Origin: Thermodesulfovibrio sp.
GTDB lineage: Bacteria; Nitrospirota; Thermodesulfovibrionia; Thermodesulfovibrionales; Dissulfurispiraceae
Direction of reading: 5' to 3'
Assembly (NCBI GenBank): GCA_013824325.1
Contig: PNNP01000004.1
Coordinates: forward strand, 1 to 34,633
DNA length: 34,633 nt
Of the stretch, positions 1-34,633 are shown piece by piece. The translations under genes and the position numbers were made by a program. Each line of letters starts with the position of its first letter. Position 1 is the stretch's first letter. The notes beneath the pieces are model-generated. The model worked only from the letters and a program-made list of their open reading frames with translations. It had not been told where the DNA came from and made no database searches.

Positions 1-2
1 AA

Positions 3-89
3 CGGAGAGGGGGGGATTCGAACCCCCGGTGGAGTTGCCCCCACAGCGATTTTCGAGACCGCCCCATTCAACCGCTCTGGCACCTCTCC
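3..89 (-). tRNA. tRNA-Ser (anticodon CGA)
   Basis: The minus strand folds into a class II tRNA. The seven-base acceptor GGAGAGG (83-89) pairs with CCTCTCC (4-10), and the discriminator G is at position 3. The anticodon stem GCGGT/ATCGC encloses loop CTCGAAA, giving anticodon CGA, which reads UCG. A long variable arm (GTGGGGGCAACTCCAC) and a GTTCGAATC T-loop confirm a serine tRNA. The 3' CCA is not encoded, because TT follows the discriminator, so CCA must be added enzymatically. Confidence 0.97.
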
Positions 90-101
90 AAAATTTTAAT
101 T

Positions 102-224
102 TTATTTCTTTTTATTCTTAAGCGCCAAAATGGCTAAAACTGCCGCACCTATTCCTACAATCGAACGTATAATCGCACCTGACGTCAGAATTACCTTTTT
201 AAAAATTTTTAATTTATCTGTCAT
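102..224 (-). CDS. Possible 40-aa single-pass membrane small protein
   Basis: A short minus-strand frame starts with ATG at 224, ends in TAA at 102, and sits between tadA and tRNA-Ser. The product begins MTDKLKIFKK, continues with a hydrophobic Gly/Ala/Ile/Val/Leu segment at about residues 11-34, and ends in a Lys-rich KNKKK tail. That is the layout of a small single-span membrane peptide with basic flanks. A stop codon lies in frame upstream, so this ATG is the only sensible start. The ribosome-binding site is weak (AGGCAAG shortly before the ATG). I recognise no family. It follows the tadA stop by 26 bp and could be co-transcribed with it. Chance occurrence of an ORF this short is possible; the hydrophobic core between charged ends is the main support. 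Confidence 0.38.
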   Translation of the reverse strand: MTDKLKIFKKVILTSGAIIRSIVGIGAAVLAILALKNKKK

Positions 225-250
225 TTCTTGCCTGAATGTACTCGACCGCT

Positions 251-727
251 TCAATTATTCAAGGATTTACTTCTAAGACTTTCAAAAAATCTCTTCAGCA
301 GTTGTGCGCATTCTTCTTCCAATACTCCTGAAACCACCTCAACCTGATGATTCAATCTTTTGTCTGAAAGAAGTTTATAGAGACTGTTGACTGCTCCACC
401 CTTGGTATCATCACATCCATACACAAGCCTGCCGAGACGGGCGTTCACCATTGCTCCGGCACACATCACGCAGGGCTCTTTAGTGACATACAGTGTTGCA
501 TCAGTCAGCCTCCAGTTTTTAATCTTTCCGGCAGCTTCCCTCAAAACTGATATTTCTGCGTGATTTGTGGGGTCAAATGTTGACTCCCTGCTGTTGCGCT
601 CAATGGCAATTATTTCGTTATGAACAACAAGAACAGCACCGACAGGGACTTCACCTTCATTAAATGCCTCTTCCGCCTCTTTAAGGGCGAGTCTCATGAA
701 ATCAAGGTCTGAATCCACTTTACCCAA
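251..727 (-). CDS. tadA: tRNA-specific adenosine deaminase TadA
   Basis: TadA deaminates adenosine 34 of tRNA-Arg(ACG) to inosine in the cytoplasm. The 158-aa product has the cytidine/deoxycytidylate deaminase fold signature. The zinc ligand and catalytic pair are in HAE (H56, E58), and the other zinc ligands are in PCVMC (C86, C89). A GEVPVGAVLV segment and the GGA(V)NSLY region also match TadA, and the length is typical. The longest frame starts with TTG at 727, behind an AGGAGA-like site. An ATG at 697 overlaps the hypB stop as ATGA but lacks a clear ribosome-binding site, and would remove about ten N-terminal residues that TadA homologues usually have. Translational coupling to hypB is likely with either start. 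Confidence 0.93.
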   Translation of the reverse strand: MGKVDSDLDFMRLALKEAEEAFNEGEVPVGAVLVVHNEIIAIERNSRESTFDPTNHAEISVLREAAGKIKNWRLTDATLYVTKEPCVMCAGAMVNARLGRLVYGCDDTKGGAVNSLYKLLSDKRLNHQVEVVSGVLEEECAQLLKRFFESLRSKSLNN

Positions 728-1338
728 TTGTCAATGCCTTCTCCTGTTTTACACGAGACCTCAAAAATCTTTATGGGCTGATTAAGCGATGCGGCATCTT
801 TTTTTATCTTCTCTACATCAACATCCAGAAATGACTTTAAATCAATCTTGTTGATAATCAGTGCTGAGGATTCCTGAAACATAAGAGGATACTTTAACGG
901 TTTGTCATGTCCCTCTGTAATGCTCAATATCATCACCTTCATATTCTCCCCAACCTTGAATTCTGCAGGACAGACAAGGTTGCCGACATTTTCGATGAAA
1001 AGAACATCAAGTTCATCAAGCGGCAAATCATTCAGGACTTCATTAATCATATTGGCATCGAGATGGCATGCCCCCCCTGTATTTATCTGAACAACAGGGA
1101 TGCCGAGGCTGTCAATTCTGGCAGCGTCATCGGTACCTGTGATGTCGCCTTCTATAACACCGACTTTAATTTTACCGCCAAGGTTTCTTATCGTGGTTTC
1201 AAGAAGAGATGTCTTGCCTGCGCCCGGAGAGCTCATGAGATTAATGACATAGACGCCCTTTTCCTTGAATATATTTTTGTTCTCCTGCGCAATCCTGTCA
1301 TTGGCATCAAGTATTTTAGATGCAACTTTAAGCTTCAT
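694..1338 (-). CDS. hypB: Hydrogenase/urease nickel-insertion GTPase HypB
   Basis: HypB is a SIMIBI-class GTPase that works with HypA to load nickel into the large subunit of [NiFe]-hydrogenase. In the 214-aa product the P-loop SSPGAGKT lies at about residues 36-43. The metal-binding residues of the G domain are visible as CH at 91-92 and a further Cys at 123 (NLVCPAEF). An NKID guanine-specificity motif lies in the C-terminal third. The N-terminal poly-His nickel store of some HypB proteins and the CxxCGC motif of E. coli HypB are both absent, so this is a minimal form. The gene abuts hypA exactly (TAA followed directly by ATG) and overlaps the tadA start. No hydrogenase structural gene or other hyp gene lies in the window. 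Confidence 0.95.
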   Translation of the reverse strand: MKLKVASKILDANDRIAQENKNIFKEKGVYVINLMSSPGAGKTSLLETTIRNLGGKIKVGVIEGDITGTDDAARIDSLGIPVVQINTGGACHLDANMINEVLNDLPLDELDVLFIENVGNLVCPAEFKVGENMKVMILSITEGHDKPLKYPLMFQESSALIINKIDLKSFLDVDVEKIKKDAASLNQPIKIFEVSCKTGEGIDNWVKWIQTLIS

Positions 1339-1683
1339 TTAAAAGACCTCCATTTCTGTTATATTCAACTCACGGCCTGAATTCAGGGTATAAGAAAGAC
1401 CGTCACAGTGCGGACAGGCGAGGATAAATTTTTCGTCTGTGGTGAAATCCTTATTGCAAAGATTGCAAAAACCTGAGACAGGAACCTCTTCAATCTCAAG
1501 GGTTGCTTCAGACGCAATAGTGTCTGCTTTCAGCCCGTCAAAGGCAAAAAACAAGGCATCAGGCATGACACCTGATGCCTTACCGATTAGAACCTTGATA
1601 TTCCCTATCCTGCTGAAACCGTTATTTTTACAATTATTTATGGCAATTTCGAGTAAGCTTTGAGCTATCGATACTTCGTGCAT
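1339..1683 (-). CDS. hypA: Hydrogenase nickel-incorporation protein HypA
   Basis: HypA is the small metallochaperone that passes nickel to hydrogenase maturation intermediates together with HypB. The 114-aa product begins MHEVSIAQSL, with the invariant nickel-binding His2. Two CxxC motifs (C73/C76 and C90/C93) form the structural zinc site. Length and order are those of the family. It starts two bases after the stop of the YtxH gene and ends immediately before hypB, so translation of the three genes is probably coupled. No clear ribosome-binding site precedes the start, which fits coupling. Confidence 0.95.
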   Translation of the reverse strand: MHEVSIAQSLLEIAINNCKNNGFSRIGNIKVLIGKASGVMPDALFFAFDGLKADTIASEATLEIEEVPVSGFCNLCNKDFTTDEKFILACPHCDGLSYTLNSGRELNITEMEVF

Positions 1684-1685
1684 AA

Positions 1686-2021
1686 TTACTTGTGTACTTC
1701 TTTTTCGTAAGCCTCCTTGCCTGCTTCGACAGCCGCTGCTATCGCTGATTTTTTCTCCTCGTACATGCCTTTGGCTTTTTCAACAGTTGATGCAACCTTT
1801 TCCTTTGCATGGCTTGCATAATCAACTGTCTTATCCTTTGCATGGGATGCATAATCAGATGCCTTCTCCTTCACGTCTTCTGCAAACTCTTTTATTTTTC
1901 TCCTTATCTCAGGTCCGGATTGAGGTGCTAAAAGGAGTGCCAGTCCAGCCCCTACCATCCCGCCTAAAAGGAATGCAAGCAATACAGAACCTGAACTAAA
2001 ACCTTCTTCTTCATGTCTCAT
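1686..2021 (-). CDS. YtxH-domain membrane-anchored stress-type protein
   Basis: The 111-aa product has a short polar N-terminus, one Gly/Ala/Leu-rich membrane span (about residues 12-32), then the LLAPQSGPEIRRKIKEF segment characteristic of YtxH-like proteins. The rest is a highly charged amphipathic helix with two near-identical DYASHAK(D/E)K units, similar in style to late-embryogenesis-abundant repeats. YtxH proteins are linked to general stress in Firmicutes, but their biochemical role is unclear. An AGGAGGT ribosome-binding site lies within the last codons of the upstream DUF948 gene. YtxH and DUF948 genes often occur as neighbours, as here. Their position ahead of hypA-hypB is unusual and may only reflect a shared promoter. 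Confidence 0.82.
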   Translation of the reverse strand: MRHEEEGFSSGSVLLAFLLGGMVGAGLALLLAPQSGPEIRRKIKEFAEDVKEKASDYASHAKDKTVDYASHAKEKVASTVEKAKGMYEEKKSAIAAAVEAGKEAYEKEVHK

Positions 2022-2024
2022 AAT

Positions 2025-2435
2025 TTATGACCTCCTTTCTTTTATTTGTTTGATTAAAACTTCAAGCGCTGTTTTTATCCCTGCTTTAATTCCCAGAGCT
2101 CTCACCGATAAACCCTCGCTTGCACCGCTTATCATACTGCTCAATACCTTGAGATTCGCTGAGATTTCAGATATTACAGCGGAGAAATTTCTTACATTCT
2201 CTGTTACAGTTCCAACATCGCTGCTGATGCCTTTCAGATTTTTAATGACCTGTTCAGCATCATCAAGAACGGGTTTCATTCTTTCCTCTGTGCGGTTTAA
2301 AAATTCCCTGATAGCCGTTGCTGACCTTTTTATCTCAACAGCAACATACATAAGAAAAATTGCAGAAGCCAGAAAAGTAACCGTTACAATAAAAAACCCT
2401 ATGCTTAAAATTATGAGCCAGGAATGATCAGCCAT
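2025..2435 (-). CDS. DUF948 family membrane protein
   Basis: The 136-aa product has one N-terminal transmembrane helix (about residues 8-31, rich in Ile/Phe/Val). It is followed by a long heptad-patterned helix containing TEERMKPVLDDAEQVIKNL and several regularly spaced Val/Ile/Leu residues, as in DUF948 proteins, which resemble chemotaxis-receptor-like coiled coils without a signalling tip. The start is supported by GGAGG seven bases before the ATG. It is the first gene after a sigma70-like promoter at 2516-2544 and is followed three bases later by the YtxH gene. The molecular role is unknown. The two proteins may act together at the inner membrane, but that is inference from their frequent adjacency. 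Confidence 0.75.
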   Translation of the reverse strand: MADHSWLIILSIGFFIVTVTFLASAIFLMYVAVEIKRSATAIREFLNRTEERMKPVLDDAEQVIKNLKGISSDVGTVTENVRNFSAVISEISANLKVLSSMISGASEGLSVRALGIKAGIKTALEVLIKQIKERRS

Positions 2436-2515
2436 TTATCCTCCTGTGTCAAAAATATTTTTCTACAAAAAATCTCATAAAAAACTATATTTTTAAACAA
2501 CATTAGATTACTTAC

Positions 2516-2544
2516 AGTATATAATATCGCTCACAAAGTTACAA
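2516..2544 (-). promoter_or_regulatory. Sigma70-type promoter for DUF948-ytxH-hypAB-tadA
   Basis: On the minus strand a TTGTAA -35 box (2539-2544) and a TATACT -10 box (2516-2521) are separated by exactly 17 bp. The predicted start lies about 75 nt upstream of the DUF948 ATG. The promoter sits between that gene and the MITE-like element at 2561-2767, so the element does not interrupt it. Confidence 0.5.
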
Positions 2545-2560
2545 GCTAAAAAGAATTAGA

Positions 2561-2767
2561 CCTAATAATTCATAAATTACCAGCAATGCGTGAGGCATCC
2601 GTATCGAAAGCAAGATGTTGAGTTATTTGTCAGCACGCGGATGCGTGCGGCAGCATATACCGTTATGACAGAATGGACTTAGGTGAGACGACCTGCTATT
2701 TGGCACACAAAGGCTAATTATCTTGCTGAGATGCGGATGCCTCACACAAGTCTGTGAATAATCAGGG
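2561..2767. mobile_element. MITE-like element with inverted ends and TTAGA flanks
   Basis: This stretch has no credible ORF. Its two ends are imperfect inverted repeats: GTGAGGCATCCGTATC near the left end is matched by the complement of GATGCGGATGCCTCAC near the right end. The outermost CCTAATAATTC and CCCTGATTATTC are also related, and both arms carry GCAAGAT further inward. TTAGA occurs immediately outside on both sides (2556-2560 and 2768-2772), as expected of a 5-bp target duplication. The arms are of unequal length, with about seven extra bases on the left. A 37-bp copy of the right end with 34 matches lies at 32696-32732. The parent transposon family is not recognised. Confidence 0.62.
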
Positions 2768-2792
2768 TTAGATGCCCTTTAAATATCACAAG

Positions 2793-3356
2793 CTAACAAG
2801 CTTTTTTATATACATGCCACACCCTCTGTATTACGGTTATATGGCTTAAGATAAACAATATCAAAATTACAGCGAACAGCCATCCTGTCAGGCAGCCGAG
2901 GGCAAGAAGCACCACCCTCTCGGGCCTTTCTATCAAGCCCACATGACAGTCAATGCCAAGCCCTTCAGCCCTTGCCCTGACATAGCTTATCAATAATGAG
3001 CCGACAAGGCTTCCTATGGTAAGCAAAATGCCTTCAAGATTGCTTTTTTCAAAAAAATACCATGCAATGGCAAGAAAGATACCGGAATCAGAATACCTGT
3101 CAAGTGTTGAATCAAGAAAGGCGCCGAACTTTGTGTTTTTCCCGTTTGCGCGTGCGACAATGCCGTCAAACATATCAAAAAAACCGCCAATGAGAATCAG
3201 GATTCCGCCTGCCGTAAGATTAGACGGTATGGTAAAAGCAGCACCGATGGTAATGAAAAAGCCCAGAAAGGTGAATATGTTGGGATTGATAGATACTCGC
3301 TTTGCTATCGGGGCAAGGGGCTTATCAAGAAAATGTCCAAGTTTTGCACTTATCAA
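2793..3356 (-). CDS. CDP-alcohol phosphatidyltransferase, probable phosphatidylinositol-phosphate synthase
   Basis: The 187-aa integral membrane protein carries the complete CDP-alcohol phosphotransferase signature: D61, D64-G65, A68-R69, G78, D82 and D86 with canonical spacing. Hydrophobic segments follow for about five or six spans. These enzymes transfer a phosphatidyl (or archaetidyl) group from a CDP-lipid to an alcohol at the inner membrane. The gene directly follows inositol-3-phosphate synthase with no gap, and starts at TTG behind a GGGAGAGG site inside the last codons of that gene. The likely acceptor is therefore inositol 3-phosphate, giving phosphatidylinositol phosphate as in actinobacterial PgsA1-type enzymes. 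Acceptor specificity is inferred from context; a phosphatidylglycerophosphate-synthase-like role is the main alternative. Confidence 0.85.
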   Translation of the reverse strand: MISAKLGHFLDKPLAPIAKRVSINPNIFTFLGFFITIGAAFTIPSNLTAGGILILIGGFFDMFDGIVARANGKNTKFGAFLDSTLDRYSDSGIFLAIAWYFFEKSNLEGILLTIGSLVGSLLISYVRARAEGLGIDCHVGLIERPERVVLLALGCLTGWLFAVILILFILSHITVIQRVWHVYKKAC

Positions 3357-4460
3357 CTACCTCTCCCTTTTGTGGGCTATAAACTCTTCCACCATTTCCC
3401 TTGCTTCTTCGTCTGAAAACTGTATTTGGGGATGTTTCATGAAATAAGCTGAAGGAGATAAAAGCACACCGCCCACGCCTCTGTCCTTTGCAATCTTGCA
3501 GCAGCGTATGGCGTCTATTACAACGCCGGCGCTGTTGGGAGAGTCTTCCACAGAAAGTCTCAATTCAAGATGCATCGGCATATTGCCAAATCCATGCCCT
3601 TCTATTCTCAAAAAGCAGACCTTGTTGTCATTCATCCAGGGCACATAATCAGAAGGTCCTATGTGAATATCTTCGCTGTCTAATTTGTGTGCAATCTGTG
3701 ACTGAACTGACTCGGTCTTTGATATTTTTTTCAGTTTAAGTCTGTTTTGATTCAGCATATTGAGAAAATCCGTGTTGCCGCCAACGTTCAACTGATATGT
3801 GTGACTTATCTTGACACCTCTGTCCATAAATAATTTTGTAAGTGCCCTGTGGATTATAGTTGCGCCCATCTGGGATTTTACGTCATCACCGACAACAGGG
3901 ATGCCTTTTCTCTCAAAACGACCTACCCATTCCTCGTCAGATGCTATGAAAACCGGGATGCAGTTTATAAAGCCAACGCCTGCCTCAAGACAGGCATTTG
4001 CATAAAACTTCACGGCATTTTCAGAGCCAACCGGCAGATAGTTAACAAGCATATCTGCACCGCTGTCTTTCAGTGCCTTAACAACATCACATGCCTTTTC
4101 ATCCGCTGCAATAAATCTCCTGTCATAAGGATAATCAGCCATATGAGGCGATATGCCGTCAAGGATTTCTCCCATCTGAACCTTTACAGGATAATCTGGT
4201 ATGCCCGGATAAAAAACCCTTGTGCAGTTCGGTTTGGCAAATATCGCTTCTTTCACCGGCTTGTTTACCTTTCTGACATCAACATCAAACGCTGCCACAA
4301 CCTGTATATCCCCGGGGACATATCCTCCGAGATTGTGATGCATCAAGCCAAGAGATAGATATGGACTGTCTTCCTTTAATGACTTGTAATATTCAATGCC
4401 CTGAATGAGGGAACTTGCACAGTTTCCAATTCCGGCAATCGCAATCCGCATCTTACCCAT
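3357..4460 (-). CDS. ino1: Inositol-3-phosphate synthase (Ino1/MIPS)
   Basis: This enzyme makes myo-inositol 3-phosphate from glucose 6-phosphate using NAD without net redox. The 367-aa product begins with a Rossmann glycine motif (AGIGNCASSL, residues 9-18). It contains further family blocks, including the DVDVRKVNKPV segment, NCIPVFIASD and the GDDVKSQ(M)GAT region. It has the short length typical of actinobacterial and archaeal enzymes rather than the longer eukaryotic form. The first ATG at 4460 is supported by GGGGAG eight bases upstream. It lies between an Hsp20 gene and the phosphatidyltransferase, so its product most likely feeds an inositol phospholipid. Inositol-derived compatible solutes are the main alternative fate; no solute-synthase gene is nearby. 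Confidence 0.93.
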   Translation of the reverse strand: MGKMRIAIAGIGNCASSLIQGIEYYKSLKEDSPYLSLGLMHHNLGGYVPGDIQVVAAFDVDVRKVNKPVKEAIFAKPNCTRVFYPGIPDYPVKVQMGEILDGISPHMADYPYDRRFIAADEKACDVVKALKDSGADMLVNYLPVGSENAVKFYANACLEAGVGFINCIPVFIASDEEWVGRFERKGIPVVGDDVKSQMGATIIHRALTKLFMDRGVKISHTYQLNVGGNTDFLNMLNQNRLKLKKISKTESVQSQIAHKLDSEDIHIGPSDYVPWMNDNKVCFLRIEGHGFGNMPMHLELRLSVEDSPNSAGVVIDAIRCCKIAKDRGVGGVLLSPSAYFMKHPQIQFSDEEAREMVEEFIAHKRER

Positions 4461-4486
4461 TATTTTTGTCTCCCCTGTCTCATATG

Positions 4487-4906
4487 TTATTTTATCTCAA
4501 TGTGTCTCGGCATTTCTTCTTCTTTTTTGGGAAGGATTATTTCCAGTATGCCATCTTCAAGATTGGCTTTTATATTTTCGTGGTCTACTGTTACAGGAAG
4601 AATAAAAGTTCTCGAAAAAACACCATATGGCCTCTCCACCTGATGATAATTTCTTCCCTCCCTCTGCAACGTCCTCTCCCCGCTGATTCTGAGGATATTT
4701 CCCTCAACCTTTATGTTAATATCAGGGTTTTTAACCTCGGGCAGTTCTGCCTTTACAACAAATTCCGCTGGAGTCTCATAGATATCTACAACGGGAATCC
4801 ATCCTGCGGATTTTCCCTCGCCTGTCCTCGTCTGGGTATCTTCAAATATTTTATTGATTCTTTCCCTCAGAGAAAAAATATCCTTCAGCGAGTCCCATTT
4901 TTCCAT
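4487..4906 (-). CDS. Small heat shock protein Hsp20
   Basis: The 139-aa product is an alpha-crystallin-type ATP-independent holdase. A short N-terminal arm precedes the core domain (about residues 40-130), recognisable by PVVDIYETPAEFVVKAELP, the G-x-LRISGER strand, and the late DGILEIILPKKEE (G-x-L) motif. The C-terminal tail is short and ends in IEIK, an I-x-I-type anchor for oligomer assembly. AGGAGA precedes the ATG. It is the first gene of a likely operon with ino1 and the phosphatidyltransferase, and has its own promoter upstream. A second, more divergent Hsp20 lies at 28182-28571. Confidence 0.93.
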   Translation of the reverse strand: MEKWDSLKDIFSLRERINKIFEDTQTRTGEGKSAGWIPVVDIYETPAEFVVKAELPEVKNPDINIKVEGNILRISGERTLQREGRNYHQVERPYGVFSRTFILPVTVDHENIKANLEDGILEIILPKKEEEMPRHIEIK

Positions 4907-4946
4907 CTTTATTCAGTCTCCTGATTGAATAAAACACAAACAGAAT

Positions 4947-4976
4947 TTTATAAATTAACTCATGCCCTTATGTCAA
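4947..4976 (-). promoter_or_regulatory. Promoter upstream of hsp20-ino1-phosphatidyltransferase
   Basis: The minus strand shows a perfect TTGACA -35 (4971-4976). A TATAAA -10 (4947-4952) lies at 18 bp, or an overlapping TTATAA at 17 bp. The predicted 5' leader is about 35 nt and contains the AGGAGA ribosome-binding site. No CIRCE-like inverted repeat is seen, so heat control, if any, is not evident from an HrcA operator. Confidence 0.5.
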
Positions 4977-4995
4977 GACAATAAACAGGTTTTTT

Positions 4996-5739
4996 TCAAG
5001 TTTTTGAAAAACCCGATGATTTAAGGGGCTTCGCAAGCATATATCTTATGTGCGAATCCATTACACAGGCTATCTCTGTCAGAAGGTTCTCCGGTGCTCT
5101 TATCCTCTCCAGAGCGGTAAAACGCCACTGCAAAATGCTCTTATAAAATTTCACGGCGCTCTGCGAAAGTTTTATTGCATCGCTGTTACTGCCGATACAT
5201 GCATTGCAGATTATTGAACCATGGGAGATATAAAAATTATTGCTTCCGTTGCTGACAGGCTTTCTGCCGCATCTGCCGCACATATCAAGTCTTGGCAGGT
5301 AGCCTGTAATCTCAAGAAATTTCATTTTGTAATAAAGATAAAGTAATTTGCCGCTGCGGTCTGATTCAAGTTTTAACAGTATATTGAGGAGCAGTTCAAA
5401 AATCTCTTCATTATCTTCCCTTTCAGGCAGAAAATGAAGGTTCAGTTCCAGCATTTCCGAAGTGCTGACAAGACACCGGAAATCCTCCCTTAAAGCGTGG
5501 AAAGGGCGTATTATATCCGACTGGGTTAATCTCGGAAGATTGGCGTCTTCCTTACCTATAAAAGAGAGCATGGAATATGTGAGCGGCTCAAGCGAGCTTC
5601 CAAAACGGCTTTTAATCTTACGCGGACTTTTGGCAAATACATTCAATAATCCGAAATCACGGGTGAGATAAGTGACGATGAGGTCAGCTTCTCCGAATAT
5701 AGTGTTTTTCAGGACAATGCCTTCAGTTCTATTTAACAT
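4996..5739 (-). CDS. recO: DNA repair protein RecO
   Basis: RecO helps load RecA onto SSB-coated single-stranded DNA in the RecFOR pathway. The product of about 247 aa has the N-terminal OB fold (RTEGIVLKNTIFGEADLIVTYLTRDFG) and a helical middle. A C-terminal zinc ribbon has CGRCG and a later CNAC pair (family pattern CxxC...CxxC). The longest frame starts at TTG 5745, but the ATG at 5739, two codons later, is the more natural start and matches usual RecO N-termini (MLNRTEGIVL). It follows the bifunctional nuclease gene by about 14 bp, so the two are probably co-transcribed with era. Confidence 0.93.
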   Translation of the reverse strand: MLNRTEGIVLKNTIFGEADLIVTYLTRDFGLLNVFAKSPRKIKSRFGSSLEPLTYSMLSFIGKEDANLPRLTQSDIIRPFHALREDFRCLVSTSEMLELNLHFLPEREDNEEIFELLLNILLKLESDRSGKLLYLYYKMKFLEITGYLPRLDMCGRCGRKPVSNGSNNFYISHGSIICNACIGSNSDAIKLSQSAVKFYKSILQWRFTALERIRAPENLLTEIACVMDSHIRYMLAKPLKSSGFSKT

Positions 5740-5753
5740 GAGCAAAGACGGTT

Positions 5754-6206
5754 CTACATGATATTTCCAAAATCCTCGGGCTTCAGGTTCTTAAGCCATT
5801 CCTCAAGCTCGTCAGCCTTACGCACATCGAGAACACTGTCTTCTACAAAAAGTGGTGCCTGCATCCTCAGGGCAACAGCCACTGCATCAGAAGGCCTGGA
5901 ATCTATCTTAATCTCTTTTTTACCGTCTGTCCCGTGTATGAGAGCATAATAGGTATTGTCAATTATTTCTGTTATAACAACCTTTGTCACCTTGACATTT
6001 AACCCTTCAAACACATTCCTGATGAGGTCGTGCGTGAGAGGTCTCGGCGTAATTACCTTGCCGAGGGCAAGGGCTATGGCATCAGCCTCGGGCTTTCCTA
6101 TCCATATCGGCAAAGTTCCATTGCCGTCTACCTGCTGTAAAAGCAGGATATACATACCGCTTCTGGGGTCAAATAAAAGACCCTCTACTTTCATCTGTAT
6201 AAGCAT
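5754..6206 (-). CDS. Bifunctional nuclease family protein (BFN, DUF151)
   Basis: The 150-aa product matches the BFN/DUF151 family throughout: MYILLLQQVDGNGTLPIWIGKPEADAIAL in the first third, a PRPLTHDL block, and the SRPSDAVAVALRMQAPLFVEDSVLD block near residue 105. Family members have been associated with nuclease activity, but the bacterial cellular role is not settled. It overlaps era by one base (TAATG), indicating coupled translation, and it precedes recO. The placement among era and recO suggests a nucleic-acid housekeeping operon; that is inference. Confidence 0.88.
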   Translation of the reverse strand: MLIQMKVEGLLFDPRSGMYILLLQQVDGNGTLPIWIGKPEADAIALALGKVITPRPLTHDLIRNVFEGLNVKVTKVVITEIIDNTYYALIHGTDGKKEIKIDSRPSDAVAVALRMQAPLFVEDSVLDVRKADELEEWLKNLKPEDFGNIM

Positions 6207-7090
6207 TATTTAAAACCCAGCTCCCTTAAGATTCGCTCGTTACTGCGCCAGTCCTTTTTTATTTTTACCCATAATTCCAGAAAAACCTTTGTGCCGAGAA
6301 GCCTTTCGATTTCGAGCCTCGCATCTGTCCCTATCTTTTTTAATTTTAATCCATCTTTGCCTATTATAATACCCTTCTGCCCTTCTCTTTCAACATAAAT
6401 ATTTACATGGATAAAAATTACTCCATCCTCCCTTTCCGTCCAGCTTATCACCTCTGTTGCGATAGAATACGGTATCTCTTCTTCAGTCTGCTCCATAATC
6501 TTCTCCCTGACGATTTCAGCTGCCATAAACCTTTCGAGCTGGTCGGTCACAAGGTCATCAGGGTAATACCTCGGTCCTTCAGGAAGATAACTCAGAATAG
6601 CTTTAAGAAGAATATCAATGCCATCGCCTGTGAGGGCTGATACAGGGATAATCTCCTTAAAAAGATACAGTTTGCTGTAAGCATCGATTACCGGCAGAAC
6701 CTCGGGTTTTTTAAGGGTATCAATCTTATTGATAATGAGAAAAACCGGTTTTTTCAGTTCCTTCAAAATTTCAATAATAAATCTGTCGCCGCTTCCCGGT
6801 TCTTCAGGCTCTACCATAAAAAGAATCAAATCAACATCCCTGACAGATCCGCGCGCTTCCCTGACCATCAACTCACCGAGCTTATGCTTCGGCTTGTGAA
6901 TGCCGGGCGTGTCTATCAATACTATCTGCGCTTCGGGCAATGTCTTTACGCCGATTATCCTGTTTCTCGTGGTCTGTGGCTTAGGTGTAACAATGGCTAC
7001 CTTCTCGCCGAGTATAGTATTGAGTAATGTGGACTTGCCAACATTAGGCCTGCCTATAAGAGAGACATAGCCGCTGTGAAATTTTTCCAT
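6206..7090 (-). CDS. era: GTPase Era
   Basis: Era binds the 3' end of 16S rRNA and aids 30S ribosome assembly. The 294-aa product has all G-domain motifs: GRPNVGKS (13-20), the switch region with PQTTRNRIIGV, DTPG (60-63) followed by the Era-typical IHKPKHKLGE, and NKID (121-124). A C-terminal KH domain (about 200-290) includes IIGKDGLKLKKIGTDAR and ends in LWVKIKKDWR. Length is normal. The ATG immediately follows the stop of the upstream aminotransferase gene, and the stop overlaps the start of the nuclease gene, so the four genes are tightly coupled. Confidence 0.97.
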   Translation of the reverse strand: MEKFHSGYVSLIGRPNVGKSTLLNTILGEKVAIVTPKPQTTRNRIIGVKTLPEAQIVLIDTPGIHKPKHKLGELMVREARGSVRDVDLILFMVEPEEPGSGDRFIIEILKELKKPVFLIINKIDTLKKPEVLPVIDAYSKLYLFKEIIPVSALTGDGIDILLKAILSYLPEGPRYYPDDLVTDQLERFMAAEIVREKIMEQTEEEIPYSIATEVISWTEREDGVIFIHVNIYVEREGQKGIIIGKDGLKLKKIGTDARLEIERLLGTKVFLELWVKIKKDWRSNERILRELGFK

Positions 7091-8281
7091 TTATTTAAGT
7101 CCCGATATTGCTTCTTTTATCCTTTCGAGTCCCTTCGATATGTTCTCCATAGATGTAGCATAGGAAATCCTAATATAATTATCATCGCCGAATGCGTCTC
7201 CGTGCACAAGCGCCACCTTTGCATCCTCAAGAAGATAAAGTGCAAAATCGAGCGAAGAGTTTATCGCACGGCTGCCAGCTTTTTTGCCGTAAAGTTTTGA
7301 AATGTCAGGGAACGCATAGAATGCCCCTGTCGGCATGATACAACTAACGCCGCGAACGGCATTCAGTCTTTCAACAAGAAATCGCCTTCTCTTATCAAAT
7401 TCAGTGCGCATCATGGATGTAAAATCCTGAGGCCCGGTCAATGCGGCTACTGCCGCTTTTTGAGCAATGGAAGTCGGATTTGATGTTGACTGACTCTGAA
7501 TATTCGTCATCGCCTTTATAATATCTTTTGGACCCGCTGTATACCCAATCCTCCAGCCTGTCATTGCATGCGACTTTGAAAGACCGTTTACAACAATAGT
7601 CTTTTTCTTTATCTCTTTATTCAATGACGCAATACTAATATGCTCAAATCCGTCATACACAAGTTTTTCGTATATTTCGTCAGAAATTACATATATGTCA
7701 TGCCGCAGGGCTATTTCAGCAATGGCTTCAAGGCTCCTTTTGTCATATGTCAGTCCTGTTGGGTTTGACGGAGAATTCAGTATCAGCGCCTTTGTCTTTT
7801 TTGTTATCCTTGATTCAAGGGCATCCGGGCTCACTATGAAATTGTCCTTTACATAGGTCTTTACAAAAACAGGAACTGCATCATTCAGAAGCACCTGGTC
7901 AGGATAAGAAACCCAGTAAGGCGAAGGAATCAGCACTTCATCTCCTGAACCGTATAATGCCTGCGCAATATTATAAAGACTGTGCTTTGCGCCGCATGAA
8001 ACTATTATCTCATCCTTTTCATATTCAAGGTCATTGTCCTTTTTGAATTTGGCAATAATCGCCTCTTTAAGCTCGTCAATTCCGCCCACAGGCGTGTATT
8101 TTGTAAAACCGTCCCGCAGAGCCTTTATTGCAGCCTCTTTAATATGCTCCGGCGTGTCAAAATCAGGCTCTCCGACTCCGAAATTCACGACATCAATTCC
8201 CTGAGCCTTCATTGCCTTTGCCTTTGCATCAATGGACAGCGTGGGTGAAGGCTTAATCTTTTTTGCCCTTTCAGAAAGCAT
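7091..8281 (-). CDS. aspC: Aspartate aminotransferase, class I PLP enzyme (subgroup Ib)
   Basis: The 396-aa product is a fold-type I aminotransferase that interconverts aspartate and 2-oxoglutarate with oxaloacetate and glutamate. The PLP lysine is K236 in NGLSKSHAMTGWRIGY. The NPTG loop (SPSNPTG, about 171-177), the SDEIYEKLVYDG block near 200 and a conserved C-terminal arginine region (YIRISYATS) are visible. The start VVNFGVGEPDFDTPEHI is that of the thermophile-type Ib subgroup. GGGAGG precedes the ATG. Some Ib members also accept prephenate, which cannot be excluded. A heptad-periodic tract separates it from the TPR gene upstream, and era follows without a gap. Confidence 0.93.
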   Translation of the reverse strand: MLSERAKKIKPSPTLSIDAKAKAMKAQGIDVVNFGVGEPDFDTPEHIKEAAIKALRDGFTKYTPVGGIDELKEAIIAKFKKDNDLEYEKDEIIVSCGAKHSLYNIAQALYGSGDEVLIPSPYWVSYPDQVLLNDAVPVFVKTYVKDNFIVSPDALESRITKKTKALILNSPSNPTGLTYDKRSLEAIAEIALRHDIYVISDEIYEKLVYDGFEHISIASLNKEIKKKTIVVNGLSKSHAMTGWRIGYTAGPKDIIKAMTNIQSQSTSNPTSIAQKAAVAALTGPQDFTSMMRTEFDKRRRFLVERLNAVRGVSCIMPTGAFYAFPDISKLYGKKAGSRAINSSLDFALYLLEDAKVALVHGDAFGDDNYIRISYATSMENISKGLERIKEAISGLK

Positions 8282-8299
8282 AGTGAGTCCTCCCTCTAA

Positions 8300-8369
8300 A
8301 TACGCAATGCATAATCTCTGATGAGTTTATTCCCACACGTCACTCATTACTCATCACGCATTACGGCTT
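8300..8369. repeat. Heptad-periodic tract, intergenic
   Basis: Ten consecutive 7-bp units, most starting with A and including ACTCATT, ACTCATC and ACGCATT, fill most of the gap between the TPR gene and the aminotransferase gene. The right half complements the style of the left half (ATGAGTT against ACTCATT), so a hairpin is possible. The same motif style recurs at 11376-11473 and 22882-22958. Confidence 0.75.
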
Positions 8370-8372
8370 TTA

Positions 8373-8927
8373 TTATAACTTATTTTTTGATTTAAGCTCT
8401 CTAATCTTATTGAGGGTATCGAGATAATTTTCATTGGAAGGGCTCAAATCAAGCGCTTTCAATACAAGAGATTCTGCCTCAAGAAGAAGAATTTTTAATT
8501 CTTCAACCGCCAGTTTTGAACCTTTAGCCTTATTATAATAAAGCCATGCAAGATTATTATAGGCATCAGTGATGTCGGGTTTCTCTTCAATTGCTTTTCT
8601 GTAAAACCCCTCTGCCCTTTCTGAATCCCCTTTTTGCACAAAGATATTGCCCAGATAAAGATATGCAAGTGGAAGCTTTTTTGATGCCTTTTTATATTCC
8701 TCAACAGCGTTATCAGTTTCTCCTTTCTTTTCATATGCGACGCCGAGGTTGATATGTTCATCGGGAGTTAAAGGGTCATCAAGAATGACTATCCTCGGCA
8801 GAGAACAGCCAGCGGTCAGGAGACAGAAGACAGCAATCAGCAAGACTATCAAAACTAAGGATGATGTATTTATTTCCGACTGCCGACTGCCGACTGCCGA
8901 CTGCCGACTCACTTCGGCTTTATCCAT
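8373..8927 (-). CDS. TPR-repeat lipoprotein of the PA2778/PA2779-type locus
   Basis: The 184-aa product (from the ATG at 8927) has a hydrophobic signal with lipobox LTAGC, predicting an acylated periplasmic or outer-membrane lipoprotein. At least two or three tetratricopeptide repeats follow, in DEHINLGVAYEKKGETDNA, LAYLYLGNIFVQKGDSERA and DAYNNLAWLYYNKAKG. Its neighbour is a C39-like peptidase, the other half of what PA2778-family proteins carry as one chain. The start is uncertain: ATG at 8954, ATG at 8927 and a GTG at 8912 that overlaps the peptidase stop are all in frame. Everything between the start and the lipobox is encoded by a heptad-periodic tract, giving a strange SRQSAVGSRQS n-region. 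Confidence 0.78.
   Translation of the reverse strand: MDKAEVSRQSAVGSRQSEINTSSLVLIVLLIAVFCLLTAGCSLPRIVILDDPLTPDEHINLGVAYEKKGETDNAVEEYKKASKKLPLAYLYLGNIFVQKGDSERAEGFYRKAIEEKPDITDAYNNLAWLYYNKAKGSKLAVEELKILLLEAESLVLKALDLSPSNENYLDTLNKIRELKSKNKL
8814..8911. repeat. Heptad-periodic tract spanning the peptidase stop and TPR lipoprotein signal
   Basis: Fourteen 7-bp units in constant register occur here. The right part is CGACTGC repeated four times plus CGACTCA (8877-8911), and the left part is a degenerate AGACAG-type arm. The peptidase TGA stop (8909-8911) lies inside the last unit. In the TPR frame the tract encodes the N-region and much of the signal peptide. Confidence 0.85.
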
Positions 8928-9439
8928 AATGTCCAGAAATTCGTTTTTCCCCATGCTTTTAAAAATGTGTCCTTCTTTATAAATACCCGTTCCTTCTTGC
9001 CCGAATTTGCAATAATGCCGTCTTCAGTATAACCTACAACAACCATAAAGTGATTCGTCTGAAATATTGAAAAACCGTAGTCTACAAGGACAATAAGAGG
9101 ATACCCGTCATGTATCTTTGCTTTCAAATCCTCCCAGTCTCCTCGATAGTATAATGAATAAAATCCCTTCTTCTGGGCATAAAGTGCCATATCTATGGTA
9201 AGCGTTCCCCTTGCAGATACACTGTATATGTCCCTTGCTATATCATCGGGAGTGATGTTGACGCGCCAGTAATTCATTACACCAGCAATGGATGCCGGTC
9301 CGCACTGATAATCCTCCTGCGGATGAAACGGCACATTATTTATCATTATTGGCTTTGAATCAAACCGGACAGAAACCGTCGAGCACGAAAATAGAGCAAA
9401 AATAATAATCAGAAATATTATTTTAAACTTATATGTCAT
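8909..9439 (-). CDS. C39-like cysteine peptidase lipoprotein (PA2778 family)
   Basis: The 176-aa product begins with a hydrophobic signal and lipobox (ALFSC), so it is probably membrane-anchored in the periplasm. A peptidase C39-like domain follows: catalytic Cys in YQCGPAS (about residue 46), His in TNHFMVVVGY, and a downstream Asn in IANSGKKERVF. PA2778-family proteins normally continue into TPR repeats in one chain. Here the peptidase stops after NFWTLWIKPK and the TPR part is a separate overlapping gene. The substrate is unknown. There is no good ribosome-binding site, and a strong terminator hairpin ends only about 18 bp before the start, so expression may depend on read-through. Confidence 0.82.
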   Translation of the reverse strand: MTYKFKIIFLIIIFALFSCSTVSVRFDSKPIMINNVPFHPQEDYQCGPASIAGVMNYWRVNITPDDIARDIYSVSARGTLTIDMALYAQKKGFYSLYYRGDWEDLKAKIHDGYPLIVLVDYGFSIFQTNHFMVVVGYTEDGIIANSGKKERVFIKKDTFLKAWGKTNFWTLWIKPK

Positions 9440-9456
9440 TTTATTGTGAACTTAAA

Positions 9457-9486
9457 ACAGGGCAGGGATTGTTATCCCTGCCCTGT
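9457..9486 (-). terminator. Rho-independent terminator after the PA2779-family gene
   Basis: A perfect 13-bp GC-rich inverted repeat (9457-9469 with 9474-9486, 4-nt loop) is followed on the minus strand by TTTT. It lies 14 bp past the PA2779-family stop and just before the peptidase start, so it can separate or attenuate expression between the two. Confidence 0.85.
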
Positions 9487-9500
9487 GAAAACGGAAAGAA

Positions 9501-9893
9501 CTATTTGGTCACTACAACCTTGTGCCCTGTCAACTGCAGCAATAATACAACCAGTATTGCTATCACAAGGAGTGCAATAATAATTCCGAGAGCGTCACCT
9601 CCTACTTTCAGGTCATCAATATGAAGGGATAGTTGATGTATCTGCTGATCGCTCATTTGTGAAAGCCGGCTATTAATTTCGTCCTCGGTAAGGCCGAATC
9701 TTTCGAGCCTCTCCCTTATCATCTTTGTCTCGAGTACCTTCTGTATCTTATCCAAATCAGCAGCCCTGTCAACATTTGCAAGAGCAATGACTTCAGACGG
9801 AGCAAAACCAGCATCAACCTTCGGGGCAATACCGATAATGAACATTGCAAAAACAAGATACCATGAAACCTGCTTCATAAAAGGAATCTTCAT
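9501..9893 (-). CDS. PA2779 family protein
   Basis: The roughly 130-aa product has an N-terminal signal peptide (about residues 1-28, ending near VDAGF), then SEVIALANVDRAADLDKIQKVLE and a helical segment ELERFGL-type (RERLERFGLTEDEINSRLSQMSDQQ). A C-terminal hydrophobic span (LGIIIALLVIAILVVLLLQL) precedes a short tail. This is the layout of PA2779-family proteins, whose genes travel with the PA2778-type peptidase, as here. Function is unknown. The C-terminal anchor suggests an inner-membrane partner or substrate of the peptidase, which is inference. AAGGAGGTGA precedes the start; ATG at 9893 is preferred over the adjoining TTG at 9896. Four 17-bp tandem repeats lie just upstream. Confidence 0.82.
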   Translation of the reverse strand: MKIPFMKQVSWYLVFAMFIIGIAPKVDAGFAPSEVIALANVDRAADLDKIQKVLETKMIRERLERFGLTEDEINSRLSQMSDQQIHQLSLHIDDLKVGGDALGIIIALLVIAILVVLLLQLTGHKVVVTK

Positions 9894-9915
9894 CAATCCT
9901 TCACCTCCTTCTCTT

Positions 9916-9981
9916 CCTTAAAATCATTCCGGCCTTAAAATCATTAGGGCCTTTAAATCATTAGGGCCTTTAAATTACTCC
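9916..9981. repeat. Tandem 17-bp repeats upstream of the PA2779-family gene
   Basis: Nearly four copies of a 17-bp unit (CCTTAAAATCATTAGGG and variants) run from 9916 to 9981, immediately upstream of the ribosome-binding site. Each unit boundary forms a GGCC. The location in the leader or promoter of the PA2779-family gene suggests an operator array, but no regulator is identified. Confidence 0.85.
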
Positions 9982-10008
9982 AGATATAATACCAAAATAC
10001 CCCTCTTA

Positions 10009-11133
10009 TTAATAAATATATTTTTTGGGGGCTTTATTTCCAAGTGATGTGAGTATCTCGTAAGGGATTGTATTGATTCTCTGCGCAAGCTCTGGTGCAC
10101 AAATAGATTCGTTGCCCTGCCTGCCCATAATGACTACTTCATCATCTTCTGTTACATCCTCTAAATCCGTCAAATCAATCATGGTTAAATCCATACAGAC
10201 CCTGCCAACAACAGGCACTCTATTGCCTTTTACAAGGACTTCTGCATTGTTGGAAAAACCGGTGCTGAAACCGTCAGCATAGCCGACAGATATCACGCCG
10301 ATAAGACTATCTCGCTTTGTAAAGTATGTCCTGCCGTAGCTTATCGGAGTGCCCGGAGGCAACTTTCTAATGGCGATGATTCTCGCCTTAACACTCATTG
10401 CAGGAATAAGCTCAGAGTTCGGGGTCAGGAGTTCTGAGTCATTGACTTCTGGCTTCTTAAGCGGCGAGTATCCGTATAACATCAAACCCGGCCTGACCGC
10501 ATCAAAGTGTGATTCGGGAATGGTCAAAACAGCAGCGCTGTTAGCTATGTGAAATAGTTTTACTTTCAGACCGTTTTTGTATAATTCATTCTGTATGGCA
10601 CTGAATCTGTCAATCTGGAGCATGACAAAAGAAGGGTCGGCTAAATCCGCTTCGGAGAAATGGCTCATTATACCTTCAATGTTTATGCCCTTCAGGCCGG
10701 CAATTTCGAGTATCTCTTTCGCTGCATCACCTGTAATGCCGAGTCTGCCCATGCCCGTGTCCACTTTGATGTGGACATCAATCCTTTTGGCAGTCTTTTC
10801 CGCCTCTTTTGATATTACAGCGGCTGTTTTTTTACTGGTTATTACCGGGGTAATGTTATAGGTGAAGATATCTTCAATATCAGGGTCAAAAAGAACAAGG
10901 ATAGGAGCATTTATACCGGCTTCCCTTAATTCCTTTGCTTCGCCTGTAAAGGCTACTGCAAGAAGCCCGATGCCGTGGCTGACAAGACTTCTTGAGACCT
11001 CCACAGCGCCGTGTCCATAAGCATCAGCTTTTACAACAGCTATAACAGTCCGATTACTGGATAGACTTTTTATAATACTGAGGTTGTTTGAGATTGCCTT
11101 TAAGTTTATTTCTGCGACGATGCCCCTGTTCAC
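10009..11133 (-). CDS. alr: Alanine racemase
   Basis: This cytoplasmic PLP enzyme makes D-alanine for peptidoglycan. In the 374-aa product the PLP lysine is K35 in VVKADAYGHGA, and the second catalytic base is Y266 in ISYGRTYF. The HIKVDTGMGRLG block (about 121-132) and a C-terminal VGRVCMDLTMIDLTD block complete the family pattern. It starts at GTG six bases after tatA. Residues about 225-241 (EVNDSELLTPNSELI) are encoded by a heptad-periodic tract inserted just before the second domain, so the protein carries a low-complexity loop absent from typical homologues. Confidence 0.96.
   Translation of the reverse strand: MNRGIVAEINLKAISNNLSIIKSLSSNRTVIAVVKADAYGHGAVEVSRSLVSHGIGLLAVAFTGEAKELREAGINAPILVLFDPDIEDIFTYNITPVITSKKTAAVISKEAEKTAKRIDVHIKVDTGMGRLGITGDAAKEILEIAGLKGINIEGIMSHFSEADLADPSFVMLQIDRFSAIQNELYKNGLKVKLFHIANSAAVLTIPESHFDAVRPGLMLYGYSPLKKPEVNDSELLTPNSELIPAMSVKARIIAIRKLPPGTPISYGRTYFTKRDSLIGVISVGYADGFSTGFSNNAEVLVKGNRVPVVGRVCMDLTMIDLTDLEDVTEDDEVVIMGRQGNESICAPELAQRINTIPYEILTSLGNKAPKKYIY
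10410..10458. repeat. Heptad-periodic tract inside alr
   Basis: Seven 7-bp units (GTTCGGG, GTCAGGA, GTTCTGA, GTCATTG, ACTTCTG and relatives) in constant register lie within the alanine racemase coding sequence. They are similar in motif to the tract at 23754-23851 in rimO. Confidence 0.7.
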
Positions 11134-11139
11134 ATTATA

Positions 11140-11352
11140 TTATGCTTTTTTCTCCCCTTCTTTTCCTTCTTTATTCTCATCAGCAGTTTTTTTAGGAGTT
11201 ACATCTATCTCGTCAGGCTCATTGGTCGCCTTTTTGAAATTCTTGATTGCCTCACCAATGCCCCTTCCTATCTGCGGTAATCTCGTAGCTCCGAATAGAA
11301 CAACGACGATTATCAAGATAATGACCAACTCCTGCATCCCAAGACCAAACAT
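11140..11352 (-). CDS. tatA: Sec-independent translocase subunit TatA
   Basis: TatA oligomers form the translocation component of the twin-arginine export pathway. The 70-aa product (start ATG at 11352) has [29 protein letters not shown], with the hydrophobic span, the conserved FG hinge and LP, then the amphipathic helix [17 protein letters not shown] and a charged acidic/Lys tail. A longer frame exists, but AGGAGGT seven bases before this ATG settles the start. It precedes alr by six bases. No tatC lies in the window, so the partner gene is elsewhere. Confidence 0.94.
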
Positions 11353-11375
11353 AAAATTACCTCCTGTTTTTTCGT

Positions 11376-11473
11376 GATGCGTCATGCGTCATGCGTGACT
11401 GGTAACGTATGACAGGGAATAAGTCTTTACTATTCTGCTTTAACTTATCACTCATCACTCATTACTCACTACA
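11376..11473. repeat. Heptad-periodic tract between mobA and tatA
   Basis: Fourteen 7-bp units occur in constant register. The left arm is built from CATGCGT-type units and the right arm from CATCACT/CATTACT-type units, and the arms are roughly complementary. The tract fills the mobA-tatA gap and supplies the last codons and stop of mobA. Confidence 0.8.
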
Positions 11474-12132
11474 GCTTTATAGTCTTCTGCCGTATTTATA
11501 TTAACAAAAGACTTTCCATTAAAATCTATTGTCTTAATATCTGATGCAGATATTAAGTGAGTATTAATCTCACCGAGAAAGCGCTTTAAGGCTGTTTTCC
11601 CCTCCAAAATCCCCTTTTCAAGACGGGACATGCTTGTCTTACAGTATACCCCAAAAAGAGGTTGCGGTTCATTATCATAGACAGGTATCGCGGCATCAAC
11701 ATTTGCATTTTTTGATATCTTTTCATATTCATTACAAACAAGTCTGACAATATCTGCATTTATAAACGGCATGTCACAGGCAATAACAAATATACTATCC
11801 CCCTTTGCATTAAGCAGTGACGAGTATATCCCTGTCATGGGACCTGATGACGGAAGCACGTCGCCTACCATCGGCGCTCCTAAATAAAAATATGCTTCCG
11901 GCATATTCGTACTGATCAGCACCTCATCAAACATTCCTCTCAATATGCCGAGGGTTCTTTCAATTATTGGAATGCCGTCAATCTTTATAAATCCCTTCAA
12001 AGTCGGGAATCTTTTATTCTCTCCCCCGGCTAAAATAACCGCCGAAATTGCAGATTGCGGAATGCGGATTGCAGATTTAAGATTTTTTGATTCGGGATTA
12101 CTAATCCCCGATTCTATATTTGAACTTTTCAC
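11455..12132 (-). CDS. mobA: Molybdenum cofactor guanylyltransferase MobA
   Basis: MobA attaches GMP to molybdopterin cofactor, making the bis-MGD form used by molybdenum and tungsten oxidoreductases. The 225-aa product has the nucleotide-binding LAGGENKRF motif at about 34-42, then KGFIKIDGIPIIERTLGIL, the GPMTGIYSSL block and the ACDMPF metal-binding motif. About 29 N-terminal residues (to SAIRIPQSAIS) precede the normal start of the fold and come from a heptad-periodic tract. The C-terminal codons also fall in such a tract. The start overlaps the end of the Memo-like gene by four bases, so translation is probably coupled. Function fits the tungstate importer at 30-32 kb. Confidence 0.93.
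   Translation of the reverse strand: MKSSNIESGISNPESKNLKSAIRIPQSAISAVILAGGENKRFPTLKGFIKIDGIPIIERTLGILRGMFDEVLISTNMPEAYFYLGAPMVGDVLPSSGPMTGIYSSLLNAKGDSIFVIACDMPFINADIVRLVCNEYEKISKNANVDAAIPVYDNEPQPLFGVYCKTSMSRLEKGILEGKTALKRFLGEINTHLISASDIKTIDFNGKSFVNINTAEDYKAVVSNE
12043..12119. repeat. Heptad-periodic tract encoding the MobA N-terminal extension
   Basis: Eleven 7-bp units (GCAGATT, GCGGAAT, GCGGATT and relatives) occur in register. The distal half contains the palindrome GGGATTACTAATCCC. All of it lies within the predicted MobA N-terminal extension. Confidence 0.8.
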
Positions 12133-12935
12133 TTTATTATAACCCCTGCATATCCGACAACATGTTCATAATCACCGCTTACATCACCTGAAGTTGCATA
12201 TTTCACAAGTCTTGCTTCCTTAGCGCCAAGTGTTTTGGCAGAATAAAGCATTATTGTTGCGGGCAGGAATCCGCACATTGAAATCCTTTCCTTCATGACA
12301 ATATTATATAAACCTTCGGGATTAAGATTCATTAACTCTTTTAAGGCAAGACCGTCAAGTCTTCTTGCTGTCCTGTCGGGCACATAATGACTCATGTCAG
12401 AACTTGCAACAATGACTACACTGTAACCAACCTTTTTTATGGATTCGGCAATGCCTTCTCCTATTTCTCTGCACTCATGGAGGGAGGCATTCATAACTGC
12501 TATCGGGACGATCTTTACACCATCTAAAAAGTAAGATAAAAACGGCAATTGCACTTCAAGTGAATGCTCAAATTTATGTGCAAGGACATCATCTGATACA
12601 TATGAAACATTCTGTATTATTTTCCCGCTTAATTCTTCGTCTATGGGAAAAGTACCGGCTGGTATTTCCCACTGCCCTGAGCTCATTATAGAAACATTCG
12701 CACCAAGCCCTGAATGGTTGGGACCTATAAGTATGAAAGTTTCGGGGAATTGTATTGAGGAATATACTGCTCCTGCAACATGTCCTGAGTACATCAATCC
12801 TGCATGAGGCGAAAGAACAGCAATCACCTTCTCCTTTGCAGATTCTTTGATTATATATTTTTCTACCTGGCTTTTTAATCTTGATGGAGTGCCATTATAA
12901 AATTGTCCTGCTACGGCAGGCAGTCTTTTCATCAT
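12129..12935 (-). CDS. Memo-like protein, AmmeMemoRadiSam system protein B
   Basis: The 268-aa product matches the Memo family, relatives of extradiol dioxygenases: the start RLPAVAGQFYNG, a metal-ligand His in SPHAGLMYSGHVAGAVY, then LIGPNHSGLG, the HKFEHSLEVQLPFL block and the SSDMSHYVP motif. In bacteria this protein usually belongs with an AMMECR1 protein and a radical SAM enzyme; neither is nearby, and the function is unknown. GGAG precedes the start, where either of two adjacent ATGs could be used. The first ATG overlaps the dnaB stop as TAATG. Confidence 0.92.
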   Translation of the reverse strand: MMKRLPAVAGQFYNGTPSRLKSQVEKYIIKESAKEKVIAVLSPHAGLMYSGHVAGAVYSSIQFPETFILIGPNHSGLGANVSIMSSGQWEIPAGTFPIDEELSGKIIQNVSYVSDDVLAHKFEHSLEVQLPFLSYFLDGVKIVPIAVMNASLHECREIGEGIAESIKKVGYSVVIVASSDMSHYVPDRTARRLDGLALKELMNLNPEGLYNIVMKERISMCGFLPATIMLYSAKTLGAKEARLVKYATSGDVSGDYEHVVGYAGVIIK

Positions 12936-14314
12936 TATATCTCCTCTTCGGATTCGTATGAAACCTCGGTAAAATCTACAAATCTTGTGCAGGTAGAAAG
13001 AAAGGTGAGATTAACAATACCTGTAGGGCCGTTTCTCTGTTTGGCAACAATTACTTCAGCCTTACCCTTGTTAGACGGGTTGTTTTTATTATATAGCTCA
13101 TCCCTGTAAAGGAAAATGATTACGTCTGCATCCTGCTCAATCGCACCTGATTCCCTGAGGTCTGCAAGGGTGGGCTTCTTTTCTCCCCTTTGCTCAACAG
13201 CCCTGTTCAACTGGCTCAATGCAACCACAGGAACTTTCAGCTCCTTTGAAAGGGCTTTTAGTGACCTTGATATATCGGATATCTCCTGTTCCCTGCGTTC
13301 AAAATTTCCCCTGCTTCTCATAAGCTGAAGATAGTCAACAACCACGAGACTCAAGCCCCCGCGTTCCATCTTCAATCTCCTTGCTTTTGCCCGCACCTCA
13401 AGCACTGTGATGGCGGATGAATCATCAATAAATATGGGGGCATCCGCAAGCCTTCCTGCTGCATTTGTCAGTTTTGGCCAGTCCTCCTTGCTTATAAAAC
13501 CTTTTCTGACATGAGAAGAATTCACCATGCTCTCTGAGCATAACATTCTCAATGCAAGCTGCTCTTTTGACATTTCAAGACTGAAAACCGCCACAGGTTC
13601 TTTCATATTAATGGCAACATGCTGCGCTACATTAAGTGCAAAAGCTGTCTTGCCCATACCGGGCCTGCCGCCGACAACAATAAGTTCACTGGGCTGAAAT
13701 CCTGATGTCAGCTCATCAAGGTCTTTAAAGCCTGACGGCATACCGGTAATTGCCTCTTTTTTATTATAAAGCTGTTCTATTGTCTTAAATGTATCTTTAA
13801 CAAGGTCTTTCAGTTTTGAGAATGAAGTCTTAATCCTTTTATCGGTGATGTCAAAAATCGTTTTTTCTGCATAATCTACCATCTCGTCAGCATCAAGACT
13901 ATCTTCATAAACTTTTGAGGCAATATGAGTGGATGCGTTTATTAACGACCTCAACAGTGCCTTTTCCCTGACAATCTTTGAATGATACTGTATATTTGCC
14001 GATGTGGGAACACTGTTCGCGAGACTGGAAAGATATGATATGCCGCCTATGGCTTCAAGCTCATTGCCCCTTCTTAAATAATCCGTCAAGGTGATGATGT
14101 CTATTGGCTCGCTCTTGTCAAAAAGCTCGAGCATTGCATTATACAGGCGTCTGTGTGATTCCTTGTAGAAATCGTCCGGACTCAGAATTTCGATGGTTTT
14201 CGGCAAAGCCTCGTTATCAAAGACAATCGCACCGAGAACAGACTGCTCTGCTTCTATATTCTGAGGAGGGAGTTTGTCAATGGTCAGGTCAACATCTTTC
14301 AATTTAACCTCCAC
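12935..14314 (-). CDS. dnaB: Replicative DNA helicase DnaB
   Basis: DnaB is the hexameric 5'-3' helicase of the replication fork. The 459-aa product has the N-terminal DnaG-binding domain (PPQNIEAEQSVLGAI to about residue 130), a linker, and the RecA-like motor. Walker A is GRPGMGKT (216-223), and further motifs include SLEMSKEQLALRML, VVVDYLQLM (Walker B) and KELKVPVVALSQLNRAVEQR. No intein interrupts the P-loop, a common site for one in DnaB. The longest frame starts at GTG 14314; a TTG at 14302 with GGTGGAGG just before it is an alternative. rplI precedes it by 12 bp, a widespread rplI-dnaB pairing. Confidence 0.97.
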   Translation of the reverse strand: MEVKLKDVDLTIDKLPPQNIEAEQSVLGAIVFDNEALPKTIEILSPDDFYKESHRRLYNAMLELFDKSEPIDIITLTDYLRRGNELEAIGGISYLSSLANSVPTSANIQYHSKIVREKALLRSLINASTHIASKVYEDSLDADEMVDYAEKTIFDITDKRIKTSFSKLKDLVKDTFKTIEQLYNKKEAITGMPSGFKDLDELTSGFQPSELIVVGGRPGMGKTAFALNVAQHVAINMKEPVAVFSLEMSKEQLALRMLCSESMVNSSHVRKGFISKEDWPKLTNAAGRLADAPIFIDDSSAITVLEVRAKARRLKMERGGLSLVVVDYLQLMRSRGNFERREQEISDISRSLKALSKELKVPVVALSQLNRAVEQRGEKKPTLADLRESGAIEQDADVIIFLYRDELYNKNNPSNKGKAEVIVAKQRNGPTGIVNLTFLSTCTRFVDFTEVSYESEEEI

Positions 14315-14326
14315 CTAACCTTAATC

Positions 14327-14770
14327 CTATTCCTGCACCACCTGAATACTGACCTGTGTGGAAACATCGGAATGAATCTTCACATTAACCGCATAATTAC
14401 CGAGTCTCTTTATAGGGTCTTCCAGTAAAATCTTTTTTCTGTCAATATCCATGCCTTCTTTTTTTAATGCTTCGGCAATATCAGCGGCAGTCACAGAGCC
14501 AAAAAGTTTTTCCTCTTCTCCTGCCTTTGCTTTTATTGTAATGACCTTTGATGAAAGTCTGGTTGACAGATCTTCAGCAGTAGTCTTTGCTTTTTTGGCA
14601 AGTTCCTGTATCTTTTTCCTTTCATGCTCCAGTGCGCTGATATTCTTCGGGTTTGCCTCAACGGCAAGACCCTTGGGTATTAAAAAATTTCTTGCATATC
14701 CGTCTTTAACATTGATAACTTCACCCATTTGGCCGAAATTTTTAACCTCTTCCCTGAGAATGATCTTCAT
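14327..14770 (-). CDS. rplI: 50S ribosomal protein L9
   Basis: The 147-aa product has the L9 N-domain MKIILREEVKNFGQMGEVINVKDGYARNFLIPKG that binds 23S rRNA, the long connecting helix (ISALEHERKKIQELAKKAK), and the C-terminal domain with GEEEKLFGSVTAADIAEAL. The ATG at 14770 is chosen over a longer frame because it matches the L9 N-terminus and has GAAAGGAGAG upstream. It leads the likely transcription unit rplI-dnaB-Memo-mobA. Confidence 0.97.
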   Translation of the reverse strand: MKIILREEVKNFGQMGEVINVKDGYARNFLIPKGLAVEANPKNISALEHERKKIQELAKKAKTTAEDLSTRLSSKVITIKAKAGEEEKLFGSVTAADIAEALKKEGMDIDRKKILLEDPIKRLGNYAVNVKIHSDVSTQVSIQVVQE

Positions 14771-14853
14771 AAAAAACTCTCCTTTCAATTTCATGTGCTA
14801 AAAATAGTATAACTAATTTGTCTTCAATTACTCCATACCTGTATCAGAAGTCC

Positions 14854-15861
14854 TTACAAGGCGGGCGGATTGGCTTTCTCTCTCATATTATTGACAACAT
14901 CTACATTGCCCATCACAATTATCACATTATTTTCCTTTAATACAATGTTTTTCGGAGGGTTAAATATGTAAGTACCGGCTTTTCTGTCCATAAGTGCTAC
15001 AACTGTAGCATCCTCCATATTCAGCATACCCGTTGCTTCGAGTGTCATGCCGGCAAAAGAAGAACCTGAAAAAATCTCTATCTCGTCAACCCTTATAGTC
15101 TTATCCTTCATTCTGAGCATGATGTCAAGGAAATTAACAACAGCAGGCCTGAGCATCTCTGAGACCATCCTCAGCCCGCCGATAAAATTCGGCATTACAA
15201 CGCCGTCAGCGCCTGCCATTCTTATCTTTTGCTCTGACTCTTCTTCAACAGCCTTGGCTACAACCCTGATGCTGGTATTCAGCTTCTTTGCAGTAAATAC
15301 TACGAAAAGATTTTCTGCATCCGAATGCAGCGAGGTAATAAGACCCTTTGCCCTTTCAATCCCCGCCCTCTTAAGCACTAAATCATGGGTTGCGTCTCCC
15401 TCCACACAAAGAATGCCCTGTTCCTCAAAGCGCTTTATCTTTTCAGCATCCTTTTCTATTACAACAAAGTCTTTTTTTGTCTTTGCAAGCTCCTCAATCA
15501 CATATTCCCCGGTTTCACCGGCACCGCATATTATATAATGTCCTTTAAGCTGTCCGATTTTTTTCTGCATCTTTCTCCTCCTTAAAACATCGGTAAGTTC
15601 ACCCTCAACAACAAATGCAGTAAAGGTGGATATGCCATAAATAAGAACACCGCACCCGAAAAGTATAAGAAATATGGTGAATATCCTGCCTGTATTTGAA
15701 AGCGGATGGGTCTCACCATATCCAACCGAGGCAATGGTTATTACCGTCATATACAGAGCATCAAGCATAGACCAGCCTTCTATTGCCATATAGCCGCCCA
15801 CGCCTGCTATAAAAACTAAAGACAAAGCTGCCAATCCTGCTATCAGTCTTTTGTATATCAT
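14854..15861 (-). CDS. Potassium channel with RCK (TrkA-N/TrkA-C) domain
   Basis: The 335-aa product is a two-span potassium channel subunit. Transmembrane helix 1 is about 6-26, a pore loop carries the selectivity filter TIASVGYGE, and transmembrane helix 2 is about 58-84. The cytoplasmic part begins with a TrkA-N Rossmann domain (GHYIICGAGETGEYVIEEL, G-x-G-x-x-G, then FVVIEKDAE) that binds a nucleotide. A TrkA-C domain near the end (FAGMTLEATGML...NNVIIVMG) completes the MthK-like architecture. It gates potassium flow at the inner membrane in response to ligand. No clear ribosome-binding site is visible. It is followed by rplI and preceded by the XRE regulator gene. Confidence 0.93.
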   Translation of the reverse strand: MIYKRLIAGLAALSLVFIAGVGGYMAIEGWSMLDALYMTVITIASVGYGETHPLSNTGRIFTIFLILFGCGVLIYGISTFTAFVVEGELTDVLRRRKMQKKIGQLKGHYIICGAGETGEYVIEELAKTKKDFVVIEKDAEKIKRFEEQGILCVEGDATHDLVLKRAGIERAKGLITSLHSDAENLFVVFTAKKLNTSIRVVAKAVEEESEQKIRMAGADGVVMPNFIGGLRMVSEMLRPAVVNFLDIMLRMKDKTIRVDEIEIFSGSSFAGMTLEATGMLNMEDATVVALMDRKAGTYIFNPPKNIVLKENNVIIVMGNVDVVNNMREKANPPAL

Positions 15862-15902
15862 AATTAGAAGATATTAAGCTCAGCCGTTATAGTTTTGCAA
15901 CT

Positions 15903-16253
15903 CTATTTTGATAGTTCTTTTAGAAACTCGAGGATGGATTTCCTCAGCTTTTTGTCTTTAATGCTCCTGAAAAGCTGCAACAGAAGCTGTTCATCATCTG
16001 TCATTTTGCCGTAAATTGCAGAAGCTTCAGAAACCATCTCTTCCCCGGACGGGAAAAACAGATTTACTGGAATATCAAGTGCCTTTGAAATCTGTTTCAG
16101 CCTTTCAATACTTATACTGCTGATGCCTTTCTCGTACTTCTGTATCTGCTGATATGAGACATTGACCATCTCTGCCAGTTTCATCTGCGACATTTTCTTC
16201 GCTCTTCTGATATTTTTGATTAGCTGCCCGATTTTTTCCCTTTCCTTGTTCAT
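15903..16253 (-). CDS. XRE-family transcriptional regulator
   Basis: The 116-aa product has a Cro/CI-type helix-turn-helix at about residues 9-62 (IGQLIKNIRRAKKMSQMKLAEMVNVSYQQIQKYEKGISSISIERL). The C-terminal helical part (MTDDEQLLLQLFRSIKDKKLRKSILEFLKEL) is likely for dimerisation. The YQQIQKYEKG recognition region resembles that of small XRE regulators in Alphaproteobacteria and other Gram-negatives. It is divergent from the response regulator gene, and the spacer carries three AGTTGTAT-type octamers over the regulator's promoter. It is therefore the natural candidate repressor of that gene and perhaps of itself. Direct control of the downstream potassium channel is possible but not shown. 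Confidence 0.88.
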   Translation of the reverse strand: MNKEREKIGQLIKNIRRAKKMSQMKLAEMVNVSYQQIQKYEKGISSISIERLKQISKALDIPVNLFFPSGEEMVSEASAIYGKMTDDEQLLLQLFRSIKDKKLRKSILEFLKELSK

Positions 16254-16300
16254 AATATCAACACTTTAAACGAGATTGAGCCAAAAATCTATAAATCACC

Positions 16301-16341
16301 AGTTGTATATAGTTGACAAATACAACTGAAAGTTGTATAAA
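16301..16341 (+). promoter_or_regulatory. Promoter of the response regulator overlapped by AGTTGTAT operators
   Basis: A TTGACA -35 (16313-16318) and TATAAA -10 (16336-16341), spaced 17 bp, drive the plus-strand response regulator. AGTTGTAT (16301-16308), its complement ATACAACT (16320-16327) and AGTTGTAT again (16331-16338) sit over and between the boxes. The last two form a dyad with a 3-bp centre. A repressor bound there would block the promoter; the adjacent XRE regulator is the likely ligand. Confidence 0.72.
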
Positions 16342-16395
16342 ATAAACTGTTTTTGATTTTAAAAATATAATTATTTATATAGATAGGAGGTGTAG

Positions 16396-16797
16396 ATGCC
16401 CTCAAAACCTTTAAATCGCAACATACTCATCATAGATGACAATCAATCTGTCAGGAAAATTCTTTACGACTTCTTTAAATTTTCCGGTTTTAAAGTCCAG
16501 AGTGCTAATAATGGCATATCTGCATTATCCCTCCTGAAAAATGAATATTTCGACATAATTATCACAGATTATTCAATGCCCGGAATAAACGGTGTTGAAC
16601 TTACAAAAATATTGCGGACTCGATATCTTCAAACTTTAATAATTGGTATAAGTGCAGATTGTAATGAAAAGGATTTCTTAGATGCGGGAGCTGATGCCTT
16701 TTTTTACAAACCGTTCAATCTTGAGAAACTTCTTTCAACAATTCAACAAAACAATCAAAAGAAAAACACTTATGAAACTTTTAAAAATATAAAATAG
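16396..16797 (+). CDS. Single-domain (CheY-like) response regulator
   Basis: The 133-aa product is a receiver domain with no output domain. The acidic pair is D14-D15, the phospho-acceptor is D58 (IIITDYSMPG), the switch residue is S86 in place of the usual Thr or Ser, and the conserved Lys is K105 in FFYKPF. It likely relays phosphate or binds a partner protein rather than DNA. No histidine kinase is in the window. AGGAGGT stands a few bases before the ATG. It is the only confident plus-strand gene here and has its own promoter. A functional link with the diguanylate cyclase 0.9 kb away is possible but unsupported. Confidence 0.93.
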   Translation: MPSKPLNRNILIIDDNQSVRKILYDFFKFSGFKVQSANNGISALSLLKNEYFDIIITDYSMPGINGVELTKILRTRYLQTLIIGISADCNEKDFLDAGADAFFYKPFNLEKLLSTIQQNNQKKNTYETFKNIK

Positions 16798-16825
16798 TCA
16801 AAAATCCTGTCCAACAACACTTTCT

Positions 16826-17641
16826 CTACTTTTGATATGATAACCTCTGCCTCACAGTTTCGTAAAGACATATTGATGCAGCCATCGCAACATTCAGACT
16901 CTCTGCCTTCCCGAAAATCGGAATTCTGAATACCCTTTTTGCCATTTTCAGCAAGGGTTTGCTGACACCTCGGGCTTCATTGCCAAATGCTATTGCCAAA
17001 GGTATTTTAAGGTCAGTTTCGTAAATGGAATTATCTGAATGGATATCTGCTGCATATAAGTTAATATCCTTTGAATCAATATAGTCAAAAAAACCGGCAT
17101 ATTCAGAATGTACAATGGGAATGTTAAAAAGACTTCCGGCAGTAGCCCTTACAGTCTTCGGCATGAAGACATTGCATGTGTCAGGAAGAATTATGACTGC
17201 ATCAGCATTCACAGCATCCGAAACCCTTATTATTGTGCCAAGATTTCCAGCGTCCTGAATGCCGTCACAAATAACAAGAAGCGGGATGCCTTTAAAACGT
17301 ATTCCGGAAATATCTGCCAGTCTGTAAGATACAACAGCAACTACGCCCTGCGGTGTCTCGGTATCTGTTAATTTTGAGAGGATATGCTTTGATGTCTCAA
17401 TTAGCCGGACATCCTTTTTTGCAATTAGTTTTAAAAGTTGTCTGCCTTCTCTTTTAGAACTAAAGTCCTCAGTGAAAAATACCTTTTTTATTGCAGCATC
17501 AGGCGATACTGCTGCCACCCCAATGAGACGAAGCCCTTCAATGAGAAATGCATCGTTTCTGTAATTGCTGTGCCTTTCCTTTACCTTAATAGCTTCTTTT
17601 ATTATGGGATTTGCAGTGCTTGTGATAGATAGATATTTCAC
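16826..17641 (-). CDS. SPOUT-family 2'-O-ribose RNA methyltransferase (TrmH/RlmB-like)
   Basis: The 271-aa product has an N-terminal substrate-binding domain (to about 100) followed by the knotted SpoU catalytic domain. Three motifs are clear: motif 1 DAGNLGTIIRVSDAVNADAV, motif 2 LAIAFGNEARGVS, and motif 3 IPIFGKAESLNVAMAASICLYE. These bind S-adenosylmethionine in the trefoil knot, and the motif-1 Arg is catalytic. The family modifies the 2'-OH of specific rRNA or tRNA riboses; which site cannot be read from sequence. The start codon is GTG at 17641 and no ribosome-binding site is obvious. It is convergent with the response regulator, with a 28-bp gap. Confidence 0.9.
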   Translation of the reverse strand: MKYLSITSTANPIIKEAIKVKERHSNYRNDAFLIEGLRLIGVAAVSPDAAIKKVFFTEDFSSKREGRQLLKLIAKKDVRLIETSKHILSKLTDTETPQGVVAVVSYRLADISGIRFKGIPLLVICDGIQDAGNLGTIIRVSDAVNADAVIILPDTCNVFMPKTVRATAGSLFNIPIVHSEYAGFFDYIDSKDINLYAADIHSDNSIYETDLKIPLAIAFGNEARGVSKPLLKMAKRVFRIPIFGKAESLNVAMAASICLYETVRQRLSYQK

Positions 17642-17685
17642 GATGATTGTTTAATTTTTAAAAATATCTGTATTTTACAGGCACG

Positions 17686-18657
17686 TCATAACGGCACATA
17701 AAACTCGTATCTGTCGCCGCCCTGCTCTTTAGCAAAGTACATTGCTGCATCAGAATTTCTCAGAAGGGTTTTTATGTCCTCACCATCTGCAGGATAAACG
17801 CTGATTCCGATGCTCACCGTAATAGAAAATTCCTGGTCACACGCTATAAAAACTTTGGCCAGCACCTTGAGAATCCTGTGAGCAGCAAAGGCAGCTTCAT
17901 CCCGTTCCTTAACGTATGTAAGTACGACAATAAACTCATCACCGCCGAGGCGGGCAACTGTATCGCTTTCACGCATACATTCCTTGAGCCGCTGTGCTGT
18001 GGTTTTAAGTACCAAATCACCAACATCATATCCGAGATTAACATTTATACTCTTAAAACGGTCTATATCTATGGACATAACCGCAATATGCCATTTATTA
18101 CGCTTTGCAAGGGCTAATGCCTGATTCAGGCGGTCGTTGAATAACAGACGGTTTGGCAGGGCAGTCAGAGAATCATGATAAGCCAGATTATGAATACGCT
18201 CTTCCAGAATCTTATACTCTGTGATGTCATGACATAAACCTATGTATCCGGCAAAATTCCCGTTAGGGTCATTAAACGGCACTCCCGAATCAACAATCCA
18301 GCGGTATTCACCGTCATAGCGGCGCAAGCGATATTCTATGTCAAACGGCCGGCGCAAATTAAAAGCCTCAATGTAATTTTCAATGCTCTTCTCCATGTCT
18401 TCGGGATGGATTCCTTCCACCCAGCCTTCGCCAATCTCCTGCTCCAGTCCCCGTCCTATAAAGGCAAGCCATGCTTTATTGAAATAATCGCGTCTTGCAT
18501 CAGTGCCTGCTAACCATACAGGAGCAGGCAATTCCTCAAACACTGAAAGATAAAAACCGCCATCCGCAGTTTTTGATGTCTCAAGCTCGGAGATTCTTCT
18601 GCGTATTTCCTCCATCTCAGCTAATAACTGTTTTTTTGTCTTGGCATCATCTTTCAT
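17686..18657 (-). CDS. PAS-GGDEF diguanylate cyclase
   Basis: The 323-aa product has a short coiled-coil N-terminus and a PAS/PAC sensor domain (about 36-150, including PVWLAGTDARRDYFNKAWLAF and FAGYIGLCHDITEYK). A GGDEF domain (about 155-320) follows. The active-site GGDEF is intact (238-242), and an RxxD inhibitory site (R229-D232) lies five residues before it, so it should be an active, product-inhibited c-di-GMP synthase. No membrane span is present, so the sensor is cytoplasmic. GAGGT precedes the ATG. No EAL or HD-GYP protein and no receptor are seen nearby, so the controlled process is unknown. Confidence 0.95.
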   Translation of the reverse strand: MKDDAKTKKQLLAEMEEIRRRISELETSKTADGGFYLSVFEELPAPVWLAGTDARRDYFNKAWLAFIGRGLEQEIGEGWVEGIHPEDMEKSIENYIEAFNLRRPFDIEYRLRRYDGEYRWIVDSGVPFNDPNGNFAGYIGLCHDITEYKILEERIHNLAYHDSLTALPNRLLFNDRLNQALALAKRNKWHIAVMSIDIDRFKSINVNLGYDVGDLVLKTTAQRLKECMRESDTVARLGGDEFIVVLTYVKERDEAAFAAHRILKVLAKVFIACDQEFSITVSIGISVYPADGEDIKTLLRNSDAAMYFAKEQGGDRYEFYVPL

Positions 18658-18738
18658 GTTGACCTCGCAAAATAGTCAGTTATTATAATTTGCATAATAG
18701 CAGCATATAAATATACATTTTGTCTGTTACGTCCTCGT

Positions 18739-18779
18739 TGCAAAAGAAACCCAAAGGGTTTGAATGTAAATCTTTTGCA
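18739..18779 (-). terminator. Nested stem-loop downstream of the radical SAM island
   Basis: An outer 9-bp inverted repeat (TGCAAAAGA 18739-18747 with TCTTTTGCA 18771-18779) encloses an inner hairpin AAACCC/GGGTTT (18747-18761). On the minus strand the inner stem is followed by CTTTT. It lies about 30 bp past the stop of the RmlD-like gene and may end that transcript. The stems are short and AT-rich, so termination strength is uncertain. Confidence 0.4.
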
Positions 18780-18807
18780 CCATGTTAGTTGCAGTTGCGG
18801 GCATATT

Positions 18808-19683
18808 TTAAACAGAACTACTGCATTTCTCTCTATCCACGTGAAAGTCGAATCTTCTAGAAGAAAGTGTTTGTTCAAATGTCTTGAGTTTTGTTTTGAG
18901 CAATTTTTTTGCAAGAGATATATCAAGTGAAACATCTTTGGGACGATTAATAATATTACTCGAACTAAAGGCAATCTTTTCTTCGTTCATGCAAAATGTA
19001 CGTGCTATCATTCTTGCAAATTCATATCGGCTATATCTCTCAGGTCCTGCAACATGAATGATTTGTAGTCCTTGAATATGCGGAATTTCTATAAGTGCAT
19101 TACAAAGATCATCAACTATAATAGGACATCTAAATTCATCGATGAAATATGGACTGGTTTTTTCCAAATGGTTTAATTCCCATATTAATTTCTCTGTCCT
19201 ACAATCAAGAGGGGAAAACCCATAAACAAGTGATGTCCTGACTACCATACCACCAGCATTTAATACTAATTTCTCCGCCTTATATTTTGCTTGTCCGTAA
19301 TCGTTAATAGGTGAGGGCATGTCCGTCTCAGTATACATGCCTTTTCTGCCATCAAAAATATTATCAGTTGATAAGAAGACTATTTTAGATTGTATGCTGG
19401 CTTTCTCTACGGCAGCTATAACATTTTTTATTCCCAGCACGGTTGTGCCGAAAATATCTTCTTGAGAAAAAGAGAAATAATATATTATTTCAGGACTTAA
19501 ACTAAGTATGACTCGGTTCACTTCGTTGCCATCTCTAACGTCGAGATGTATAACGGTATCATTGGAACTTAAAGGAATAAAATGGCGTGTACAGTAAGTG
19601 CCACTTATATTATGGTGATTAGATAGTATTCTATACAGATTACTTCCAATGTACCCGCTCACTCCAATTATCAATACTTTCAT
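18808..19683 (-). CDS. RmlD-like NAD(P)-dependent sugar reductase/epimerase
   Basis: The 291-aa product is an extended short-chain dehydrogenase/reductase. The cofactor loop is GVSGYIG (residues 7-13), the STDNIFDG block (105-112) corresponds to the RmlD STDxVFDG motif, and the active-site pair is Y129xxxK133 in NDYGQAKYKAEK. Later blocks (YFIDEFRCPIIVDDLCNAL and HVAGPERYSRYEFA) also match dTDP-4-dehydrorhamnose reductase relatives. It would reduce or epimerise a nucleotide sugar or similar substrate. The rest of a dTDP-rhamnose pathway is not nearby, so the substrate is probably something else. It overlaps the membrane protein gene by four bases (ATGA). The region looks more AT-rich than its neighbours. 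Confidence 0.8.
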   Translation of the reverse strand: MKVLIIGVSGYIGSNLYRILSNHHNISGTYCTRHFIPLSSNDTVIHLDVRDGNEVNRVILSLSPEIIYYFSFSQEDIFGTTVLGIKNVIAAVEKASIQSKIVFLSTDNIFDGRKGMYTETDMPSPINDYGQAKYKAEKLVLNAGGMVVRTSLVYGFSPLDCRTEKLIWELNHLEKTSPYFIDEFRCPIIVDDLCNALIEIPHIQGLQIIHVAGPERYSRYEFARMIARTFCMNEEKIAFSSSNIINRPKDVSLDISLAKKLLKTKLKTFEQTLSSRRFDFHVDREKCSSSV

Positions 19684-20537
19684 GGGTTTTGGATTTGTTG
19701 AGAGATAAAATCTTTCAATGTTTCGGGGCTTACTACATTGCCATTATCATCAAATTGCACTTTTGAGGTTTTGTCATTATTGTTCCATAGCATATTAAAA
19801 TCTGTTAAATAGCGATTGAAAAATCCATTCTTAGTTTTTTTTAAATGGTAAACTGGACTTGAGCTTCCTAAACCACCACAACAATAATGTGTTGCAATCA
19901 TCTCGTTATCAGCCATATTAAATTCAACATATAAAATATCATTTGAAATTTTTACCTCAAGTTTTTGTTTATGTTCAGCAGACAGAGCAGAATAAATCTT
20001 GCCCAGGGCTCCTATAGACCGAGCAATATCCTTACGAAGTTCTCTCGTCTTTTCAAGAGGTTTTTGAGCATCCTCAACTTCCTTTAATTGTTGCTGATCA
20101 GTTGAAGGTGGTATTGGATCTAAAAGCAGTACTTGCATGGAAATCAAGGCATTATTTTTCTGAAATATTTCTACAAAATTATATCTCGGACCATCCATGT
20201 CTTCTGGGGCAAAAAGGCCCATGAGAGAAGTCCCCATATACCTTAACTTCTTTGATTTATAAGCCTTCTTATTATGTAACTCATCGTATAATGATTGCAT
20301 CTCATGCCGCCTTAATTTTACTTTTTTAATACCTAATTTCAATGAACTGTAGTTAATCATAAATGGAATGCCCGCCAAAATTACCAATACCAAGCCGCAA
20401 TAAAAAAGAATACCCTGTGGGGGAAAATTAAAAGTAACTGTAGAAATTATAATTAGTAAAAATCCAGCATAAATTGGAGGGTATTCCTTTATAATATCCC
20501 ATATCTCTTTGAGAGTTTTAATGTCCATATGCATCAC
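19680..20537 (-). CDS. Membrane-anchored protein with PLD-like/DUF5919-type C-terminal domain
   Basis: The 285-aa product is not a member of a family I can name with certainty. Two transmembrane helices lie at about 23-60, followed by a charged linker. The rest is cytoplasmic if the short N-terminus is inside. From about residue 100 it resembles the domain called DUF5919 or PLD-like in signalling proteins: YMGTSLMGLF, ISMQVLLLDP, a helical ELRKDIARSIGALGKIY segment, KLEVKISNDILYVEF, then SSPVYHLKKT and FFNRYLTDFNMLW. The catalytic HxK motif of true phospholipase D is not seen, so this may be a sensor or binding domain. It is translationally coupled to the genes on both sides (4-bp overlaps). 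Confidence 0.6.
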   Translation of the reverse strand: MMHMDIKTLKEIWDIIKEYPPIYAGFLLIIISTVTFNFPPQGILFYCGLVLVILAGIPFMINYSSLKLGIKKVKLRRHEMQSLYDELHNKKAYKSKKLRYMGTSLMGLFAPEDMDGPRYNFVEIFQKNNALISMQVLLLDPIPPSTDQQQLKEVEDAQKPLEKTRELRKDIARSIGALGKIYSALSAEHKQKLEVKISNDILYVEFNMADNEMIATHYCCGGLGSSSPVYHLKKTKNGFFNRYLTDFNMLWNNNDKTSKVQFDDNGNVVSPETLKDFISQQIQNP

Positions 20538-21736
20538 AAAAAATTAGAGTGACTGTTATTTTTAATTTCTTCTGCTTGCAAAACTACTTCTTTAAGAAGT
20601 TTTCCATCCTCTGAATCTAGGTATGTAAGAAATTTATTTATCTCATGACCTTTGCAACACACTTGACAGGTTGCTAAATTTAAACCACCATCTTCGCAAA
20701 ATTTTACTACTCTCTTTCGCTGTTCTCCTTTCCAAATTGCTTCGAAGGTTTCATTATATATGTTTCCAAAAACAAACCGCTTATCGTATAAATGAAACAT
20801 ACATACAGAAAGGTCACCATTAGCATTTAATACACAAAAAAAGCGATGGTAACGACAACTGCCATAATTACGACCGTAATTTGGTTCTAACAAATCCTTA
20901 AATTTATCCTTAGAGACAATAACTTTACAAGATTTTTCTTTTTGACTAAGTAGTTGCAACTCCGGAAGAACCGTCTTAATAAAATTTGGAGTTAATTGTT
21001 CCCCATAGATAGCATCAACATAAGGTCTTCCAAGAATAGGACGGAATTGAACATAGTTTACCCCTAATTCTTCAGATTTCAGAACAATATTTTTTATGTC
21101 AAAAAAATTCCATTCACCCATATTGACATTAATACCAACAATTGGTGTAACTCGTGAATTTCTGGTAGATACCAGTTTGATGATTCTATCAATAACGACA
21201 TCAATCTCCGTGCCTTTATTTCTCTTGTACTCCTCAGGATTTATTGCATCTAAAGATACCCGTATCCATCTCATATGATTAGAAATCACTGGTACCAGAT
21301 TCTCATCAAAAGCCCCATTAGTTATAAGTGCTTGTTCAAGGCCAAATTTAGCGCATTCCTCTACTGCTTCGGTAAATTCTGGATGACATGTAGGTTCTCC
21401 ACCTCCAGACCAAGTGATTGTTTTACCACCAAGACTTTGGAAATTAGCAAGAAACATAGAAAGCCTTTTAATGTTTAGGTATTCAGGCTTTCTCCCGTTT
21501 GCCTTAACATTTTCATTAATACACCACGGGCATCTTTGATTACAGACATTTGTCAGATTAATTTCTATATGAATTGGGAATGTATCACCATTGGTGAGAT
21601 ATTGATATAAGTGATCAGAGTGAAAATGTAATAATTTACTTACACTTTTGAACGGTTGAAGTTCCAAGTGTAACTTCTGAATTTTAGGGCTGATAGAAAT
21701 GCCCTTAGTATATTTCTTTTTTGCTATCGTAATCAT
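20534..21736 (-). CDS. Radical SAM protein with SPASM/twitch-like C-terminus
   Basis: The 400-aa product binds a [4Fe-4S] cluster through C65, C69 and C72 (CNQRCPWC) and cleaves S-adenosylmethionine. The SGGGEP motif follows in TITWSGGGEPTCHPEF. The C-terminal region has an auxiliary-cluster half-motif (Cys, 12 residues, Gly, four residues, Cys, in GSCRYH...NANGDLSVC). A late CQVCC lacks the full SPASM continuation, so one auxiliary cluster is more likely than two. About 55 residues precede the usual IHIEINLTNVC start of the fold. No precursor peptide ORF is visible nearby. It is the first gene of a three-gene overlapping unit behind a consensus promoter, with the ATG only about three bases after the predicted transcription start. 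The substrate is unknown. Confidence 0.85.
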   Translation of the reverse strand: MITIAKKKYTKGISISPKIQKLHLELQPFKSVSKLLHFHSDHLYQYLTNGDTFPIHIEINLTNVCNQRCPWCINENVKANGRKPEYLNIKRLSMFLANFQSLGGKTITWSGGGEPTCHPEFTEAVEECAKFGLEQALITNGAFDENLVPVISNHMRWIRVSLDAINPEEYKRNKGTEIDVVIDRIIKLVSTRNSRVTPIVGINVNMGEWNFFDIKNIVLKSEELGVNYVQFRPILGRPYVDAIYGEQLTPNFIKTVLPELQLLSQKEKSCKVIVSKDKFKDLLEPNYGRNYGSCRYHRFFCVLNANGDLSVCMFHLYDKRFVFGNIYNETFEAIWKGEQRKRVVKFCEDGGLNLATCQVCCKGHEINKFLTYLDSEDGKLLKEVVLQAEEIKNNSHSNFL

Positions 21737-21745
21737 CTTGATATC

Positions 21746-21774
21746 ATTATATCCATGTAGTTTCTTTCTGTCAA
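21746..21774 (-). promoter_or_regulatory. Perfect sigma70 promoter of the radical SAM island
   Basis: The minus strand has TTGACA (21769-21774), 17 bp, then TATAAT (21746-21751), a full consensus match. The radical SAM ATG is at 21736, nine bases beyond the -10 box. A start six or seven bases downstream leaves a leader of only a few nucleotides and no room for a ribosome-binding site. The remaining gap, 21775-21920, holds no gene; it has a small hairpin (21796-21811) of unclear orientation. Confidence 0.75.
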
Positions 21775-21920
21775 AAGAAAATTCGCCGTTTTAGGAGAGC
21801 ATGATGGCTCTATTTTTCTTCTTTTCTTACCCGCAATGAACAACTAACATGTAAAAAGTAGCATTAATCTTAAGTTTTTACAACAAAAACTGACATTTCA
21901 AAAATTGCACTTCATTTTCA

Positions 21921-22754
21921 TCACATTAGTTTAAAAGGCGACGGTATGAATGTGATGATGAAAATAATCAATGAAAGGAACCCTATAAATCTTCTTCTTG
22001 AGTCAAGCGGAACCTGCCAATATTGTATCGGAGGATGCTTGATTCCAAGAATGAGCATTAGTAAAGCCCATAATGCCCAGCCTTCCCAGAAAAAAATACC
22101 AAAAACTCCGAGGGTTCCTACAAGGAACACTGATAAATACCTGTGCCTATCACCGAGGATTGCAAAAGTTATATGTCCGCCGTCGAGTTGACCGATAGGT
22201 ATCAGATTCAGAGAGGTAATGAACAATCCGATCCATCCGGCAAAGGCAACAGGATGTAAAAAAACATCATGATTTTCCGGCATGACACCCTTTATAACTC
22301 TTGACAGAAAAGAGAATAGAATGGAATCACCCAGACTGAGCGCTCCTTCAGCCTGTGATAAAGGAATCACCTCGGACATGCTGAGCCCGACTATGCAGGC
22401 TATTACAGAAACAACAAATCCTGCTATAGGACCTGATGCTCCTATATCCATCAATGCCTCGCGTGTAATTATGGGGGACTTCATTTTTATGAAGGCACCG
22501 AACGTCCCTATTATTGAAGGGGCAGGGATAAAATACGGGAGTGTTGCTTTTGTATGATGTTTTTTTGATGCCAAGTAATGAGAAAATTCATGGCATAGAA
22601 GTATGGTCATCAATGTGCCTGCAAAAGGTAATCCCTCTGCTATTCTGTCAGGTGCTTTGATTACATTAATGCCCTTCTGGAGCGCACCTGCTACAAGCGT
22701 CGTCAGAAAAGTAATAATGAATAAAATTATATGAAGATAGGGAATCTTTCTCAT
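21921..22754 (-). CDS. Site-2-protease-type M50 family membrane metalloprotease
   Basis: The 277-aa polytopic protein has the zinc motif HEFSH (H55, E56, H59) within a membrane span and the second metal-binding motif NLIPIGQLDGGH (about residues 186-197), as in M50 site-2 proteases. About six hydrophobic segments are visible. Such proteases cut membrane-bound substrates within the bilayer. The absence of PDZ and CBS domains places it in the simple group related to plant EGY-like proteins. The ACIVGLSM and GIFFWEGWALWALLMLILG spans are part of the core. It ends the galU-lon-rimO operon; the substrate is not evident. Confidence 0.88.
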   Translation of the reverse strand: MRKIPYLHIILFIITFLTTLVAGALQKGINVIKAPDRIAEGLPFAGTLMTILLCHEFSHYLASKKHHTKATLPYFIPAPSIIGTFGAFIKMKSPIITREALMDIGASGPIAGFVVSVIACIVGLSMSEVIPLSQAEGALSLGDSILFSFLSRVIKGVMPENHDVFLHPVAFAGWIGLFITSLNLIPIGQLDGGHITFAILGDRHRYLSVFLVGTLGVFGIFFWEGWALWALLMLILGIKHPPIQYWQVPLDSRRRFIGFLSLIIFIITFIPSPFKLM

Positions 22755-22809
22755 TTCAGATTTATGATTTATGATTTTAACTCGCTAATCCGGAATCTGC
22801 GATCATCAA
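22754..22809. repeat. Heptad-periodic tract at the rimO 3' end
   Basis: Eight 7-bp units beginning mainly with T (TTTATGA twice, then TTTTAAC, TCGCTAA, TCCGGAA and others) cover the rimO-M50 junction. They encode the last dozen residues of RimO (DDRRFRISELKS) and its stop. Confidence 0.65.
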
Positions 22810-24193
22810 TCACTACTCCCTTCAAATCGTAATCAAAGGCGTCCACAATCTCAACAGTCACAACATCACCCACTTTTAAAAATGCGTTATGTGTAATGCG
22901 TGACGCGTGATAAGTATTTACCTTAAACACATTACTCATTACGTATAACTCATTATGGTTTAATATGACTGCTCCGTCTATTTCGGGTGCATGGGAATAA
23001 AGCCTTGCAATGGCTACATCGCCGTCAACTTCATCAATCAATGCCTCATATCTTTTGCCGATAAGCTCCCTGTTTTTCTCCAGCGATATAAGCGCCTGCC
23101 TTTTCATTATATCATCAAACCTTCTTTCCTTAACCTTCCCGGGTATCTGCCCTTTCAGTTTGCCTGCAGGAGTCCCTTCTTCCCTTGAATATTTAAATAC
23201 ACCGAGTCTGTCAAATCTTACATCTTCAATAAAATCTACAAGTCCGTCAAAGTCCTCTTCGGTTTCTGTTGGAAACCCAACAATAAATGTTGTCCTCAAA
23301 ACAATTCCGGGAATGGTGCGTCTGATATTCCTTATCAATTTAATATATTCCTTCCGCGTGCCTCTCCTTCCCATTAACCTCAGGAGCCTGTCCTCTGAAT
23401 GCTGAAGCGGAATGTCAAGATACTTATATATTTTTTCCTCGCCAGCTAAATAATCAAGCAGCTTTTCATCTATAGCCGTCGGATACAGATATAAAAGCCG
23501 GATATGAAAATCCCCGTCTATTGACGCGATATCCTTTAACAAGGATGCAAGATTATAACCGCTAAATTCCCTGCCGTAACTCGTAATATCCTGTGCCACG
23601 AGTATCAGTTCTCTGATACCATTCTGAATATAGTCTTCTGCTTCCTTCAATATATTTTCCGGAGGGATGCTTCTGAATCTTCCCCTTATTGCAGGGATAA
23701 CACAAAACGTGCATCTCTTGTCACAACCTTCAGCGATTTTGAGATAAGCATAAGATTGTGAGTTCTGAGTTCTGAGTTCTGAGTTTAGGAGAACAAAATC
23801 AGAAATTCCTTTTTTCCCTAACTCAAACTTCTTAACTCCAGACTCCACTTTTTTGCAATACTCTATAATCTTTTCATCATCCCCGACTCCCCAGATGCTG
23901 TCTATTTCCGGTATCTCCCTGAACAGCTCGTCTTTATACCTCTTTGCAAGACAGCCGAATACAACAAGTTTCTTTGTCCCTGCCGCCTTTTTTATTTCCG
24001 AGAGTCTGAGTATTTCCTCTATGGATTCATCCTTTGCCTCCCTTATAAAGCCGCATGTATTTAAGAGAATAATATCCGCATCATTCATATCATCTGTATG
24101 AACAAAACCTGCTGATATGAATCTTTTGGCAAGATGACCTGAATCAACAATATTTTTGGGACAGCCGAGTGTTGTAATGTGCACCTTAATCAT
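22769..24193 (-). CDS. rimO: Ribosomal protein S12 methylthiotransferase RimO
   Basis: RimO is a radical SAM methylthiotransferase that modifies an aspartate of ribosomal protein S12. Counting from the ATG at 24193, the N-terminal domain holds cluster ligands C11 (LGCPKN), C47 (NTCGF) and C81 (FGCLAKR). The radical SAM ligands are C157, C161 and C164 (CDKRCTFC). A C-terminal TRAM domain ends near VTVEIVDAFDYDLKG. The frame extends to a TTG at 24208, but the ATG is preferred because MIKVHITTLGCPKN is the usual start. Three heptad tracts enlarge the protein: about residues 114-146 before YAYLKIAEGC, about 412-437 within TRAM, and the C-terminal tail. All catalytic motifs remain intact, so it is expected to work. 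Confidence 0.95.
   Translation of the reverse strand: MIKVHITTLGCPKNIVDSGHLAKRFISAGFVHTDDMNDADIILLNTCGFIREAKDESIEEILRLSEIKKAAGTKKLVVFGCLAKRYKDELFREIPEIDSIWGVGDDEKIIEYCKKVESGVKKFELGKKGISDFVLLNSELRTQNSQSYAYLKIAEGCDKRCTFCVIPAIRGRFRSIPPENILKEAEDYIQNGIRELILVAQDITSYGREFSGYNLASLLKDIASIDGDFHIRLLYLYPTAIDEKLLDYLAGEEKIYKYLDIPLQHSEDRLLRLMGRRGTRKEYIKLIRNIRRTIPGIVLRTTFIVGFPTETEEDFDGLVDFIEDVRFDRLGVFKYSREEGTPAGKLKGQIPGKVKERRFDDIMKRQALISLEKNRELIGKRYEALIDEVDGDVAIARLYSHAPEIDGAVILNHNELYVMSNVFKVNTYHASRITHNAFLKVGDVVTVEIVDAFDYDLKGVVIDDRRFRISELKS
22882..22958. repeat. Heptad-periodic tract in the RimO TRAM domain
   Basis: Eleven 7-bp units occur in register: a left arm of ATGCGTT/ATGCGTG/ACGCGTG type and a right arm of ATTACTC/ATTACGT/ATAACTC type, roughly complementary to each other. 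It encodes a Tyr/Ser/His/Asn-rich loop between ILNHN and LKVGDVVTVEIVD. Confidence 0.82.
23754..23851. repeat. Heptad-periodic tract in the RimO interdomain linker
   Basis: Fourteen 7-bp units occur in constant register, including three perfect AGTTCTG copies (23761-23781). The distal half (CTTAACT, CCAGACT, CCACTTT) is roughly complementary to the proximal half. It encodes SELRTQNSQ and a charged segment just before YAYLKIAEGC. Confidence 0.85.
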
Positions 24194-24617
24194 TTCTGTT
24201 TCTGACAACCGCCTGATAGACTATTATATAGCTGACTATTGCTGAGAAAAGACCGAGCAGGGTAGTGCCGACAACAAAGGGCCATAGAAGAGTCCCCATC
24301 TCTTTGATAATATCAACAAGTTTTATATCATTCCAGTTGATTGAGGGAATTATGCTGTCTATTCCGAGCAGCTTTGCTCCAAGCCATGTTGCAAATGTGT
24401 AAATAGGCACAATAGTCCACGGGTTAGTAATATAAACGCCAATGATGGTTACAAATTTATTCAGTTTAAAAAGCCATGCTGCAATTATACCCATAACCGT
24501 GTGAATGCCCAGAAAGGGTGACATACCTATAAAGATTCCAATTGCAAAGGAAATAGCAATCTTTCCTGGGGAATCCTTGACTCTTATTACTTCCCTTAAT
24601 TTATCCCTGAGACCCAA
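24186..24617 (-). CDS. DUF2062 family membrane protein
   Basis: The 143-aa product has the DUF2062 signature: a basic N-terminus, SPGKIAISFAIGIFIGMSPFLGIHTVMGIIAAWLFKLNK, and ITNPWTIVPIYTFATWLGAKLLG, with a final hydrophobic span near the C-terminus (three to four spans). The function of the family is unknown; it is often near envelope or lipid genes. The frame starts with TTG at 24617, inside the thiL end (17-bp overlap), and there is no clear ribosome-binding site, suggesting coupling. It overlaps the rimO start by eight bases. Confidence 0.82.
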   Translation of the reverse strand: MGLRDKLREVIRVKDSPGKIAISFAIGIFIGMSPFLGIHTVMGIIAAWLFKLNKFVTIIGVYITNPWTIVPIYTFATWLGAKLLGIDSIIPSINWNDIKLVDIIKEMGTLLWPFVVGTTLLGLFSAIVSYIIVYQAVVRNRND

Positions 24618-25695
24618 AGTGCTGGTAACCTTTTACCTTGAGAGCGGATTTTCTGCCTGTTTTATCTATAACGACTCTCTTTTTTTCAACGATATGACCT
24701 ATACAGCTAACTTTTATATTGTGTGATTTGTTATAAGTGCTCTCGGGAAAATTAGCGGCTGTAAATAAAAGCTCATAATCCTCGCCCCCTGAAGTTGCAA
24801 GCATGAATGGGTCCAATCCCATAATGTCCGCTGCATACTGCATCTCTTTTGATAGCGGGATGCTTTCTGAATAAACCACTGCACCCACATTGCACTCATC
24901 ACAGATTCGGGATAAATCAACAAACAAGCCGTCGCTTATATCTATCATTGATGTGGCATGATTTGTTAATTCATTGGAATCCCTTGCAACAGGCATAAGG
25001 TGCCTCGCTATTAAAGGCTCTGCTATGCTCCAGTTAAGAGTTAAGAGTTTGGAGTTATGAGTTAAGGATAAGGCCTTTTCATCTTTCTTCTTTTGTTTTT
25101 TACTTTTAACTCTAAACTCATAACCCTTAACTCTATACCTTGACTCATCTGTAAGTCGTTGCAGAAGCGCGAGCCCGCATGCCGAATCTCCTAATGTTGA
25201 AGTTATATAAATCTTATCGCCAACAGAAGCGCCGCCCCTTGTAACAATTTCATCTGCCTGGCCGATTACAGTTGCAGAAATAACCATGTCATTCTCAGCA
25301 GCAGACATGTCGCCTCCAAGCAATTTCACACCGTAAATATCCATTGCTGATGAAACCCCATCATAAAACCTCCAAAAAAACTCCTCTTCAGTATCCTTTT
25401 TCATTGACAGGTTTAAAAAAAGATACATGGGCTGTCCGCCCATTGCCATAATGTCGCTGACATTAACAGACATCAGCTTAAATCCAAGATGAAAAGGAGA
25501 GGTATAGCTCAAATCAAAATGAATCCCCTCGTTCATCATATCAGTTGTAACAATGATTCGCTCTTTTTGGGGGGCAATAACAGCAGCATCATCACCTATG
25601 CCGACTATGATGCTTCTGTCTTCCTTGGAAGTGGAGCTAAACCTTTCCCTTACTTCTTTTAGAAGCTTTAACTCTCCTATTTGATGAAGCCGCAT
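24601..25695 (-). CDS. thiL: Thiamine-monophosphate kinase
   Basis: ThiL phosphorylates thiamine monophosphate to the active cofactor thiamine diphosphate. The 364-aa product has GIGDDAAVI (33-41), the [15 protein letters not shown] block, [20 protein letters not shown] and [12 protein letters not shown], all conserved in the PurM/ThiL superfamily. It is about 35-40 residues longer than typical ThiL because residues about 184-221, rich in Lys, Leu and Ser, are encoded by a heptad-periodic tract placed before the [15 protein letters not shown] block. The N-terminus overlaps the lon 3' end by 59 bp; this start is kept because [10 protein letters not shown] aligns with usual ThiL N-termini. No other thiamine gene is nearby. 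Confidence 0.95.
25032..25143. repeat. Heptad-periodic inverted-arm tract inside thiL
   Basis: Sixteen 7-bp units (112 bp) occur in constant register. The left arm is AGTTAAG/AGTTATG/AGTTTGG and the right arm ACTCTAA/ACTCATA/ACCCTTA. The arms are near complements around a T-rich centre, so the transcript could form a long hairpin. It is the clearest member of the family in the window. Confidence 0.9.
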
Positions 25696-28165
25696 TTTTT
25701 AGTTTTGAAGTTTTTATTTTACTGCCTTTTTTGCTGTCTGACCTGTCTGAAGTTGACTTAGCAGCGATCTCAGCCTTTGAATTAACGGTTTTTGCCGGAT
25801 TCTCTTTTTTCACAAAAACTGCTTCCAATACATCATCCATAGACTCAGCAAGTACAAAATTCATGCCCTCCTTAACATACTTGGGAAGGTCATCCAGGTC
25901 TTTTTTATTCCTGTGCGGAATTATCACAGTTTTCATTCCCATTCTTTTGGCAGCAAGTGCCTTTTCCTTAAGTCCTCCTATCGGCAGAACCCTTCCCCTG
26001 AGTGTCACCTCTCCGGTCATTGCAACATCCCTTCTTATAGCCCTTCCTGTGAGTGCTGATGCAATAGAACTTGCCATTGTTATGCCTGCAGAAGGTCCGT
26101 CCTTTGGAATAGCGCCTGCAGGCACATGTATATGCAAATCAATCTTCGAGAATGTATCATCGCTTATGCCGAGCTCCTTTGACTTTGACCTGACATAACT
26201 CAATGCAGCCTGTGCTGATTCCTTCATCACGTCACCAAGCTGTCCTGTAAGCGTAAGATTCCCTTTTCCCTTCATTATTGTCGCTTCCACATATATTACG
26301 TCTCCTCCTGCCTCTGTCCATGCAAGCCCTGTTGCAACTCCGATTTCATTCTTCTTCATCTCTTCTTCAGGTAGATATTTGGGGATGCCGAGGTACTTAT
26401 GAAGATTATTAGCAGTAATATTGAACTTCTTCGCCTTTTCCTCTGCAACATGTCTTGCAACCTTTCTGCACAGATTGGCGATTTCACGCTCGAGATTTCT
26501 TACGCCTGCTTCTCTTGTATAATATGATATTATCTGACGGACAGCCGAATCGCTTATTTTTAAAATCTTTGAATTTATGCCATGCTCATCAAGCTGCTTC
26601 GGTATAAGGTATATTCTGGCTATATGGAGCTTCTCCTCCTCAGTATATCCCGAAAGATAGAGTATCTCCATCCTGTCCTTCAGGGCTCCGGGTATAGTAT
26701 CGGTAAGATTGCCTGTTGTTATAAACATCACCTTTGACAAATCAAACGGAACCGCCAGATAGTGGTCAACAAATGAATTGTTCTGCTCCGGGTCAAGCAC
26801 CTCAAGAAGTGCTGAGGAAGGGTCTCCCCTGAAATCCATTCCGATCTTGTCTATTTCGTCAAGCATGACGACCGGATTGTTTGTCCCTGCCTGCTTTATC
26901 CCCTGTATAACCCTGCCGGGAAGCGCACCGACATATGTCCTTCTGTGTCCCCTTATCTCTGCTTCATCACGGACACCTCCGAGTGACATTCTCACAAATT
27001 CCCTGCCGAGCGCCTTTGCTATTGAACGTCCAAGAGATGTCTTGCCGACTCCAGGCGGTCCGATAAAACACAAAATCGGTCCCTTCATCTTTTCTTTCAA
27101 TTTCCTGACACTGAGGTATTCAAGTATTCTTTCCTTGACTTTTTCAAGGTCGTAATGATCTTCGTTTAAAACCTTATCAGCTGCTTTAATATCAAGCTGG
27201 TCTTTAGTGCTCTTTGACCATGGTATCTCTGTAAGCCATTCAAGATATGTCCGTATAGTTCCTGCCTCTGCGCTGTCAGGATGCATCTTTTCAAGGCGCC
27301 TCAACTGTTTTTCAGCCTCTTTCATCACCTTCTCAGGCATCTGTGCATCTTCTATTTTTTTCTTAAATTCCCTGATTTCCTCTGTACGCTCGTCTATATC
27401 GCCCAATTCCTTCTGTATTGCCTTTAGTTGCTCCCTCAGAAAGTATTCTCTCTGAGTCTTGTCTATCTCGCCGCGAGCCTCTGTCTGAATCTTCTGCTGA
27501 ATGGTCAGTAGTTGTATTTCTCTGGTCAATATTTCATTTATGCGCTTTAACCTCTTAATAGGGTCTGACATCTCCAGTATCTCCTGTGACTGGTCTGTCT
27601 TTAAACCGAGATTGGAAGCTATAAGGTCAGATAGTTTCCCAGGGTCGTCTATGTGTTCCGTAACCACCATAATATCAGGCAATATGGTCTTGCCGAGAGA
27701 TACAGCCTTATCAAGCTGCTCCTTTACATTCCTTATCAAAGCCTCATTTTCAAGCGTCATCTCCTGAGACTTTGATTCAACCATCTTCTCGATTTCAGCC
27801 ATATAGAATAACTCTTGCTGTAAAAATTTCACTGCCCTCGCCTTATTCAATCCCTGAACAAGTATCTTAACCCTGCCGTCAGGGAGTTTCAACATCCTCA
27901 TTATCATACAGACTGTTCCAACTGAATAGAGGTCGTTCGGTTCAGGTGATTCAACATTGATATCCTTCTGGCTGAGAAGCAGTATCATCCTGTTTGTATT
28001 CAGTGAGTGGTCAATTGCCTTTATTGAAACCTCCCGGCCGACAAACAGTGGTATTATCATATAGGGAAACACGACTATATCCCTGACCGGCAATACAGGC
28101 AATGTGCCCGGAATCTCTATTTCTTTGTCTTTATCTTCATTGTTTTTTTTATCAATCTCGTTCAT
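25637..28165 (-). CDS. lon: ATP-dependent protease Lon
   Basis: Lon degrades misfolded and regulatory proteins in the cytoplasm. From the ATG at 28165 the product is 842 aa. It has an N-terminal substrate domain ([23 protein letters not shown]), a coiled-coil region, an AAA+ module with Walker A GPPGVGKT (369-376), and the Ser-Lys protease domain with S692 in KDGPSAG and K735 in GGLKEK. A longer frame exists, but GGAGG before this ATG decides the start. A Lys/Ser/Arg-rich tail of roughly 55 residues extends past the normal protease end. Its last 19 codons overlap thiL. Confidence 0.97.
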
Positions 28166-28181
28166 TACAATATCCTCCACA

Positions 28182-28571
28182 TTACTCAATTTCTCTTTTC
28201 TCAATCATAATTTTTATCAACTTGCCCTTCAACTTAGGAAATTTTACAGTTAAAACTCCGTTACAATAAGATGCCTCACCGGCTGTGGTATTCACAAAAA
28301 TAGGAATCTTTAATACCCGTCTAAACCTCCTCATCCCCCTTTCCATGCAGAGGTATTTAAACTTGCTTTCTGCAAACTCATCATTACTCTCAACCCTGAC
28401 TCCCTCGATTATAAGCAAATTCTCATAAACCCTTATGGATATATTTGAAGGGTCTGTACCGGGCAAATCAACCTCGAATACAAGGTCATCATCGGTTTCA
28501 TAAAAATCTATGAGCGGACCTGTGCAGGTTCCCACCTCATAAAAAAACAGCCCTTTTAAAACACCTTTCAT
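28182..28571 (-). CDS. Divergent Hsp20/alpha-crystallin-type protein
   Basis: The 129-aa product resembles a small heat shock protein core: [39 protein letters not shown], then [33 protein letters not shown]. The N-terminal arm is very short and the C-terminal I-x-I anchor is unclear ([10 protein letters not shown]). It starts within the galU stop (ATGA overlap) and precedes lon by about 16 bp. Pairing a holdase with Lon would place chaperone and protease in one transcription unit, which is plausible but inferred. It is clearly different from the Hsp20 at 4487-4906. Confidence 0.85.
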
Positions 28572-29440
28572 GATAACGTTTTTATCTTTTTTATCAAAAA
28601 GTCCTTAAAATCTTTTGACAGCTCATCATTTTTAAGAGCAAGGTCAACTGTTGCCTCCAGATATCCGAGCTTGTCTCCAACATCATATCTTTTGCCTCTT
28701 ATAAGATACCCGTAAATTGGCGTTTTCCTTACAAGTTCTTTCAATGCATCAGTAAGCTGTATCTCCCCGCCTGCACCCGGTTTTTGTCTGGCAAGGTGTT
28801 CAAATATTTCAGGTGTCAGGATATACCTGCCAATTATAGCCAGATTAGAAGGTGCTTTCTCAGGGCTCGGCTTTTCTATCAGATTTTTTATTTTATATAC
28901 CCTTCCTTCCTGTACCCCGTCAATAACACCATAGCGGTTGACTTCAGATATTGGAACCTCTTCAAGTGCGATAACCGGACACTTCTTCTCAGCATAAATC
29001 TTTAACATCTCTTTAAGCAGAGGGTATTCCGGGTCAATTATATCGTCACTTAAAATAACCGCAAACGGTTCATCCCTCACAAAAGGTTCTGCGCAAAGTA
29101 TTGCATGACCGAGTCCGAGTGCAGCCCTCTGGCGTATATAGGCAAACTTAATCTGATTCCACTTATTAATCTCTTTCAGGAGTTTGCTCTTGCCTGTAAC
29201 CTTAAGTTTCTCTTCCAGTTCAAATGCAGAATCAAAATGGTCTTCTATGGCCCTTTTGTGCTTGCCTGTAATAATAATAAATTCCTCTATCCCGCATGAT
29301 ATGGACTCCTCAACCGCATACTGAATCAGCGGCTTATCCACAATCGGCAGCATCTCTTTGGGGGATGCCTTGGTAGCAGGTAGGAATCTCGTACCGAGAC
29401 CTGCTGCAGGGAGTATCGCTTTTTTAACCTTTGTCTTCAT
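28568..29440 (-). CDS. galU: UTP-glucose-1-phosphate uridylyltransferase
   Basis: GalU makes UDP-glucose from UTP and glucose 1-phosphate for envelope polysaccharides. The 290-aa product has the nucleotide-binding start ILPAAGLGTRFLPATKASPKEMLPIVDKPLIQYAVEE, then the KRAIEDHFD block, QRAALGLGHAILCAEP, VILSDDIID, and the GAGGEIQLTDAL block near residue 215, all GalU-specific. Length is normal. AGGTGAT precedes the ATG. It starts 27 bp downstream of tRNA-Leu and may share its transcript. It is the first protein gene of the overlapping run galU-hsp20-lon-thiL-DUF2062-rimO-M50. Confidence 0.96.
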   Translation of the reverse strand: MKTKVKKAILPAAGLGTRFLPATKASPKEMLPIVDKPLIQYAVEESISCGIEEFIIITGKHKRAIEDHFDSAFELEEKLKVTGKSKLLKEINKWNQIKFAYIRQRAALGLGHAILCAEPFVRDEPFAVILSDDIIDPEYPLLKEMLKIYAEKKCPVIALEEVPISEVNRYGVIDGVQEGRVYKIKNLIEKPSPEKAPSNLAIIGRYILTPEIFEHLARQKPGAGGEIQLTDALKELVRKTPIYGYLIRGKRYDVGDKLGYLEATVDLALKNDELSKDFKDFLIKKIKTLS

Positions 29441-29466
29441 TTCTATTCTATCACCTAAACTCTTAA

Positions 29467-29551
29467 TGCCGGAGACGAGACTCGAACTCGTACACAGCTA
29501 AGCTGCGAGGGATTTTAAGTCCCTTGCGTCTACCAATTCCGCCACTCCGGC
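29467..29551 (-). tRNA. tRNA-Leu (anticodon UAA)
   Basis: The minus strand folds as a class II tRNA. Acceptor GCCGGAG (29545-29551) pairs with CTCCGGC (29468-29474), and the discriminator A is at 29467. The anticodon stem AGGGA/TCCCT holds loop CTTAAAA with anticodon TAA. A long variable arm and GTTCGAGTC T-loop are present. CCA is not encoded. Confidence 0.97.
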
Positions 29552-29571
29552 TTGTCATGACATTAACTAAA

Positions 29572-29601
29572 ATACTACTAAAAATCAATGCGAAAGTGCA
29601 A
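29572..29601 (-). promoter_or_regulatory. Possible promoter of tRNA-Leu and the galU operon
   Basis: On the minus strand TTGCAC (29596-29601) and TAGTAT (29572-29577) are spaced 18 bp and end about 20 bp before the tRNA. Both boxes are imperfect. Its location before a tRNA and a long operon is the main support. Confidence 0.35.
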
Positions 29602-29685
29602 CTTTAACACCGGGAACTATTTTGCTTACATCCGGCAAAAAGCAGGAAAAATCTGAAAGATATCAGAGATTTTTTGATAAATGAA

Positions 29686-29892
29686 TCAATGGCGTCTCTT
29701 GCAAGCAGAGGGAGCCATTCTAACTTTCATATAGCTTTCGTACATCTCAGCGCCATATGAGATACAGATTTCACAGAATTTTCTCTTCGTGTAGGTAATC
29801 TTTCCGTCAGGATTCTCATTGCCTATCCTGATGATAAATATCTTGTTATCTTTATCCCCTTCGCTGCCGCAAATCTCACACTTGCTTTTCAT
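29686..29892 (-). CDS. Small zinc-ribbon-like protein, unknown function
   Basis: The 68-aa product has CEICGSEG at the start and CEIC in the middle (two CxxC pairs about 35 residues apart), with a basic C-terminus ending CKRRH. The spacing suggests a single zinc-ribbon site. I recognise no family. It stands alone between the tRNA-Leu and tupC regions, on the same strand. A weak stem-loop followed by T residues occurs shortly downstream (about 29649-29675). It could be a nucleic-acid-binding or regulatory protein, but nothing in the sequence decides this. Confidence 0.6.
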   Translation of the reverse strand: MKSKCEICGSEGDKDNKIFIIRIGNENPDGKITYTKRKFCEICISYGAEMYESYMKVRMAPSACKRRH

Positions 29893-29988
29893 GAATGGTA
29901 GTATAAATTATTTTATAAAACTATTCAAAGACTTTTCCTAAAACATCAATCCCCCAAATACAATATTTATGCAAATGTGCTTAGAAAA

Positions 29989-30648
29989 TTAAGAGTTTGT
30001 ATCGATAATACTTCCGTTTTTCATAATCAATATTCTGTCTGCAAGCTTTTCTGCCTGGGATTTATCATGGGTTGTAATGACAACAATGGATCTGCCCTCT
30101 CTTTTCATCTTCAGGATTATATCCTCTATAATCTCTGTGTTTTTCTGGTCAATAGATGCTGTGGGTTCATCAAGGAAAAGCATTTCCGGCTCTATCACAA
30201 AAGCCCTTGCAATGCCGAGTCTCTGTATCTCTCCGCTTGAAAGTGTAAGGGCATTATGTTTCTTCTTGTGATATAAGCCTACAAAATCGAGTGCCCTGTC
30301 CACTTTCTCTTCAGTTTCCTTACCGGTCATCCCCCTTATTTTCAGACCATATTCCACATTTTTATAAACAGTTGTATTAAACACCCCTATTTTAGGCAAC
30401 ACAAGTGATATCCTGCGTCTCAGTCCAATATCTTTTTCTAACATATTGTTATCCAAAAAATAATTAATTTCTCCTTTGTCATATTCTTCAAGGAGACAGC
30501 AAATCCTGAGAAATGTCGACTTGCCGCAGCCATTGGGTCCCATCAGTACATAGATGCCGCTGCTGTCAAAGGGAAAAGAGCAACCTTTCAGAACAGCGTC
30601 TCCGTTATAAGTTTTCCAGATATCTGACACAGTTAATCTCAGACCCAT
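29989..30648 (-). CDS. tupC: Tungstate ABC transporter ATP-binding protein TupC
   Basis: The 219-aa product is an ABC ATPase with Walker A GPNGCGKST (37-45), signature LSSGEIQRLGIARAF, Walker B MLFLDEP and the H-loop VVITTHD. It lacks the C-terminal TOBE domain of ModC-type molybdate ATPases, in agreement with TupC. It powers import through TupB at the inner membrane. It overlaps the tupB end by ten bases and has GAGGCG before its ATG. Substrate is assigned from TupA and gene order. The 96-bp gap to the next gene at lower coordinates contains nothing recognisable. Confidence 0.88.
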   Translation of the reverse strand: MGLRLTVSDIWKTYNGDAVLKGCSFPFDSSGIYVLMGPNGCGKSTFLRICCLLEEYDKGEINYFLDNNMLEKDIGLRRRISLVLPKIGVFNTTVYKNVEYGLKIRGMTGKETEEKVDRALDFVGLYHKKKHNALTLSSGEIQRLGIARAFVIEPEMLFLDEPTASIDQKNTEIIEDIILKMKREGRSIVVITTHDKSQAEKLADRILIMKNGSIIDTNS

Positions 30649-31352
30649 CTGTTCGCCTCTACCATACCCTTTTTCTGAATCAAATGAAGTGCTGAATTTA
30701 TTATCAATGAGATTGTTAGAAGAATTATACCCAGAGCAAGGGCAAGCTCAAAATTACCCTTATCTGTTTCAAGCGCGATGGTTGTTGTCATAACGCGCGT
30801 GTATCCTGCTATATTTCCGCCGACAATCAGTATTGCTCCAACCTCTGCCATCACCCTTCCAAGCGCAGCCATAATGCCTGAGATTATTCCGTACCGTGCC
30901 TCCTTAACAATAGTGGCGGTCACCTGAAGAGGCGTTGCTCCAAGAGCCATTGAAGCCTGTTTAATAATAGGGTCAACACTGATAATGGCTGAATGGCAGA
31001 GAGATGCTACAATAGGAAACGCAAGAATACACTGTGCAATAATCATTGCTGTCGGTGAATAAAGCAGTGCCATAAAACCGAGAGGACCGCTCCTCGATAA
31101 TATTAAATACACAAAAAGCCCTACCACCACAGGAGGAAGTCCCATAAAAGTATTCAGAATACTGATAATTATCCCCCTCCCACGAAATCTCTTCAGCCCT
31201 GTCATAGCTCCCATAGGCAGACCTGCGAATGTCGCTATTATCAGAGCACCTCCGGAAACTTTGAAGGAGAGGATTATGATAGCAATTAGCTCCTGATCAA
31301 GGTTAAATATCAGTGAAAAAGCTTTTATAAAAGCACCTATTATGTATTCCAT
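30639..31352 (-). CDS. tupB: Tungstate ABC transporter permease TupB
   Basis: The 237-aa product has about five or six transmembrane spans. The binding-protein-dependent transport signature is in the cytoplasmic loop ASMALGATPLQVTATIVKEARYGIISGIMAALGRVMAEVGAI, the EAA-type contact with the ATPase. Length and the compact TupB-like arrangement agree with the family. It follows tupA by about 20 bp and overlaps tupC. Confidence 0.9.
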   Translation of the reverse strand: MEYIIGAFIKAFSLIFNLDQELIAIIILSFKVSGGALIIATFAGLPMGAMTGLKRFRGRGIIISILNTFMGLPPVVVGLFVYLILSRSGPLGFMALLYSPTAMIIAQCILAFPIVASLCHSAIISVDPIIKQASMALGATPLQVTATIVKEARYGIISGIMAALGRVMAEVGAILIVGGNIAGYTRVMTTTIALETDKGNFELALALGIILLTISLIINSALHLIQKKGMVEANRWV

Positions 31353-31372
31353 ATCTCAATTCACACATCCAC

Positions 31373-32194
31373 TTACCTTGCATTTGGAACAAACAACTGA
31401 TTACCCAATTTATCCCTGAAAGAAGCTATTGCCTGCTGTCCTTCCTTTGATATGAGCCAGTTCACAAAATCCATTGCCTCTTTGTATTTAATGTGTTTAT
31501 GTTTCCGGGGATTTACAGCCATAACACCGTACTGATTAAAAAGATTCTGGTCGCCTTCAAGAACAATTACCATTTCAAGTTTGTCTTTATCCTTTGTAGC
31601 AAGCCAGGTGCCACGGTCGGTAAGCGTATAAGCGCGTTTTTCATTTGCAATCCTCTGCGTCTTTTCCATTCCCTGCCCTACTTCGAGATACCATTTTTTA
31701 CCTTTAGGGTCTATACCTGTCTTCTTCCATGTGTCAAGTTCTTTGATATTCGTACCTGATTTGTCGCCGCGTGAGACAAATACGTATTCTTTCTCAGCAA
31801 TTTTGCGGAATACATCAGATATGGACTTCATCCCTTTTATTTTCAGAGGGTCGTTTGCGGGACCAATAATTACAAAATCGTTATACATAACATCATGCCG
31901 ATTAACAAAATATCCTTCTTCCACAACTTTCAATTCCTGTTCTTTTGCATGGACAAAAACAACATCTGCATCTCCCCGCTTGCCCATTTCAATGGATGCA
32001 CCCGTGCCGCGTGCTACAACTTTTACCTTGATGCCGGTCTTTTTTTCAAACATTGGAAGAATATGTCCGAACAGCCCGGAATTTTCGGTGCTCGTGGTTG
32101 ACGCACAGATGATATCGGTCTGCGCTGAGGCGTTTGTTGCAGAAACGGCAAAAATAATTATCAATACCGCCAACATACTTCCTATTAATTTCAT
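31373..32194 (-). CDS. tupA: Tungstate-binding periplasmic protein TupA
   Basis: The 273-aa product has a cleavable signal peptide (about 1-24, ending NASA-Q). Its oxyanion-binding mature domain starts with the TupA-typical STTSTENSGLFG, followed by FEKKTGIKVKVVARGTGASIEMGKRGDADVVFVHAKEQE. Further blocks, FVSRGDKSGTNIKELDTWK and YTLTDRGTWLA, match TupA and related WtpA-like proteins. It captures tungstate in the periplasm and passes it to TupB. AGGAGG lies a few bases before the ATG. Molybdate as an additional substrate cannot be excluded from sequence. Confidence 0.93.
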   Translation of the reverse strand: MKLIGSMLAVLIIIFAVSATNASAQTDIICASTTSTENSGLFGHILPMFEKKTGIKVKVVARGTGASIEMGKRGDADVVFVHAKEQELKVVEEGYFVNRHDVMYNDFVIIGPANDPLKIKGMKSISDVFRKIAEKEYVFVSRGDKSGTNIKELDTWKKTGIDPKGKKWYLEVGQGMEKTQRIANEKRAYTLTDRGTWLATKDKDKLEMVIVLEGDQNLFNQYGVMAVNPRKHKHIKYKEAMDFVNWLISKEGQQAIASFRDKLGNQLFVPNAR

Positions 32195-32216
32195 TTCCTG
32201 TCCTCCTTAATATAAT

Positions 32217-32283
32217 GTTGTATATTTAATCATCATACTGCTTTGCATGTTCAGCATCGTTATAGAGCCCTTCTCTTTACGTT
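32217..32283 (-). promoter_or_regulatory. Candidate ModE-type control region of tupABC
   Basis: The 96-bp gap between the ModE-like gene and tupA contains ATCGTTATA (32256-32264), similar to a ModE half-site. A weakly complementary CTTTACGTT lies at 32275-32283. TGTTGTATATT (32217-32227) recurs in opposite orientation 5' of the ModE-like gene (32666-32676). The match to a full ModE box is poor. Confidence 0.25.
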
Positions 32284-32290
32284 CAGGGGA

Positions 32291-32659
32291 TTACAGCTTC
32301 TTTTCTTCACTCTTGAGGAAGTCCTGAAAGTCGGCATGGAATTTCCAGAAAAGTTTGATCGCTTTCTCTCCCTCTTCAGTAAGCCGCGTTCCTCCGCCTC
32401 CTCTGCCTCCGGTGACAGCCTCAACTATGGGCTTTCCGGACTGCCGGTTTATCGAATCTACCAACTCCCATGCGTGCCGGTATGACATCTCCATGGATTT
32501 TGCCGCTTTGGTTATAGAGCCGTACTCGCGGATTCTCTCGAGAAGGACGATTCTTCCATAACCGAGAAAGGTTCCCTCGCTCCCGTCAATCCAGATGCGG
32601 CCACGGAAACCGGCGGATGATTTCTGTTCCTTGCAGGAATGTTTTTTCTTTTTGGGCAT
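32291..32659 (-). CDS. ModE N-terminal-domain-type transcriptional regulator
   Basis: The roughly 122-aa product has a Lys-rich N-terminus and then the LysR-like winged helix of ModE N-domains: GRIVLLERIREYGSITKAAKSMEMSYRHAWELVDSIN, then a Gly-rich wing VTGGRGGGGTRLTEEGEKAI. It lacks the C-terminal molbindin (TOBE) domains of E. coli ModE, so it cannot bind oxyanion in the same way. Such single-domain forms occur next to molybdate and tungstate transporters. It lies directly before tupABC in the same direction and probably regulates it. The ATG at 32659 is preferred over a TTG at 32695; no ribosome-binding site is clear. Confidence 0.88.
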   Translation of the reverse strand: MPKKKKHSCKEQKSSAGFRGRIWIDGSEGTFLGYGRIVLLERIREYGSITKAAKSMEMSYRHAWELVDSINRQSGKPIVEAVTGGRGGGGTRLTEEGEKAIKLFWKFHADFQDFLKSEEKKL

Positions 32660-32693
32660 GGACGTAATATACAACAGGGAATAACGAAAAGGC

Positions 32694-32732
32694 AAGATAC
32701 GGATGCCTCACGCAAGTTTGTGAATAATCAGG
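32694..32732. repeat. Solo end copy of the MITE-like element
   Basis: The 37 bp at 32696-32732 match the right end of the element at 2730-2766 with three substitutions. No opposite end was found nearby. The copy supplies the stop codon and last residues of the ORF at 32728-32988. Confidence 0.8.
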
Positions 32733-32988
32733 TTTGTGAGCTTAATTCTTTATGCATTAAATAAATCGCCTCGCTCAATAAAAGCTCCGGATATCTTACT
32801 GTTGCCTCTATTGCTTCTGTGAGAGGATAATCGACATAATGACCTTCTGGATATACAATCCTGATAAACCTCCTTTTGAGCAGAAAACAACGCTTCATCT
32901 GACCGCTCTTCCCCTTAAAAGGAATGATGACATGCTCCACATCTTCCTGAAGGCTATAACGTTTGATTAATTCATTTATCTCTTCCAT
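32728..32988 (-). CDS. Hypothetical protein, 86 aa
   Basis: The product (MEEINELIKRYSLQEDVEH...) is charged and soluble in appearance, with no Cys pair, signal peptide or membrane span. Blocks such as PFKGKSGQMKRCFLLKRRFIRIVYPEGHYVDYPLTEAIEAT suggest a small folded beta-alpha protein. I recognise no family. The last residues (SSQT) and stop are formed by an end copy of the MITE-like repeat, so the native C-terminus may have been longer. It lies 5' of the ModE-like gene on the same strand. No strong ribosome-binding site is seen. Confidence 0.55.
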   Translation of the reverse strand: MEEINELIKRYSLQEDVEHVIIPFKGKSGQMKRCFLLKRRFIRIVYPEGHYVDYPLTEAIEATVRYPELLLSEAIYLMHKELSSQT

Positions 32989-33047
32989 AAAGTTTTGCGC
33001 TCGTCAAAATAAAACGGTTATTCTGAGAGTACCTGATAGATCAAATC

Positions 33048-33257
33048 CTATTTCTTAAATGGTTTATCCACTCCTGTATCTTCTTTATATTCTATAATTA
33101 TTCTTTTCTCACATTTCGCATCCTCAAGACCTCCAAGTGTTAATACCCCAAATCTCCTGCATTTCACATTATTGCAATAAAATATAGAAAGGTTTTTCAC
33201 AGAAACTTTTTGAAGATTTTCAACGCAGTCTACACAAAAAAAGTTTTTTGTAGTCAT
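33048..33257 (-). CDS. Small Cys-rich hypothetical protein, 69 aa
   Basis: The product has FFCVDCVENLQ near the start (CxxC), then YCNNVKCRRFGVLTLGG with a second Cys pair, and a basic/acidic tail ending KPFKK. Two Cys pairs about 18 residues apart suggest a zinc-ribbon fold. AGGTGAT stands before the ATG, which supports real translation. I recognise no family. Upstream, 33258-33516 contains no ORF or RNA gene that I can support. Confidence 0.58.
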   Translation of the reverse strand: MTTKNFFCVDCVENLQKVSVKNLSIFYCNNVKCRRFGVLTLGGLEDAKCEKRIIIEYKEDTGVDKPFKK

Positions 33258-33516
33258 GTTAGATCACCTGCCCGCCTTCTTTTTTTTGTCTCTTATTTTG
33301 AATTATATCACGTAATCACGATAAGAAGAAGACTATATCTGTCATAATCAATAACCATAGTATCAAAAGGGGGGCTATATGTTTCACCTGCTATTCCGCA
33401 GAATGAAGTGACTTATAAAAGTATGATTTTTATCTGCAAGTCTGCAAAAAAGTGTTTATTCGAAAACTAAAGATTTACGATTGAAAGTGTCACCGGTAAA
33501 AATCGGAGAAAATTAT

Positions 33517-34633
33517 TTATTCATATCTCAATGCATCAATAGGGTTAAGAAGCGATGCTTTATATGCAGGATAAAATCCGAAGAATATTCCGACAAGTCC
33601 GGAAAAACAGAATGAGAGAATGATGGAGAAGATAGAGACTACGGTAGGCCAGCCGGCAAGTGTAGAAAGCAGTTGTGAGCCTGTCAGGCCGATAATGATT
33701 CCCGCGACTCCTCCAATTAATGATAGTGTGACCGCTTCGATGATGAACTGCATCCGTATGTCCCAGGTCTTGGCACCGACTGCCATCCTTATTCCTATCT
33801 CCCTTGTCCTTTCGGTTACTGATACGAGCATGATATTCATGATGCCTATACCGCCGACAAGCAATGAGACCGAAGCGATAGCGCCGAGCAGTAAGGTCAT
33901 TACTTTTGCGGACTGCTCCGCAGTCTGCATGATCTGGGTAAGGTTCCTGACCGTAAAATCGTTTTCCTGTTTCGGGCCTATATGGTGGCGCTGTTTGAGC
34001 AACGCATTTATCTGCATCTCGGCTGCGGGCAGGTCTTCTGTGCTTTTTGCTTTTACCATAATTATTCTTACCATGCCCGGAAATGCAGTGCCAAAGAGTT
34101 TTTTCTGTGCGGTTGTTACAGGCACATAAATGGTGTCGTCCTGGTCATGTCCGGTAGGTGATTGTCCTTTACGCTCGAGCACGCCGATGATTATAAAAGG
34201 GACGTTCTTGATCCTGATGATCTGTCCGACAGGATTTATATCTCCAAAAAGATTATCTATGACTGTCTGGCCGAGCAAGCAAACCTTTGTGGATGTTTTA
34301 ACATCCTGTTCGGTGAAAGGCCTTCCTGCCGCGAGTGACCAATCCCTGACATTCAGCATATTCGGGGTCGTTCCCACTACATTGGTTGACCAGTTCTGAT
34401 TGCCGTAAACTACCTGAGCGATACCGTTGAGGCTTGGTGCACCATCGACGACCGCCGAGCATTCTTTCAGTATTGCCTCCGAATCGCCAATGGAGAGAGT
34501 GGGCTGTGTTCCTGCGCCCATCCTGACGCCGCCGGAGCTTGTTGCACCAGGCAGTATCATAATGAGGTTGCTTCCCATGCTTGAGATCTGTTCAGCTATC
34601 TTCTTGCTTGCGCCGGTGCCTACGGCCAGCATT
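33517..34633 (-). CDS. MacB/FtsX-type ABC transporter permease (partial)
   Basis: The frame runs off the right edge, so the N-terminus, including the first membrane span, is missing. What remains, about 371 aa, starts inside the MacB family block (LAVGTGASKKIAEQISSMGSNLIMILPG). It continues through the large periplasmic MacB-PCD domain (about 20-225) and ends with the FtsX domain with three spans (LLLGAIASVSLLVGGIGIMNIMLVSVTERTREIGIRMAVGAK is the conserved coupling segment). Such permeases pair with an ATPase and often a membrane-fusion protein to export peptides, macrolides or lipoproteins; those genes should lie just outside. The substrate is not predictable. Confidence 0.9.
   Translation of the reverse strand, partial: MLAVGTGASKKIAEQISSMGSNLIMILPGATSSGGVRMGAGTQPTLSIGDSEAILKECSAVVDGAPSLNGIAQVVYGNQNWSTNVVGTTPNMLNVRDWSLAAGRPFTEQDVKTSTKVCLLGQTVIDNLFGDINPVGQIIRIKNVPFIIIGVLERKGQSPTGHDQDDTIYVPVTTAQKKLFGTAFPGMVRIIMVKAKSTEDLPAAEMQINALLKQRHHIGPKQENDFTVRNLTQIMQTAEQSAKVMTLLLGAIASVSLLVGGIGIMNIMLVSVTERTREIGIRMAVGAKTWDIRMQFIIEAVTLSLIGGVAGIIIGLTGSQLLSTLAGWPTVVSIFSIILSFCFSGLVGIFFGFYPAYKASLLNPIDALRYE

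Follow-up and report, generated by a model that had tools for sequence, protein, structure and literature searches.

An apparently imported operon among housekeeping-type genes

The 34,633-nucleotide stretch of Thermodesulfovibrio sp. DNA analysed here, which we refer to in its full length as the window, contains an intact minus-strand trio of genes at 18808-21736. In order of transcription these encode a radical SAM/SPASM enzyme (gene 1), a two-span membrane protein (gene 2) and an RmlD-like reductase (gene 3), and their coordinates are collected with those of other features in Table 1. Successive genes overlap by 4 nt (20534-20537 for genes 1 and 2, 19680-19683 for genes 2 and 3), just as an earlier description made by a model from the letters alone (hereafter the sequence-only reading) had stated; an ATG in TTGTGATG provides an alternative start for gene 2, with which the overlap with gene 1 would be 1 nt. 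The neighbours, identified by reading their sequences, are a site-2-protease-like membrane peptidase and RimO upstream and a PAS-GGDEF protein and an RNA methyltransferase downstream, so that the trio is a stand-alone unit amid housekeeping-type genes.

The same reading had set the trio apart from its flanks by a higher AT content and a strong promoter of its own, and both points hold. The trio has a GC content of 0.34-0.35 and a GC3 of 0.25-0.29, compared with 0.42 (sd 0.02) and 0.42 (sd 0.05), respectively, in a comparison set of 28 neighbouring minus-strand genes; on the basis of this low GC and GC3 the trio is apparently imported and of foreign origin. The predicted promoter is a perfect match to the sigma-70-type consensus, and it ends 9 nt before the gene 1 ATG, which would leave the transcript with little or no leader. 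We found no Rfam elements in the trio region and no convincing flanking repeats of transposon type around it. Elsewhere in the window, a plus-strand response-regulator gene (16396-16797; GC 0.316, GC3 0.29) is also unlike its neighbours in composition.

Table 1. Positions of the genes, motifs and predicted elements of the trio (window coordinates) and of comparison loci carrying a DUF5919 regulator beside a NUDIX gene (locus coordinates).
Feature	Position	Strand	Basis or remark
Gene 1, radical SAM/SPASM enzyme, 400 aa	20534..21736	-	PF04055 59 bits, PF13186 37 bits
Gene 2, two-span membrane protein, 285 aa	19680..20537	-	41% identical ortholog in L137
Gene 3, RmlD-like extended SDR, 291 aa	18808..19683	-	PF04321 106 bits
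CxxxCxxC motif of gene 1 (C65, C69, C72)	21521..21544	-	invariant in ten-member family alignment and L137 ortholog
SPASM-like auxiliary cluster region of gene 1 (C294, C312, C357, C361)	20654..20857	-	invariant in 10 relatives
Two predicted membrane spans of gene 2 (aa ~22-38 and 42-60)	20358..20474	-	Kyte-Doolittle means 1.92, 2.36
DUF5919-like (degenerate PLD-like) domain of gene 2 (aa ~97-253)	19779..20249	-	hhalign vs DUF5919 regulators and alignments
Predicted sigma-70-type promoter, TTGACA-17-TATAAT, perfect	21746..21774	-	single perfect match in window, 0.04 expected
XRE-DUF5919 + NUDIX loci	L055:7494-8686, L056:5494-6686, L059:2962-4202, L064:5467-6684, L065:5536-6767, L066:5278-6767

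Gene 1 is a distinct branch of a radical SAM family

The gene 1 protein matches Radical_SAM and SPASM, both over the Pfam gathering cut-off, and has the CxxxCxxC motif. The sequence-only reading had called it a radical SAM enzyme with one auxiliary cluster, and the four conserved C-terminal cysteines do point to one probable auxiliary Fe-S cluster; C360 is likewise retained in the ortholog at a second locus, L137, which is described below. A C-terminal NF motif, usually HxNF, is common to the ten aligned family members. Among NCBIfam maturase models there were many weak matches, none of them at cut-off. The solved structures best matched by the family profile are DesII (a TDP-sugar deaminase), cytosylglucuronate decarboxylase (BlsE) and MoaA. 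For the first two, the likeness is at profile level, covers mainly the radical SAM core and leaves substrate residues out of the comparison, and the genomic context of gene 1 differs from theirs. BlsE and DesII are described in PMC3715490 and PMC11434129. Prokaryotic viperin (pVip) has a similar radical SAM core, whereas gene 1 has a SPASM extension and no nucleotide kinase partner, and its score against the Viperin model NF038283 (51.9 bits) lies below the cut-off of 180.

Relatives of gene 1 at 25-30% identity are common in glycan clusters, where their neighbours include an HldE-like kinase/cytidylyltransferase, a SIS isomerase, a split transketolase, a methyltransferase and a second radical SAM gene; other relatives adjoin pseudaminic-acid genes or glycosyltransferases. 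The radical SAM/SPASM enzymes of surface-glycan clusters (heptose-type, HxNF) resemble gene 1 in full-length alignment, in CxxxCxxC, in the four auxiliary cysteines and in a C-terminal H-x-N-F, of which the L137 ortholog lacks the H-x-N part. They differ in that gene 1, at this low identity, lies outside their clade and has a two-span partner rather than a glycan cluster around it. In a tree of 64 radical SAM proteins, gene 1 and its L137 ortholog form a clade of their own (support 100/99), apart from the large glycan-cluster clade (support 100/97), and their next neighbour is a long-branch nanoarchaeal protein encoded in a glycan cluster. Judged by these alignments and this tree, gene 1 is a distinct branch of a radical SAM family otherwise found in glycan clusters.

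Two further observations concern the wider family. A glycan-type cluster that recurs at L041:6897-13586, L051:6924-14281, L053, L036 and similar loci combines an HldE-like kinase/cytidylyltransferase, SIS isomerase, split transketolase and methyltransferase with a radical SAM protein ending in HVNFI and a second radical SAM protein; our literature search found no description of it. At L143:7989-9047, a radical SAM gene of the same wider family adjoins glycosyltransferases on a phage-like contig.

Gene 2 combines two membrane spans with a remotely DUF5919-like domain

The gene 2 protein has no match in Pfam or NCBIfam, and none to PF19319 (DUF5919) at E<1; a PF19319 search in its relatives was also without a match, with the controls equally silent. 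The DUF5919-like domain that the sequence-only reading had proposed for this protein emerges instead from profile-profile comparison. Aligned with DUF5919 regulators by hhalign, a two-sequence gene 2 profile gave a probability of 92.6 and an E-value of 4.6e-7 over the C-terminal 62 columns (aa 191-252), and another profile-profile comparison gave P 1.5e-5. The sole plasmid matches of gene 2 (E ~1) are Streptomyces XRE regulators, which themselves carry DUF5919 just below the Pfam cut-off together with a trace of PLDc_2. With the DUF5919 part of XRE regulators, gene 2 shares the co-linear motifs LLLDP, [AF]D[DN]EM, SPVxHL and F..Y..F..W at ~20% identity, whereas membrane spans take the place of the HTH. 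The most conserved stretches of the domain are YMGTSL, ILYxEFNMAD, MIATHYCC and SPVY. We therefore describe the domain, from its sequence, as remotely DUF5919-like and predicted to be cytosolic.

The PLD catalytic motif HxKxxxxD is absent from the gene 2 domain, which makes a sensor more likely than a lipase and phospholipase chemistry unlikely. Structure prediction stayed at low confidence: AlphaFold gave a pLDDT of 41 from the single sequence and, with four DUF5919 homologs, a low-confidence model (pLDDT 46.7, pTM 0.48) whose top PDB matches in Foldseek include F13, TrmBL2 and PLD, all at E>0.05. Several of these top matches are PLD-superfamily folds, none significant, and there is no such trend in BFVD (viral). 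The TrmBL2 family uses a PLD-like sugar-sensing domain.

Gene 3 is more conventional. RmlD_sub_bind is over the Pfam cut-off and the SDR motifs GVSGYIG (GxxGxxG), STDNIFDG and YGQAK (YxxxK) are intact, so that domain and motifs are shared with RmlD; the module is, in contrast to RmlD loci, without rmlABC neighbours. As an rmlD equivalog (dTDP-4-dehydrorhamnose reductase) gene 3 was rejected, its NCBIfam score of 103.6 bits falling below the cut-off of 224.

DUF5919-like domains recur beside nucleotide-handling genes

A combined gene 2/DUF5919 profile retrieved two-span or other membrane proteins with the same domain in the window's phylum and in another. Nine loci (L080-L083, L133, L135, L136, L139 and L141) encode two-span DUF5919-like proteins with N-terminal spans and a domain of the gene 2 type, but at 15-23% identity where aligned and with no adjoining radical SAM partner. 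Among them, L080:6387-7722 (genome G044) places a 228-aa membrane DUF5919-like protein directly beside a 214-aa thymidylate-synthase-like protein. At L081:6791-7570 (G079, contig C29), the DUF5919 match of a 259-aa membrane protein is near threshold. The gene of this protein lies within a Cas10c type III CRISPR locus, between cmr3 and a reverse transcriptase-cas1-cas2 block; it is possibly an undescribed ancillary CRISPR-locus protein.

The domain also occurs in a phage regulator and in a fusion that places it between a metallophosphatase and a 2H phosphoesterase (DUF1045/2_5_RNA_ligase2; L079:11-2230, G305). On Streptomyces plasmids and actinobacterial-type viral contigs, XRE-DUF5919 regulators are directly followed by a NUDIX gene (Table 1), an adjacency that suggests a ligand hydrolysed by the NUDIX protein. 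Because such nucleotide-handling partners recur, we propose that the ligand of these domains may be derived from a nucleotide. We also note a 600-aa membrane protein with two DUF5919-like copies at L138:3117-4919 (G344), and a cluster of PA2779-like, C39-like peptidase and TPR lipoprotein genes, read by eye, at window 8373-9896; a similar-looking PA2779/C39/TPR cluster at L133:4760-7552 has a two-span DUF5919-like gene inserted inside it.

The gene 1/gene 2 pair is conserved in a second phylum

Orthologs of genes 1 and 2 lie adjacent and in the same order at L137 (genome G345, contig C48), with an overlap of 20 nt. The gene 1 ortholog, 400 aa long and located upstream, is 47% identical over 365 aa, and the gene 2 ortholog, whose last ~40 residues are missing, is 41% identical over 250 aa. 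The pair has 30.3% GC on a contig of 56.9% GC, and nearby, between rbfA and truB, that contig carries an inserted type II restriction enzyme and methylase. For G345, the sampled phylum was that of a Syntrophaceae genome; as the genomes sampled from it are absent from the sample of the window's phylum, we take the two phyla to be different.

Among more than 1,000 sampled genomes of several phyla (the window's phylum, the phyla of G324, G330 (Rhodospirillaceae) and G338 (Pseudobacteroides), and relatives of the two genomes that carry the pair; samples rather than a census), gene 2 orthologs were found in the window genome and G345 only. An exact-peptide search of genome and viral contig collections gave no close relatives, and in a gene 1 profile scan of genome contigs the matches listed fall in glycan-type or unrelated loci with no gene 2 neighbour. 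Across 57 radical SAM neighbourhoods and 16 DUF5919-like loci, L137 alone holds the pair. With one other instance in a sample of this size, the pair is rare and evidently mobile.

By its recurrence in a second phylum, the gene 1/gene 2 pair is a conserved unit and a real accessory pair. The joint function that the sequence-only reading had considered likely for all three genes is thus supported for genes 1 and 2, by their order, adjacency and overlap in another genome, and not for gene 3 as a fixed member, no close copy of which accompanies the pair there. The L137 contig ends 78 nt past the gene 2 ortholog, so that membership of gene 3 cannot be judged at that locus, and elsewhere in G345 we found a weak RmlD match at most. 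Constant membership of gene 3 is therefore not confirmed; its 4-nt overlap with gene 2 argues for co-translation in the window genome.

Weighing possible functions

The probable task of the pair is to make a small molecule derived from a nucleotide or sugar and to sense it or respond to it. Our tentative first choice, short of even confidence, is a mobile conflict-type or signalling module whose enzymes would make a modified nucleotide or nucleotide-sugar that is sensed by the membrane protein. This choice draws on the conserved overlap of the pair across two phyla, the low GC of the L137 pair and its nearby restriction-modification genes, the sporadic occurrence of gene 2 orthologs in sampled genomes, the nucleotide-handling neighbours of DUF5919-like domains together with the missing HxKxxxxD of gene 2, and the presence of DesII and cytosylglucuronate decarboxylase among the profile-nearest solved relatives of gene 1. 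Several findings count against the conflict reading. PADLOC returned weak generic matches in which the components of no known anti-phage system are assembled (genes 2 and 3 fit none of its families, and gene 1 matches the pVip models weakly, over the core); reading the rest of the window's ORFs by eye, we recognised no defence genes; the module shows no component for sensing a trigger; the pair is known from a single other locus, where the membrane gene is short of its last ~40 residues; the nucleotide link of DUF5919 comes from gene neighbourhoods; and the closest wider relatives of gene 1 sit in glycan clusters.

Those relatives favour an envelope modification, somewhat unlikely in our estimate, which ranks close behind; the sequence-only reading had named a membrane-associated sugar or lipid modification as one possibility. 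Here the radical SAM enzyme and the reductase would together produce an uncommon sugar, for instance an epimerised or deoxygenated one, carried on a nucleotide or lipid, with the two-span protein anchoring or guiding the sugar step at the membrane. The wider family of gene 1 occurs in glycan clusters and near pseudaminic-acid genes or glycosyltransferases, reductases weakly similar to gene 3 (RmlD-like) are found in three glycan-type radical SAM loci, and sugars are the substrates of DesII and BlsE-type enzymes, its solved relatives. The module itself, however, has no glycosyltransferase, flippase or nucleotidyltransferase and stands alone among housekeeping genes, its radical SAM enzyme falls outside the supported glycan-cluster clade, and the DUF5919-like domain, which lacks the PLD catalytic motif, is not known as a transferase. 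A two-gene signalling or stress regulator for a non-conflict metabolic pathway, with the membrane protein acting as metabolite sensor and controlling the radical SAM enzyme (or the reverse), we consider improbable: DUF5919 is the presumed sensor part of XRE regulators, and TrmBL2 is among the weak fold matches of the gene 2 model, but rarity and foreign composition are easier to square with an accessory system than with core metabolism, and there is no DNA-binding part.

Many SPASM enzymes act on peptides, and gene 1 weakly matches mycofactocin and WgkB maturase models, which would fit RiPP maturation with the membrane protein exporting or anchoring a modified precursor peptide. We think this very improbable, since the short ORFs in both flanks are unremarkable and include no convincing adjacent precursor gene, no exporter is present, and by profile the closest structures belong to sugar enzymes and MoaA, not to peptide maturases. 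Least probable of all is that the reductase, and possibly all three genes, were imported together as chance neighbours with no joint function: the reductase was not seen beside the L137 pair (where the contig edge lies), nor as a close copy in G345, whereas the gene 1/gene 2 overlap is kept across phyla at 41-47% identity and the 4-nt overlap of gene 3 favours its co-translation.

Returning to the mobile conflict or signalling module, we envisage a horizontally mobile accessory operon built around a radical SAM enzyme and a two-span membrane protein whose translation would be coupled. The product of the radical SAM enzyme, joined in the window genome by the RmlD-like reductase, would be a modified nucleotide or nucleotide-sugar; this compound or its target would be bound by the DUF5919-like domain, which lacks the PLD catalytic motif; and through the membrane spans the envelope would respond to binding, with membrane disturbance in an anti-phage-type conflict as the most plausible form of response. 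The fully specified form of this proposal, a new kind of mobile conflict system with a modified nucleotide-sugar as its signal, a SPASM radical SAM enzyme as the source of that signal and a two-span DUF5919-like sensor that opens or disturbs the membrane, we regard as unlikely.

Implications for DUF5919 and radical SAM enzymes

Searches of the literature on DUF5919, heptose-type radical SAM clusters and PLD-type membrane effectors turned up nothing on this module. The module links DUF5919, a common but unexplained domain, to small-molecule enzymes, and gene 1 joins a small set of radical SAM enzymes apparently paired with a conflict-style membrane protein. If the fully specified conflict-system proposal is true, other systems, among them a type III CRISPR locus and XRE-NUDIX pairs, would use this sensor domain as well; and if a ligand were found, the role of DUF5919 in many regulators, on plasmids and in a CRISPR-linked membrane protein would become testable.
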